From contig NC_079491.1 of NCBI RefSeq assembly GCF_020520425.1, forward strand, positions 8,295,143-8,359,142: a stretch of 64,000 nucleotides of DNA. Direction: 5' to 3'. The notes below the pieces were generated by a model. The model was not told the origin of the DNA, did no database searches, and was given only the letters and a program-made list of their open reading frames with translations. The DNA is from Spinacia oleracea. Taxonomy: Eukaryota; Streptophyta; Magnoliopsida; Caryophyllales; Amaranthaceae. Below, in pieces: positions 1-64,000 of this stretch; the stretch's first letter is position 1; each line of letters starts with the position of its first letter. The position numbers were made by a program, and so were the translations under genes.

Positions 1-547
1 TTACATACGACGGACTTTCTCTCTCATCACAATTTTCTTACGACAAAGATGGGAATCGGGATCAGATTGAGAAAGCTTGAAAAGGGCAGCTGAAATCAGG
101 AAAATTATGAGAAACCATGTTCTAAAATGGTGGATTGACATGATTTTTCAGGTCAATCCCGAGTTCCTGGGGATTTGGGAAGGGTTGTTCTTGTGGATTT
201 TGAGGAGGGGATGGGGGATTGAGGTTCGTGGGGAGTAACTTTGAGTCTCAAGTGATATGGACACAGACGCTGGTCTTGCCTACCAACAAATTCTTTTTTC
301 CGATCATATTATTCTTCACTTTGAGCCAGTCTCGGGTTCTATGGTTCGTCCGTATAGAATTGAGAAGTGTCTACAGGTAATGCAAGTTGTTGCGCACCTT
401 GTCTTAATCAAGCCAAGAACTTTTGGTTTCTCCCATGTTTTGTTTGAGTGCAAAGTTATCATCTTTGCATCTTCTTTTTTTTGTTTTGGTGTGTTCATCA
501 CCGTCGTGTCTTGGGTATAAATTGAAAAGATCTTACGTTTGTAGTCT
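1..547. other. No recognisable gene; probable LINE 5' flank
   Basis: I see no convincing coding signal here. Short open frames at 257-520 do not resemble a family I know. The stretch runs directly into the LINE relic, so it may be decayed LINE endonuclease sequence, but no endonuclease motif is visible. Confidence 0.3.
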
Positions 548-3260
548 ATGTGGTTGCCTATTCGGTTACGGTTGATCTTTCTGCGTGTTTATTCCTCACT
601 TCTAAGGATGAGCATGTGGCGCGTGTTGAGGCCACTTTCATGTACTGGAGGCAAAGGTCGAAGGTTAAATGGGAAGTATTGGGTGATTCGCCCTCAGAGC
701 TTTTTTTTTTCAACAGTTCAGGCTCGTAAGCGTCGTAATCGGATTTCTGGCCTGCGGAATGACTGTGCCCAATGGGTCCAGTCCCCTCCGGCTCTTCGTT
801 CTTTAATCTTTAATTTCTATGCTGATCTTTATCAGGTTAATGGTGCTTCCGCTTCTATCTTAGACTTTGATTGGGATCAGCTTCAGTTGTCCCCAACTTT
901 TGGACTCTCAGATTCAGGGCTTTATGCGTCTGTTTTCTTTAGATGATATTAGAGCCACCATGTTCAGCATCGCTGGCGGTAAATCTCCTGGGCCTGATGG
1001 CTTTTCGATGACTTTTTAAGTTTTATTGGGATAAAGTAGGTGCTCATGTTATCAAGGCGATTTGGTATTTCTTTGCCCATGGTTTCATGCTGAAAGAATC
1101 ATACTTTTTTTGGTTTTATTGTCTAAGGTTGATCATCCTGAGACAGTCTCCCAGTTGCGTTCCATTGGTCTCTGCAACGTCATCTACAAATGTATAGCCA
1201 AGTGTTTGACTCATCGCCTTCAACGAATTATGTCGTCTCTTATTTCTGACGCGCATAATGCCTGTGTTCCTAGGAGGCTTATGTCTGATGACTCCTTGTT
1301 GGCCCATGAGCTAATCACGTTTGTTAACAACTGTCGGAATAAGAAGAAGAAGTGTTACGTTGCAGTTAATCTGGATATGAATAAGGCTTATGATAGGGTT
1401 CGTTGGGACTTTTTGTTCAAAGTGCTTTCAGATTGTGGTTTCTCTCCTTTTTGGATTCACATCATTCGTCTGTGTGTTTCCACGGTTTCTTATCAAGTCT
1501 TAGTGAATGGTGAGCCTACTTCTTCTTTTTGTTTGTGTTATGAGCCTCGGCAAGGGGATCACCTTTCCCCAGCCCTATCTTTTTGTCTCGTGTATGGAAG
1601 TGTTCTCTGCTTCTTTATGTCTAGCAGAATGTCAACATCTTCTTCGTGGAATTTCTATCTGTAGAAATGTGCCTCATATTTCTCATCTCTTCTTTGCCGA
1701 TGATTCGTTGTTGTTTCTTGAGGTGTCGCCTGATGCCTGTCAGCAGGTCCCCTGGTGTTGGACCTGTTTAGCCGTCTCTCGGGAAAGATTGTCAAGTATT
1801 AGAAATTCTTTGTTAAGTTTAGTCCTAATACTCCAGAGGATTATCACAATGTCCTTTCTTCTTGTTTGAGGTTGGGTCACCGACCTCATTTAGGGAAGTA
1901 TTTGAGTGTTCCGGGTGGATTTTCGAAAGGTCCTAATGCTCCGTTTTATAGCGACCTGGTGGACAGGGTTACCCGCCGAATTGCTAACTTTGCTTCTCTT
2001 AGGCTCTATGCGGATGCTAAGTTGGTTCTCATCAACTCTTGTGGCTTCCATCTCGCATATTCTGTCGGTGTTTAAGATCTCTCGGTCTATTTGTGATATA
2101 ATTGACTAGTTATGCCTTCGATTTTGGTGGCGCTCTTCGACTTCTTCTTCTGGTATGGCTTTCCAAAAGGAATGGGTGGCCTTGGAATTAGGAAAGCCAA
2201 TTGTTTTAATCAGACGCTTTTAGCCAGGCAAGCTTGGAGGATTGTTCATCATCCGCAGCTTATTTTGTCTCGCCTTTACCAGGCCAAATAACTTGCGTTG
2301 TTGTCCTTCGGGCCTCGTCCTCGTCCTCCTCTTCTTTCGTCTTGGGGGTTGTCGGGGAATTATGTATGGCGTTCAGGTTCTATATTAGGGGTTGGCGTGG
2401 AATGTGAGTTCACGTTCTCAGGTCCGGATCGCCCATGACTCATGGGTTCTAGATGTTTCAGTTTCGTTTAAAGATTATGTGCTTGGGTCGGCAGTGCCGA
2501 CGCATGTTTCCTCTTTAATTAATTTGCGTTCATACGTGTGGGATATAACTATTATTCTACAGTTATTTGATTGTTACAGCCAATTCTATTTTGGCTATGG
2601 AAAGACCTTTTGTTCCTATGGATGATTTTGTATACTGGAAGTTCACTCCTGCGGGTACTTTCTCTGTAAAGTATGCTTATGTTGTCCTTGTTGATAAGGG
2701 TATGTATTTCGCTTCTGTTATTTGGGGTCTTAGCATTCTTCCTAGGTTTAAGATTTTCCTTTGGAAGTTGCTTCATAATGCCTTACCCGTCACTGCTCTT
2801 CTTAATGATCGGGGTATTCCTTTGGATCCTCTTTAATTTGTAGCTTTTGTCACTATTCTCCAGAGTCAGTTGTTCACTTATTTCGTGACTGTCCTCTTAT
2901 TAATGATTGTTTGACTTGGTCCTCGTGATGTTCCCTTTGGTTGCAGTCATGTCCTGTCCCTTTCTCTCCTTTGTGTGCCGGTATTATTTCTAAGCTTTCT
3001 GCTGCTCATGTGTTGCATGGTTTGTTGGAATCCTTCTTGGTTGCTCTTTGGTCGTGTTGGGTTGTCAGGAATGATATATGTTTTCGGGGGGGGGGGGGTT
3101 CCTTTTCTGTTATTTCCTTGTCTGTTGTGTTTGATTCAATGGCTTGTTCTCTTGATGGATGTGGGCGGTGTTGGTTCATCTCTTAGTCCTCATTATGCTG
3201 CTTCAGCTCCAATTATTTCCCATCCGTTGGTTTTCTCCAGCTGTCTTCTAGGTTCTTGAT
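548..3260 (+). pseudogene. Decayed LINE (non-LTR retrotransposon) reverse transcriptase ORF
   Basis: Pieces of a plant LINE ORF2 appear in order but in shifting frames. Around 640-720 is the pre-RT motif WRQRSKVKWEVLGDSPSEFF. Near 970-1010 is GGKSPGPDGFS. RT core blocks follow at 1140-1550, including LDMNKAYDRVRWDFL, where the first catalytic Asp lies. FFADDSLLF, the catalytic box equivalent to YxDD, is at about 1690. Around 2610-2830 is a zf-RVT-like stretch with WKFTPAGTFSVKYAY and PRFKIFLWKLLHNALP. Frameshifts occur near 960-1020, 1540-1570 and 1850, with stops in between, so the ORF is dead. No poly(A) tail or target duplication could be placed; the 3' limit is where similarity fades. Encoded activity in living relatives is target-primed reverse transcription. 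Confidence 0.85.
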
Positions 3261-3463
3261 AGGCTAAAGTCGTATCACCTGATCAAAGATAAATCTAAAT
3301 CCACTAACTGAATAACAAGGGAAGTCAGGATCGAATCCACAGGGAAACAATGTTCTTCCTATTACTAATTAACAATTCTAGACTATCGATAACAGATAAA
3401 AAGGGTTGATTTTTAGTCTTATAACTACGGCGATAATTAAACAAGATAATTGACATGTCTAAT
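3261..3463. other. Uncharacterised repeat-like flank of the copia insertion
   Basis: There is no coding signal. The phrase GGATCGAATCCACAGGGAA near 3331 resembles sequence just inside some plant LTR elements, read backwards, so this may be a fragment of an older element cut by the copia insertion. This is a guess from familiarity, not a demonstrated match. Confidence 0.25.
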
Positions 3464-3772
3464 TGTTAGAATAATGCCTTGAATCGGTTTTTGCCCCTTA
3501 TTGCAACGCCCAAGCAACGGGGTACACGTTGTTCTGGGCTACAATTATCTGTTTTGGGCCTATTTTCTGGGTTTTTCTGCATCTGTCTAGAGAGTACTAT
3601 ATATAAACTATTTAGGTCATAACATAGCTGTATTCCGTAATTTGTAACTCCTCGAGATCAATAAAAAAATTCTCTCCTCTGCCTGTGGACGTAGCTAACA
3701 CATTAGTGAACCACGTTAAATCTTTGTGTTCTTGTTTACATTATTCAATCTTTCTTTGCGTATGTTACAACA
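3464..3772 (+). repeat. Copia 5' LTR
   Basis: It begins TGTTAGAATAATGCC and ends TTACAACA, and is matched by 7673-7984. It contains the element's promoter region (TATATATAAAC near 3598-3608) and AATAAA-like signals near 3660. Confidence 0.9.
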
Positions 3773-3775
3773 AAT

Positions 3776-3787
3776 TGGTATCAGAGC
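3776..3787 (+). other. Primer binding site (tRNA-iMet)
   Basis: TGGTATCAGAGC lies 3 bases after the 5' LTR. It is the standard plant initiator-methionine tRNA primer site for minus-strand DNA synthesis in Ty1/copia elements. Confidence 0.92.
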
Positions 3788-3840
3788 CGGATATGTTTTT
3801 TAGGGTTTGAAATTCGTTTAGAAAGATTTCTGGTATTAAC

Positions 3841-5255
3841 GTGAAGATAGGCAAATTTACTGGAAGGAATAGTTTCAGTTTATGGAAGATGAAGATGCGG
3901 GCTTTGTTGAAACAACAAGGGCTATGGGCGCCACTTGCTAGGAAGTCGGCATATCAATCACCGATGAGATGGTCGTTCTGGAGGAGAAGGCACACTCGAC
4001 GATTATGTTGTGTCTTGCTGACGATATCATCACCGAGATCGCGGAGGAGGAAACCGCGCAAGGTCCGTGGGTTAAGCTCGAGGGTCTGTATATGACAAAG
4101 TCCTTAACCAATAAGTTGCTTCTGAAGCAACGTATGTTTAGTCTGCGAATGCAGGAAGGTATGCCTCTCCGAGATCACCTAGATCAGTTAAACACAATTT
4201 TATTAGAATTATGTATTATTGATGTTAAAATAGATGATGAGGATGTTGCTTTAATTCTGTTGGTTTCTTTTCCATTATCGTATGAGAATTTTGTGCAATC
4301 GTTCATTGTTGGTAAAGATACTATTTCCTTAGAGGAGGATAGACCGTCCCTCCATACTAGAGAACTGCGCCATAGGGTGATTGGTACAGGTGCGAATAAT
4401 CAGGTTGGTGGGTTAGTAGCCAGTGGGAGTTATGGACATGGGAATTCGGGGAATAAAAAATTCAAGAAACAAGTTTCTAAAGGTCTAAAACCTAATGGTG
4501 TCTGTAATTACTGTAAAGAGAAGGGACATTGGAAATCTGACTGTCCCAAGAAAAAGAGGCAACAGGAAAAATCGTCAGGTACTGCTGCTGTAGCTGATAC
4601 CAATTCTGAAGAGGATATTGCTCTAGTTTCTTATGAGCACATGCATCACAGTGATGTGTGGATCCTAGATTCTGGAGTATCTTACCATATATGTCCGCGC
4701 AGGGAGTGGTTTACAACCTACGAGCAAGTAGACGGTGGCAATATTTCTATGGCTAATAGTTTTGTTTGTAAGGCGGTTGGAGTAGGCTCGATTAAAATCC
4801 GAACACATGATGGTAAATTCTGCACATCGAATGATGTTAGGCATGTTCCACTTATGACAAAGAATATGATATCTTTGAGTATGCTAGACAACAAGGGTTT
4901 CCGTTTTCAAGGTGAAGGTGGAGTTTTACATGTCTGCAAGGGTTCGAATGTGGTTTTGAAAGGTGTAAAACGTGGTACTTTGTATTTTCTTCAAGGTTCT
5001 ACGTTATCAGGTTCTGTTGTTGTTGCATCCTCGGAGATTGATAAGGAAAACATAACCCCATTATGGCATATGCTTGGTCACATGAGTACAAGGGGGATGC
5101 AAATTCAGTCAAAAGCGGGTCTTCTTTGTGGTCACAAGGTCACAGATCTTGAGTTCTGTGAACATGGTATATTTGGGAAGCTACATCACAACAAGTTTCC
5201 TAAAGGAATACACAAAACAAAAGGCACACTTGATTACATCCATTCTGATTGTTGA
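3841..5255 (+). pseudogene. Copia gag-protease region, frameshifted
   Basis: The first part (3841 to about 3960) reads KIGKFTGRNSFSLWKMKMRA, the start of the copia Gag. It lacks an ATG: the codon at 3841 is GTG. A frameshift near 3960 moves to the frame of 3969-5255. That frame holds the UBN2-type Gag core, a CCHC zinc knuckle (CNYCKEKGHWKSDC, near 4501-4545), the aspartic protease motif WILDSGVSYH (near 4660; most relatives have Ala or Cys where Val stands) and a GAG-pre-integrase block ending HSDC. A TGA at 5253-5255 sits where relatives carry Trp (TGG) before GPSK. Gag normally forms the particle and the protease processes the polyprotein. Confidence 0.85.
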
Positions 5256-5796
5256 GGTCCTTCCAAGGTGGAGTCCTTAGGGGGTCACATATATTTTGTG
5301 TCAATGATTGCTGATTTTTCAAGGATGACTTGGGTTTTCATGATGAAGCATAAAAGTGAAGCCTTTAAGCATTTCAGGCAGTGGAAGGCATTAGTGGAGA
5401 ATCAAATAGGGAAGACGATCAAAAGGCTGTGAACTGATAATGGTTTGGAATTTCGCGGGTTTGAGTTCGATGAGTTTTGAAAGAATGAAGGGATTGCTAG
5501 GCATCATACTGTCACGGATACACCACGGCAGAATGGTGAGGCAGAACGTATGAATCAGACATTTTTAGAGAGAGCTAGGTGCATGCTCTCTAATGCTGGA
5601 CTAACTAGACGTATCTGGGCAGAAGCGTTTAGCACAACATGTTATCTGATAAATCGTGGACCTCACACGGGTATACATCTCAAAACTCCTATTGAGGTGT
5701 GGTCTAGTAAGCCTGCTGATTACTCTTGTTTAAGAACTTTTGGTTGTACTGTTTATTATCATGTAAATGAGGGTAAATTAGAACCACAAGCTAAAA
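5256..5796 (+). pseudogene. Copia integrase core, with stop codons
   Basis: Continuing in the same frame, the rve integrase core reads GPSKVESLGGHIYFVSMIAD, then TDNGLEFRGFEFDEF, then TPRQNGEAERMNQTFLERAR, with Asp, Asp and Glu where the DDE triad is expected. Two more TGA stops, near 5428 and 5478, interrupt it. They fit a CGA-to-TGA change before TDNG and a TGC- or TGG-to-TGA change. The downstream reading continues to HVNEGKLEP, then jumps directly into the linker normally found much later, so a segment after the integrase has been deleted near 5790. Confidence 0.82.
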
Positions 5797-7559
5797 ATGA
5801 ACCACAACATGAAGTTCAACAACCACTGCCAGAATCAGAACCATCAGGTTCCTCATTACCAGTAGCAAATCAGCACAGTTTGGCTCTTGATCAATCAAAG
5901 AGAGCTACTTATGGGATGTCTCCCAAGAGATATCGTTTTGAAGATATGGTGGCTTATGCACTACAGGTTGCTGAAGAGGTGGATCCTGACTCTAATGAGC
6001 CATACACCTACAAAGAAGCAGTTACATGTACTGAATCTACCCAATGGCTTGCTGCAATGGGAGATGAGAAGGAGTCACTTCATAAGGATCAGACTTGGGA
6101 ATTAACTAAGAGACCTCGAGACAGAAAATTTGTCACTTATAAATGGGTCTACAAGAAGAAGGAAGGAGAAACATCTGTTGAGGGTATCAAGTATAAAGCT
6201 CGAGTAGTAGCTAGAGGGTTCACTTAGAGAGAGGGACTAGACTACAATGAGATTTTTTTCACCAGTGGTCAGACACACTTCCATCAGCGTGGTACTAGCA
6301 ATAGTTGCACATCAGGATCTGAAGCTTGAACAACTAGATGTGAAGACAACTTTTTTGCATGGAGAGCTGGAAGAGGAGATATACATGACTCGGCCAGATG
6401 GTTTTCGGGTTCCTGGTAAGAAAGATTATGTTTGGAAGTTGAAGAAGTCTTTGTATGGACTAAAGAAGTCTCTGAGGTAGTGGTATAAGAGATTTGACAG
6501 CTATATGATAGAGATTGGCTACACCAAGAGTCCGTATGACTGTTGTGTTTACTATAACAAGGCAGAAAATGGTCCATTGATTTATCCGGTCCTGTATGTA
6601 GATGATATGTTGTTAGTTGCAGAGAACAAGTCTGATATTCAGAAGTTGAAGGATCTCCTTAGTGCTGAGTTTGAGATGAAAGATTTGGAGCGGCTTGAAA
6701 AATTCTGGGGATGGATATTTATAGGGACAAAAGCAAAAAGAAGCTTTTCTTATCACAGAAGGGGTACATTCAGAAGAGTTTGTCAAGATTTGGCATGTGT
6801 ACAACAAAGCCCACAGATACTCCTAGTGCTGCAAATGCACATCTGTCTGTTGTTTTTGCACCTATGTCTGCCGATCGAGGAGAAGGAGTACATGTCTCGA
6901 GTTCCCTATGCTAGTGCAGTAGGAAGCTTGATGTATGCAATGGTCTGCACTAGACCTGATCTTGCACAGTCTGTTAGTGTTGTTAGTAGGTTTATGGGTG
7001 AACTTGGCAAGGAGTATTAGCAAGCTGTGAAGAGGATTTTTCGGTACCTAAAAGGTACATCTTATGTTGGTCTCATTTATGGAGGTGATTCAAAGTGTTT
7101 GGTAATAAGGTTTTCAGACTCTGATTGTGCTGGAGATGTTGACAATAGAAGATCTATGACAGGTTATGCTTTCACTCTTGGTGGTTTAGTTGTCAGTTGG
7201 AAAGTTACTTTGCAACCTACAATTACATTGTCTACTACAGAAACAGAGTACATGGCATTGATAGAAGCAGCAAAAGAGGGAATATGGTTGAAAGGGTTGG
7301 TCAGTGATTTGGGTCTACATCATGATCGGGCTATAGTGTACTGCGACAGTCCCAGTGCAATATGTTTAGATAAGGATCAAGTCCATCATGAGAGGACTAT
7401 AAGCACATCGATGTAAGGTATCATTTTCTAAGAAGTGAGAAGAGAATTAAGGTGAACAAAGTGGGTACTGCTGATAACCCAGCTGATATGTTCACCAAGC
7501 CGGTTCCACGTAGCAAGTTTCAACATTGTTTGTACTTGCTAAATGTTAGGAGTTGTTGA
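5797..7559 (+). pseudogene. Copia reverse transcriptase and RNase H, broken
   Basis: After the deletion junction the RT_2 domain begins (WLAAMGDEKESLHKDQTWEL, KWVYKKKEG). It continues through LDVKTTFLHGELEEEIYM and the catalytic LYVDDMLLVA near 6595, then RNase H (FSDSDCAGDVDNRRSMTGYA; LSTTETEYMAL) and the C-terminal NPADMFTKPV. Breaks include TAG near 6226 (ARGFT*REG), a frameshift at about 6230-6260, TAG at 6478-6480 (KSLR*WYKRF), a frameshift at about 6700-6890 and TAG at 7018-7020 (KEY*QAV). Natural end is TGA at 7557-7559. Confidence 0.88.
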
Positions 7560-7672
7560 TTGCCCTTTTGAGGGCAAAATCTGAGGCAAAGGAGTTTCTG
7601 GTACGTCTGGCATTATAATGGTGCATCTGGTACATATGTTTTTGTGAGAGGATTCAAGTCAAGGTGAAAATT

Positions 7673-7984
7673 TGTTAGAATAATGCCTTGAATCGGTTTT
7701 TTCCCTATACTACAACGCCCAAGCAACGGGGTACACGTTGTCCAGGGCTACTGTTATCTATTTTGACCCTATTTTCTGAGCTTTTCCGCATCTGTCTAAA
7801 GAGTACTATATATAAACTCTTCAGATCATAACCTAGTCGTATTCCGTAATATGTAACTCCTCAAGATCAATAAAACTTTTTTCTCCTCTGCATGTAGACA
7901 TAGCTAACACATTGTTAGTGAACCACATTAAATCTTTGTGTTGCTATTTACGTTATTCAATGTTTCTTTGCGTCTGTTACAACA
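7673..7984 (+). repeat. Copia 3' LTR
   Basis: It is the partner of the 5' LTR with the same ends. Scattered substitutions relative to 3464-3772 (for example GGTTTTTGCCCC versus GGTTTTTTCCC near the start) show an old insertion. Confidence 0.9.
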
Positions 7985-8407
7985 CAAATTGATTACTAAC
8001 AAGTTACAAGAATACTCTCTCCCACCATCCTAAACACCGGATACCCACCTTCTTACACCTCACCAGCAATATTGCCATCAACCAGATTCGCCACACACCG
8101 ATTGTTTTGATTGTAGTTGGTTGTAGGAGTAATGACAGACAATTGGGGTTGTGAAGAACGGGACTAGTCACCTGTTTCACTAAACCTTCCACAAGCTATG
8201 GTTCGAAAAAGGTGAATTGGTATACTTTTGGGCAAAATTAACAGCAAAATTAATTCCTATAGCCATTTTTGTACCTTAGCCTAAGGTAACAGAGGGCCTA
8301 ATAACCACATATTGGTTCTTTCAGGCTTTGTTCGACATGTTTGCCTAATTGTCTTTTTTAGCACTTGATTAGTAAATAATTATTTTAATCAATTTTCATA
8401 TTCCAAA
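7985..8407. other. Intergenic, no gene recognised
   Basis: This is AT-rich with one meaningless 62-codon minus-strand frame. It may be the other half of the sequence interrupted by the copia element. Confidence 0.3.
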
Positions 8408-8506
8408 GGCTTGGATACAAGAGAAGAGATGGCTGCTTATGTGAAGAGCATTGATTCAAAACACTTGCTTGAGATTATAAAGATAAATAACGGTTTCTTC
8501 TTCTAA
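8408..8506 (+). pseudogene. Fragment of GH5 mannan endo-1,4-beta-mannosidase
   Basis: A 33-codon frame reads GLDTREEMAAYVKSIDSKHL and then LEI before diverging and stopping at TAA. EEMAAYVKSIDSKHLLEI is, to my knowledge, a hallmark stretch of plant endo-beta-mannanases (glycoside hydrolase family 5, cell-wall mannan hydrolysis), where it is followed by a conserved GLEGFYG block. Here the sequence diverges right after LEI, and no other mannanase exons are seen nearby, so this is an isolated exon piece. It may have been captured or left behind by rearrangement. Confidence 0.5.
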
Positions 8507-9140
8507 GTATTACAATTAATGACCATGAAAGCCATACACAAGGCTCATGTTACTATATTGAGTATAAACATCACTTGTAGATAAATCCAGAATATATAAG
8601 AGACAGTATCCCGCAAAAAGCACTTTTTGTCAGCATCAATATTTAAGAAACAGTATCCTGCAAAAGACACTTTTAAACAATTACAGAATGCACAGACCAT
8701 CTTAAAAGTTATGGCTGATTCACTACTATATATAATATATTAAAAGCTCTGGAAGAATCTTCCTGTGTGCAAAGCTCTATTCATTACTTACACCAATAAA
8801 AAGAGGATATTAAAATGAGATGAGCTTAAGAAAAGAGGTGCACAAGATCTTACAAGATTATTATCAGCTGGTGAAGCTCAGTTTAGAGAGAACTGCAGCT
8901 GCTTGATCACCACCAAGCAAAAAATAAGAATAAACGACCGAACCCTCTTTATTTATTTGCAAGAGCTGCTTATGCAAAATTTTGCTAAGATGACAATACT
9001 TTCTGAATGTACTCTGATAACTTAACTGACTCGTCCAAGAGCCAGCTACAGAAGTTCCTTAAATAACTCAAAGTTGAGCATAACATGATTGCGAATCATG
9101 GGGAGATAATCAATGTCTGTGAATAAAGCTTCTGTTGGCT
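8507..9140. other. Intergenic or 3' flank of the nucleoredoxin-like gene
   Basis: I see no coding signal. A short partial repeat, ACAGTATCC(C/T)GCAAAA, occurs near 8604 and 8650. The stretch nearest 9140 would be the 3' untranslated part of the minus-strand gene next to it. Confidence 0.35.
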
Positions 9141-10206
9141 TCATAATTTCATCTTCTTATCCACTTTTCTTAGAGATTGGTTGTGACTTTTCTTAGAGAT
9201 TGGCTCACTGGTTCCACCTTCTCGGGAAAACATCATCTTCCTGAACACAAAATCAGAAGATGGCGACAAAAGACGCTTCAGAGATGAGGGACTCTTGACT
9301 ATCCACGAACACACAGGAAGAGGAGGCGGTGATGAACAATTCCTAGATATAAAAGGAAAAGGCGTGGGATCCAATCCAATCACATTCAAGGGAACAAGAT
9401 CAATCTCATTCATATGGTCGCAAAGCACTGTATGCAGCAAGGCATTACCATCAGGGCCTAAGAGAAGAATGTGAGGACCTAATATCCCCCCAAGAGAGTT
9501 GCATATGCGATGACGACGAGAGCGAGCATGAAAGGGAACTGCAAGGCAAGGAGGAGGAAAGGCAGAGAGGAATTGACGGAAGGCATCCTTTTCCTTAGCA
9601 CGGGGATGAGTCCAACCATGTCTCATCTTTGTCACAACTACCATCTCAAAGTTACCTTTCAATTTAGATCCAGTACATCTCAGAACAAGCATATACTGCT
9701 TTCCAGATAGCGGAACCCCAGATAACAGGCCAAGATGTATTTACCCTTGAGATTCTTAGCTTTGATCTTACCACCACCCTTTGTGCGGACAAGGTAATCA
9801 CCTTGACAAGGGAACAACAGGGATTTCAGATCAACAGCTTCGCCAGGCTTGACTTTGTTATCTTTCATCCTTTTAAATTTAGGCCTACGAGATTCATTCA
9901 TTATCGACTCTCTCCATTTAGCTGCAACCTCATAATGGTAATTATGTTTAGGATCCATTGGAACATCTACATATGGAAGTGGAGCATCCAACTTGCATGG
10001 TACGTTCATCCAATTGCATTTCCAAATATCGTTCATAATACCAAGGTTCTATAGGATTATTAGGGAACATGTACTTCTTTAATTCCTCCTCATTCATGCC
10101 CTTCACCACCTCCAACTCTCGCGGAACCTTCAAAACCTTCTTCTTTTTCTGAGGATCGGAACCACATCCATATCCATTCATTATGGGATTAATCAAGTAG
10201 ACCAAC
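9141..10206 (-). pseudogene. Nucleoredoxin-like (thioredoxin-fold) gene, frameshifted
   Basis: Three overlapping minus-strand frames read as one protein. A splice-acceptor-like TTTTGTAG at 10207-10214 opens an exon reading KVPRELEVVKGMNEEELKKY and NNPIEPWYYERYLEMQLDE (not a family I recognise). A frameshift near 9960-10000 leads to KLDAPLPYVDVPMDPKHNYH and then VDLKSLLF and GDYLVRTKGGGKIKAKNLKG, which matches the start of nucleoredoxin modules. A second frameshift near 9700-9745 leads to NFEMVVV, a long LAVPF block and HILLLGPDGNAL, the C-terminal half of the same module. The catalytic WCxPC of active nucleoredoxins is not visible where it should follow NLKGKY. Two frame changes imply a pseudogene, or base-call errors if expressed. 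The upstream exon lies beyond 10206 and was not found. Confidence 0.55.
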
Positions 10207-10970
10207 CTACAAAAGCACAAGATGAGGAAAATTAGAGGACTTTTGTGATTTATTCCAAAAATGCTTTCATGTTTACGCAATCCTGACACTTTGATATTTT
10301 ACCAATAAATTAGAAAACAGAAACTAAACATTTTGGGAATGGATTAACTAAGCAAATAACAACTTTCAAAGAGTAGAAACAGTGAAATAATATTTTTGAT
10401 TGCTTATCAAAAAAAACAAATTATACAGATTATGAAATTCTTGAGCACAGCAAATTCTTCTAATTGAACACGTCAAGATGATTACTAATCAACAAATTCG
10501 ACTAATCAACGAAATATTAGCAACTCCGATTAGGTAGCATTCGATGATTGAATTCACAACAACAAATAATTAACAGAGCTCATACACATATAAAACAAAA
10601 ATTAAACAATATATCAAATTCCATTATTTAATGGGATCAGTCAAATAAACCAAGGATCAGTCAAATAAACCAAAGATGAGGAAAAATTAGATTTGATCCA
10701 AAAAAAAAGCTCTAAAGTTTTCATGTTCACACAATCCTGAAATTTTATTATTTTAGCAATGAATTAGAACCAGAAACTAAACAATTTGGGAATGGATTAA
10801 GCAAGCAAATAACAACTTTTAAAGACTAAAGACGGTAAAATATTATCAAAAACAAAATAATACAAATTAACAAATTCTTAAACACAGCAAATTCTACGAA
10901 TTCAACAAGTCAATAAGATTACTAATCAACTAATAATAGAACAGATTCGACTAATTAACGAAATTGAAAA
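10175..10970. repeat. Local tandem duplication, about 450 bp offset
   Basis: The interval 10175-10515 is repeated with divergence at about 10620-10970. Shared stretches include AAGATGAGGAAAA, GGGAATGGATTAA, CAAGCAAATAACAACTTT and ATTCGACTAAT. The duplication covers the 5' edge of the nucleoredoxin-like exon and its upstream intron. A further 20-bp piece (GGATCAGTCAAATAAACCAA) is doubled near 10635-10665. No gene is seen. Confidence 0.65.
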
Positions 10971-11007
10971 CAAATTATTGAAAGACTTGCAATTTAGATA
11001 AAATCTA

Positions 11008-11494
11008 CTCCCTTCGTATTTTTGTTAAGAGATACACTTGAGAAGGCGACATTTAATTTTAGGGGGGTGGGAGGTGGGGTGGGTTTCTGAAATTATTTGT
11101 TTGATAGGATGATGGGTCATAGAATAAATTAGGGGCGTGTTCGGCGGTAGCGTTTGCGATTTAGGTAGCGGTTAGCGGTTGAGGTAGCGGGTGGTAGCTT
11201 TTGTCAAACGTTAAAATTAGTAGCGTTTAAGGTAGCGGGTAGCGTTTGACAAATTTATAATAAAGTTTTAAATAATATTCTGGCTTTTAATTTTATTTTA
11301 TAATATAACCGCTACTTTTACCGAACACTCATATTAGTTACCGCTACTTCGACAGCTAACCGTTACCCGCTACTATTCACCGTTACTCGCTATTTTAACC
11401 GCTACCCGCTACTCAACCGCTAACCGCTACCCACTACCGCTAAGTTTGCCGAACAAGGCCTAGATGTATGTATCTTAAATAAATACGGAGGGAG
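11008..11494. mobile_element. Stowaway-like (Tc1/mariner) MITE, interrupted
   Basis: The ends are inverted: CTCCCTTCGTATTTTTGTTA at 11008 pairs with the complement of the end at 11494 (ATAAATACGGAGGGAG), flanked by TA on both sides (11006-11007, 11495-11496). A CTCCCTCCGT-type terminus with a TA duplication is typical of plant Stowaway elements. A second element (11132-11460) lies inside it. Confidence 0.75.
11132..11460. mobile_element. hAT-like foldback MITE nested in the Stowaway-like MITE
   Basis: The left end GGGGCGTGTTCGGCGGTAGC pairs with the right end ...GCCGAACAAGGCC. The subterminal arms are full of GTAGCGGTTAGCGG on the left and its complement CCGCTAACCGCTACC on the right. GGGC...GTTCGG termini with such arms fit hAT-type non-autonomous elements. 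I could not define a clean 8-bp target duplication. Confidence 0.6.
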
Positions 11495-11496
11495 TA

Positions 11497-11819
11497 ACAG
11501 AACAACGAAACAATTCATAAAAACTCTACTAATCAGCTAAAGAAATCAAATCAAATTATGAATTAAATTTAGGAGATTTAGATGCCTTACCTAGATGACG
11601 AGACCAATTCGACTGGCTCTCAATATGGGGCTTTAGCGTTTAGGGTATTTCTTGTAGGGAGGACTGGAGGAGAGTGACAAAGTATAATAAATAAGAATAC
11701 GGAGTATTATTTGGAAAAAGGAGTACTTCTATTTGAAAGTTAAGAAATAAGCCCATTTGTTTTTTTTTTCTGAAGTGGGGAATTGATCTCTGATCCATGC
11801 GCGGCGTTTAATTGAAAAA
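11497..11819. other. Intergenic, no gene recognised
   Basis: AT-rich sequence with no coding signal; ordinary spacer between the nested MITEs and the Helitron. Confidence 0.4.
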
Positions 11820-12451
11820 CTAGTGTATGGCCCGGGCAATGCCCCGATTTATACATTGAATAGATAAATTTTTAGATTTTTCTTTAGCTCAATATTTGAC
11901 AATAGACATGTATACCATAAAGTGAAAATGATCCATTAAATTTGTCAATTACACAGACACATTACGTCATTTATCATACCATCTAATTTTTCAATTAGAT
12001 CATCTTACAATTTGTGTAATTATTTTCTAGTTGAACTATGTGCTTCAAATTAATAAACACCAAATTAGACATATGCAGCCATGCAAGACATTTTTATAGT
12101 TGTTGCTTATGAGACTTTATGACATATATCATGTTTCTTTTATTGTTCTAATTCTTTAATTGTTAACTTTTTTCCAAAATAATCCATAGAAAATAAAAAA
12201 GTCACAAAAAAGTTAGTTATACTTCATGTTAACATTTATTTATAAATTAATGTGAAGAGATAAAACACAATTGGTGGTTGGTTAAGTTGGTAATGAGTAT
12301 TGTCATCCACATTTGAGGTTTGGAGTTCGAATCTCATTATAATGATTTTTGGTTGTGTATGACATGACATACCACTTGATGAGTAAATGATGTGGCGCAA
12401 AGAGAGGAGTATAGACTTTTTTCACAACGCCTTTTAATATATTAGTATAGA
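11820..12451 (-). mobile_element. Non-autonomous Helitron
   Basis: Read on the minus strand, the element starts TCTATACTAATATATTAAAAG (first 20 bases considered) and ends CGGGGCATTGCCCGGGCCAT followed by ACACTAG. The 5' TC, the 3' CTAG and the short GC hairpin (GCCCGGGC) about 10 bases before the end are the Helitron hallmarks. It sits between A (complement of 12452) and T (complement of 11819), the expected A/T host site with no duplication. No Rep/helicase is encoded. Confidence 0.8.
12274..12336 (+). repeat. tRNA-promoter-like (SINE-like) motif inside the Helitron
   Basis: TTGGTTAAGTTGGTAATGAG (box-A-like) and GGAGTTCGAATCTC (box-B-like) are spaced as in tRNA-derived SINEs. No poly(A) tail or duplication is visible, so this could be a SINE fragment carried by the Helitron. 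Confidence 0.4.
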
Positions 12452-12830
12452 TGTTTTTGAAGTCGCCATTCGCCAACAAGTCTTTAGAGGAAGACTCATA
12501 AACATAATTAGATATTTATGAAACTTAGGGACATTTTAGGGACTTATCCAATGTAGATTTCTGGGTTCCTAATTCAATTGTCCAACTATCTTATTAAGCG
12601 TTAAAACAATTTCTTAGGTCTTGATTAACAATAATAACATGTTGGTGATGAAAGCATAAACATGGCAAAGCAAAATATGTACAAAATAGCAAACATAATG
12701 GAGATTGAAGATTTTACACGGAACGAGTTTTTACTCAAAGGTCTACATCATAAAAAGATACTTCGTAGTTAGTAACTTGAAGCGAATAAATATGTAAAAG
12801 AAATGTTACGGACCCTCATAAATACACCGG

Positions 12831-12952
12831 GTTGTTTGTGGTATTCTTCATTGGGTTGTGCAGAAAGAGATTGTTTCATATTCATTCTTCGAAGGAGAGA
12901 TAGGAAAAGTTGTTTGTGGTATTCCTCATTGGGTTGTGCAGAAAGAGATCGT
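12831..12952 (+). repeat. 78-bp tandem duplication inside the FBA relic
   Basis: GTTGTTTGTGGTATTC at 12831 recurs at 12909, and the match continues for about 44 bases with two differences. The offset is 78 bp (26 codons), so the duplication keeps frame. Confidence 0.8.
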
Positions 12953-13333
12953 GTACTTTGATATAAAAGACGAGAAGTTTAAGCAGATGGCGCCACCAAA
13001 CAATCAAGGAGAAAAGAAAACAATGCTCGGTCTAGCGATCAGATCATGGAAGGGGAACGACAACTTGGTGTCGTGTTAAGTCATATGAACGCGTCCACTA
13101 TAGAGGTGTGGCCGTGGGTGATGACTGATGAGGGAGTATGGAGTGTTGGAGTCGTGAACTAATTTGTTAGCGATACCATATCTAAACAACATTATTGCTC
13201 ATGTTTAGATTCAATAGATGTGTTAGGGTTTATGTCAAATGGGGAACTTTTTATACAACGTAGAAAAAGTATGAAATTATGGGCTTTTGATGTTAAAAAT
13301 GGCACGTCCAGGAAGATTCAGTTGTGGAACTAG
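12831..13333 (+). pseudogene. F-box-associated interaction (FBA) domain relic
   Basis: The readable part VVCGIPHWVVQKEIVYFDIK with DEKFKQMAPP matches the repeated 'G-x-H-W ... FD ... E-x-F' pattern of plant F-box FBA domains. Downstream, in changing frames, are EVWVMTDEGVWSVGVV, RCVRVYVKWG and WAFDVKNGTSRKIQLWN before TAG at 13331. Living members are substrate-binding tails of SCF ubiquitin-ligase F-box proteins. No F-box is present, and stops and frameshifts plus a 78-bp internal duplication show it is dead. Confidence 0.6.
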
Positions 13334-13495
13334 GACAAACGACCACTCGATATCAGAATGGTTGCGTTTGCGTATGAGACTAGTTTGATTTGGAAAAGGA
13401 AGAGAAAAGAAAAAGGAGCCAAGTTACACAAGCCAAACACACGTTCAAGCTAAGGATCAAACCACTAATTAATGGTGACTAGTGATCGAGTAATA

Positions 13496-13670
13496 CTTCC
13501 TCTCTTTTTTAATACTCGCAACGTTTGGACTTTTTACACTATTCATATAATTTACTTTGACTATTCTATGTGTTTTTTATATAAGATAATATATAGTCAT
13601 GTGAGATCTTGTTAGATTTGTCTAAATGTGTATTTTCAAAATATCAACATTTTATAATTTTGTTAAATAT
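13496..13670. mobile_element. Truncated copy of the 259-bp MITE family
   Basis: It starts CTTCCTCTCTTTTTTAATAC after TA and follows the 41123 copy (AACGTTTGGACTTTT...ATTCATATAAT) but stops after the middle, with no second terminus. Confidence 0.75.
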
Positions 13671-14185
13671 TGTTTGTTCTGTTTTTTTTTATTAGGAAAT
13701 GAATTGCTTTATCCGTCCTAATAAATCTCGTGATGTGTGTTTTCTCCACTCATTACTCGATAGCCATTCTTTCGAGTCGATGGTGGCGCTTGGATTTATG
13801 CCCAATGAGGAACTTTTGATTTATGACGACAGAGTTATGAGCTTGAGCTTATTATCTTGAAATATACCCGACCCGTAACTGACCGCAGAACCGATTTAAC
13901 GGTCCTTCAAGGGACAAAGGAGATCAAGTGCAAGTGAAGTTATGTACTACTTCGTACTACGTATAAAACTCTTGCTAGTGTTCTTGATATGTTCTTTTTT
14001 TTTTTTTGCAAATCTACGGGAACGAAGCCTGAATATCATCTCAACACGGGCTATACATCCAATGGCGGTATCTGCATGGGTCCAGTAGGTATTTAAAATC
14101 CAAAAGATTAGGGAAAAATTATATCCCAAAGTTTGAATACTACATCAACTAAACTAGCAGGTGTTTACAATTCCGTACAAATTTT
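13671..14185. other. Spacer, no gene recognised
   Basis: I see no supported coding region. A T-rich run lies near 13990-14006. Confidence 0.35.
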
Positions 14186-14193
14186 GGTGAAAT

Positions 14194-14419
14194 AGACCTG
14201 ATCAAGACGAGCCCGGCCTGGCCCGAAATTTTAATTTTTTTGGGCGGGTTTGTAAAACACAAAACTACACTTTCTAGTTATAAATTTGACACGGTTCGAA
14301 AAGCCCGGTATTTTAGGCCTGAAAATAGCGGGTTGGACACAATTTTTTGGCCCGGCCCGACATGGCAGGCTAATTTTTTATGCATAGGCCCGACCCGACC
14401 CGCAATTTGATCAGGTCTA
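14194..14419. mobile_element. Small hAT-type element, TAGACCTGATCAA ends
   Basis: Termini (T)AGACCTGATCAA and TTGATCAGGTCTA are inverted. The 8-bp GGTGAAAT is present on both sides (14186-14193, 14420-14427). The interior is rich in GCCCGG/CGGGCC words. An 8-bp duplication points to the hAT superfamily. No transposase. Confidence 0.8.
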
Positions 14420-14427
14420 GGTGAAAT

Positions 14428-14941
14428 TAACCAAGTAAACTAGCTGACATTTACGATTCCGTAAAAGTTTTGACATAGCAAATTATTGTCACCCAAAAAA
14501 AAGTTGATGAAATAAAGACAAGATAGGTAAGCAAGTGCCCTTAATCTAGTATGTGGTGAAGCACATAAAAACAGCACGTAATTTGGACCTTTAATAATTA
14601 GCACCACGAACTGCAAAACAATGGATAAATAAAGGCACAAAAAGATTAAAGGTTTAAAGATCAGAGAAACAATTTCTGGATTTCATCCACCTTTTAAGAC
14701 GAACAAGCAGTGGGAAGAGCCTTTTAAAAGCAGAATTAACACCTTATCTCATTAAAATGGTATGCTTTTAGATTGAGTAACTTTGCTTCTCATAACCTTT
14801 TGCTTTTCATGATCATACGCACAAGCTAGGGGAACTTAGTTGCAAATTGTAATTAGCATAAGTAGACGTATTAACTTCTAAAGCCTCGTCGACTAAGCGG
14901 AGTTTCTTTATCGTTTTTAGTCGTTTTGTTGGCAAGGTAAG
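14428..14941. other. Spacer, no gene recognised
   Basis: AT-rich; the short minus-strand frame at 14440-14640 shows no family features. Confidence 0.35.
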
Positions 14942-14949
14942 GTTAGAAC

Positions 14950-15141
14950 TAGAGGTGATCAAAATTAAGGTATGACCGGGCTTTAACACACAAAAAATGC
15001 CATATTCATAAATTTGGTACGGGCTTTGTGGGCCATATGGGCTTTTTGGGCCAGTCTCTGATTTTGGTCTTAAAATGCATATTTTAGGCTACCCAAACCC
15101 GGCTTTCTTGAGTCGGGTCGGGCTATAGTTGATCAAGTCTA
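14950..15141. mobile_element. Small hAT-type element, second family member
   Basis: Ends TAGAGGTGATCAA and TTGATCAAGTCTA are imperfectly inverted, with a perfect 8-bp duplication GTTAGAAC at 14942-14949 and 15142-15149. The interior again carries CGGGCTTT and GGGCC words. It is related to 14194-14419 and 35324-35699. Confidence 0.8.
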
Positions 15142-15149
15142 GTTAGAAC

Positions 15150-16779
15150 TCAAGTTGAGCCGCGCGTGCATCTCCGTTAACAATGACAGGAAGCAATTGT
15201 GAGGTCATTGTGAAAGGGATAGAGAAGGAGGTGCCAGTCCACGCCCATCTCACTTGTTTTATGACAGACTTCGAGCAAAATTTTAAAATGACGGCTCAAG
15301 CCCATGGGCCACAAGTCGGTTCTTCCTAATTTCACTCAGTTAAGGTGTTTTGTCATGCCGAGCTTTTTCCAAAAAATCTGACCCAGTTCAAGACTCACAA
15401 TTGCATGCTCGTGTTGGATCGTACTTTTTTCCGTGCCCATGTCAGACCATGCTTTTATCGGGCTGGGTTGTGCCATCTTCAGTAGGAGGGAGAGAGAGTG
15501 GGGTTAGTTGTAGAAAACCGGGGGGAGGGCATTAGCAACTTTGGGTTGGTGATAGTAATTTTCGAGATTAGAACTGCGGTTGCAAAAAGTCCCTCATGCA
15601 GTATCCGGTGTATAACATTTTCTTCAACTTTTCCCTATGTACACATCAAAGAGAATATGAATTTCAACTTCATATTAGTCTATTCTCACTCTCCTTTAGC
15701 CTAATCGAGTAATAAAATCTCAACTCCGAATAATAACCATTGAGTGGGAACAAAAGCTCAAAATTGAATAAATCAGAAAAATATAGTATATCGTTCCAAT
15801 TTTATCAGATGTCTGAGTCATAAAAGAAAACAGTGGACAAATACGCAAGCAACTTATCGGAAACTTTCAGAATCAGAAAAATAAGTATAGCACTTCTGGG
15901 ACCAAAACTCGACTTGGCTTTACGAGTTGTGGCGAATAAAACCAACGTAAAAGAAAAAGAAACATAGGAGTTTCAACTTGTAACTTTGTTAGTGATAAAG
16001 TCACAAGCGTATAGATATGTTTCAGATGTGTTTTTTTAATCTGTTAACAAAAAGATATGCTCCAATCATTCATAAAGTGCAACATCCTCCTTTTCTTTCT
16101 CTCCTAATTTTAGTTGTTTTCAGCAATATCTTACTAGCCCTTGGCTTACAGACAGTATAAAGCAAAAAGATCTTCCTAGGCTAAAAGGAAACTTCTTAAG
16201 AAAGAAAAATCACACAAAAAAAGGTCAAGAAATTTGAAAAAAATAAATCAATAGGATTGATGTTTAAGTTACGCTTAATATTTGATTGATCAGAAAGTGA
16301 CCCTAATCAGTAATCACCCAATCATATGATCCAATTCGGATTTATAATTCATCGATGTTGTCCCACGCTCCCATTTCCTTGGATTCGTGTAACTCTTTTG
16401 GTAAGACCGTCTCACACTAATTTATACTCTATAATGAGACATCAAAAAGCTATAAGCTAAAGTAACAAGTCATCTTCAGAATAAGCTAAAGTCACTGTGA
16501 GACCATCCCATACAAGATTTTTCCCTACAATATTAAGTATAAACTCTTGAAAAAGGTAAAAACATGCCTCCTCTTTTAGTCTTGGGTGTATGAACCTAAT
16601 TGGTTAAGTTGCAAACCTTATAAACCAAGTCAACACTTTTTAGAAGCAACCTCTCTACTAACCCAACACCAGCAAAACGGTGGGACCTGTGCAAGATTAT
16701 CTGCTGTTGTGACCATGTGGACTGTGATAGAGTGACATAGAAATATAACTGAAGGAAATTCCAATTTATTCATGCACTT
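15150..16779. other. Spacer with degenerate repeats, no gene recognised
   Basis: Around 15345-15475 the complement strand resembles the GGCACG/GCCCGG-rich repeat at 24712-25090. At 16395-16530, TTGGTAAGACCGTCTCACAC and GTGAGACCATCCCATACAAG form weak inverted ends of a probable old MITE. The rest shows nothing coding. Confidence 0.4.
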
Positions 16780-18767
16780 CTAATCAGATTTCTTACAGTG
16801 GTTTAATAAAGGACAGGGTGGCTTATTGACTGATTCTTTCTTCTCTTGTTTTCCCACTTTTGTAGAACATCTATTACAGATCTTACCATGTGTAAACAGA
16901 AGGCAGTTCAGATCGAATTTCAGTTCGTTAGGAATTCTCTGGTTTAGGTGAAGATACGTCTTCTTCGCATCAGCTCCTTCTGGTACCCAACCAAGAGTAG
17001 TTGCTATCTGCAAAATCTGGAATGCATAATTCGGTTTTAGAGGATCTTCCAAACATGTGACATAGTCTTTTCACCAGCACATAAACTAACACTTACATGT
17101 GTGTCAACTGGAAAGTCGTCTTGCTGTAAATGGAACATGAGAACGCAAGCTACCTGAAAACCAATTACCAAATTATCACATAGCCAAACAAAAACTAACA
17201 CAATTTTTCTATTACATCCATTCTTTACCATTTTTTTTTACCAAAAGACGCCAACTAATGTAGATGATTCAAACACCAGGAAGCTCATAACCGATATGAA
17301 ATTGATAGAAGTAGGCACATGTCCATGTTTCGGTAATTATGCATACTATTCACAAACCCTTCTTTTTAACCACACGTCTTGCAAAAATTGCCTAACAAAC
17401 AGCTACTACTAAAATCAGACACTATTACGCAATACATTCCTCCTGCATGACATAGCATCCTACAAGGCAAAATACAAAACAGAACTCACAGTTTTAGGCC
17501 CGATTCCTTTGAAAGAGGAGAGCTCGGACTTTATTTCGTCTATGGACAAGTCTCGCAAGTACTCTAAGCACAACTTCCCACTCTTCTCGTTGAGGCAACT
17601 CAAGATGTTTCTAATGCAGGAAGCTTTAGTTGGAGCCAAACCTCCACATCTGATGGCATTCTCTAACAAGTTTTGTTCAGCAGCAAGGACCTAAAATTTA
17701 CAGAGATTGAGCCACAAACAGATTACACAGACAGCAACAAAAAGGAACAAGATTTCAAAACTCAAAAATGTCCTGAATGTACTCATGTGAAAATGGATAC
17801 ACCACACTTCTACGCGCTGTAAACTCAGTATATAAGAATCTAGCATTACCACAGAAAGATTTAAGATAACATAAACACTCTACCAATACTCGCGACTCTT
17901 ATAGATGTAATGCTTCATAATAACAGTGAATTCAGGCCCTTAAATGTGTATTTCCTCTGGCAATGCATATAAAAAGTTTAGCTCAATAAGATTAAGGCTT
18001 AAACCATTCATGCATAACCTTGGGTTATCTGTATATGTGCCATAGAGCCAAAAAAAATCCTATATTTCACAAAAAAAATAAACGGCAGGACACATCAAAG
18101 AGCCTAAATAATCAATTACTACTTAAAAGTACTGCTTCAATCAAAAATCAAAGCAATTATTGCCTAACAACTTAATCTATAGTTCTTGAACCAGTATATA
18201 ACCATAAATTTAGGATTTTTCCAGCAGAAATAGGCAAATAGCACATTCAAAATCCAGAAAAAAAATACAGTAAGCATCAAGTATCCAACAATTAAACCAT
18301 AAATATTCAATGATAATTGATAATGAATTCCAGAAATTAATGCAACTTACAAGTTCCCAAGTGGGAAATGCAGCTTTAAGAGAAGCAAAAGCCTTCTGAG
18401 AATTAACATCAGTAGTATTCTGCGAAAGAACAGTGCTCACTAAACCATCCAAAACGCTCAATTTCTCAACTGAAACCTCTGATTTCACTGACCCATTAAT
18501 CAAATTCGAAGTTTTAGGTTCTGGGTTTTGTCTTTCCTCGCGATACTTGGCGAATTCTTCAGGGAATCCATGAAATTCCAAGAGTTCATCCCTAATCGCT
18601 AAGCAATCTTCTGGAGTTGGTCTTGGGTGAGATGGGTATGGTTCAATTGTGGCTGTTTTGGGGGTTCTCTTGGTTTGAGTTGATCTGATTTTAGCAATTG
18701 TGATTTCTGCATGTTGTTTGTCGTTTTGGGGAGAAATTTGCTTCCTTTTTCGGGTTGGTTTCTGCAT
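16780..18767 (-). CDS. HhH-GPD base-excision DNA glycosylase, four exons
   Basis: Four exons splice cleanly with GT/AG borders: 18767-18351, 17690-17490, 17153-17097 and 17016-16780, giving about 302 aa. The basic N terminus (MQKPTRKRKQ) is followed by the glycosylase start LSVLDGLVSTVLSQNTTDVN (exon 1). Exon 2 gives LRDLSIDEIKSELSSFKGIG plus PKT, the helix-hairpin-helix with the catalytic Lys position. Exon 3 gives VACVLMFHLQQDDFPVDTH, including the catalytic Asp in VDTH. Exon 4 has GWVPEGADAKK and a Cys-rich tail (NCLLFTHGKICNRC...PPC) that could hold a 4Fe-4S cluster, though spacing differs from endonuclease III. The family excises damaged or mismatched bases in nuclear DNA. It resembles the Arabidopsis 'putative DNA glycosylase At3g47830' group. 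No damage seen. Confidence 0.85.
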
Positions 18768-18978
18768 TTTTTCAACTGGGTTTGCAATTGGGAAGGGAGA
18801 TTAAAATTGAAATGTCTACATTAGGGAATGTTATTATGTTTTTTGGGGTTTTCTCTTTCTTTTTCCTTTTCTTAATCTTCTTATTCCTTGTGTTTTTTTC
18901 TTAATACCACAAACACAAACTATGTTTAAGGATGTAATTAGCAATAACTAATACAGAGTATTCGGGCTCAACTTTGTA

Positions 18979-19233
18979 CTATCTCCGTTTCAAAAAGATC
19001 TTTACAGTTACTATTTGCACGGACTCTAATGCAATATTTAACTACTAATATATCCAATTTCGTATGTGAAAAAATTATAAAAATTTGATATTCTGAAAAT
19101 ACATCCCGACACCAATCTAACAAGATCTTACAAGTAACGTTTTGATGTATATAATGGTGAAAATTTACGGTCAAAGTTTTTATACTTTGGACACATTTTC
19201 CAAAGCGTAAAGAATTTTCTGAAACGGAGGAAA
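18979..19233. mobile_element. Stowaway-like MITE, CTCCGTTTCA ends
   Basis: The left end CTATCTCCGTTTCAAAAAGA and the right end TTTCTGAAACGGAGGAAA are inverted, with flanking TA. The middle shares TCTAACAAGATCTTAC with the 259-bp family, so the two families are related. It matches the ends of 46440-46870. Confidence 0.75.
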
Positions 19234-20826
19234 TATAAGGTTTCTCAACAAAATAAAGAGTTTTTCCTTACATGATGGACCTGATCTACATAAATAGATG
19301 CTACGTAGATATCGCACAAGGAAACATATGCATAGAGATGAACTAATAGTAGTATTGTTTTTTAACTTGAAAAAATATTTGATTAGTTTAAATGTGTGTA
19401 GTTTTAGATATATAATTATTATTTTTTATTCATAATAGGTGTCATAATTGTAAGATGCTTATATTTTTAATAAGATAATTGAATTTTGTTGTATTAAGAA
19501 ATATAACTAAAGTGATTATTCTTTAATCTAAATGAATGAATAATTTGGGATTTCCCTAAGGAAAGAGCTCAAGAGCTTGATGACTTATAGATAATAATCT
19601 TTACTTTTTCGTTTTACTCGAAGTTTAGAATACTATGTAGGTTCCCAGTTATACTAGCTACTACGATTTTCATTAATCAAACGTAAACGAGCTCGATTTT
19701 ATTTTGTTTTTCAAGGAAAATGAGCTCGATTTTTGAAAATCTTTTTTTCTCAAGCCACTACATGAGCAAATAGTTACGTTTTATATTGTTAAACCTTTTA
19801 ATCCAACAACAAAATACTCCTCCCTCGGGAGAAAAAACCTATTAAAAGATAGTTTTTTATTATTAAAAAGTGATTGTGATTGCATTTATTGCACTAGCAA
19901 GTATAGTGAATAATGGACAAATTACAAGCATTTCCAAATTCCAACCCCAAATTGTTGGGGTCAAAAACTACATTATCCCATTCATTAAAGGTAGGCATCA
20001 TTCGTGTACCACTATAGGCAATCACTACAGTTACTTCACTTAGGTTAAAGATGAATTAAGAAAAAGTGGGATTTCCTATTCATAATTATTCTCCTCCAAT
20101 TTCACTTGTCAGATTCATAGTGAGGAGCAAAACAGATTGACTTTGAAATGTAAATTTGTTTAATTAATCTTATAATTATCACATCTTAACTCTTCAGGCA
20201 CATAACTATCTCAACTCATGTACTATTTTATACGGAGTACACAAGTGTAATCCTTGATAGATAAGAGGGTGATACGAGATACATGTCACTTGTTAGAGTT
20301 TGTTGTCAAACCAACTGCAGAGAAAGTCAACTTTTGTCAAGTCAACGCTTAACATCTAATATCATTGCTCCACCACTGTCTCACGTTTTAGGTGCTATGT
20401 GATAAATAAATTTTGTAAATAATTATATAAATTTGATATTCATGCGCTTCATCATATACTTGTATGTAAGTTTATTTGTACAAAGTATTATATATGACAT
20501 GCTTACAAGTCTACAACGTCAAAATCACTATCACTCCAATATATTTAGGTCACAATATGGAACAATTCCATCAAATACGGACCAAAATCTTCATTGAAGA
20601 TAACATATGAAATTATTAACTAGTATTCATCATTCTATATCAAATAAAAAAACAAATTAGGAGTTATGATAAGTTACACGTCATTATCCTGAAATTTGTT
20701 TTTATGAAACTTCCCAATTAAAAATTAAGTCAATAGCAATTCAATACTATTAAAGTCATGTAGTCCATTTGCAGGATGTAACAACTTCTTTATTAGTTTA
20801 ATAGGGGAAAGAATAAAGCATCATGT
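19234..20826. other. AT-rich spacer, no gene recognised
   Basis: No coding frame worth reporting. CTCCTCCCTCGGGAGAAAAA near 19815 looks like one end of a decayed MITE. Confidence 0.4.
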
Positions 20827-20828
20827 TA

Positions 20829-21491
20829 TTTCATCCGTTTTCTAATAGTTGCAACACTTTTTTAAAATGACAAGTCTTTCTAACAACGTTACTGTACAGG
20901 GTGTCCTACCGGCATGGGCTCATACCGGCAGAACTCCCGTCAGCAAAGTCATCCAAGAGCTAAAACGAGTAAATAAACCGATTTAACTCTTACCAGCATT
21001 TCTACAACTCTCCTACCGACATTAACAGTTAGCCACGTGATCAAAGATCACCAAAAGGTCACCACCAAACAAGTCACTGTCCTACGAGGTAGAAGTTACT
21101 CGACCGTATAGGACACCATGTCTATACAAGGAAGACCTCATTTATTGCTACAAGGTACGAAAAACTTAAACACACTCTTTACTTACTATTCAGTTATATC
21201 TTAATTACGTTCAGTAATCTTACTTAGGCATCGGAGGGGGATCCTCGAACCACCCCGAGGCTAATTAATCCATTATGTTGTGCAGATCCAAGTCAACATC
21301 CCCAACGAAAGTTCACTATTCCACAGTCAGTTGTTCTTACTCCACACCCAGAACAGTTACGATTATGGTAATTTTGCACTATTAAATTTACAACTTTGTC
21401 CTTATTCCTCTAATTTTGCTTAATCTATATCCAAAATCCCACTATTTCCCCATTTTCTTAATCCCCACTTCGAATTAGAAAATGGAGGAAG
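20829..21491. mobile_element. Stowaway-like MITE hosting a solo LTR
   Basis: Inverted ends are TTTCATCCGTTTTCTAA at 20829 and TTAGAAAATGGAGGAAG ending at 21491, with TA on both sides. Removing the solo LTR leaves a MITE of about 195 bp. Confidence 0.7.
20893..21355. mobile_element. Solo LTR, 463 bp
   Basis: It starts TGTACAGGGTG and ends CAGAACA, with a perfect 5-bp duplication GTTAC (20888-20892 and 21356-21360). GCATCGGAGGGGGATCCTCG near 21230 is typical of the 3' part of some plant LTRs. No internal sequence is left, as expected from LTR-LTR recombination. Confidence 0.82.
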
Positions 21492-21838
21492 TACTACTCT
21501 GTTTAGAAAGGGTTAAAAAGCAGTGACATAATTAATCTTAGTCAAAGCAATGAAAACAGGGAACCTTAACATCAAAGAAATCAGATTTCTTCATTCAATG
21601 TCTTCTTGTCGTCATCATTTCTTTCAAGCTCCAAAACAATAAAGAAATAAGTTGATCAACAACTTAATTCATACTCCGTACTCGGTACTACTTGATTCAT
21701 AACTTTTGGTTCTCCTTTTTTTACCGAGTAATTGATAGTTTGATACATTTATTTTGTCGTGTTGGTTAATGAAATATTTAAATCACTAGCATATTTTATT
21801 ATCAATGGTTAAAAATGATTAAAAAAATTTGATGATTA

Positions 21839-22192
21839 CTCCCTCCGTCTCTTTTTGTTTTATATTTTTGGTATTTTTCACGCGTTTTAACGATTAATTA
21901 ATTTGCATCGAGATTCCTCAATTTTTTTTATTTAAACAAGATAAATTACGTTTATTTATAATGTTTTCACTTTTATCAAAATTCTGATATTGGGAAATGA
22001 GAAAAATTTAATGTCCCAATAAAAAAGTGTGAAAATTTTAATATCCCAATGAATTTAATTGGTTAAAATAATAATTGGCCCAAATTTTGATAGAATAATA
22101 AGTCATTTATGTGATAATATAAAAGGAAATGTAAAGAACACTTTGAAAAACCCAAAAAGAAAAACGTAAAAAACAAAAAGAGACAAAGGGAG
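21839..22192. mobile_element. Stowaway-like MITE, CTCCCTCCGTCTC ends
   Basis: CTCCCTCCGTCTCTTTTTG at 21839 pairs with CAAAAAGAGACAAAGGGAG ending at 22192. TA flanks both ends. 354 bp, non-coding. Confidence 0.82.
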
Positions 22193-22194
22193 TA

Positions 22195-22756
22195 AATTTT
22201 TTTTGTAAATATAAATTACAATAATGATAAAGTCAATTATATGAGTAATGTCAAAAGTCAAAACGTGTTAACTATTTCATTTATAGATTACCTTGCCGGT
22301 GATTCAAATTACTCCGTACTACATCTCCATAAGTCCATGCTCGACTTGGTATCCGAGGAAAGTTCGCCAACAAGTGTTCCATATCTTCAGGATTTGAATC
22401 CAAAATGTACAGTTAAACACAAGTAACAAAAGTTAAACACAAGTAACAAAAGTTAAACAAACACTAGACATTCGGTAATGTAACAGAGACAAAAATTCTA
22501 GTGTTAATATATACAGTATCAGATTAAACAAATAAGATACCTTCCAAATCCATCCATATTTCCAAAATGTAACACTAATTATTTACAAAATCCACAAGTA
22601 TTTATAAAAATCTGACAATTAAAAATAGAATTAATTTCCCCAAAATTCATAACCCCTTGACCAACAATCTAACATAGTCATCAATAATTACATCTTGATC
22701 TTGAACCCAAAATTTAATGCCCAAAAACAAAGTAAACCAAACTACCAAAGTCAAGG
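22195..22756. other. Downstream flank of the U-box gene
   Basis: Non-coding. A short tandem (AGTTAAACACAAGTAACAAA) is repeated near 22411-22460. The part near 22756 should be the 3' untranslated region of the minus-strand U-box gene. Confidence 0.45.
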
Positions 22757-24400
22757 TCAAAACTCGGTCGTTTTACCAAAACCAGGACCAACCGCAACTC
22801 GGTTCCGAGTCCGACTCAGTCCACCATCCGGTTCCAGAATCGCCTCCCAATCGATCCCCTCCCCAAGCCCATCCTCACTCTCTATCCTACCTTTCAACAC
22901 CACCAGTATCCGCCTTGCCTTCTCTTTTGCCCGCTCGCTACCGTTCTCCTCGACCTCCTTTAACACCTCCACCGCCCTCGCCTCCTTGGCGAGAGCCTTG
23001 AACCTCATACTACCGTGACTCAGCGCGTAAAGTGCTGCGACACAGTTTTCACGAGTTGACTCGGACTCAAACTCGCCCTTCCCTTTTCTTAACATCCACA
23101 CCAAATGCTCCACCGCATTCCCATCCAACATCGCCGCCTTTCCTTCAGTACTCGCTGCTAATTGATACAGCACCAGTAAAACTCTCCCGGCGATAGACTC
23201 CTTCTCCTGCCGCAGCACCGCCAACAGCGGCGGAACGGCGTTGAATTGCTTCACGAGCTTAACTCTGTTGCTATGATCAAGCGATAAATTATAAAGCGCG
23301 AGCGCCGCGTCACTCCGAGTTCTCTCTGAGTCTGACCTTAACAAGCAGTTCAACAATGGCGGCAAAGCGCCTAGAACACCGATTGCAGTCCGATTCTTCT
23401 CTTCCAAGGAGAGAGAAAATATCAACCCCGCGGCGTGTTCTTGGGCCTCTGACAATCTCCCTCTCAACAACTGAATCACCGTAGGAACAATTCCTGACCG
23501 TACGATCTTCAACTTGTTCGACTTCTCAAGCGACAAATTCACCAGCGCAGCTATGGCGTTTATCTGAACTTTCTCGTAGCTCGAGAAAAGCAGCGATCCT
23601 AGAGCAAGCAACAACCGCGGCGTACACACAGAAACCCGAGCTTCTTCGTCATTTCTCGTCGCTTTTCTCAGCGAAATAGCGCCCTGCTCCTGCTCGTACG
23701 GGTCACAGCTCTTGAATTTAGATATGAATTCCTCGTCGTCGGAAAAATTAGGGTTAGGGTTCATCGCTTCGTCAGAAACTAGGGTATCCGATGAAGAGGT
23801 ATGAAAGGGGGACCAACAAGAAGCAGGCCGAGTGGTGAACGGCAGCGGCGTAAGCGGACTAGCAGCCGCAATCACAGACTCTTCGGAGCTCGTCGACGTA
23901 TCGAACCGGTTGGCCCGGTGAGTCAACTCGGTGACGGCGTGTGATAGGTCCGGGTCAGCCTTATCCTTTACCGAGTCAATGAGGAACCTCTCCGATGGCC
24001 GAATCAAACCATTTTCTCTCTCCTCTTTCTCAAGCAACTCCTTCACAATCCTCTCGACGGCGACGTTCTCCTTTTCCTGAGGTAAAGCGACACCGTTTTT
24101 GGAGCACCAGGTGGGGATAGCAGTGCGGAGGGCCAAATTGGGGATTTTAGTGGAGAAATCAGGGCGGGTACCATCCGGGAAATCCGGCTTAAAGTTATGA
24201 ACCTCACAAACCTCAGCACAGAGGCGGTCGACGGTGTGACCCGACCCTACAACAACCGGGTCAGTGAAAAGGGAGTTGCATATAGGGCAGATGTATTCCG
24301 GCGGCGGTGGCGGTGGAGACTGAGCTTTTGATGACGAACGTGAATGTGAGTTTCTGTAAAATGAGAAATTTAATTTGAGGAATTTCCCATTTCCCCCCAT
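22757..24400 (-). CDS. U-box/ARM-repeat E3 ubiquitin ligase, PUB38-41 type
   Basis: A single uninterrupted 547-aa frame. Residues ~36-103 form the U-box (YICPICNSLFTDPVVVGSGH, then RLCAEVCEVHNF, IPNLALRTAIPTWC), the E2-binding fold that transfers ubiquitin. A Ser/Thr-rich linker follows to about 215. Residues ~225-520 are armadillo-like helices with recurring INAIAALVNLSLEKSNKLKI, EHAAGLIFSLSLEEKNRTAI and DAALALYNLSLDHSNRVKLV, which usually bind substrates. The length and single-exon layout fit the Arabidopsis PUB38-PUB41 clade. The start is the ATG at 24400, as the MGGNGKFLKL N terminus precedes a Pro-rich run common in this clade. The complement-strand frames at 22695-23018 are shadows. The codon usage is GC-richer than the surroundings. 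Cytosolic or nuclear, role in stress or hormone signalling by family analogy only. Confidence 0.95.
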   Translation of the reverse strand: MGGNGKFLKLNFSFYRNSHSRSSSKAQSPPPPPPEYICPICNSLFTDPVVVGSGHTVDRLCAEVCEVHNFKPDFPDGTRPDFSTKIPNLALRTAIPTWCSKNGVALPQEKENVAVERIVKELLEKEERENGLIRPSERFLIDSVKDKADPDLSHAVTELTHRANRFDTSTSSEESVIAAASPLTPLPFTTRPASCWSPFHTSSSDTLVSDEAMNPNPNFSDDEEFISKFKSCDPYEQEQGAISLRKATRNDEEARVSVCTPRLLLALGSLLFSSYEKVQINAIAALVNLSLEKSNKLKIVRSGIVPTVIQLLRGRLSEAQEHAAGLIFSLSLEEKNRTAIGVLGALPPLLNCLLRSDSERTRSDAALALYNLSLDHSNRVKLVKQFNAVPPLLAVLRQEKESIAGRVLLVLYQLAASTEGKAAMLDGNAVEHLVWMLRKGKGEFESESTRENCVAALYALSHGSMRFKALAKEARAVEVLKEVEENGSERAKEKARRILVVLKGRIESEDGLGEGIDWEAILEPDGGLSRTRNRVAVGPGFGKTTEF

Positions 24401-24670
24401 AATTAATTAATCAATTTGATTTTGATATATTGATTCTTTAATTCAGGTTTTCATTGGTTGGCAGAGGAGAGAGAGTGGAGGGAGGGCAGGGGAGGCCGGG
24501 AGGGGGGGTGAAGAGGATATTTGAAGAGAGTATATTAAGGAGGTTGAGAAGAGACTGAGTCGTTGCAGATGGAATTTTAGTACTCGTATTATCGTATAGT
24601 GATCGATGATTGACTAGCTTTGAGGGTGAGACAACAAGAGGATTACAAGAGAGAGGGTGTGGGAAGCAAC
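24401..24670 (-). promoter_or_regulatory. Probable promoter/5' UTR of the U-box gene
   Basis: A pyrimidine-rich tract on the minus strand (complement of GGAGAGAGAGTGGAGGGAGG at 24466-24485) lies just upstream of the ATG, typical of plant 5' leaders. No clear TATA box was placed. Confidence 0.4.
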
Positions 24671-24711
24671 TACTTAAAAAAAAATAAAAAAAATCTAGAC
24701 ACTACTTTTTG

Positions 24712-25090
24712 AAAATGATGGTTAATGTGTTCATGTGGTCTAAATGTGGTTGTGGATCGGGCCAGCCCGAAACCCGACCTGACTCGGCATGAAAAAAAGG
24801 CCAGCCCGGCCTGAGCATGAATAAAGTCTGGCCCGGCACGAAGTCGTGTGCCGTGAGCCTTAATTTTTTTGGAAAAGCACGACAAGGCACGGCATGACTC
24901 CACCTGGCACGAGAAAGCACACTGAATTTAGTAAAATTAACCTTAGGCACGACGGGCCGGCGCGAAAGCTTGTGGGCTCGGACCGGGCTTGGGCCTTATT
25001 TTGAACTTTTCGGCCCGACACGATAGAATGTGGACCTTCTGTGGGCCCGACCTGTTTAGGCCCACGGTCATCTTTAATGTGGTCCGGAAT
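24712..25090. repeat. GC-rich degenerate repeat (GGCACG/GCCCGG words)
   Basis: The block is dense in GGCCAGCCCG, GGCCCGGCACG and GGCACGACGGGCC. Minus-strand frames here are low-complexity and not genes. It resembles 15345-15475 in reverse and is probably an old non-autonomous transposon related to the TAGACCTG hAT-type family. Confidence 0.5.
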
Positions 25091-25516
25091 TAAAATTACA
25101 CGCATAGTATCTCGAGTACTATTTAATTACACATACATTCATGTGTTCATTTGATGCGGAATTAATAATTACATATATAGTATATCGAGTACTATTTAGT
25201 TACACATATGGTGTAACAATTTAAGATTATTGAAATTTAGCATTTGAGATTGTATAATGTCAATAATACAAAATTCAATATAAATGATAAACTTTCTGAC
25301 TTCTGAGATGGTGCTAGTGTTATCAATGAATTGCATTCAAATCACCTTTATGTTGGAGACTCGGAGGAGTATTGTTTTTTAAGTTCTTTAATTCACCTAT
25401 ACATGTAATTCATAATGTTCCATAAAAAGTGTTATCTTTTTTAAGATAGGTAATGCATTTGTGGAAATGTGAAATGGGTTTAATTTGATGACGGATGAAC
25501 AATGAAAAATGACATA

Positions 25517-25775
25517 CTTCCTCCGTCTTTTAATACTCGCAACGTTTGTTAGTTTCACGCATGCCAATGCACAACTTTGATCATTTATATCTTAAATTCT
25601 CTTTATGCAAAAATTATTAAAAGTTTATATTTTGAAAATACGCATTGAGACGAATCTAACAAGATCTCACATGACTATGTTATATCTTATATAAAAAGCA
25701 CTAAGAATAGTCAAAGTAGATTATATGAATAGTGGCAAAAGTCCAAACGTTGCGAGTATTAAAAGACGGAGGAAG
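25517..25775 (+). mobile_element. 259-bp Stowaway-like MITE, copy A
   Basis: The terminal inverted repeats of about 32 bp start CTTCCTCCGTCTTTTAATAC and run into GCAACGTTTG. TA duplications are at 25515-25516 and 25776-25777. The same 259-bp length occurs in inverse orientation at 41123-41381. No ORF. Confidence 0.9.
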
Positions 25776-25777
25776 TA

Positions 25778-28059
25778 TTCCGTTATTTTACTATCGTGTT
25801 AGAATCCTCTCTATTTCTTTTCGGATACAACAATCCTACTACTCCGTAATTTGTATGATTAGTAAGAGATACGGATTACTCCGCATTCCATACTACGGAG
25901 TACGTAAGAAAGATTAAGATAATGGAATAATCTGTTTTTTGTTTTCAGTTGGGAGCAAGATATTCAGTGAGATTTTTCCATTAACAAAAAAAAAAATTGG
26001 TGGACTTTGTATTAAAATAAAGAGTTTGATGAGAACTAGGCCTCGTGCTTTGGGTGATGTGGTGTTTTGGTGGAATAGATTAGTAATTGGTCCATTCTAA
26101 TTTGTCTAGTGTTTATTGGTTGTGTATTGTATGCTTGAATTGGATGATAAATTTGACCATGGTGTGGTCAACAGTCAAGACTCAAGTGTATTAATTGGGT
26201 GGAGAGTCTGAGACTTCAAACAGGGTTTAAGGGTTGAGTACTTCTTAAGAGTTTCATTAAGACGGCTAATCATAACATTTTAGCATATTTAAATCATGAT
26301 TATACATACCTAATAGGTTCATAGAGTTCTACTTGATATGTTAGTCAATATTCCCTCTGTTTCTTCAATTTGAGGCAGTTAGTCCCAAATTACATTTGAT
26401 TTACTTATTCCCTCAACAATGCCCAACAACCTTTTAAATTTGACTTAACTTTCTTTTTTGTAGTATAGTGTTGGAAAGTTTAGTTTTAGACTATTGAACT
26501 TTTTCATTGACTTTTATATATACAAATAGGATAATTTTACAACGGCTACACTAATTTTGTAACTATTGTAATCTTTTGATCTGAATCGTTCATTCTTCGT
26601 TTTAAATCTCCACCCTCTATTTCATTGACTAAGGATTTTGTTTTTAAGGAAAATACTTAATTACTCTCTGTCTTCCTTTTCTTCCAGTGAAGGCCTGCTC
26701 AGTCTCTCTCATTTTTGTGGAAATAGGAGACTTAGATATGTCAGTAAGTACTACGTAATTAGTAGAACAAGATTGTGGCCATTTGATTAGCACTATGACT
26801 GGACCTCTGAAAGATTATTTTTTTCATTTATTTTACTTCGTTTATATTGGATAACTTCCGATTCTATATACCATGAGTCCATGACTCAATGAATACTTGA
26901 TGGATGTAGAAGGAAGAGTGGTTACTTCAACCTTAAAAATGAAAGTTCATTGTCACGAAATTTATAGTTGGGATTTTCTTCCACTGAATGACGCCATCAC
27001 TAAATTTCACTAAGCAGTTTTTTTCCTTTTTTTTCTTTTTCTTTTTGAAGGGAAATTAATAACTGAATTCCATGAAATTTTTGGTCAAAGAATCTAACGG
27101 ATAAGATTAAGTCTATACAATCAAGGGTCCTGATTTTTAACAATTACAATGGCTACCGATTTTATATAGCCATTGAAAAACTTTCCCTACAAATAATAGT
27201 AACTTACAAGTCGTGAATCAAAAATAATATTGTGTTTTTAGAGTGAATGTGATGTTTCTATAATTGTCCTCACATTATCCATAAGTTTCATACTTCGTAT
27301 TATATACGTACTTTCTTCAGTGTAACCTACTCTCTTTGCATAAATTTCAAGATTAGCCTCCTCTTTTTAACTTCATCAAATTTTTTTGTGACAGGAAAAT
27401 GTAACGTACTTTCTTTACATAAATCTTCGTATCATTTCACCTCCAACTCTAATAAAACAAAATAGGATTGATTTTCTTACCTGCTAATCGCAATAATGTC
27501 TGTAATTATTGAACCCTCTAATTAATAAAATCCAGCATAAAAGTAAACATGGTCCAGTTCATTAAGAAAAGGGGTTTGGATTGACTGTGGGTAGGGACAA
27601 AAAGGTGGGAGAATCATGTGGATGGATTATGAATTTAAGATGGCCGATCTGCTCAGATATTCCAAAAGGTTTACTTCTTTATTCAGCTACGAATTTTGTT
27701 TAATTTTCATCCTTCTTCTTCTTGTATTTTTCTTCCCATTTTATTCCTAGTTTTTGTAATATATACTTGTTCATCTAATGAGTTCAACGTGACATTGTTT
27801 TCTATTATGACTTCACTCCATATGTTATGTTGATGCTTAGAATTAATCCCTTTCTTGCTTATATTTATAAAAAAGAGTGGAATCTTATTTTTAAAACACA
27901 AAATTAAAATTAGGGATATCATCAGTTCGGAAAGTTACATAGAATATGAATATTATAAAGTCTTGAAAGATAAAAGTTACTTACGGTAATTTATGGTAAG
28001 GAAATGATAACGATAGAAGTGTAGCGTACGGAGTACTAGAGTGTACAAATATGAGTAGA
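25778..28059. other. AT-rich spacer, no gene recognised
   Basis: I find no credible gene in 2.3 kb. GGATAATTTTACAACGGCTAC near 26530 (20 bases considered) is loosely inverted to ACAATGGCTACC near 27147, possibly an old ~650-bp transposon. CCCTCTGTTTCTTCAATTTG near 26352 is a lone MITE end. Confidence 0.4.
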
Positions 28060-28790
28060 TCTGTCCAACGGGTCGGTCGGGTCGGGTTGTACAAAAATAT
28101 TTTCGGGTTCTGTTGAATCGGGTCGGTCACTTTTGGGTTCGGGTTTACAATGCTTGTTCAAGACCTAGAACTTTCGAGTTCGGGTCGACCCAACGGGTTG
28201 AGAGATTTTAAAACGCACATTATATTTTCATTAATTTGGGTGATATATAAGGGTGTGTTCTATTGACCTGATTTTCACTTATTTTTTCTGAACTTATCTT
28301 ATCTGAACTTATCTGAACTTTTTAGAACTTATCAAAACTTATTTTAGTTATGAATTGTACTTGGTCAACCCTTATTTTTCCTGAACTTATCTTATCAGAA
28401 CTTATCTGAACTTAACTGAACTTATTTTTTCTGAAAAAAGTGAAAATAAGGTGAACAGAACAGGGCCTAAGTAAGCAAATTATGGGTACAAATTAACAAA
28501 TTTTCCTACACAAGTTTATATTTAGACAAATTTAATCATAAAATGGCGTATAATTCAAATTAAAATCATATTACACACAATAATAGTAAAAACGTGTTTA
28601 TTATGCTTAAACTTTCTCATAATCTCATTTATTACTATAAATACAATGATTTCCAATCGGTCAGTTCCAAAACGGGATCGGTCGAATTTTGACCCATTAC
28701 TTTTCGGATTGCTCGGGTTCGCATAAAATTGGATTACGGTTCACAAAATCTTGTTCAAGACCAAGAATTTTCGGGTCAGGTTTTTTTACT
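28060..28790. repeat. Degenerate CGGGTCGG-rich element
   Basis: AACGGGTCGGTCGGGTCGGG near 28069 and related words near 28640-28780, with TTGTTCAAGACC(T/A)AGAA present in both halves (about 28153 and 28751), suggest one old element split by the MITE at 28251-28467. Confidence 0.45.
28251..28467. mobile_element. hAT-like MITE rich in CTGAACTTAT
   Basis: The left end GGGTGTGTTCTATT and the right end GAACAGAACAGGGCC are roughly inverted. The interior repeats TCTGAACTTATCTGAACTTA. It belongs to the same family as 50820-51047. No clear duplication found. Confidence 0.6.
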
Positions 28791-29170
28791 AATATCTTAC
28801 ATTGAATACGTTTTAAGACCATTTACCCAAGAACACAATCTCATAAAATTGAATACTATGGATTATTCCGCATGTAAATTTCTTGGTCAAAGTCTTGACC
28901 GTTAGGGAAATCAACAAGTTGCTTTTTAAGTTACTTGAGTATTGTATAATTTAAGTTCCAATTTTCAACCTAAGAATTCAGCTGCATACTTTTTAATTTT
29001 TATTGCTACGACTAAATTATATGTCAGATCAACTTGAATATATGGTTTCTTTTGGTCCATATGTTATCCTGATTGGGCCACTACTCAGTCGGTCCAAAAA
29101 TAAGCAGCTACGCCTAATTGAAATAGGTCCATTCATTCCGGGCTGTAGAAGATCCATACATGGCAGAACC
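28791..29170. other. Spacer, no gene recognised
   Basis: No coding signal. Confidence 0.4.
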
Positions 29171-29185
29171 ACAGTGTGTATTCAT

Positions 29186-29380
29186 ACTAATTGAGGTTGG
29201 CATGAGTGGTTAAGGGCCTCTTGCTCCTTAACCAAGGTCTCGGGTTCGAGCCTTGGGAATGGAAAAAATCTCAACTGGGAGGGATGCTGCCCATCGAGGT
29301 ACCCATACAAACTCCCGCGGAAGATTAGTTCACTCGCCGAAGGCGGTGGGAACTCCTCGTAGTAGAACCCAAAAAAAAAA
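29186..29380 (+). mobile_element. tRNA-derived SINE, copy 1
   Basis: Box A-like GAGTGGTTAAGGGCC and box B GGTCTCGGGTTCGAGCC lie near the 5' end. The body ends in A11. A perfect 15-bp duplication ACAGTGTGTATTCAT occurs at 29171-29185 and 29381-29395. This is diagnostic of a SINE mobilised by LINE machinery. Confidence 0.88.
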
Positions 29381-29395
29381 ACAGTGTGTATTCAT

Positions 29396-29652
29396 CACTG
29401 AATGGGCATTTATTTCGGGTCGGTCAGCTTTTAACCCATGTGTTTACTAAAATAATCTCCGTTGTCCCAGACTCCCACTCACTAACTTTTCTTTTCGTTA
29501 TTTCATTTTTCTTTGTGCAATCTTTTATTTATTTTTAATGCAAGCATAGAACATTAGATTAAAAAGTTCAAAAGGTTACAAGAGAACGTTCAAGGAAATT
29601 TATCCTTCAAAATTACATTCACAACAAACATAGGAGGGTTGTTCAAAACACT
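29396..29652 (-). pseudogene. RNase H-like 3' tail (LINE-derived), left side of the MULE
   Basis: On the minus strand at about 29587-29648, SVLNNPPMFVVNVILKDKFP then stop resembles the C-terminal tail of plant LINE-derived RNase H genes. It continues the fragment on the other side of the MULE at 34790-35051. The rest of the interval is non-coding. Confidence 0.4.
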
Positions 29653-29661
29653 TTAAATTAA

Positions 29662-29747
29662 CGGTTTTTTCATGAAATGCCCCTGAGGTTTTAAAAAACG
29701 CACCAAATACCCTCGCCTGTTTCGATTCACATAATATACCCCTATTT
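29662..29747 (+). repeat. MULE left TIR
   Basis: It matches the complement of 34696-34780 throughout except for one T in the run near 29690. Immediately inside, GTTAGCTAACGCCGTTAGTC echoes CCGTTAGTCCTCCGTTAAG on the other side, so subterminal similarity extends further. Confidence 0.93.
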
Positions 29748-30134
29748 ATCCGTACTGTTCATGACATGCCCCTGTTAGCTAACGCCGTTAGTCTGCCGTT
29801 AGTGGTGTTTTACTTATTTGCCCTTAATTTTGGTTTAGCGCCATTGACTTCCTTCACTTTCACAGAAAGACCAAAAAAAAAAAAAACCGTTCACATTTTT
29901 CTCTTTCTCTCTCCTCTCCCCTGTTCTTCTTCAAGCTCTAATCCTACTCAAACCCTAGAAATTCTGGGTAGATCTTCAATATTTTTGTGAATTTTGCTGC
30001 GCACCTTAAAGGCGAGTTCGTGGGTTGTGATTTTGCTTCAATCGCGACAAAAAAGGGAGAAACTTGAGGCGATTTCCAGTTGAGTTAGTGTTGAAGAGGA
30101 AACGGAATTTAAAGTTGGTTAGTCTACTTCCAGG

Positions 30135-30322
30135 TAATAATCTCTTCTCCTCTGTTTAATTTTGCTGGTAAACTTGTTTTTTTTTCACGAAATCGATTAG
30201 GGTTAGGGTTTGTGAAATTGTCAGTTTTTTTTTTAAAATTGCGCAACTTTCTTGTTGGTTATTGGTCAATTGTGGTTGTTGGAATGAAAATTGATGTTAG
30301 TTTCATTATTTTTTCCCTTTAG
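30135..30322 (+). other. Probable 5'-UTR intron of the MULE transposase
   Basis: CTTCCAG|GTAATAATC at 30134/30135 and TTTCCCTTTAG ending at 30322 make good donor and acceptor sites, placing the ATG at 30324 one base into the next exon. Confidence 0.55.
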
Positions 30323-30323
30323 G

Positions 30324-33300
30324 ATGAGTGCTATTTGGTTGTTACTACGTTATGGGTCACATAGTTTTGATATTAGAGTGGGAGACATGGAAAAATATCG
30401 TTTGTTGAAGTTGTTTCTTGATATCTTTGAGGAATCAGTTAAGCAAGATGTTTTTTTGCCTAGTACCTTTAGCTTGTATGTTGAGGGTCCTTGTGGTAAG
30501 GTTGAATTGAATGATGATAAGACTTTAAGGCTTCTGTGGGGATGGAATTGGGGTAAAGACACTGCTGAAATTTGGGTTGAGGGAACAGATAAACCAGGAT
30601 TGGTGTTTAGGAATGCTGTTGCAACAATTGAGAATCATAGAAAGGAAAAAGAGAGACAACTTAAGGAGAGACAAGAGGAACTGTTGAGGGCTCAAAGAGA
30701 GGAGGAAGAGGCAATGAGGAAACAACAGGAAAGGGAGGACATTTTGAGGGAAATACAGGAACAAATGGAGTACACTGTGGCTATGGAGGTCCCTGTTGTT
30801 GATTGTGAGGACATGAAGGTTGAGTATGTGAGAGTCATTAGCAAAGATGATGCTGATGAGGTGTTTCCAGGTTGCTCTCAACCAAAACAAACACAAGAAT
30901 CCCCAAAGAAACAACCCACCCCACCCAAACACACAAATCATGTTGCTTCTAAGTCAAAAGGCAAGGATAAGCCTGCTTCTAAGAAACTAACCCCCAAAAG
31001 GAGGGCATCAGCTAAACAACCCACCCCACATAAACAACCCACCCCACCTAAACAACCCACCAAACAACCTACACCACCACCCCCACCACCCCCACCACAG
31101 AAAGAACCCACCCAACCAAAACAACAACAACACACACCACCACCAGAACATCCCACCTCTCCACCACAACAACAACAACACACACCACCACCAGAACATC
31201 CCACCTCTCCACCACAACATCACACCCCTCCACCACCACCACAAAATCCCACTCCACCATAGAACAACCAAACTGATGAGCCTAACAATCAAGCACCACC
31301 TGATCAAGCTCAGCCAGTGAAAAAGAAGGGGGGCAGAGCTAGACCTGAGGGGTTTAGGGTTAACAAAGTCACTGCTAAGAAGGCTGGAACTTGGGTTTCC
31401 AAGGGAAAGGGAAAAGGGAGAAAGGGTACAGGAAGGTCTAAGACACCAGGGGTTTTTGCTGATGTTGGTGAGATATGTTCAGAAGAGGAGAGTGAGGATT
31501 CTGATTATGAGGAATCAGATTCTGAACAAGAGGATGTTCTGAATGATTGGATTGATTCTGATGTTGATGATGAGGTGATTCCTGATGATATTCCTGATTT
31601 GGGGTTTGAGGATTGTCTAAATGGTTCCTCAAAGATGGATAAGGCCTATAAAAATGGCAAAATATGGACTGATCAACCATATGGGTCCATTCAGTTAGAA
31701 CCCTGGTTGATCTTTCATGATAAGGCCACATTTCTTGAAGTGTTGAGAAGTTACTGCATACAGGAGGGGTTTGGGCTTAGTGTTGAGAGGGCTGATAATA
31801 GGAGGTACACAGCAGTGTGTGCAGTGGAGTCATGTGACTGGAGGATACATGCCAGTAGGTTGTTTGACAATGTTAGCTGGGCCATTAAGGTGATCAGTGG
31901 GTCCCACAGAACTTGTGGGAGGCTTGAGGAGAATCCAGTAGTGACCTCTGAGTGGTTGTGTAAGCATATGTTGGGGGAAATAGAGGCAAATCCAGAGATT
32001 CCAGTGGAGACATTGAGGAGGTATGCACAGGAGAAGTTTCAGTTGAGGGTGAAAAAGAGGCTATTGTACAAGGTCAGGAGTATGGCAAAGGGAAAGCTGC
32101 ATGGTGGTTGGGCTGAAGCATATGAGCTGTTGCCTAGATATGCTGAGATGATTAAGAAAACAAACCCAGGGAGTCATGCACTTATAACATGGGGGGCCAG
32201 TAGTGGGGATGTGAACCCAAAATTCAGAGCTTGCTTCTTCTCATTTGCTGCACAAGTCAGGGGGTTTCTAAGGGGTTGTAGGCCCATAATTGGAATAGAT
32301 GGGGCTCATTTAAGTGGTTTCTACAAGGGCATTCTACTGACAGCAGTTGGCATAGATGGGAATAATGAAATTTTTGTTCTTGCCTATGGGATAGTAGACA
32401 CTGAGAGTTGTGACAGTTGGACCTACTTCATGAGATGTTTGAGGCAAATGTTTGAGCAGGAGGGTTGCAACAGAGATGATTGGACCTTCATCAGTGATAG
32501 GATGAAGGTATGTGTACTGATCTGATATTTACTCTTTTCTGATCTTTACTTTTTCTTATGTTTATGTTTCTATATTAATGAACCTGTTTTTGTTGTTTGC
32601 TGATGTGTAGGGTGTTGAGTTGGCAGTTAGAGAAACTTTTCCTAGAGCAACTAGGAGAGTTTGCTGCCAACACCTATACATGAATTGTAAGAACAATGGC
32701 TTCAGTGGATCTGCATTCCACAAGCTATTTTGGATAGCTGCTAATGCATACAATGAGTATGTGTTTGGTAAGGCCATGGAAAAGATCAGTGAGTACAATG
32801 CAAATGCCACTGCATACTTGAACAGCTGCATTGAGCAGTGGTCTAGGCATAAGTTTGACTCTACTGTTTGTTGTGATCACAACACAACAAACTTTGTGGA
32901 GTCATTCAATGCATGCACAAAGCCCTTCAGAGACATGCCTGTCTTCTCATTATTGGAAGGTATAACTCTTCTAATCATATTCATGCATAATATTACCCCT
33001 GAACTTGTTGTTTGTTGTTTAATCATATTCATGCATAATATACCCCTGAACTTGTTGTTTGTTGGTTAATGTCTGGTGTACAGCAATCAGAAGTTGGTGT
33101 ATGCAGAGGGTGGGGGCTAGATTTGACAAGGCAGTTGACATGGAGGAAGGTCAGCTCACTGCATATGCATTGAAAGAGTTAGAGGAGAGGACAGCTGAGT
33201 CCAGGTTATGTTATGCCACAGCATGTGGAGGGGGTGAATTTGAGGTTAGGGATGGACATGTCAACTTCCCAATTAGGCTTGCAACAAGAAGTTGTGCCTG

Positions 33301-33742
33301 TGGGAAGTGGCAGATCTGTGGAATCCCCTGCAAGCATGCACTGAGGGTCATATATGACCAAAGGATGAACCCCCATGATTTCATATCCCCATGGTTCAAG
33401 GCTGCTGCATACAAGCTAACCTATGCAGAACATATTCATCCTATGGCAGATCCATCTCAATGGCCTGACTTTGGCCTTCCTTCCATTCAGCCTCCAACCA
33501 TCAAAAGACCATCTGGCAGACCTGCTAAGAAGAGAAAGAGAGGGGCAAATGAACCAAAGAAAGGGAAGAGGAACACAAATGTGAAATGTGGAAAGTGTAG
33601 AGAGTTTGGTCACAACTCAAGAACATGCAAGAGTGGAGGAACAAGTGCCACTGGACCAAGTACTTCAAAGAGTGGTGCAGCAGGAGCAAGTACATCAAAT
33701 GGGGGACCAAACACAAGGAAGAGGTCAAAGGCAGCTGCATAG
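30324..33742 (+). CDS. MULE transposase (mudrA-like), three coding exons, one internal TAG
   Basis: Coding exons are 30324-32507, 32611-32959 and 33084-33742, with GT/AG introns that keep frame. The product is about 1060 residues if the TAG at 31260-31262 is read through. The N-terminal ~90 residues (HSFDIRVGDMEKYRLLKLFL) resemble the PB1-like module of plant MULEs. A charged coil (KEKERQLKERQEELLRAQRE) and a Pro/Gln-rich linker follow, where the TAG lies. Next is an acidic stretch and the MuDR DNA-binding region (CDWRIHASRL). The catalytic DDE domain shows IGIDGAHLSGFYKG and FISDRMKG, then CCQHLYMNCK. The SWIM zinc finger is CACGKWQICGIPCKH and a CCHC knuckle is CGKCREFGHNSRTC. It would cut and paste the element in the nucleus. 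The ATG at 30324 is chosen because it follows the acceptor at 30322. Confidence 0.88.
32970..33062 (+). repeat. Tandem duplication in transposase intron 2
   Basis: AATCATATTCATGCATAATA followed by CCCCTGAACTTGTTGTTTGT occurs twice, about 48-50 bp apart. It lies wholly within the 124-bp intron and nearly doubles its length. Confidence 0.85.
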
Positions 33743-34014
33743 TCACCTCAGTTGGCTATATTTTGTGAATTGTAGTGCACAAAGCTAAACTAACTTAGTC
33801 AAATCAGTTTAGTCAGAATCAGTTTAGTTAGAATCAGTTTTTGGAAACAGTTGTGCAGAGATCATTTTTTGGAAACAGTGAAATGCTTAGAACACCTCTT
33901 TTTGTGCAGTTCAGTGGTGTTTGTCCACTTAAAGTTCAGTTTATGTAAAGCTTATTTGCTTGAACAAGTATTTATGGAACAAAGTCTCTTTATTTCATGA
34001 AATTTGTTACAACT

Positions 34015-34470
34015 TTACTTCATTGCTATCCAAATCAGAAATGCAAACATTAATACACCAATTTTTATTGCAAAATTGATTTGCTGTTTCTGTTGTTTGA
34101 TCTTCTTCTTCAATAGCTTCAACTCTTCATGCATTCCCCTGCTCTGTTCTTGCATTCCCCAGCTTTGTTCTTGCATTCCCCTGTTTTCATCATCTCTGTT
34201 TCCCTTGCTCTGAACTTCATCACTTGTGTGCTCAAGAAAACCTTTGCACCATTTGAAATTATCACAAGGATCACACTTGTAGTAAAGCTTTTGCGGATTT
34301 TTTTCCGTTTCCGAGCTCCTAATTGCAAATCTTCTCCCGCAATAGCAATTTTTATTAGGAACTCTAATGTATGCTAAATTTGGGATGGAAGAAGATTCGA
34401 TTTTTGAATGAGAGCTCATGGCTAATTTGGAGAGGGGAAAGTATGCAAGTGAGGTGAACACTAGTAGCAT
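34015..34470 (-). CDS. GRF zinc-finger, coiled-coil, tail-anchored small protein in the MULE
   Basis: A single-exon 151-aa frame. An in-frame ATG at 34419 (MSSHSKIESS) is the more likely start and gives 134 aa. Residues ~42-80 form a GRF-type zinc finger (NCYCGRRFAIRSSETEKNPQ, then KLYYKCDPC...FKWCKGF). A short Gly-Met-Gln repeat (GMQEQSWGMQEQSRGM) and a Lys/Gln coiled coil (ELKLLKKKIKQQKQQ) follow. The last ~20 residues (FAIKIGVLMFAFLIWIAMK) are a membrane anchor. GRF fingers bind single-stranded nucleic acid in other proteins. Plant genomes hold many such short GRF proteins (At4g04775-like annotations). Here it lies inside the TIRs, convergent to the transposase with 272 bp between stops, so it belongs to the element. 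Its role in transposition is inference. Confidence 0.8.
   Translation of the reverse strand: MLLVFTSLAYFPLSKLAMSSHSKIESSSIPNLAYIRVPNKNCYCGRRFAIRSSETEKNPQKLYYKCDPCDNFKWCKGFLEHTSDEVQSKGNRDDENRGMQEQSWGMQEQSRGMHEELKLLKKKIKQQKQQINFAIKIGVLMFAFLIWIAMK
34129..34190 (-). repeat. 20-21-bp tandem repeat coding GMQEQS(W/R)
   Basis: TTCTTGCATTCCCC (complement strand) recurs three times within the GRF gene, making the heptad-like GMQEQS(W/R) repeats next to the coiled coil. The copy number may vary between elements. Confidence 0.75.
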
Positions 34471-34695
34471 TTATATGCAGCAAGAACATAACGGCTATAT
34501 TTTGCTTCCTAGGTTTAAAAACTAGCCGTTAAATTCAAATTCCTGCAATTTGGGTATCTAGTGCAACTTAATTTTAAAATAGGTGTATATTATGCATTAA
34601 GTTTATAAAAAGGGGTATACTGTGAATTATAAACACGACTTAACGGAGGACTAACGGAAGGTCAGTTAAGGGGTATTTGGTGCAAACTTGGAAAA

Positions 34696-34780
34696 AAATA
34701 GGGGTATATTATGTGAATCGAAACAGGCGAGGGTATTTGGTGCGTTTTTTAAACCTCAGGGGCATTTCATGAAAAAACCG
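34696..34780 (-). repeat. MULE right TIR
   Basis: It is the complement of the left TIR and ends ...GGCATTTCATGAAAAAACCG at 34780, followed at once by the TTAAATTAA duplication. Confidence 0.93.
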
Positions 34781-34789
34781 TTAAATTAA

Positions 34790-35051
34790 TTAAAGATATA
34801 TTACATCGAATGACACATTTTAGCCATTTTATCCGCCACCTTGTCAATACATCTCAGGACATACACAATCTCAACTCCCGGAAGGCATTGGTGCAAAACA
34901 TGTTCCAAACAGTTGCAGAAGCGAGTTTGCTAAGCAGGTGGAGGCAGTTTAGCTTCGGTAGTCCTCTTTGGAGGGGTTGAGTTTCTATACTGCAATGTCA
35001 TCTGTGATGAAATCTTCAAATGATATTACTGGAATCGTAAAGCCACAACGA
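34790..35051 (-). pseudogene. RNase H-like fragment (LINE-derived), right side of the MULE
   Basis: On the minus strand at about 34806-34920, NCLEHVLHQCLPGVEIVYVL then RCIDKVADKMAK has the 'R-x-x-N/D-x-x-AD-x-x-A' ending of LINE-type RNase H (RVT_3). The tail resumes beyond the MULE at 29587-29648. The MULE thus landed in the 3' end of a decayed RNase H/LINE relic. Confidence 0.45.
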
Positions 35052-35323
35052 CTACGGATCATTAGACAATAGCGCATCATCATATACCGTTGGACTAATC
35101 GTATATCTTTGAAATCTATTCCCAAAGTTTACTTGGAACTGCGGTAGTATGAGATTTGAGTGTAGGTTTAATCGTTCTCCGTATTCTAACATTCTACCTC
35201 TTCTGATTATCAGAATATCGCCACCAAAGTCAGACTGGACGATGTATAAGTAAGGCTCTGTGTCGAGCTCTGAAAGCGTAGTCGTAAAATCTGGATCTAT
35301 TTCAATAGGTCCATACACATAAT

Positions 35324-35699
35324 TAGACCTGGTTATCGGGCGGGGCGGGTCAGGGTCGGTGCGGGTCAAAAGAGGGTCGGGTATTGAAAGGGTCATTTTT
35401 AGCGGGTCGATAATGGGCGGGTCAAAAGCGGGTCGCGGGTCAATAGCGGGTCATTAGTGGGCGGGTCAATAAACGAGCAATGAAAAATGAAAAACAAAAG
35501 AGCCATGTGCAAGTACAAGTAAATACGAAGCTATACACGTAATTTTTGGTATCATTACTATTTTAATTTTCAAAATAATTGTAGTATAAGTTTGACCCTA
35601 TAATGACCCTGTCCAATAAAGGCCCTGTCCAATAAGAGCCCTATTAACTTGACCCTAACCCAATATCCATTGGACTACCCTGTCCAATAACCAGGTCTA
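35324..35699. mobile_element. hAT-type element in the F-box gene, TAGACCTGG ends
   Basis: TAGACCTGGTTAT at the left and ATAACCAGGTCTA at the right are perfect 13-bp inverted repeats. An 8-bp duplication CACATAAT lies at 35316-35323 and 35700-35707. The interior carries GGGTCG and complementary CCCTGTCCAATA words. 376 bp, non-coding, same family as 14194 and 14950. Confidence 0.9.
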
Positions 35700-36053
35700 C
35701 ACATAATTAGTGTTGGAAAGTTGAAGCTGTTTTAGTTCTTTTGGAGTATTGATAAAGCTATCAATATCACAATAGTATAAGCTACCTACTTCGTCAACAA
35801 ACACCAGTGAATTCATCTCACTTTTATATATAACATCCCTCAACGTGGTCAAATCAAAAAGCCCCCTCGGCCAACCATACGGCGAACCCCAACATGCTTT
35901 GCCTTTTATTTCAGGGAGGTTGAAAGTATACATTCTTTCCTTATTCAACCTCAAGTTCAACAAACTTCTTTGATTAACAATTGCATCATCGTAATTAACA
36001 AATGCCTTTTCCTCTTCCTCTTCCCCAACATCAACATCATCATTAATCATAAT

Positions 36054-36387
36054 TGTTCCGGGGTTGAAACGATGGAAGGAGCGTCCTTGATGTCTTGAGT
36101 TCCGATCACGTACGGTGCCTGCAAGATGAACTCCGGGCCAAGGGGGGGTCCCCGAGGCGGAGCCTCCGACGCTCAAGTCAGTACAATTGATGTATAAAAT
36201 GAGGTGTTTAGGGGAGAGAGAGTAGGGTGGCTTCTCTAGGGTTAGAGAATGACCCCTTTACCTTGCCCTTTGAGGGGTATATATAGTGCCTTTGTTGGGC
36301 CTTTGAGGCCTTGTAAGGGATATTGGGCTTGAGTGGATTTTATTGGCTTTTAGGTTAAAATGGTGGGCCCATTTTAACACCCCAACA
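36054..36387 (-). repeat. 3' LTR of the tandem-repeat element (334 bp)
   Basis: It carries GTATATATAGTGCC near 36277, whose complement supplies a TATATATA promoter box on the minus strand. It has one extra G and one extra C in homopolymers compared with the partner LTR. Confidence 0.92.
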
Positions 36388-36534
36388 AATGCCCCCCAGA
36401 CCCAATTCTATTTGAAAAATGGGTTGGGTTTTGATTTTGATCACTTCCAAGTGAAAGTCGATTTCAGCTCAGAATTTTAACCTCGGCTCGGATTGTAACA
36501 TCGGTTCGAGTTGTAATCTCGGCTCGGATTTTAC

Positions 36535-36905
36535 CTTCGGATTTTTGTCCTTCGGATTTTTACCTTCGGCTCGGTTTTGTCCTTCGGATTTTTACCTTCG
36601 GCTCGGTTTTATCCTTCGGATTTTTACCTTCGGCTCGGTTTTGTCCTTCGGATTTTTACCTTCGGCTCGGTTTTATCCTTCGGATTTTTACCTTCGGCTC
36701 GGTTTTATCCTTCGGATCGATTTTTACCTTCGGATTTTTACCTTCTTCTCGGATTTATCCTTCGGATTTTTACCTTCGGCTCGATTTTATCCTTCGGATT
36801 TTTACCTTCGGATCGGTTTTATCCTTCGAATTTTTACCTTCGGCTCGGTTTTATCCTTCGGATTTTTACCTTCGGCTCGGTTTTATCCTTCGGATTTTTA
36901 CCTTC
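36535..36905. repeat. 32-bp tandem repeat block 1
   Basis: The unit CGGATTTTTACCTTCGGCTC plus GGTTTTATCCTT is repeated about eleven times with variants (GGTTTTGT, GATCGG). The unit has no stop in any plus-strand frame, which creates long spurious ORFs. Confidence 0.93.
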
Positions 36906-36910
36906 GGATC

Positions 36911-37505
36911 GGATTGTAACATCGATTCGAGTTGTAATCTTTGAGCGATTTTTAACCTCGTTCTTCAAATCCGGAGATCTGTTTAAGAACGTGCTTCTAA
37001 AATCGGCTCGGATTGTAACATCGGTTCGAGTTGTAATCTCGGAGCGGCTTTTTACCTTCGGCTCGGATTGTAACATCGATTCGAGTTGTAATCTTTGAGC
37101 GATTTTTAACCTCGTTCTTCAAATCCGGAGATCTGTTTAAGAACGTGCTTCTAAAATCGGCTCGGATTGTAACATCGGTTCGAGTTGTAATCTCGGAGCG
37201 GCTTTTTACCTTCGGCTCGGATTGTAACATCGATTCGAGTTGTAATCTTTGAGCGATTTTTAACCTCGTTCTTCAAATCCGGAGATCTGTTTAAGAACGT
37301 GCTTCTAAAATCGGCTCGGATTGTAACATCGGTTCGAGTTGTAATCTCGGAGCGGCTTTTTACCTTCGGCTCGGATTGTAACATCGATTCGAGTTGTAAT
37401 CTTTGAGTGATTTTTAACCTCGCTCTTCAAATCCGGAGATCTGTTTAAGAACGTGCTTCTAAAATCGGCTCGGATTGTAACATCGGTTCGAGTTGTAATC
37501 TCGGC
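36911..37505. repeat. 154-bp tandem repeat, about 3.8 copies
   Basis: The starts GGATTGTAACATCGATTCGA lie at 36911, 37065, 37219 and 37373, exactly 154 bp apart. Each unit has two half-related segments (TAACATCGATTCGAG and TAACATCGGTTCGAG). Copies are almost identical; the last has GAGTGA for GAGCGA and GCTCTT for GTTCTT. Confidence 0.95.
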
Positions 37506-37830
37506 TCGGATTTTACCTTCGGCTCGGTTTTATCCTTCGGATTTTTACCTTCGGATTTTTACCTTCGGCTCGGTTTTATCCTTCGGATTTTTACCTTCGG
37601 CTCGGTTTTATCCTTCGGATTTTTACCTTCGGATTTTTACCTTCGGCTCGGTTTTATCCTTCGGATTTTTACCTTCGGATTTTTACCTTCGGCTCGGTTT
37701 TATCCTTCAGATTTTTACCTTCGGCTCGGTTTTATCCTTCGGATTTTTACCTTCGGCTCGGTTTTATCCTTCGGATTTTTACCTTCGGCTCGGTTTTATC
37801 CTTCGGATTTTTACCTTCGGCTCGGTTTGA
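37505..37830. repeat. 32-bp tandem repeat block 2
   Basis: The same 32-bp unit as block 1 resumes, with extra half units (CGGATTTTTACCTT doubled). The two blocks bracket the 154-bp array. Confidence 0.92.
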
Positions 37831-38237
37831 CATCCTGAAGCTTATTTTTTTTTGTTGGAGCTTTCCTCTTTATCATTAATTAATGTAAATAGGGACCTAC
37901 AAAACAAATTGCAACTTGTTTTAATCATTTACCGCCAGGAAGATGCTTTTCTTGTAGTAAAAGATTGTTTATCTTTTAAACAGATCTTTCTCTTGGCTCT
38001 TGATAAATGGAACTTGGTCATTAGATGTTTTGCTGATGCGTAGCTCGTAATTGATTTGTTTGTTTGCGACTGAAGTGTCGTCAAATGAGTTTGCCAAACA
38101 CATTATCCACCTTCGAATGATGAAGATTTGTTAGTAAACTAGTAGTTCTGGCTGGCTATCTTCAAATTTTCCGGCCACTTTTGTGCTTGAACACGATAGC
38201 CATGTAAGAGTGGATCTTCATGGGTTATTGTACTCTC

Positions 38238-38255
38238 TCCCCACAGACGGCGCCA
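38238..38255 (-). other. Primer binding site of the tandem-repeat element
   Basis: Minus-strand TGGCGCCGTCTGTGGGGA follows the 5' LTR after a few bases. TGGCGCC-type sites are common in plant LTR elements. Confidence 0.75.
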
Positions 38256-38258
38256 AAT

Positions 38259-38590
38259 TGTTCCGGGGTTGAAACGATGGAAGGAGCGTCCTTGATGTCT
38301 TGAGTTCCGATCACGTACGGTGCCTGCAAGATGAACTCCGGGCCAAGGGGGGTCCCCGAGGCGGAGCCTCCGACGCTCAAGTCAGTACAATTGATGTATA
38401 AAATGAGGTGTTTAGGGGAGAGAGAGTAGGGTGGCTTCTCTAGGGTTAGAGAATGACCCTTTACCTTGCCCTTTGAGGGGTATATATAGTGCCTTTGTTG
38501 GGCCTTTGAGGCCTTGTAAGGGATATTGGGCTTGAGTGGATTTTATTGGCTTTTAGGTTAAAATGGTGGGCCCATTTTAACACCCCAACA
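38259..38590 (-). repeat. 5' LTR of the tandem-repeat element (332 bp)
   Basis: Partner of 36054-36387, adjacent to the primer site. TATA-type box as in the partner. Confidence 0.92.
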
Positions 38591-38943
38591 ATAATAATCT
38601 CATCATCTTCTTCACTTAAAAGTTCATTATCATCTCCCTCACTTGGATACTCTTCTTTTTCAAATTCGCGAACGTAGGCAAAAATGTCATCCATCCAATT
38701 ACTTGGTTCGGGAACACTATGGCGGGAGTAGGAATCGTCATTACCATCTGTTAGCATAAGCCATGGCATTTGACGAGCCCACTGGTTTCGCAACTTGGAT
38801 TTGGAACAAGTATAAGCAGCACGGTGCCATGAATGACAAACAACTGAAAACATGATGTAATCTTCCAGTGATATTAGATGATTCTCGACAATTCGCATCA
38901 GCAATTCTTCCGGGAGATCAGACCAATCTATAGTTATACCCAT

Positions 38944-39561
38944 CGAACAACCCTAACATTCACAACAACAAAAACAAATTCATTATCAGATTTCTAATTC
39001 CAAATAACAAAAACTAATTAAAATCATTGGAGAATATATATGAATTCAAAACTGAAATCAACCATTTGAGGAATAAATTTTATGAATTTCACCTGATCGA
39101 ACGCGTACGAAACTCCAACGGAAAATTATACCGAAAGTATAAACTGCTAGGGGTTTGTCGAGGAATAGATTAGAAAATAAACAAATTAGAGTGAAGACCG
39201 ACCCAAAACGACAACGTTCTGTTAGGTTAGAAATAGGGTTGTTACACAGGTTGTGTAGTATCAAACGCGTCAGCATTTGTTTTTAAGTTGTGCATGGGCC
39301 GTGTAGGCCCACGTGCTATATCCCATGCCTCTTGTTCCAATGAGCCGTGTCTAGAAAGCAGAAAAATTCATATCGAGATGGATTTCTGCTAGTTTTTCAT
39401 AAAAGAGTCTCATGTGCGACCTGTCCCACGTGTTATGCTAGTTGGCGCCTTACCAATTTTATGAATTTTATTATTATTGTGTTAAAAATAAGTGGGCCAA
39501 CTCGTAGTATTCGAGCCAATTTTTGGTGAACTTCTTATCTTTTGTTCACGTACAAGAAGCT
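38944..39561. other. 5' flank of the F-box gene; no other gene recognised
   Basis: An AT-rich probable promoter/5' leader upstream of the minus-strand ATG at 38943, followed by non-coding spacer. Confidence 0.4.
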
Positions 39562-39577
39562 AAAGTGATGGCTACCA

Positions 39578-39769
39578 CCAACATAGAGTTGGTTCAAGTG
39601 GTAAGCAGCTTGATGCCGCTTAAGGGAGGTCTCGGGTTCGAGTCTCGCCGTATGTAAAAAACTCTTGTTGGGAGACTCACCCACCACAAGCAAGGTGTAC
39701 GACCCGGGTCGGATCCGGATGTAGTCGGAGCTAAGCTCCGGTGAACCGGGTGTGCTATGCGTAAAAAAA
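39578..39769 (+). mobile_element. tRNA-derived SINE, copy 2 (Au-like)
   Basis: GGTTCAAGTGGTAAGC (box A) and GGTCTCGGGTTCGAGTCTC (box B) near the 5' end, with an A-rich tail. A perfect 16-bp duplication AAAGTGATGGCTACCA lies at 39562-39577 and 39770-39785. The head resembles plant Au SINEs. Confidence 0.92.
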
Positions 39770-39785
39770 AAAGTGATGGCTACCA

Positions 39786-41120
39786 AGTGGGTTATGATGA
39801 GTGTGTTTGGTAGGTCGTGAGTTGGGGATGGTTGACATAGATGAGACCAAGCAGTGGTGTTACTGGTGTATCAAGATGAGACCAATCCGTGGTGGAATAA
39901 CTAACTCAATTTAAGAGATCAGGTGTTTAAATAACTGGTTTCTTAGGTTTTAAATTAAATGAATAAGAGAGAAGATCCAGTGAAATCGGACAAATTTGAG
40001 ATAAATCATGCATTAGAACACACACAACCTTGGCATGTAGCTTGGGTCGAGTGGTAATTGATAGGATAAAATGACTACAATGTTGATAGTGTACAAGGGT
40101 CAAAATTTAATTAACTTGACCCGGGTCGCGTATGTGGCCCAAGGTCAAGTGCATTAAAATTGGAGGTGGGACCGACTTCAGCTCCACTTACACTTGCATC
40201 GGTTGTTTGCATGCAAATATTTAATGCAATTTGTACCGTGATTATATTACTGTATGCATGCAACAAATATTTCAAGTTCTTGGGCTCGTGTGAACCTGCC
40301 ACGCATGTAATTAATTTTTTTTTTTTTTTTTCCCATTTTGCATGATAACAATCCAGTTATGTACGGAGTATCAATTTTACTTCATTGTGCTATATATGCG
40401 TGTTTAAGATTATAGGTTACATTTTTTTTTATATATGTAATGATAATTTAATTTCATTCTTTTGTTAAAATTAATAATTGTGTTTGAAGGTGAATTTAAA
40501 GTGGAGTATATGTAAAAGTAAAAAAGTAGGTAAAAGATATTAATGACCTTGAGTCAAGATTGTAGAAGCAAAAAGAGAGATTTAAGTAATTAATATGTCA
40601 AGTTAGTGGAATATGAGGTGGAAGAAGGAGAAGGATGAGAGAGAAATTATTTTTCATTTAACCGAAGGTCAAGGATGCACATGGTCTTAGCGTGCATTTC
40701 AAGAGTTTAGAGCGAGGATGGTGATGCATTGATGAAAAACAAGCATGAAAACAACCTACCATCCAAAATTGTCGTCCTAGCTATATCTACTTATACTTTT
40801 TTAATTAATAATAAGATTATTAAAAAAGAAAGGAGGAAAGGAATAGGGAATACTATTACACAGTATTTACCGCCTTAAACACCGTGTTCAACCATGATTA
40901 TAAAAGCAAAATTGCAGCAATTGTCGTCCCTAATTTGCTCAAAAGACTTAACCTTTGGAATCTTTATCAGTTTACCAACTTTACTCATACCCTTTTTAGG
41001 AGGTGGTAAAAAGTGGGAAGTGGGAATTTATCAAAACCATGCTAAGGTTAAAAAGAGAACCAACTAACGAGTACTGTATATAAAGTCACCTTTCTAGCCA
41101 AAGTGATGGAGTATAAATAA
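39786..41120. other. Spacer, no gene recognised
   Basis: Low-complexity and AT-rich; short frames near 40111-40345 have no family features. Confidence 0.4.
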
Positions 41121-41122
41121 TA

Positions 41123-41381
41123 CTTTCTCCGTCTTTTAATACTCGCAACGTTTGGACTTTTGCCACTATTCATATAATCTACTTTGACTATTCTTAGTGC
41201 TTTTTATATAAGATAAAACATAGTCATGTGGGATCTTGTTAGATTCGTCTCAATGTGTATTTTCAAAATATCAACTTTTTATAATTTTTGCATAAAGAGA
41301 ATTTAAGATATAAATGATCAAAGTTGTGCATTGGCATACGTGAAACTAACAAACGTTGCGAGTATTAAAAGACGGAGGAAG
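41123..41381 (-). mobile_element. 259-bp Stowaway-like MITE, copy B
   Basis: Inverse orientation of copy A at 25517. The termini CTTTCTCCGTCTTTTAATAC / GTATTAAAAGACGGAGGAAG are flanked by TA on both sides. Same length as copy A with few substitutions. Confidence 0.9.
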
Positions 41382-41402
41382 TATATAGATGGGAATTGAA
41401 AT

Positions 41403-41450
41403 ACCCTCTCACATTTTCCTCTTATATGTAAGGAGAAAATGTAAGAGGGT
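41403..41450. repeat. Short hairpin: 22-bp arms, 4-base loop
   Basis: ACCCTCTCACATTTTCCTCT and its near-complement AGAAAATGTAAGAGGGT face each other, with about 19 of 22 positions paired. It lies 22 bp from MITE copy B. Confidence 0.7.
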
Positions 41451-43035
41451 TCACCCATGGACATAGAAATGCCCTTGAGTACACGGTACACCCGACTGTA
41501 TATAATAATTTTTTAAGGAAAGGACGCCTAGCTAACATTCACACTTGCATTTAACAAGATCTTACTTCGTTCCTATATATGCACACTTTTGTAGAGGTGT
41601 AGATAGGAAGTTGGCTTGCACCCCCAATTCCCATGCATGCATATCGTTTGCAAAAGTAACCTTATTACTTTATTAGCTAGCTTAATATTGCTATTACCAT
41701 AAATCCATAATAATATGAGCATATACCGATAATGTCTAGATCTAGGTTAATTAAGAAAGTCTGTATATAATAGGTCGCATGTTCGTTCCCTTCACCCATC
41801 ATTTGTAACTTGTATTTCCTTTGTGGTTCATTCATAGCAAAGGAAAAAAAAAAATATGATGAGCATATAATTCTTGCTAATTAGGGGATTAGGTAAATAA
41901 GAACAATTGCAATTTAGAGTGCTTTCTTTTCTTTGTTTCTCGCTTACTATTCATAACAGAAAAAAAAAAAAAAAAAAAAAAAACAACTAGAACAAACTCA
42001 CTCATTACATATACATATATTCTCATGTCACGATCGATAAAAAGTCAAGTAGAATCATGACAGGGTTGAAAATTAGCGCTCTTTTTGATGAGGGGTTGAA
42101 AATTAGCTAAATCCAATCTTTCCTAACAACTTCGGGTATGATAAGATCGATAATACGAGTAAAAGTACTGTGTTCAATGTTCATGATGATAAACAGCTCA
42201 CTCATTGCAAGTTAGGCATCATAAATTCATAATTAAATGCGTCGCGTATACATGTAATCAACCGACTTAGCCACTCCAAATTAAATGTGTCGCGTATATG
42301 TATAATCAACCGACTTAGCCACTCCAAATTACCCGACTTAGCCATCCCAAATTACTTTTATGAGTCTTAACATGAGTTTCTGCAAAGTCTATCATACATG
42401 GCGCAAGTCCATCTACATCTAGGAATATAGGTGATTTTATGAATTGAATCATGCATGCTTTTCAAGTTCATTATGAAATTGATCATGTAAAATAAAGATA
42501 GCGTATGATAAATTAAAAATACAAAATTGTGAGTTACAAACCCTAACTTGTAGACCTAACAAGCTTATAAAGATTATATCTTATTTAATTTACTTATTCA
42601 TCAAGATGTATTCAATGAAGTATAAATGGATTATATAAGCCGCTTAAAATTATCCCATAATTAAATCGTTTAATTAAGAACAATTTTAATTAAACTAAAC
42701 TATACTAATTATTAACATACGGAGTACGAAAAGATTAAATCAAGATCGAAAAAGGCTTAATAATTCCATAATGGAAAATACAATTCAAGAGTAAAATCAA
42801 TGAAAATAGGTAACAAGTTTATATCTATCAAACAACTTTTCTTTTAAATTAATACAAAAAAACACGAGAATACAATTAATTGAAAGCCACACAACATAAA
42901 AACAAACATAATAAAAATAATAATACAAAAAAGAAAAACTTGTGATGAAGATCTTGTAATTAAAAAAAAAAAAGATATAGATCTACCTAATTAAAAACCC
43001 TTAGCTAGGGCTAACAAACAATCGGACCAAGATGC
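41451..43035. other. Spacer with simple repeats, no gene recognised
   Basis: It contains an A24-type run near 41960-41983 and the 48-bp tandem repeat at 42237-42350. Nothing coding. Confidence 0.4.
42237..42350. repeat. 48-bp tandem repeat, about 2.4 copies
   Basis: GTCGCGTATA at 42241 recurs at 42289 followed by the same AATCAACCGACTTAGCCACT block. A third partial unit keeps CCGACTTAGCCATCCCAAAT. Confidence 0.85.
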
Positions 43036-43072
43036 TTGATTCCCCATGTGAAGATAAAGCAACTCAAAAGAG

Positions 43073-43456
43073 CTAAAGATCGAAAAGAGAAAAACCCTTG
43101 TTCTTCAACTTCTTCTTCTTTAGTTGCATCTTCAAATAGTAGGAAGAATATTCATCATGTTGTTGTTGTTGTTGGTGTTCTTGATGATGATAACGACGAC
43201 GACGACGACGACGGCGGCGGTGGAGGAAAAAACGGAAGTTGGTGCTTTCGAGGAGGGTGATATAAGAATAAGAATACAGAAACAAGAAGATTATTTGAGG
43301 ACGGAGAGAATATAAGACGACGATGACGATGATGATGGTGGTAGTAGTAGTAGTAGTGGTGGAGGAAATGATGAGAGTTGAAAAAGAGAAGAAGAAGAGT
43401 GAGGATGTAATGATGAACAAGAGTCAGAGTGTAGGGTAATAAGATCATCATGATGA
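43073..43456 (-). other. Trinucleotide-rich region with competing small ORFs
   Basis: Runs of GAC, GAT, GTA and TTG triplets make two overlapping minus-strand frames. One (43451-43155) begins MMILLPYTLTLVHHYILTLL, like a signal peptide, then turns into Tyr/His and Ser/Thr runs. The other (43420-43073) ends Arg9 then KKKKLKNKGFSLFDL. I recognise no family. It may be a small secreted-peptide gene eroded by repeat slippage, or only a microsatellite. Confidence 0.3.
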
Positions 43457-43883
43457 TAGAGATGATGAAGGTTTTTTTGGGTTTGCTTAATTTTGTGATA
43501 ATGGTGATAATTTTATGAAGAATTTAATTTCTCTTTCCTCCTCCTCCTTACCTAAAAGGAAAGGAAGGAAATGAAAGGAAAGAGGCTAAGAAGAAAAATC
43601 CAAGAGGCTGGGTTTGTGTGCACTCACTATCATCATCATTTCTTTCTCTGACTCTCACACATTCCTCCTCCTTATCATCATGCTGGGGATAATTATGATC
43701 AACCCAGAGTGTCTTTTTCCTGGGGTCCCACTCACCACCCTTCTTCTTTAATCTATGTGCCCTAATTATCACTCCTTCGTTTATGCTAAGTCTTATTTGG
43801 CATAAAACATTTTCAGTGACCTTCAATTATAAATTACTATCTACCCCGTATAATGATTTAGTGATTTTATATATTACTACTTA
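43457..43883. other. Spacer, no gene recognised
   Basis: Pyrimidine-rich patches (CTTTCCTCCTCCTCCTTACC near 43535) could be a leader for a transcript, but none is defined. Confidence 0.35.
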
Positions 43884-43885
43884 TA

Positions 43886-44928
43886 CTCTTTTCGTATTTT
43901 AAAAAGAGACATATTTTTCTTAAATGGACGTATTTTAAAACCTCAAGTCTTATATGTGACCAGAGACACCATCAAGTTGATGGTGTGGCATCTTCACACT
44001 TATAAATAAGCCTAACGTGTTTAAAGCCCAAAAAATAAAGTAACATCGGCAAAGAATATAAAGTAACATCAGCATAGAAAATAAAGTAACATCAGTATAT
44101 ATAAAGAATTAACCTCTAACATGAAATTGAAGAAAATGCAATAAAACAAGAAAAGTAACAGCAAAACAATGTATAAGTAACACTAGCATAGAAAGTCAAG
44201 TAAAATCAGTTATACAAGAAACCTCTAACATAAAATTGAATAAACTGCAATAACGAAAAGGTAACACCAACATAAAAAGTCAAGTAACACTAGTCTATAT
44301 AAGGAACCTCGACCATGAATTTCGAGAAATTGTAGTAAAACAAGAAAATAACAACGAATACAACGTATAAGTAACATTATCATAGAAAGTCAAGTAACAC
44401 CGGTCTATATAAGAAGAACCTCTAACATGAAACTGCAATAAAACAAGAAAAGTAACAACGAATACAATGAATAAGTAACACCAGCATAGAAAATCAAGTA
44501 ATATTAGTATATACAAGCAACCTCTAACATGAAATTCAAGAAACTGCGGAAAAACAAGAAAAGTAACAACGAATATAATGGAGTAACACCAGCATAGAAA
44601 GTCAAGTAACATGCATCCGTCAATAACTTTCTTCATATTAGATAAGCGCGTCACACCGTCAAGTTGATGGTGTGGCTGGTCACACATGAGACGCGCTAAT
44701 TTTAAAAAGATATACACTTTCTTTTTTTGACATGTCTTGGTCCCCACTTCCAATTATATTAATATTTCTTTTTTTTTCTGGTGGTCCCCATACTTACTCA
44801 CATCATCTGTTTACTATAATAAATAATTTATCCACCACCCCACTTTCATTTTATTTTAATAAATTCAATTCACTCTTCTAAAATTACGTGCCGGTCAAAG
44901 TGTATCTCTTTTTAAAATACGGATGGAG
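43886..44928. mobile_element. 1.04-kb mariner-like non-autonomous element with internal minisatellite
   Basis: CTCTTTTCGTATTTTAAAAA at 43886 is inverted to TTTTTAAAATACGGATGGAG ending at 44928, with TA flanks. Just inside each end is a palindromic CACC(A/G)TCAAGTTGATGGTGTGG (about 43969 and 44654). Between lies a 90-120-bp repeat. Confidence 0.7.
44038..44615. repeat. Degenerate minisatellite, about 5-6 units
   Basis: The recurring phrases AGTAACACCAGCATAGAAAG, AACCTCTAACATGAAATT and AACAAGAAAAGTAACA(A/G)C appear every ~90-120 bp. Confidence 0.8.
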
Positions 44929-45036
44929 TACCTTGTTAAAAGTTGTAAATCTATCTATATGTTTAGTTATTGTTGTCAATTACTACATTAGCCCATATTT
45001 CATCCAACTAATTACTATCATAACATAATTAACCGT

Positions 45037-45316
45037 CACTACAAGAAATTGAACTATTAACGACGGGAAATCCCGTCGCAAAAGGCCAATAATCGTTGAT
45101 TAACGACGGGATTTCCTGTCGCGAACCCGTCATAAAAGGGGGTCGTCGTTAATAGAAAATCCCGTCGTAAATCCGTCGTAAACCCGTCGTAAAAGACTTT
45201 TGCGACGGTTATTCCTGTCATTGTTTGGTTGTTAGCCCCGTCGCAAAAGGCTTTTGCGACGGGATTTTTGACCCGTCGTAATTAGGTTGTCGTTAAAGAT
45301 ACAAATTCTTGTAGTG
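45037..45316. mobile_element. CACTA-type MITE, 280 bp
   Basis: Ends CACTACAAGAAATT and AAATTCTTGTAGTG are inverted, flanked by the 3-bp duplication CGT (45034-45036, 45317-45319), both expected for CACTA/En-Spm. The interior is a series of ACGACGGGATTT / CCCGTCGCAAAAG subterminal repeats. No transposase. Confidence 0.92.
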
Positions 45317-45319
45317 CGT

Positions 45320-46054
45320 TAATCATATTTTAATAATTTTTTTATTTAAATAAAGTATTAATTAAAGTATGTTAACCGTTGATTGTGAAATATGTATGAA
45401 AAAAATTAAAAAATTAATTTACTAAATTAATAAAATAATTAAAGTATAATTAACGGTTGATTATAATATGATTAGTGACTAATTGACCGAAATATGAGGT
45501 ACGGTAGTAATTGAAAACTTTTAACAAACTATGTAGTAATTTGGATAGTCACTAAAAACTTAGGTACTTTGCAAATTCTCCAAAATATAATTCCAAATTA
45601 GTTTTCCTTTATTTAGTTACTTACAAGAAAATTCATAGAGAAAAGGAAAAGAGGGAATATAGGGGAAGATTGATGGGAAGTAGGAAGAGGAAGGAAAAGT
45701 GAAAAAATTGATTTTTCTTCCTTCCAAATGGTATTTGTATTTGATCAACCAATTTTTAATTTTGTACATAATATTCGGTTATGTATTATTTCCTTCTATA
45801 TATTGATTGATATTTGATCAACCATTTTTTTTTATATAACTAAAATCACATTAACATGAACTAAGTAGATGTACGTAGTTGATGATGTACTGGAACTACT
45901 GATCGAATGAGTACAAATAGGGATATTGGGTGTAACCCGTGTAAGGCATACCCGGATCGATGATATAGACGTTTTATCTACAAAACACCAACTATTTTGA
46001 AGAAGAGACTTGTGGCTATTGTAATTAACTAAAGATTTTAGTGAATATAAATAA
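45320..46054. other. Spacer, no gene recognised
   Basis: AT-rich with no coding signal. Confidence 0.4.
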
Positions 46055-46056
46055 TA

Positions 46057-46408
46057 CTCCCTCCGTTCCTAAATAAGTGTCACATTTTCTTTTTTGGCGT
46101 TCCCTTATAAGTGTCACATTTCTATTTTTGAACATATATTTTTCCCAGTTTTCCATACACTTTTCACACTTTTCCATACACTTTTTCCACTTTTCTATAA
46201 ATTATGATTACTTTTACTTACACATTCTACACTTTTCCACTTTTCAATCCCTACATCCACTTTTATTTGTACTTTACTCAATTAAACAATTATCTACTTT
46301 ATCCTTTCCCCAAAAAAAACATTCCCAATCATTAACTCTTACACACTTTACAATTTTATTAATTACCGCGTCGGAGCCCAAATGTGACACTTATTTAGGA
46401 ACGGAGAG
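46057..46408. mobile_element. Stowaway-like MITE, CTCCCTCCGTTCCTAAATAA ends
   Basis: CTCCCTCCGTTCCTAAATAA at the left pairs with TTATTTAGGAACGGAGAG at the right, followed by AGTGTCACATTT / AAATGTGACACT. TA on both sides. The plus-strand frame within is spurious. Confidence 0.88.
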
Positions 46409-46439
46409 TACTTGCATGTGTACTATTTAATGTATCTTA

Positions 46440-46870
46440 CCTCCGTTTCATTAAGTTCTTTACGCTTTGAAAAATGTAAAACTTTGATCATAAATTCTCA
46501 CTATTATACATATCAAAATTATCATGAGATATCTTGTTAGATTCGTCTCGAAATGTATTTTATAAATATCAATTTTTTATAAATTTTTTTCGTACAGAAT
46601 TGGATATATTAACGGTCAAACATTGCACGGAATCTGCATCGGAGTCCGTGCAAAAAGTAAGTGTAAATATCTGCGGGTTGGTTCCTCTGTCGTCACCGGG
46701 GAGCTCTTGGCGATCGTCTTTGGAAAGTAATCCTTGGCATAAGCTAGCCCCTCTTTGACTTTGAAGTTATTTCCAGATACATGGGGAGAGCGGAACCAGG
46801 CATAAGGAGCTTCAATCGCTAAGAAGAACTATTCTTTATAAGATAAGAGCTAACCGTTTTGAAACGGAGT
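46440..46870. mobile_element. Stowaway-like MITE carrying a GC-richer foreign segment
   Basis: CCTCCGTTTCATTAAGTTCT at the left and TTTTGAAACGGAGT at the right are inverted, with TA flanks; the family matches 18979-19233. Between about 46660 and 46850 is a ~190-bp stretch (CTGTCGTCACCGGGGAGCTC...) absent from the relative and richer in GC. Confidence 0.6.
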
Positions 46871-46872
46871 TA

Positions 46873-48139
46873 GTATATGTTACAATCAGTGTGTTAGAGA
46901 CTTAGAGTTTTAATATGTTAGGGTTCTAACCCTTTTAATTAGCAGACATAAGAGGGTACATAGTATATACTCAGAAATTATCATTTGTTTTTAAAGAAAA
47001 AACACATTGTGTCATCGAAAATGATAAAGGTCGGAACATGTAATCTTTAAGCCGTGTCACAATGATGACATGGCATGCTTACGTGTCATGATTTAAATTG
47101 GAAACTAAAATATTTAAGTTATATAACCTATTTACATGTTTCAAAAAAAAGTTAGGAAAATCTTAGTATTCTAATTTGTTTCCTTCTTTATCTCGAATAC
47201 CTTATTTACATATTTTCATAGTAAAAATATTGTATTGATAGTAAAATAATCTGATGACGCATAACATACGTAACGCCTATATGTACCAATTAAATTCCAA
47301 CACATGAAATTGCGATAACTAAACGTTGTTACAACTTGCTACTTTTCTCATCATAACAAGGAGTCTTTGAAATTAATCGTAATTGTGACAATTAATGATG
47401 GAGCATCCAAGTAATTAAGTCTCGGCTAGTTGAGGCCCAAGTCTCGTGGTCATCCTAGATTCCTACCGTGCGGGTATAGGGTTTGAAAACATTCTTTTTG
47501 GTAGAATATCTGAATAATATATAGTTGGATTTAGAATATTAATACAAGGAAAAGGCTGTAAGTGACTGTATATGCATGCTTTAATTAGAATATTGTTGGG
47601 GCGTTGGGAGTGTAGATCATTTAGATGCTCTTTGGTTGCTTTATTGTTTTTACTCCGTTATCAATAACCCAAAACACAGGAATCATAGAATTTTGGAATT
47701 ACCAGAGGCATCAATTTTTACCAATAAAGCTTCTTTTTGGTTGTCCTTCTGATTAACCAGTTTTTTTTCCCAGGGATTCCAGTTATGTTTTTTATGGATA
47801 ATTGACACATTAATTAAGGTCTATCTAGGATAAGTGATAATAGTTGAGCTTGTAACTTGGAAGTGTGTTAATAATCCTGTTTGGTTAACATGATATATTA
47901 ACTTTCGTAGACAGTTGTTATTCAAAGGAAATTAAATTCTTAGAAATTCACATGAAGTTTGATTGACCTTGAAGGGCTTGGTAAGTAGGTAACATACTTT
48001 CCATGTTTTTGTAGAAATTTCAACTTTCCTTATTTTTAAAAGTCAATCAAACAAACACTGAAATAAGGGAGAATTGAGTAAGAGAATTGACACGTGAGTA
48101 GAAGATGCACCAACAAGAGGGTTCTGGTACGTGATGGAT
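46873..48139. other. Spacer, no gene recognised
   Basis: AT-rich with no supported gene. Confidence 0.4.
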
Positions 48140-48332
48140 GATAGAGTATAAAACTAATTTTGTGGCTTCAACCATCAGCTTAAGTTTTTGGTTGAGATTT
48201 AAAATGAGGGGTGGATGAGATTTGAACCCGTGATCTTTGCATCACGCTGGCTCTAATACCATGTCAAAGGACCAACTCAACCAAAAGCTTTAGATGATGG
48301 TTGAAGCCACAAGCTTAGCTTTATACTCTATC
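48140..48332. mobile_element. Foldback element with a tRNA-like core
   Basis: 57-base arms (GATAGAGTATAAA...GTGGCTTCAACCATC...TTGGTTGAG and its imperfect complement) flank a ~79-bp core. On the minus strand the core reads ATGGTATTAGAGCCAG ... CACGGGTTCAAATCTC, like box A and box B of a tRNA. It cannot fold as a full tRNA by eye. Confidence 0.65.
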
Positions 48333-48391
48333 AATATTGGAGTCCATGGAGATCTCGAAAAAACGTAATCAAGAATGTCAAATATGACTTA

Positions 48392-48656
48392 GGCTCTGTT
48401 CTCTTTATTTGGATCGGTGTGGTCTGGTCTGAATTCTTCTGGTATGATCTAGTTTGCATGTTTTTGCGAGTGTTTTTTACTTTTTCTTGTTCAGTATTGT
48501 TTAAAAGTTTTATGTTAGTGTTTTTTTTTAAAAAAAACTTTTTCTAGCTTGGTCTGATATTGTCTTATTTTCTGGTCTAATCTGATTTTTTCTAGTTAAA
48601 ATTTAAGAAAAAAGAAAAAGAAATCAACAGAATAAGGTAAAGAGAACAAAGCGCGC
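48392..48656. mobile_element. hAT-like MITE, GGCTCTGTTCTCTTTA ends
   Basis: GGCTCTGTTCTCTTTATT and TAAAGAGAACAAAGCGC are inverted with mismatches. The interior repeats TCTGGTCTGA and TTGGTCTGAT words. No clean target duplication. Confidence 0.55.
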
Positions 48657-49651
48657 ATTATGCAGTAAGATGAAATAATTAAAAAGAACATGAATTTGGA
48701 CTTGCAAAATGATGTGCTCATTCGATAGAAGTCATGGAAGCTAATATTTCCGTAGCAAATGAAGGATGTTTGTGGATTACTACGTGAGTAGTGAGTACAT
48801 AAGATAGACTATCGGTTCGTAAAACGGACCCATATTTAATTTTTAGGGTTTGGAAATAAACGCTATATCACTTGGTTACCCATAGGACTATTTTATTACA
48901 CATAATAAAGTGTGGTTACTCCAAGACAAGAGCATATTTTTCAACAACATTTGTTTGACTGCTTACGTATTTGTGTGCGTGACCTCGACTTTCTAAAGCA
49001 TGATTAAGCTATTATATCTTTAACTTTTTACTCCTTAATTAGGTCGTATTTGAGATTATTATACTTGTTTACATGTACGATTAGGTCAGGGGAAAATGGA
49101 AAATCGATAAATTTTTCAGTGGTTACTTTATGATACCTTATGGTTAATCATCATGGAAATTTAAGAGTTGGTTGTCCTCAAATATTCAAACTTCAAGGTA
49201 AGGGTAAGTCGATTTTCTTATGGCACATTTTTTTTATTTTTTTTTTATTTTTTATGACATTCATGAAAAGTACAAGAAAGAAAAAATAAAACTAAAACCA
49301 AACTAATCAAGCTCTCTAGAAAAAGTAAAGTAGCATGAGAAAATCCTTCTTGAATTGCATTCCTTGCTCGATTATGCGCCTCCTGCACCTGTTCTCGATT
49401 AACCTTATAGATAACACACCTGCGGAAAAACCTACCTAGTTGTCGACAATCCTGTCAATCGTCCATTGTTGATAAATAAAGACATAACGAAGTGTTGTTT
49501 TAGATAAAGAATTTATGATAAAATCATAGATCCATCCTTTTTAAATACTTGTACATTTTTATGGTTACCTCTTACCTAAGTAGGGTTGCATGTACAAATT
49601 GCTCGTTAAAACTCGTAATAAGGGTTGCATGTACTTAGTAATCTTTTTTGA
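48657..49651. other. Spacer, no gene recognised
   Basis: A T-rich run lies near 49228-49254. No coding signal. Confidence 0.4.
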
Positions 49652-49893
49652 TGGTGCGTTTTTTTCACCTTAAAAAAATAAAAGTTTAAGGTCCAGTAAG
49701 TTCAGATAGGTTGCAATCTCGTCTTATTATGCACTTCAATAAGTTATTCTAGCTCTTCAGTTTACTCTCTTGTAATCAAGTCTTATTGATATCAACAAAT
49801 TACAATTAGGTCTTTCAGATCAACCAAGTTTAATTAGGTCCAATAAATTCAATTCAGTTAAGTTCAAGCTCTATCCGATAAATAGAACACACC
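49652..49893. mobile_element. hAT-like MITE, GGTGCGTT/AACACACC ends
   Basis: GGTGCGTTTTTTTCACC and GATAAATAGAACACACC are imperfectly inverted. The interior carries CCAGTAAGTTCAGAT-type words like the CTGAACTTAT family. Boundaries are approximate. Confidence 0.45.
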
Positions 49894-50819
49894 ATGAATA
49901 CGTCATGTGGATGGTCAATTAGCTAATTTGGTTAAAGGTTTAAGTATTCAAAAACCTATATGAATCGAACCTCATATAAATTCTTAATTTTCCCGTTTGA
50001 AACTGTCTGGCTCTAAAAAAAGGTTGGTCACGTATTCCCATCATAGGGGCATTGGAAATTAAATTGAAATTTGTAATTTGGTAAATAAGTGGGTTTGAAA
50101 AAAATAACCAAACTTAATATGACATTTTAGTTAGTTTGACTCTAATTAATAAAGTTCACTCACATAAAATTCTAGCCTTTTATTTTATAACTTTATTATT
50201 AATTAGTTTGCCAAAAGTCTATTTTAGTGGTAAGACCACAAAGTGGGCAAAAAGATAAAGAAAAGTTGATCAATTCACATTACTTATAGATCCAAATTTT
50301 TAATACATAAAAACAAAGTCCAAAGCCTAAAGATGATCTAGAAAGTAACCCAATTTTTTTGGGCATCACTAAAAAGAATAATTAGGATAAAATTAAAGTT
50401 AAACTTTTGATAATTATTGTCTCCTCCCTTCCTTATGGAATCCTGAAAAAACCTGATCATATCACATGGCAAAAATGTGCAATATATTTTCATCTGATGA
50501 TCTAGCTGTGAAAATTTTGCTTTTCTCTTTTGCAGGGGTTCCCATCAAAGATCCCACGAAGGAATATTTGTTTCACAAAAGAATATTTTGTTGATTAGTT
50601 ATACATCCACCCTCACCTAAGGTAGATTAGCTTAGCTAATGAACAGTACGTTAAACAGTTAAATCTCACCCCCACAACGTTGTAATAATGCGCAAATGAT
50701 TTTAGGATGGAACTCTATTAAACTTATACTTAGTATGCATGAGGTGGGTTTATAATATTACACTATGTAACTTAGTACTTGTATGAGATTAATTGATTGG
50801 TACTTTTTTTTTCTATTTT
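49894..50819. other. Spacer, no gene recognised
   Basis: No coding signal or clear repeat. Confidence 0.4.
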
Positions 50820-51047
50820 AAAGCTCCATTTTATTGGATTTATTTTGACTGGACTTATATTATCCGAACTTAATTGAATATATCTGGAAAAAAGACTTAT
50901 TTTGTCTGAAATAAACTTATTTGTGTGTGAAAATGTCTGGAAAAAAAAACTTATTTTTGCTGAACTTATATTATCTGAATTGATCTGAACTTAACTAAAC
51001 TTATTTTATCTAAAATAAGTCAAAATAAGTCGAACAGAACAGAGCCT
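50820..51047. mobile_element. hAT-like MITE, second CTGAACTTAT-family copy
   Basis: The right end GTCGAACAGAACAGAGCC matches the 28251-28467 family, and the interior repeats CTGAACTTATATTATCTGAA. The left end is degraded. Confidence 0.5.
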
Positions 51048-51719
51048 AAATGATAGATGCTTATTATGTTTAAGGGTTTAGGGTGTAGGCATAAGTTACA
51101 AAACATCTTACATGTACTCGTTGTATAAATTTAATGTTACCGGGGTAAATTTTATCCATTTTTAGGTAAATTTTAAATGATTAACCTTTTATATTATAAA
51201 TTAATATTTATGCATAGGCTTTTTAAAAGGTTATAGAGTTACCTATGTACATTATCATGAGAGTGTTTTTGAAAAAAATTAACAATTAAAAAATATTATA
51301 TCAGGGTAAATTTTAAACATTTTAACGTAATTTTATATCAATATTACAATATTTATTATAAACTGGATTTAATTAAGAGATAGTGAATATAAATAAGAAT
51401 TCATTCGCCGGAAAAAACACTGTACTGGCTGGTGGAGCGGTGGAGGAATATAAAATGGTGTGCCCCATATGAGGATAGACAGAAGAAGGAGTCAAGGGAA
51501 GGAAAAGCATCCATGGTGGATCCAAAAATAATAAACTTCCTGTCTATAATGATTACATTTTAGAAAGTTTGGGTTGTGGTCGACCCAGTAGTCCATCATC
51601 ATATCATCTTTGTCCAATATAAACCCCACGTGTCTAAAGGACATGTTAGGATATTAATCCAAGTCTCACTTCGGAATAGTATAACTGTATAAGGCAAGAT
51701 TGTCTAGTATATCCTACAA
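51048..51719. other. Spacer, no gene recognised
   Basis: AT-rich; nothing coding. Confidence 0.4.
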
Positions 51720-52400
51720 GCAAGGAGTTGCATTTGACTATTCATGCAATAGTGAAGTATCTAAAATGCCCTTCAATTTCTTCCAAATTTTCGTTTTTGT
51801 CCTCTTTCTCAGATGTAGACACGTGGTTGCATCTCTTTACATTTAGCCCTGACCTAGGTCTTTCTTCCTCTTCCTTTTGCTTGCTCGAGCTTCCCCTTTC
51901 TCTTTCCTCCTGATTCTCTTCTTGGTATAATCTCATCCCCCATCTCCTACTCAAATTTTTTCGACCACACAATTCACGAATGAAGGGAGGTTGGATCTAT
52001 TAGATTGAGAAATTAGGGTTTAATTCAACTATCGCAAAGATTCTCTGCCTTTGAATGGTAAGCTCTTCAGATCTGAAATTGTTATCATTTTCAATTGTTT
52101 TAGAAGATTTACCAGTTTTTTCTTCGATTTCCTCTTTTTGTTCTTCGTAATTGTAGTTGTTTTTCTCATTTTCAGAAATTTCTTGGTGTTTTAAGGTTAA
52201 TGTTGTGTTTTGCAATCTGATTGTGGATCTGTTGATCTTGAATTTGATCTCGATTGCATTTTGTAGGGTTTCTACTTCTAGATCTTTTGATTGGTTGATG
52301 AGGCGGTGAAAGCAACGGAGCTTCAAGTTTCTTCAAGTTCAGTAGGATAAATTACACGAAAAAACCCTCACTCTGCCCAAGCCAAGGTGATTACGTTTCT
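51720..52400 (+). other. Leader-like CT-rich region, possible 5' UTR exons
   Basis: The run CTTTCTTCCTCTTCCTTTTG onward and GAAATTAGGGTTTAATTC, with a possible donor (AATG|GTAAGCTC near 52058), look like a plant 5' leader and its intron. No start codon with a coding frame follows for over 1 kb. It could be the leader of the FBD-LRR relic downstream. Confidence 0.35.
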
Positions 52401-53849
52401 TGACTCTCTCCCTTTCTCCTCTGCTGATTGCGTTTTTTAGGGTTTATGATATCATTTTTGAAGCTAGGGTTTTGTTTGATTGGGTATTTGAGTTGGCATA
52501 GACAAACGTTTTCGAATTTAATAGTGTAGATGTGTGTAATTGTAGTTGTGATTTTTTATTGTATTCATTATTCAATTGGTAAATTTGGGTATATTGAATT
52601 GATTGAAATGGTTAGTGGGTTGGTAATTAATTGAGCTAATAAATCACTCATTATATAGAATTGATTGGCTGTTGTTTTAAGATGTGGAAAATTAAGCGAG
52701 CTCAGGGATTTGATTAAGTTGTTGATTAACCCGTTTCATCTTCAGTACGTTTTTACTTCAATTTATTCACCTAGACTTTAATAGTTTTTCCCCCTAATTT
52801 GCTATTTATTTTTTACTTCGTTATTTAACTCCTTGTATGTTGCATTTAATCTATCTTGATTCATACTCCTAATTTGGGTATTATTCAATCAATTATGGAG
52901 TCACAAATACATTTGTAGAATGTGAAAATATGTCAGAAGATTTTAATTGGGTTTTGCTTGGAGAATCTCGAATCTGGAGGCTTTTGCTTGGAGATTTTTG
53001 TTTGAAGAATGAAATTTGAGTTTGTAGGTGGTGTATGATAAATATAGCTGCGTAAAAACTTTAAGATACCACAATAGGGAAATCTTAATTCTTAGTTTTG
53101 TTACTGATGATATACTTAGCTAAGGTTGCAGATGCGATCAATCGACTGGAACAAAATTTCATTGTTAAAATCACAATGTTAGAATTTAGAGTTATTTTGG
53201 CATGTAAAATGAACTTATGAGTTACTTGAATTTGGAGGCTTTCGAATGAGCTTTGGAAAATGAAAATCGGGTTTATAGGTGGGTTATGATAATTTCTTTA
53301 TCAACTGAATAAATGGCAGAGAATCTGATATGGTGTACAAGTACAAATTTTCGATATCCTGCTAACCTTATTGCTTAAGAGCTTTTATATGAAATACTAA
53401 GCTACAAGATGAACTTAATTGATGGTGCTGAACTGTTGATACAAAGAGATTGTTTAGGGGGAAGGACAGAAAAATGATCCTAAAGTAAACCCTGAAGTTG
53501 TAGTTGGGGGTGGATGTTGAGAACAGGGTGTGGTCTTGAGGAATTGTTGTAATTCTTGAATTTTTTTTGAAAGTATGATTTCTGAGATATTATCAGTGCA
53601 TATAAGCTATCCTCTCTGATTGAGCCACCTCTTTGGGCAATGGGGAATTGCTCCAATGATATTGGATTACATTTTATTATTGAATTTTAGAGAACCCATC
53701 TTTGCCTGGCCTTTATTATTTCTCCATTCATATTTTTGGTGACTGCCTCAATTCGCATTGGAGTTTCGGTAGGGTTGAGGAAAAAAAAAACTTACAGTAC
53801 TTTTAGCATTTCATGTTATTGAGTTTTTAGCATCCTCCGGATTCCGCCT
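52401..53849. other. AT-rich stretch, possible intron; no gene recognised
   Basis: I see no coding signal between the leader-like region and the FBD-LRR relic. Confidence 0.35.
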
Positions 53850-54287
53850 AGCTTTATAAGGTTTTTATGTGCTTGCGCACCTTGACACTCGATCAAATTT
53901 TGCTGACACTTGAAATAATTGAAAGCCTATTTTCTAGCTGTTCCGTGTTTAAGAGTTTAACATTTTCATACTATGATGGTTTGGACTTGAACATCAATGC
54001 TCCTAATCTTAAGTACTTGCACCTAGAAGTTGTATTCAAAGATTTATGCCTAGAAGATACCCCACTGCTGAATGTAGTTTCTATATCTTTTTATATGAAC
54101 ATTTTGTGGATACCCCACTGCTGAATGTAGTTTCTATCTCTTTCTATCTCTTTTTATTTAAAGATTTATGCCTAGAAGTGTTGTACTCAGGAGCATTTTG
54201 TGGAACTCTCTGGTTGCAATTTTGTCAAGCGCCTTGGTGGCGTACCTAACATCAGAAAGCTAAGTGGATATGTTTACTCTATGAAGG
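53850..54287 (+). pseudogene. F-box/FBD-LRR protein relic
   Basis: ESLFSSCSVFKSLTFSYYDG, then LNINAPNLKYLHLE and FKDLCLEDTPLLNVVSISFY match the LRR segment of plant F-box/FBD/LRR proteins. In another frame FVKRLGGVPNIRKLSGYVYS follows and ends at a donor-like AAG|GTAACATG (54287/54288). A partial duplication (GATACCCCACTGCTGAATGT at 54056 and 54109) breaks the frame. No F-box is found upstream. Dead. Confidence 0.6.
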
Positions 54288-54872
54288 TAACATGAGTACA
54301 TTACCCTTATTTATCAACTCGAAAATACGATTATGCTGCATTCTTATTTTGTTATGCTAGTTAACACATGAATTCCAGCAATCTTAATTTTGTAATAAAG
54401 TAATTAAACGAACAAAATAACACCTGCTGGTAATTACTAAAGCATACGAGTAATAAGGGTTTCTTTGTTTTGTTTCTCGTGATAGGAAATTTGTATTTTC
54501 AGAGACATTTTCGCCTGCAAACAGGCCATACTGCTGCTTACACTGGCAAGTCGAGCTGTATATGGGTGCTGATGGTGTAAATCGTGTAATGTCTCGCCCG
54601 TACCCTCACTACACCAGTATTTATCTCAAAACGAGTGTTTTTATTATGGTGGAAGAGGCCGACATTTTATTTTGAAGCGTGCAAAAAAGGCTCGTATTCT
54701 GGTAACTATCCCTTTTCTTAAGCTAAATCAAATCTGATCAAGTCGCGTGATAAGGTGATCTAGATCAGGTTTTATTTAATTTTCTCTTGTAGTTGGTATA
54801 ATATAAGCATGATAAGTACGGAGTATTTATATAAGTAGGGTGTGATGTGATGCTATGTATGTGTGTAATAGG
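54288..54872. other. Downstream of the FBD-LRR relic; no gene recognised
   Basis: A possible acceptor (TTGTATTTTCAG near 54501) suggests a further exon of the relic, but the following sequence gives no recognisable domain. Confidence 0.3.
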
Positions 54873-55090
54873 TAATGGGTAATGGGCATGATTCAAGTCT
54901 AAGATTGTTGAAACCTAAAGCTTTAAGTTTTACATAGATCACCTGCATGTCAATATAAAATTTGCTTGCATAGCCGTTATTCGTTCAATTCATTACGTCT
55001 ATGTATTAGCTAAATAAATATATTGTTGGACAACGTATATGAGGCTGCTTTTCTGCAATCTTAGACTTGAATCATGCCCATTACCCATTA
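54873..55090. repeat. Perfect 35-bp inverted repeat, 148-bp spacer
   Basis: TAATGGGTAATGGGCATGAT...AAGATTG (54873-54907) is the exact complement of 55056-55090. A third, direct partial copy (33 bp from GCTTTTCTGCAATCTTAGAC) is at 55147-55179, exactly 100 bp after the one at 55047. Confidence 0.92.
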
Positions 55091-55144
55091 GCGACTTCTT
55101 TGGTATTTGTTTTGAATTGTCACCTTACTTTAATAGACTGATTA

Positions 55145-55360
55145 ATGCTTTTCTGCAATCTTAGACTTGAATCATGCCCGACTGCTTTTTTGAAGTCAAG
55201 AAGTGGTATCCTCTTTGGAATTGTCGTGCGTAAAATTACCAATTCTCTTTATATGTGTAGAGATGAAATCATGTACGTAATATCTGGAATTTATTGTTGT
55301 TTCCGGAAAAATGACCTCTATGAAGTTGTTGAGCGCATAGCTAAAGGTGAGCAGACATGA
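55145..55360 (+). other. Unrecognised 71-codon ORF
   Basis: It reads SRSGILFGIVVRKITNSLYM then DEIMYVISGIYCCFRKND. No family recognised. Its first 13 codons lie in the repeat copied from 55047, so the start is accidental. The rest could be an exon remnant of the FBD-LRR relic. Confidence 0.25.
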
Positions 55361-56472
55361 CAAAATGTAGTTCTCGTTTTTGAATTAGCTATGAACCCGT
55401 GATGATATGTTTATCTCATTTTAAGTATGTTATACCTGCTTTTATGTGTAATTTTATGTCTCCAATCCCCAAATCCCCCCATCGGCTTCTAAAACCTCAA
55501 AAGCATCATTGTGAACCCGTAGTTGGCTACTAAAATCATATAGTTGGAAAAGCTACGTAAGTTAATTTTCATGGAAATATGCTAATGGAACTACCTAAGA
55601 GACTAAAGGAGAGAAGGCCCCTCGATTTAATTGTTTTTAATTAGTTACCAAAATCATTGAACTTGGGAAATACGCTTATGTGCTCCCACTGAAGAGGAGG
55701 TCTTACAGTTCGCTACTTCGTCAGATTGTGAATGGTTTATTGCATTTCCCCCCCCCCCTCTATTTACCTCTTTTAGTTCTTTAAATAAGTTTTTCTTAAT
55801 TTCATCTATTGCAGAATCCATCTCAAGCATAAAGTACCATCTTCAGCTGGATATAAATACTACAGTAACAAGCATGAATGTGGATCATGACAGAAGGCAA
55901 AGTGTCTTCATTCCTGATACATAATAAATATTCATCGGACTAACTACTCAAACTCTGTAGTGTGCGACTGGAGACCTTAATGGGCACATGTGAGCCCTTG
56001 TAGATAAGGTAAAACTCAGTTTAGCCACTCCTTCATTTTCAGTGTTTTAAATTAGCATAGTTTCTGAAAATATCTGTTGAGTTTTGCTAAATATGAACCA
56101 GAGCTCACGACCTGTGTAGTAGTCATTGCCGTTTAAGTTAGATCTTTATCTGAAAGGAAAACATGCATGCATCGGTAGATATCGATTTTGTGAACTTTTG
56201 TAGACGAAGTAAACAATTAGAGACCATTGCCTGTGTTTTTTACTTCACGCCTTCACGGTATACCACAACATGACTAAAATATGCAAGTGGCCAATGAATG
56301 GATACGGTTCAGGGCAGCTGCTTGGGTTAGGGATATCACTGAATGCCTCATTCTCTTTAGATGTAGTTTCACTCTTGATGCAGTCCTTGCCTTTATTGTG
56401 CCAACGTTTAGCTGATTTAGATTTAGCACAAATTTAATGATTATGGTTGTATGGATTTGTGGTGGATCCTGG
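55361..56472. other. Spacer, no gene recognised
   Basis: A C-run (C10) near 55750. No supported coding sequence. It ends at the gypsy LTR, preceded by CCTGG (56468-56472), which would be one target-duplication copy. Confidence 0.4.
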
Positions 56473-58608
56473 TGTAACACCCCGACCTCTAATTCAATAA
56501 TTAAAGCATAATTAGCAGCGGAATTAACCTAATTGGTCAGGGCATTACCTGCCGTAACTCCCTCTTGGGAATTACAAGGCAACCATCAATCATAAGATAT
56601 TAAATCCCAAAAATTAATATAATAATCTTTAATATTACCAAAATAAAGTGCATAACTTACTACAAGTCTTTAATTAAACTATTAAAACATTAAGCATAAA
56701 CTAAGTGAATATTATTGAAGTGAAATCCTCGCCACTACTCGTTCCCATCGTTCCCAGCGGTACCTAAAACAGAAAACAAAATAACGGTGAGCCGAAGACT
56801 CAGTAACGAACTATTCTAGCAACGTAAATTCATTTCAATTCATTTTATTTAATAACACAGGGAGAATAGAATAATGTGAAACATTTTATAAAGTCCTTTA
56901 TTTAATTCATTTTCAACTTTAGGGTGCACATGCTAGTCGTGGCAAGTATGACATGGTGGAACGTCTTCCACGATGGACCGTTGTCCATAAACATGGGGCC
57001 TTGGCCCGAAAACATGAGAGCCTTGGCTCAATGGGCGGATGCCCCATGGGTACATGCATGACCGAGAATCGTAACCTGTGAACATATACTGCCAAACGGA
57101 CTAGGAATTTCACTTTCATTTATCATGTTTCGTTTAATTTTACATTTTAGTCTTTTTACTTCAGTTGAAGTAACATAATTCCTTTGGATCATAAGATCAA
57201 ACATCCTTTCTTTCCTGGTTTCTTATAAAGAACATTTTATAAGAAATTCAATCAATCATCATAGCATTTTATAATCAATCATAAAATAAGGAATAATTCC
57301 ATCAAATCATATTAAAATAAATTATTCAATAAAATCATATTTCATTTCCCGCAATTCATAAAACATGTCAAAACATTCATTTAATAAATCAATCATACGT
57401 TGTAATTTCATAATCACATTTATAAGGGAATTGCGGGTACTAGCAATAGCCGTTACCTCACTTCCGCGATTTGCTAAGGGTTTTCGTTGGTTCGTTCGTC
57501 CTGAGCTCCGAGTCCAATTTCCAAAAGCCCAAGGGATTATGGCCCAATCTGAATTGGGTTTGAGGAGGATTAAAACCAAAATTTAAAATCACAAATTTTT
57601 GGGTTTTGGTTTTTGCTTCTGGGAATGAGTCACGACAGGGGAGGAGGGAGAGGAGACGGACGAGAAGAAGGGAAGAGGAGGGGGAAAGGAAGGGTGGCTG
57701 GGGACTCGACGCCGACGGGCGATGGTGTTGCTGGTGGTTTGGTGGCGGCAGAACGGCGAGGAAAAGGGGAAAAGAGCACGAACAGGGGCGAAAACAGGGG
57801 AGATTGGGGCGGTTTCGTGGGTGGTTCTGGGCGGAGGGGAGGACGGTTCGCCGGGGAGAGTGGCGGCGAAGGTTGGTTCTGATGATGACGGTTGTGGTGT
57901 GGTGTCGACGGTGGTGCTGCGAAGAGAAAAGGGAGAGGGGACAGGGGAGTGCGAAGAGAGCAGGGGAGGTGAGGTGGTGCTTGCGGTGGGTGTGGCGGCG
58001 GCTGTGCTTGATTAGGGTGGTTCTGGTGGTTGTTGGACGGTGGTGGCAGTAGTGGTGGCTGGTGGTTGCAGTGGTGCTTGCGGTGGTGGTTCGTGAACCG
58101 AATCAAAGGGAACAAGGGAGTGAGTTTGAGGTTGAATTTGATTGTTGTTGAAATTCCACCTAAAGTTTCTGAATTTGTACATGAGAATTGTGTTGAACAA
58201 GCTAGGAATTGTGCTTGGGGTCCAAGCATTTGCATTTGGACTGAAATGTGGGAAGGAAGGAAGTTTTTGACTTCCTGGTTTGAGCGTGGGGAGCAAGAAA
58301 ATAAAGCTGACATTTTCATTTTTTTTTATTTTTTTTATTTATTTTTTTTTTTTTATAATAAATTCACAATATTTGGCAAAAATTCAGAATTTGTAATAAA
58401 ATGTTTAATTAAAATAATTCCTTAAAAATAAATAAATTATCGTTAACGAAAATAAATAATTTCAGTTTATAAATTTATCGTTTAAAATAAATCGTAAAAA
58501 CGATTAAAATTAACGAAATTCGATTATTCATAATTTAATTAAAACGAAATCAAGTTAATAAATATTTTTAATTTTAATAAATCGACTTTAAAATTTCGGG
58601 GTATTACA
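56473..58608 (-). repeat. 3' LTR of the Tekay-type element (2,136 bp)
   Basis: A long LTR with a GC-rich middle (about 57610-58080) and AT-rich flanks. It contains the sense-strand ORF at 57630-58319. The ends are inverted (TGTAA..TTACA). Confidence 0.93.
57630..58319 (-). CDS. Proline-rich 229-aa ORF inside the LTR
   Basis: An open frame on the element's sense strand starts MKMSALFSCSPRSNQEVKNF and becomes Pro/Ser/His-rich (PPLLPPPSNNHQNHPNQAQ). No known domain. It lies wholly in the LTR, so the element carries two copies. The pyrimidine-rich composition alone can keep the frame open, so protein expression is doubtful. It might be a captured gene piece or a long leader. Confidence 0.3.
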   Translation of the reverse strand: MKMSALFSCSPRSNQEVKNFLPSHISVQMQMLGPQAQFLACSTQFSCTNSETLGGISTTIKFNLKLTPLFPLIRFTNHHRKHHCNHQPPLLPPPSNNHQNHPNQAQPPPHPPQAPPHLPCSLRTPLSPLPFLFAAPPSTPHHNRHHQNQPSPPLSPANRPPLRPEPPTKPPQSPLFSPLFVLFSPFPRRSAATKPPATPSPVGVESPATLPFPLLFPSSRPSPLPPPLS

Positions 58609-58783
58609 TTCTTACCCCGTTAGAAAAAGTTTCGTCCTCGAAACTGGAGCTCAGTCGAACTAGCCATTCCTAGAAATCATACAATTCATACTTATTCGTT
58701 CTATTCGCTAGACAAACATGGCGGAATAACATTATAACATAATCATTCAAAAAGCATATTAGAATTCATACATCTTATCGTTT

Positions 58784-61700
58784 CTAAACGAATAACTGGG
58801 GATATTTCGCTCTCATTTGCGCTTCGACTTCCCATGTGGCTTCAGATGTCAAGTGATTGGCCCACAAGACTTTAACCATTGGAATTACTTTGCTTCTAAG
58901 TCGTTTCTCTCTTCGTTCTAGAATTTCAATTGGCTTCTCCTCGTAAGTTAAATCGTTTCGCAATAGCAAGGGTTCGTGCGTAATCACATGGCTAGGATCA
59001 GGAACATATTTTCTTAACATCGACACGTGGAATACATTATGCACCTTTTCCAAGTCGGTTGGTAAAGCTAGTCGATATGCTACTGCACCTACTCTTTCTA
59101 GTATCTCATATGGCCCGATGTATCTTGGGCTCAACTTTCCCGTTTGACCAAATCTCATTATTCCTTTCGTTGGCGAAATTTTCAAGAACACGTGATCTCC
59201 AACCTCAAACTCTAGAGGTCTTCTTCGTTGGTCTGCATAACTCTTTTGCCTACTTTGCGCTGCCATCATTCTTGATTGGATTAAACGAATCTTGTCAGTA
59301 GTTTCTTGAATCAATTCTGGTCCTATAACACGCGCCTCATCGATATCACTCCAACATAATGGTGTTCGACATTTCCTTCCATAAAGTGCTTCGTAAGGTG
59401 CCATACCAATGGTGGCCTGATAACTGTTGTTGTACGAAAATTCAACCATAGGTAGAAACTTCTCCCAGGTTCCTTGAAAATCCAAAATACATGCTCTCAA
59501 CATATCCTCGACAATTTGATTGGTACGTTCTGTTTGTCCATCAGTCGTTGGGTGAAATGCGGTACTAAAGTTAAGTTTCGTCCCAAGGGCTTTCTGCAAT
59601 TCTTTCCAGTAGGTTGATTGATACCTCGTGTCACGATCAGAAACAATCGAACTAGGCACTCCATGCAATCGCACAATAGTGTTCACATATAGCTCGGCCA
59701 GTTGATCTAAACTCGAATTACTCTTCATTGCTAAGAAATGTGCTGACTTCGTTAATCGATCAACAATAACCCAAATAGCATTCATTCCCTTGGTTGATCT
59801 TGGTAAACCTATGATAAAATCCATTGAAACTGAATCCCATTTCCATTCTGGCACATCCAGAGGTTGCAACAAACCTGCTGGTCTTTGATGCTCGATCTTG
59901 ATTCTCTGACACGTCAAACATTTAGCCACATATTCTGCCACTTCTTGCTTCATGTTGCTCCACCAATACACTTGCCTTAAATCCTTATACATCTTATTTC
60001 CTCCAGGGTGAATCGAGTATGGTGAACTATGAGCTTCTTCTAAAATTCTCTTTTTCAACTTCTCATCATTAGGCACACATAATCTTCCCTGAAACCTTAA
60101 CGTGCCATCTTCTTGAATGACAAAACCAGGTGACTTCCCGTTTTCCACTTCACTCCTTATTCTTTCTAATTGCAAGTCCTTACATTGCGCTTCCTTAATC
60201 TCATCAATCAAAGTTGGTTTCATTACCAACACATTCAAGCAAGCATCTCCTTTGATAAACTCAATTTCCATCTTTTGTAGATCATCTTGGTTGACTCGGG
60301 AGAAAGTTAGGATAGAATTTAAGTGAGACTTTCGACTTAATGCATCCGCAACAACGTTAGCCTTTCCGGGATGGTATTGAATATCAAGGTCATAATCTTT
60401 AAGAAGTTCTAACCACCTACGTTGTCTCATGTTGAGTTCTTTTTGGGTGAAAATGTACTTAAGACTCTTATGGTCGGTGAAAATTTGACACGAAACTCCA
60501 TACAAATAATGTCTCCAAATCTTAAGGGCGAAAACAACAGCTGCAAGTTCGAGGTCATGGGTAGGGTAATTTTGTTCATGAACTTTGAGTTGGCGTGAGG
60601 CATAAGCTATAACTTTTCCGTTTTGCATTAAGACACATCCTAACCCATTTTTAGAAGCATCACTATAGATTACAAATCCGTCAGTTCCAGATGGAAGGGT
60701 AAGAATAGGGGCAGTGGTAAGACGTTTCTTAAGTTCTTGAAATGCACATTCACAATCATCATTCCACACAAATTTGGTATTCTTTCTAACTAATCGGGTT
60801 ATGGGCAAGGCAACCTTAGAAAAATCTTGAACGAATCTTCGATAGTATCCAGCTAAACCCATAAAACTCCGTACTTCTGGTACATTAGTTGGTCTAGACC
60901 ATTCCACAATTGCTTTTATTTTCTCGGGATCAACAGATACACCTTTCTCAGAGATAATATGTCCTAAAAATGATATTTCCTTAAGCCAGAATTCACATTT
61001 CGACAACTTAGCATATAACTGGTTTTCAATCAACATATCTAACACTTTTCTCAGGTGCTCCTCGTGTTCCTCATTACTCTTAGAATATACCAAAATATCA
61101 TCAATGAAAACGACTACAAACTTATCAAGGTATGGTTTAAAAATACGGTTCATCAAATCCATAAATACAGCGGGCGCATTGGTTAACCCAAAAGGCATCA
61201 CAACAAACTCATAGTGACCATATCTAGTTCTAAAGGCTGTCTTTGGAATATCCTCAGGTTTAATTCGAAGTTGATGGTAACCTGACCTCAAATCAATCTT
61301 AGAAAACACCTTTGCACCTCGAAGTTGGTCAAACAAATCATCAATACGAGGTAGAGGATACTTATTCTTAATGGTAATCTTGTTTAACTCTCGATAATCT
61401 ATGCATAACCTCATAGTTCCGTCCTTTTTCTTCACAAACAAGACAGGGGCTCCCCAAGGTGAAACACTAGGTCGAACATATCCTTTTTCAAGTAACTCAT
61501 CTAATTGTTTCTTTAATTCTTGTAACTCAGCTGGTGCCATTCTATATGGTGCCTTAGAAATAGGGGTAGATCCTGGAATTAATTCAATGCTGAAATCTAA
61601 TTCTCTTGGTGGGGGCATACTAGGTATTTCTTCTGGAAAAACATGTGGGTATTCACAAAATACAGGTATGTCAGTAATGGAAGGTACATGGGTATTTAGG

Positions 61701-63325
61701 TCAACCACACTACATAGGTAACCAGATAAACCACTCTCAATCATTTTACGTGCTCTCAAAGCATGGACAATTTGAATCGTTGGTTTTCTTACTAACTTAT
61801 GAAATGAAACTCTATCTCCACCTGGCGTTCTAAGGGTCACACTTTGCCTTGAACAATTAAGGTTAGCTTCATACTTAGTCAACCAATTCATTCCCAAGAT
61901 TACATCAAATTCAGATAGGTCAAAGGCTACTAAGTCTGCTAGAAACTCTACTTTTTCTATTACAATGGGACAATCTCTATACATGGTCCTACATTTCACT
62001 ATTTCTCCACTAGGAAGGGAAACACTCATAGCATGAAAGTCACAACATGGTTTCAAACTTAAACATTTAGCAAACAATGGTGAAATAAAGGAATGTGAAG
62101 CTCCAGAATCAAAAAGAACATGGGCAGGTAACGAATGGATAGAAAAGGTACCGGTGATAACATTATCATCCTCATCTGCTTCATCTTGTCTCATCACAAA
62201 AACTCTTCCAGTTGGCGGTGGTCGAGGTGGGTTGCGGTTTGAACCTCCTACATTGTTGTTCCGACCACGATCGTTGTTAGTTGAAACTGGTCCTCTCATG
62301 GTTGGCGTCACTTGATTTGGGCAATCTCTGACGTAATGATCATGGCTTCCACATCGATAGCAAGCATTCGTGCCAACACGACATTCACTCTCCACATGAC
62401 TCCTTTTTCCACATTTGGCACATCCTTGCGACCGATTGTTCCTTCCTTGAAATCCTTGTCCCCTATTATTTCCTTGATTACCATCATTCCTCCTTTGATT
62501 TCCCTGGTAACTTTGGTTGGGCTTCTTTGCTCCTCCTTGGCTTTGGTTATCATTTCTCCTTTTATACCCAACATTCTTCGCTTCTCGAAGTAGTACCACT
62601 CGCTCCACATTAGCCGCAATATCAACCATATCCTGGTATGAAGTAAACCTCTGAGTGGACAACCTATCCTGGTACTTAAGGTGCAGACCTCGTTCAAAAC
62701 GGTTCATCCTGGACTGCTCTGTCGACACCAAGTCTGGTGCAAACCTTGACAACTCCATAAACTTATTTGCGTATTCCAACACGCTCATTGTTCCTTGTTG
62801 CAAGTGTAGAAATTCATCTTCTTTTTGTTTCCTCAAGGATGGTGGATAAAACTTGTCTCTCATTAACTTCTGGAGTTCGTTCCAACCAAATCCAGGCCCA
62901 TTCTTTCGTTCCTTGTTAACTTTCCACCATAATCCTGCTTGGCCTGACAAGTAGAACACTGCGAAATCAACTCTCCATTTCTCAGGGCACTGCAGGGTTT
63001 CAAACAACTGATCAATGCGACTTATCCAATCCTCGAACTCAACTGGATCAGGCTTGCCATCATAGGATGGTGGGTTGAGTGACGAAAAGTTCTTGAACGT
63101 CGCTGCGCTCTCGTTTCCACTAACATCTTTCTTTTTCCGAGAATCATGGACTAATTCGGCCAACATTGAACTCACATTTTCCAATCGTTCCATCCTTTCC
63201 TCATGGCCATTAACATGGACATACTCCTCGTGAGAAATGTCATTATCATCGTGAACATGATGCTCGTTGCGAGCTCCGTTGGTAACATCGTTGATAGCAT
63301 CGATGGTCGACATTCTGCATAACAT
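58784..63325 (-). CDS. Tekay-type chromovirus Gag-Pol polyprotein, uninterrupted
   Basis: A single 1513-aa frame without stops. Order: retrotransposon Gag ([20 protein letters not shown], ~110-205), two CCHC knuckles ([28 protein letters not shown], ~305-340), aspartic protease ([12 protein letters not shown], ~400), reverse transcriptase ([26 protein letters not shown], ~600-790), RNase H ([35 protein letters not shown]), integrase with HHCC ([16 protein letters not shown]) and DDE core ([33 protein letters not shown]). The C-terminal group-II chromodomain is [20 protein letters not shown]. The second Met (63313, MSTIDAIN) may be the true start. Chromodomains of this clade steer insertion toward heterochromatin. 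All catalytic motifs look intact, so the copy may be active. Confidence 0.96.
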
Positions 63326-63526
63326 ATCTTATCAGGTTGAAGCGAAATAATAATATAAAATAAACCCTTTGATCCCGTTCCTACACTCACACTCATATTC
63401 ATTTTAACTTAGCAAGATTTTAGAACATTCTTTTTAACTCATTCCTTAAAATTCTTTACTTAAAGCCTAATGAATTCTATTCGTGCGAAAACCCGTAAGG
63501 TTTAGCACTTATGGTCCAGAACCTTT

Positions 63527-63539
63527 GCTCTTGATACCA
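63527..63539 (-). other. Primer binding site of the Tekay-type element
   Basis: Minus-strand TGGTATCAAGAGC lies three bases after the 5' LTR. It resembles the initiator-Met site TGGTATCAGAGC with one extra A. Confidence 0.85.
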
Positions 63540-63542
63540 AAC

Positions 63543-64000
63543 TGTAACACCCCGACCTCTAATTCAATAATTAAAGCATAATTAGCAGCGGAATTAACCT
63601 AATTGGTCAGGGCATTACCTGCCGTAACTCCCTCTTGGGAATTACAAGGCAACCATCAATCATAAGATATTAAATCCCAAAAATTAATATAATAATCTTT
63701 AATATTACCAAAATAAAGTGCATAACTTACTACAAGTCTTTAATTAAACTATTAAAACATTAAGCATAAACTAAGTGAATATTATTGAAGTGAAATCCTC
63801 GCCACTACTCGTTCCCATCGTTCCCAGCGGTACCTAAAACAGAAAACAAAATAACGGTGAGCCGAAGACTCAGTAACGAACTATTCTAGCAACGTAAATT
63901 CATTTCAATTCATTTTATTTAATAACACAGGGAGAATAGAATAATGTGAAACATTTTATAAAGTCCTTTATTTAATTCATTTTCAACTTTAGGGTGCACA
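63543..64000 (-). repeat. 5' LTR of the Tekay-type element, partial
   Basis: The first 458 bases from the ...TGTTACA end match 56473-56930 with no difference that I can see; it continues outside the window. Confidence 0.93.

Follow-up and report, generated by a model that had tools for sequence, protein, structure and literature searches.

The question raised by this locus in spinach is whether the small gene that faces the transposase of a Mutator-like element (MULE) belongs to the element or is a piece of host DNA that the element has captured. The window analysed is a 64-kb stretch of spinach DNA, in which positions 29662-34780 form a 5,119-bp MULE with near-perfect terminal inverted repeats (TIRs) and a 9-bp target-site duplication (TSD). 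The initial annotation held that the second gene, described as coding for a GRF finger protein, is a core gene of the element.

The element ends at 29662 and 34780, just where it had been placed, and is flanked by the 9-bp sequence TTAAATTAA, whose left copy lies at 29653-29661 and whose identical right copy lies at 34781-34789; TSDs of MULEs are 8-11 bp long, usually 9 bp. The near-perfect part of the 5' TIR spans 29662-29747 (plus strand), with weaker similarity onward to ~29810, and that of the 3' TIR spans 34696-34780 (minus strand), with weaker similarity onward to ~34631. The TIRs had been called perfectly bounded: they are indeed inverted and present at both ends, and the arms 29690-29747 and 34696-34753 are 100% identical over 58 nt, but their outer parts differ from each other by a 1-nt gap, the near-perfect total being ~85 nt; by blastn the arms extend over ~150 nt at 84% identity. 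The motif CATAATATACCCCTATTT of the TIR is repeated twice more in subterminal position, at 34577-34624 on the minus strand (34577-34594 and 34605-34624). In the window, exactly two copies of the TIR 20-mer are present, inverted relative to each other, and 0 of 100 shuffles gave this result; the terminal 20-mer was found 673 + 632 times in the spinach genome, compared with 0 for the control. An 18-mer of the TIR was also found in 45 stretches of the prokaryote collection, which were taken as chance matches. The 64-kb window contains no Rfam match and no further copy of the element, as 0 of 290 tblastn hits fell outside 29000-35500. Long TIRs, a 9-bp TSD and a MULE-type DDE transposase, three traits of the MULE superfamily, are found in this element, and its TIRs and TSD show that it arrived by transposition.

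The gene on the plus strand is composed of three coding exons at 30324-32507, 32611-32959 and 33084-33742, separated by two GT-AG introns (32508-32610 and 32960-33083), and is probably preceded by a 5' leader intron at ~30134-30322. Exon 1 encodes a proline/glutamine-rich linker, the MuDR DNA-binding domain and the start of the MULE domain with the motifs GIDGAH and SDRMK; exon 2 contains a candidate catalytic Glu in VESFNA; and exon 3 encodes a SWIM finger and a CX2CX4HX4C knuckle, the latter with a weak Pfam match. The scores of MULE (41.9 bits) and DBD_Tnp_Mut (41.0), both in exon 1, and of SWIM (34.8), in exon 3, are all above the Pfam cut-offs, and three acidic motifs, presumably the catalytic residues of a DDE transposase, occur in the proper order. 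These data show that the gene codes for a DDE transposase of the MuDR group, in agreement with the mudrA-type gene claimed initially, except that the frame of this copy is broken by an in-frame TAG at 31260-31262 (codon 313 of 1,063). The window copy therefore lacks the uninterrupted transposase frame of an autonomous MULE, and its transposase may use a downstream start. Exon 1 is stop-free in 5/5 other full-length spinach copies.

The second gene is located at 34015-34419 on the minus strand and encodes a protein of 134 aa; an upstream ATG at 34470 gives an alternative form of 151 aa (34015-34470). The convergent frame of 134-151 aa reported earlier was thus confirmed on the window, the stops of the two genes being 272 bp apart. 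We consider the 134-aa start the better one, because a candidate TATAAA box is located upstream of it at 34470-34475 (minus strand), and because, as judged by eye in the alignment of relatives, 11 of the 16 other rows start at the same column or one residue earlier, while four start later and one (P0001) starts 17 residues earlier. A candidate AATAAA polyadenylation signal is found at 33989-33994 (minus strand), at the 21st nt past the stop. The protein consists of a GRF-like zinc ribbon (residues 21-60, encoded at 34240-34359, with Cys 25, 27, 49 and 52, and also 58), a helix and a C-terminal hydrophobic segment. A 21-bp tandem repeat at 34126-34183 (minus strand) gives heptads of the GMQEQS(W/R) type; only one copy, of the GMHEEL type, is found in the relative P0003. 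The hydrophobic segment (residues 114-132, encoded at 34024-34080 on the minus strand; mean Kyte-Doolittle value 2.17) is followed by two residues; the protein has the single C-terminal hydrophobic segment expected of tail-anchored proteins. When a mean of at least 1.8 over 19 residues was used as the threshold, such a segment was found within the last 30 residues of the window protein and of 14 of its 18 relatives; P0004 is borderline (1.56), and P0009, P0014 and P0017 are without it, this end appearing incomplete in all three. Conservation is highest in the ribbon and lowest in the linker (0.63 vs 0.19), and no relatives were found in the viral and prokaryote collections.

The affinity of the ribbon to the GRF family is weak. 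The 151-aa form scores 16.8 bits against GRF (PF06839), below the cut-off of 25.9, and the 134-aa form has no GRF match at E 0.1, although 13 of the 17 family members match GRF at E <= 0.1 (the best at 1.6e-4); the finger named in the initial annotation is a weak assignment. The GRF signature places G-R-F before the third Cys. The family mostly reads NPQ(K/R)LYYKC at this place, and NPFKLYYKC is found in Saponaria; the G-R-F of GRF zinc-ribbon proteins such as NEIL3 and APE2 is replaced by Q-K/R-L-Y. Ribbons of the RPB9 type score as well as GRF ribbons against the protein. Two members of the family have the same predicted fold, for which Foldseek returned no match with E <= 0.001; the VIA Z scores for ribbons reached only 2.8-3.8, with long helices of unrelated proteins in the top rows, and a profile search of solved structures gave nothing below E 0.76.

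If the second gene were captured cargo, a host gene picked up and carried unused in the style of Pack-MULEs, it would be expected in few copies of the family. Gene capture by MULEs is frequent (PMC3276141, PMC13317346), and one spinach locus (L091) has the second gene and a TIR with no transposase within 1.5 kb. In the 894-Mb spinach assembly from which the window comes, the copies speak against such a sporadic presence. Among 100 listed TIR places, all five full-length TIR pairs (5.12-5.14 kb) hold both genes in convergent orientation, and every one of them is flanked by a different, perfect 9-bp TSD; full-length relatives mostly without the second gene, the outcome that had been named as fatal to that claim, were looked for in the spinach genome and were not found. 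Beyond the window copy, ten out of ten TIR pairs that were fetched have perfect and mutually different 9-bp TSDs. A deleted copy of 3,034 bp retains the second gene, and four copies of 1.7-2.2 kb contain neither gene.

The same layout was found when the search was started from either gene. Scoring covered 150 of 1,251 candidates for the second gene and 134 of 918 for the transposase, so the proportions given here are of listed loci only. Of the best 30 second-gene loci, including the window, 29 lie next to exon 3 of a convergent transposase, and 28 have an exact TIR 20-mer ~345 nt away on the other side; the 6/6 diverged loci (50-54% identity) likewise have a convergent transposase beside them, which in one case is a fragment. 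In total, a transposase was found beside 35 of the 36 second-gene loci whose surroundings were inspected, which bears out, for spinach only, the earlier suggestion that the short GRF proteins of genome annotations are encoded by transposons. Conversely, a listed second gene in convergent orientation lies no more than 5 kb downstream of 80 of the 135 transposase loci (chance 0.06), and at 6.6-14.8 kb from seven more; no other arrangement of listed genes occurs within 5 kb of these loci. Such a tabulation had been proposed at the outset. The remaining 48 loci have no partner among the listed second genes, and when 11 of them were fetched, the second gene was found intact in six, as a fragment in one and absent in four; in the five without an intact second gene, a complete exon 3 is also missing from the fetched stretch. 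In the most distant transposase lineage (66% identity), 4/4 fetched loci carry a 125-aa member of the second-gene family.

Sequence divergence of the second gene leads to the same reading. Its dN/dS is 0.28-0.36 between lineages A and B, and ~0.07-0.08 between the C loci L094/L096 and L098, which shows that it is under purifying selection in the copies examined. That the minus-strand frame is no gene at all but an artefact of chance or annotation, as its weak Pfam match might suggest, is practically negligible in view of its match to an annotated protein at E = 1.3e-53, its presence at no fewer than 151 loci, most listed ones being stop-free, and dN/dS values below 0.4. The identities of the two proteins correlate with each other (r 0.91 for 55 pairs of 11 copies, the pairs not being independent). 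The history of the two genes is, however, not the same over the whole element: the dS between A and B is 0.21-0.26 in the second gene but 0.49-0.99 in pieces of the transposase, which would fit an exchange of the 3' part. As seen by eye, lineage-B copies carry the sequence of P0002. None of the listed transposases is on a contig with the length of those of P0001 (5,168 bp) or P0002 (5,088 bp), which matters less in view of these lineage-B copies.

The pair of genes is not confined to spinach. In quinoa, a second gene (LOC110731058) and a transposase (LOC110731059) have consecutive gene numbers, on contigs that are both 1,611,459 bp long; this pair is known from its gene numbers only. Since the same pair is adjacent in quinoa, it was probably present before the lineages of spinach and quinoa parted. 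For another quinoa relative, P0008, no transposase is among those listed on its scaffold. The closest listed transposase by E-value, P0020, is on another chromosome than P0003. Same-chromosome matches of P0003 with P0022 and P0037, both from spinach, and those in beet were dropped as support; the window itself is spinach.

From the full-length copies, the layout of the loci, the distant lineage, the dN/dS values and the quinoa pair, we conclude that the second gene is a resident gene of the element and not captured cargo. The captured-cargo explanation is very unlikely, given a regular presence, with the layout unchanged beside transposases that span 65-100% identity, and a second-gene dN/dS of 0.07-0.36 between lineages. 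We are fairly confident in the overall explanation, i.e. a recently active group of spinach MULEs with two resident genes, the second most likely coding for an accessory protein. The gene is kept by selection, and its product is probably a helper in the life of the element.

In the copies examined, the gene accompanies transposases from 100% down to ~66% identity, with position and orientation unchanged. As for what this helper might do, it could be a protein whose GRF-like ribbon would bind nucleic acid, whose helix would pair as a coiled coil carrying the ribbon, and whose hydrophobic end would sit in a membrane (the ER or the nuclear envelope) or in a partner protein; it would take over the part of mudrB, to which it is not known to be related. 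We regard a role as a nucleic-acid-binding helper of transposition as plausible, at somewhat less than even confidence, and the membrane step as less probable than that. The full proposal is that this group of plant MULEs codes for its own membrane-anchored, nucleic-acid-binding helper, in which a coiled-coil stalk would bear a GRF-type ribbon and tether the ends of the transposon to the nuclear envelope or ER. Such a helper would independently serve the need met by mudrB in maize, would have been kept by selection across diverged lineages and genera, and would have given rise to many of the short GRF-type proteins that annotations assign to the host. As a whole, this proposal is speculative and rather improbable. 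The protein could instead be an anti-silencing factor, which like VANC would bind the element ends and remove DNA methylation outside the transposition reaction. VANC is the product of a MULE second gene with such a role (PMC13317346, PMC6446971), and the subterminal copies of the TIR motif upstream of the second gene could serve as binding sites; however, a chromatin factor would not be expected to end in a hydrophobic segment, and the protein is not known to be related in sequence to VANC. We hold this candidate reading to be a minor possibility.

Convergent second genes in MULEs are already known (mudrB and the ORFR of Abermu; PMC9168764, PMC6446971). A GRF-type gene joined to a MULE was not found among the papers listed in the literature searched, mostly outside subscription journals and without Repbase: 'GRF' is absent from the main text of PMC9168764 and of PMC6446971, and in those texts examined that contain both 'GRF zinc finger' and 'transposon', the passages are gene lists or passing mentions with no link to MULEs. 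In PMC9100400 and PMC9940365, 'GRF' denotes binding sites or growth-regulating factor. What the spinach group offers is one protein family whose position stays fixed even beside transposases of only 66% identity. The crop has many near-identical copies, from which conserved residues, loss and exchange can be read, and the second protein could be assayed together with the transposase of the same element. In spinach and its kin, the small GRF-type proteins that are now attributed to host genes may in fact belong to transposons.

MuDR of maize shares with the spinach element the long TIRs, the 9-bp TSD, a MuDR-group DDE transposase and a small convergent second gene, the last being the trait of MuDR proper; it differs in its second protein, that of spinach, set beside mudrB by description, being a GRF-like ribbon with a helix and a hydrophobic tail. 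A further comparison involves the plant mobile domain (PMD). Groups 42 and 47-50 in Table 1 of PMC6446971, listed there as plant MUDR-type, share an extra antisense ORF, whereas their extra motif is PMD. MURB is needed for the insertion of MuDR; it is reported only from Zea (PMC3276141). Abermu type II elements, as described in PMC9168764, share an ORF1 transposase, a convergent ORFR before the 3' TIR and 9-bp TSDs; they differ in that the family and function of ORFR are unnamed there, and ORFRs of distant hosts are unrelated. That the spinach gene is a true relative of mudrB diverged beyond recognition, as its same convergent position might suggest, is extremely unlikely: mudrB is reported from Zea only (PMC3276141), and the Abermu ORFs that occupy this position are related neither to MURB nor, where the hosts are distant, to one another (PMC9168764), so that position does not show descent. 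Abermu type III is without ORFR, and a rice Abermu without a convergent ORF appears to have moved (PMC9168764), so that other elements can do without such a gene. The VANDAL elements, which carry vanB/vanC and KIU (Ulp1), are likewise MULEs with extra genes kept in the lineage, and the effect of VANC has been demonstrated; they differ in their protein families and in anti-silencing via motif recognition, and are termed non-TIR in PMC13317346, while Table 1 of PMC6446971 gives them TIRs of 46-174 bp. Unlike the ORFRs of Abermu, the spinach second gene, compared by description, is one family across diverged lineages.

The segment 29662-34780 is a complete Mutator-like element (MULE) of 5,119 bp, whose ends are exact inverted copies: the terminal inverted repeat (TIR) 20-mer CGGTTTTTTCATGAAATGCC occurs twice in the 64 kb, versus never in 100 shuffles. 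The TIR arms match over ~85 nt with one 1-nt gap and are 84% alike across ~150 nt, and the identical nine bases TTAAATTAA, a target site duplication, lie on both flanks of the element. The transposase gene, on the forward strand, comprises three coding exons (30324-32507, 32611-32959 and 33084-33742) separated by GT-AG introns, the second of which carries a 47-bp unit twice in tandem, 96% alike (32972-33070). The resulting model of 1,063 codons is open apart from a single TAG at codon 313 (31260-31262), within a proline/glutamine-rich linker; the MULE, DBD_Tnp_Mut and SWIM domains score above Pfam cut-offs, and the zinc knuckle is a weak match (E 0.0096). Because of this TAG, and because exon 1 is stop-free in five of five other full-length copies, the window copy has probably lost a working transposase of its own, which need not hold for the others; a truncated product may be made here from a downstream start. 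Converging on the transposase is a second gene (34015-34419, reverse strand) of 134 aa, with a GRF-like zinc ribbon, a helix and a C-terminal hydrophobic segment.

No further copy of either gene was found elsewhere in the 64-kb window. Other features there include an uninterrupted 1,513-aa Ty3/gypsy-type frame (58784-63325, reverse strand), in which the gag, protease, RT, RNase H and integrase zinc-binding domains pass their cut-offs and the integrase core falls short, and three separate forward frames (3969-7020) resembling fragments of a copia-type retrotransposon, judged by a domain scan at 3969-5255 (gag, Pol beta-barrel) and by eye in the remainder. A single 547-aa open frame at 22757-24400 (reverse strand) combines a U-box with armadillo repeats, as in plant E3 ligases of the U-box class, and a dense nested tandem array around TCGGATTTTTACCT, with units of 14, 32, 55, 96 and 154 bp, lies at 36474-37828.

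When the window's own spinach genome (894,210,420 bases) was searched, the TIR 20-mer was found 673 times forward and 632 times in reverse, and its reversed control not once. Among the 100 TIR places listed, all on contig 1, five pairs are spaced 5.12-5.14 kb, every one flanked by a perfect 9-bp duplication of its own. The window's kind accounts for three of them (second protein 98-100% identical) and a second lineage for two (84-85%). The initial annotation had reasoned that the GRF gene would be captured cargo if most full-length relatives lacked it; all five listed pairs hold it, convergent with the transposase. A 3,034-bp pair has partly lost the transposase and kept the second gene, and the four short pairs read (1.7-2.2 kb) contain neither. 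Pairs of ~1.2-2.2 kb outnumber full-length ones on contig 1, forming a crowd of short derivatives.

The spinach genome holds at least 151 second-gene loci, 150 of them listed (150 of 1,251 candidates were scored). Among the best 30, which include the window and three of the five full-length copies, 29 adjoin a convergent transposase exon 3 (1.5 kb read on each side), and in 28 an exact copy of the TIR 20-mer sits as far away as expected; all six fetched diverged loci (50-54% identity) likewise border a convergent transposase, which at one of them is only a displaced fragment. From the transposase side, the matches listed comprise 135 loci (134 of 918 candidates scored), 80 of which have a listed second gene convergent within 5 kb downstream, against a chance expectation of 0.06, and none of which has one within 5 kb in any non-convergent arrangement. 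The layout noticed in the initial annotation, which had called for such a tabulation, recurs among the listed loci. At seven more listed loci the convergent second gene lies 6.6-14.8 kb away, a spacing for which nested insertions probably account. Among the matches listed, a convergent partner accompanies 36/38 transposases at 93-100% identity, 33/41 at 81-92%, 11/24 at 67-72% and 0/32 at 63-66%; the last figure is an effect of which second-gene matches were listed, since all four loci fetched from that band hold a convergent 125-aa member. Seven other fetched transposase loci without a listed partner have the second gene intact (two), as a fragment (one) or not at all (four), and in the five without an intact copy the 3.5 kb fetched contains no complete transposase exon 3 either. 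No complete transposase core with exons 2 and 3 was found without the second gene among the loci fetched.

Protein searches returned 4 and then 18 relatives of the second protein (the later search scored 7,989 candidates), the six named ones being from spinach, quinoa (two), Saponaria (two) and beet. In quinoa, the second-gene relative LOC110731058 and the transposase relative LOC110731059 have consecutive gene numbers and each lies on a 1,611,459-bp contig. Quinoa gene numbers follow scaffolds, as seven other same-scaffold pairs differ by 3 to 191, and the chance of such a neighbour is roughly 0.0012 per given gene. In a 91-row tree the quinoa transposase falls inside a 28-row clade that also holds the window transposase (95). 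For the other quinoa second-gene relative (P0008), no transposase on its scaffold was found among the matches listed. By eye, the C-terminus of the annotated spinach relative P0003 (ILDINEVEL) looks like the window sequence at that place read in a shifted frame, as if P0003 carried a small indel. Transposase relatives from Bienertia sinuspersici (P0026, P0036, P0043, P0084, P0099) bear unrelated database names (such as filamentous hemagglutinin, titin-like or Gag-Pol), which are probable annotation errors.

Between the first and second lineages, dN/dS is 0.28-0.36 for the second gene and 0.06-0.20 for the transposase pieces; within a third group of loci, the second gene gives ~0.07-0.08 for L094/L096 versus L098 and 0.32-0.35 for L094 versus L096 and L097. 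Identity in one protein tracks identity in the other (r 0.91 over 55 pairs of 11 copies, the pairs not being independent). One point is at odds with simple co-descent: second-gene dS is far below transposase dS, at 0.21-0.26 versus 0.49-0.99 between the window and the second-lineage copies L054/L056, and 0.115 versus 0.459 between L094 and L096. The 3' region that holds the second gene seems to have been exchanged between lineages.

Transposases of the MULE superfamily bind TIRs and cut, and single-stranded DNA is the ligand of the GRF ribbons in NEIL3 and APE2. By analogy, the spinach transposase would bind the element TIRs and then cut, with the second protein as a putative nucleic-acid-binding helper. 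Since its ribbon is most conserved and its linker least (mean pairwise identity 0.63 and 0.19), this protein resembles a binding module carried by a stalk of little-constrained length. The main rival reading is that it acts in anti-silencing. As a helper, it would be held by its hydrophobic tail, the membrane step being the least sure part of the proposal.

Convergent second genes are already established in MULEs. According to PMC6446971 and PMC3276141, mudrB of MuDR is such a gene, reportedly required for integration and restricted to Zea; Table 1 of PMC6446971 lists antisense PMD ORFs in several MULE groups. PMC9168764 describes a convergent ORFR in Abermu type II, and ORFRs from distant hosts as unrelated to one another and possibly dispensable. 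The spinach element is like MuDR and Abermu type II in that its second gene converges on the transposase, but the kind of second protein and the persistence of that gene across diverged lineages are new here; it is filed neither as MuDR proper nor, for the second protein, as a member of Pfam GRF.
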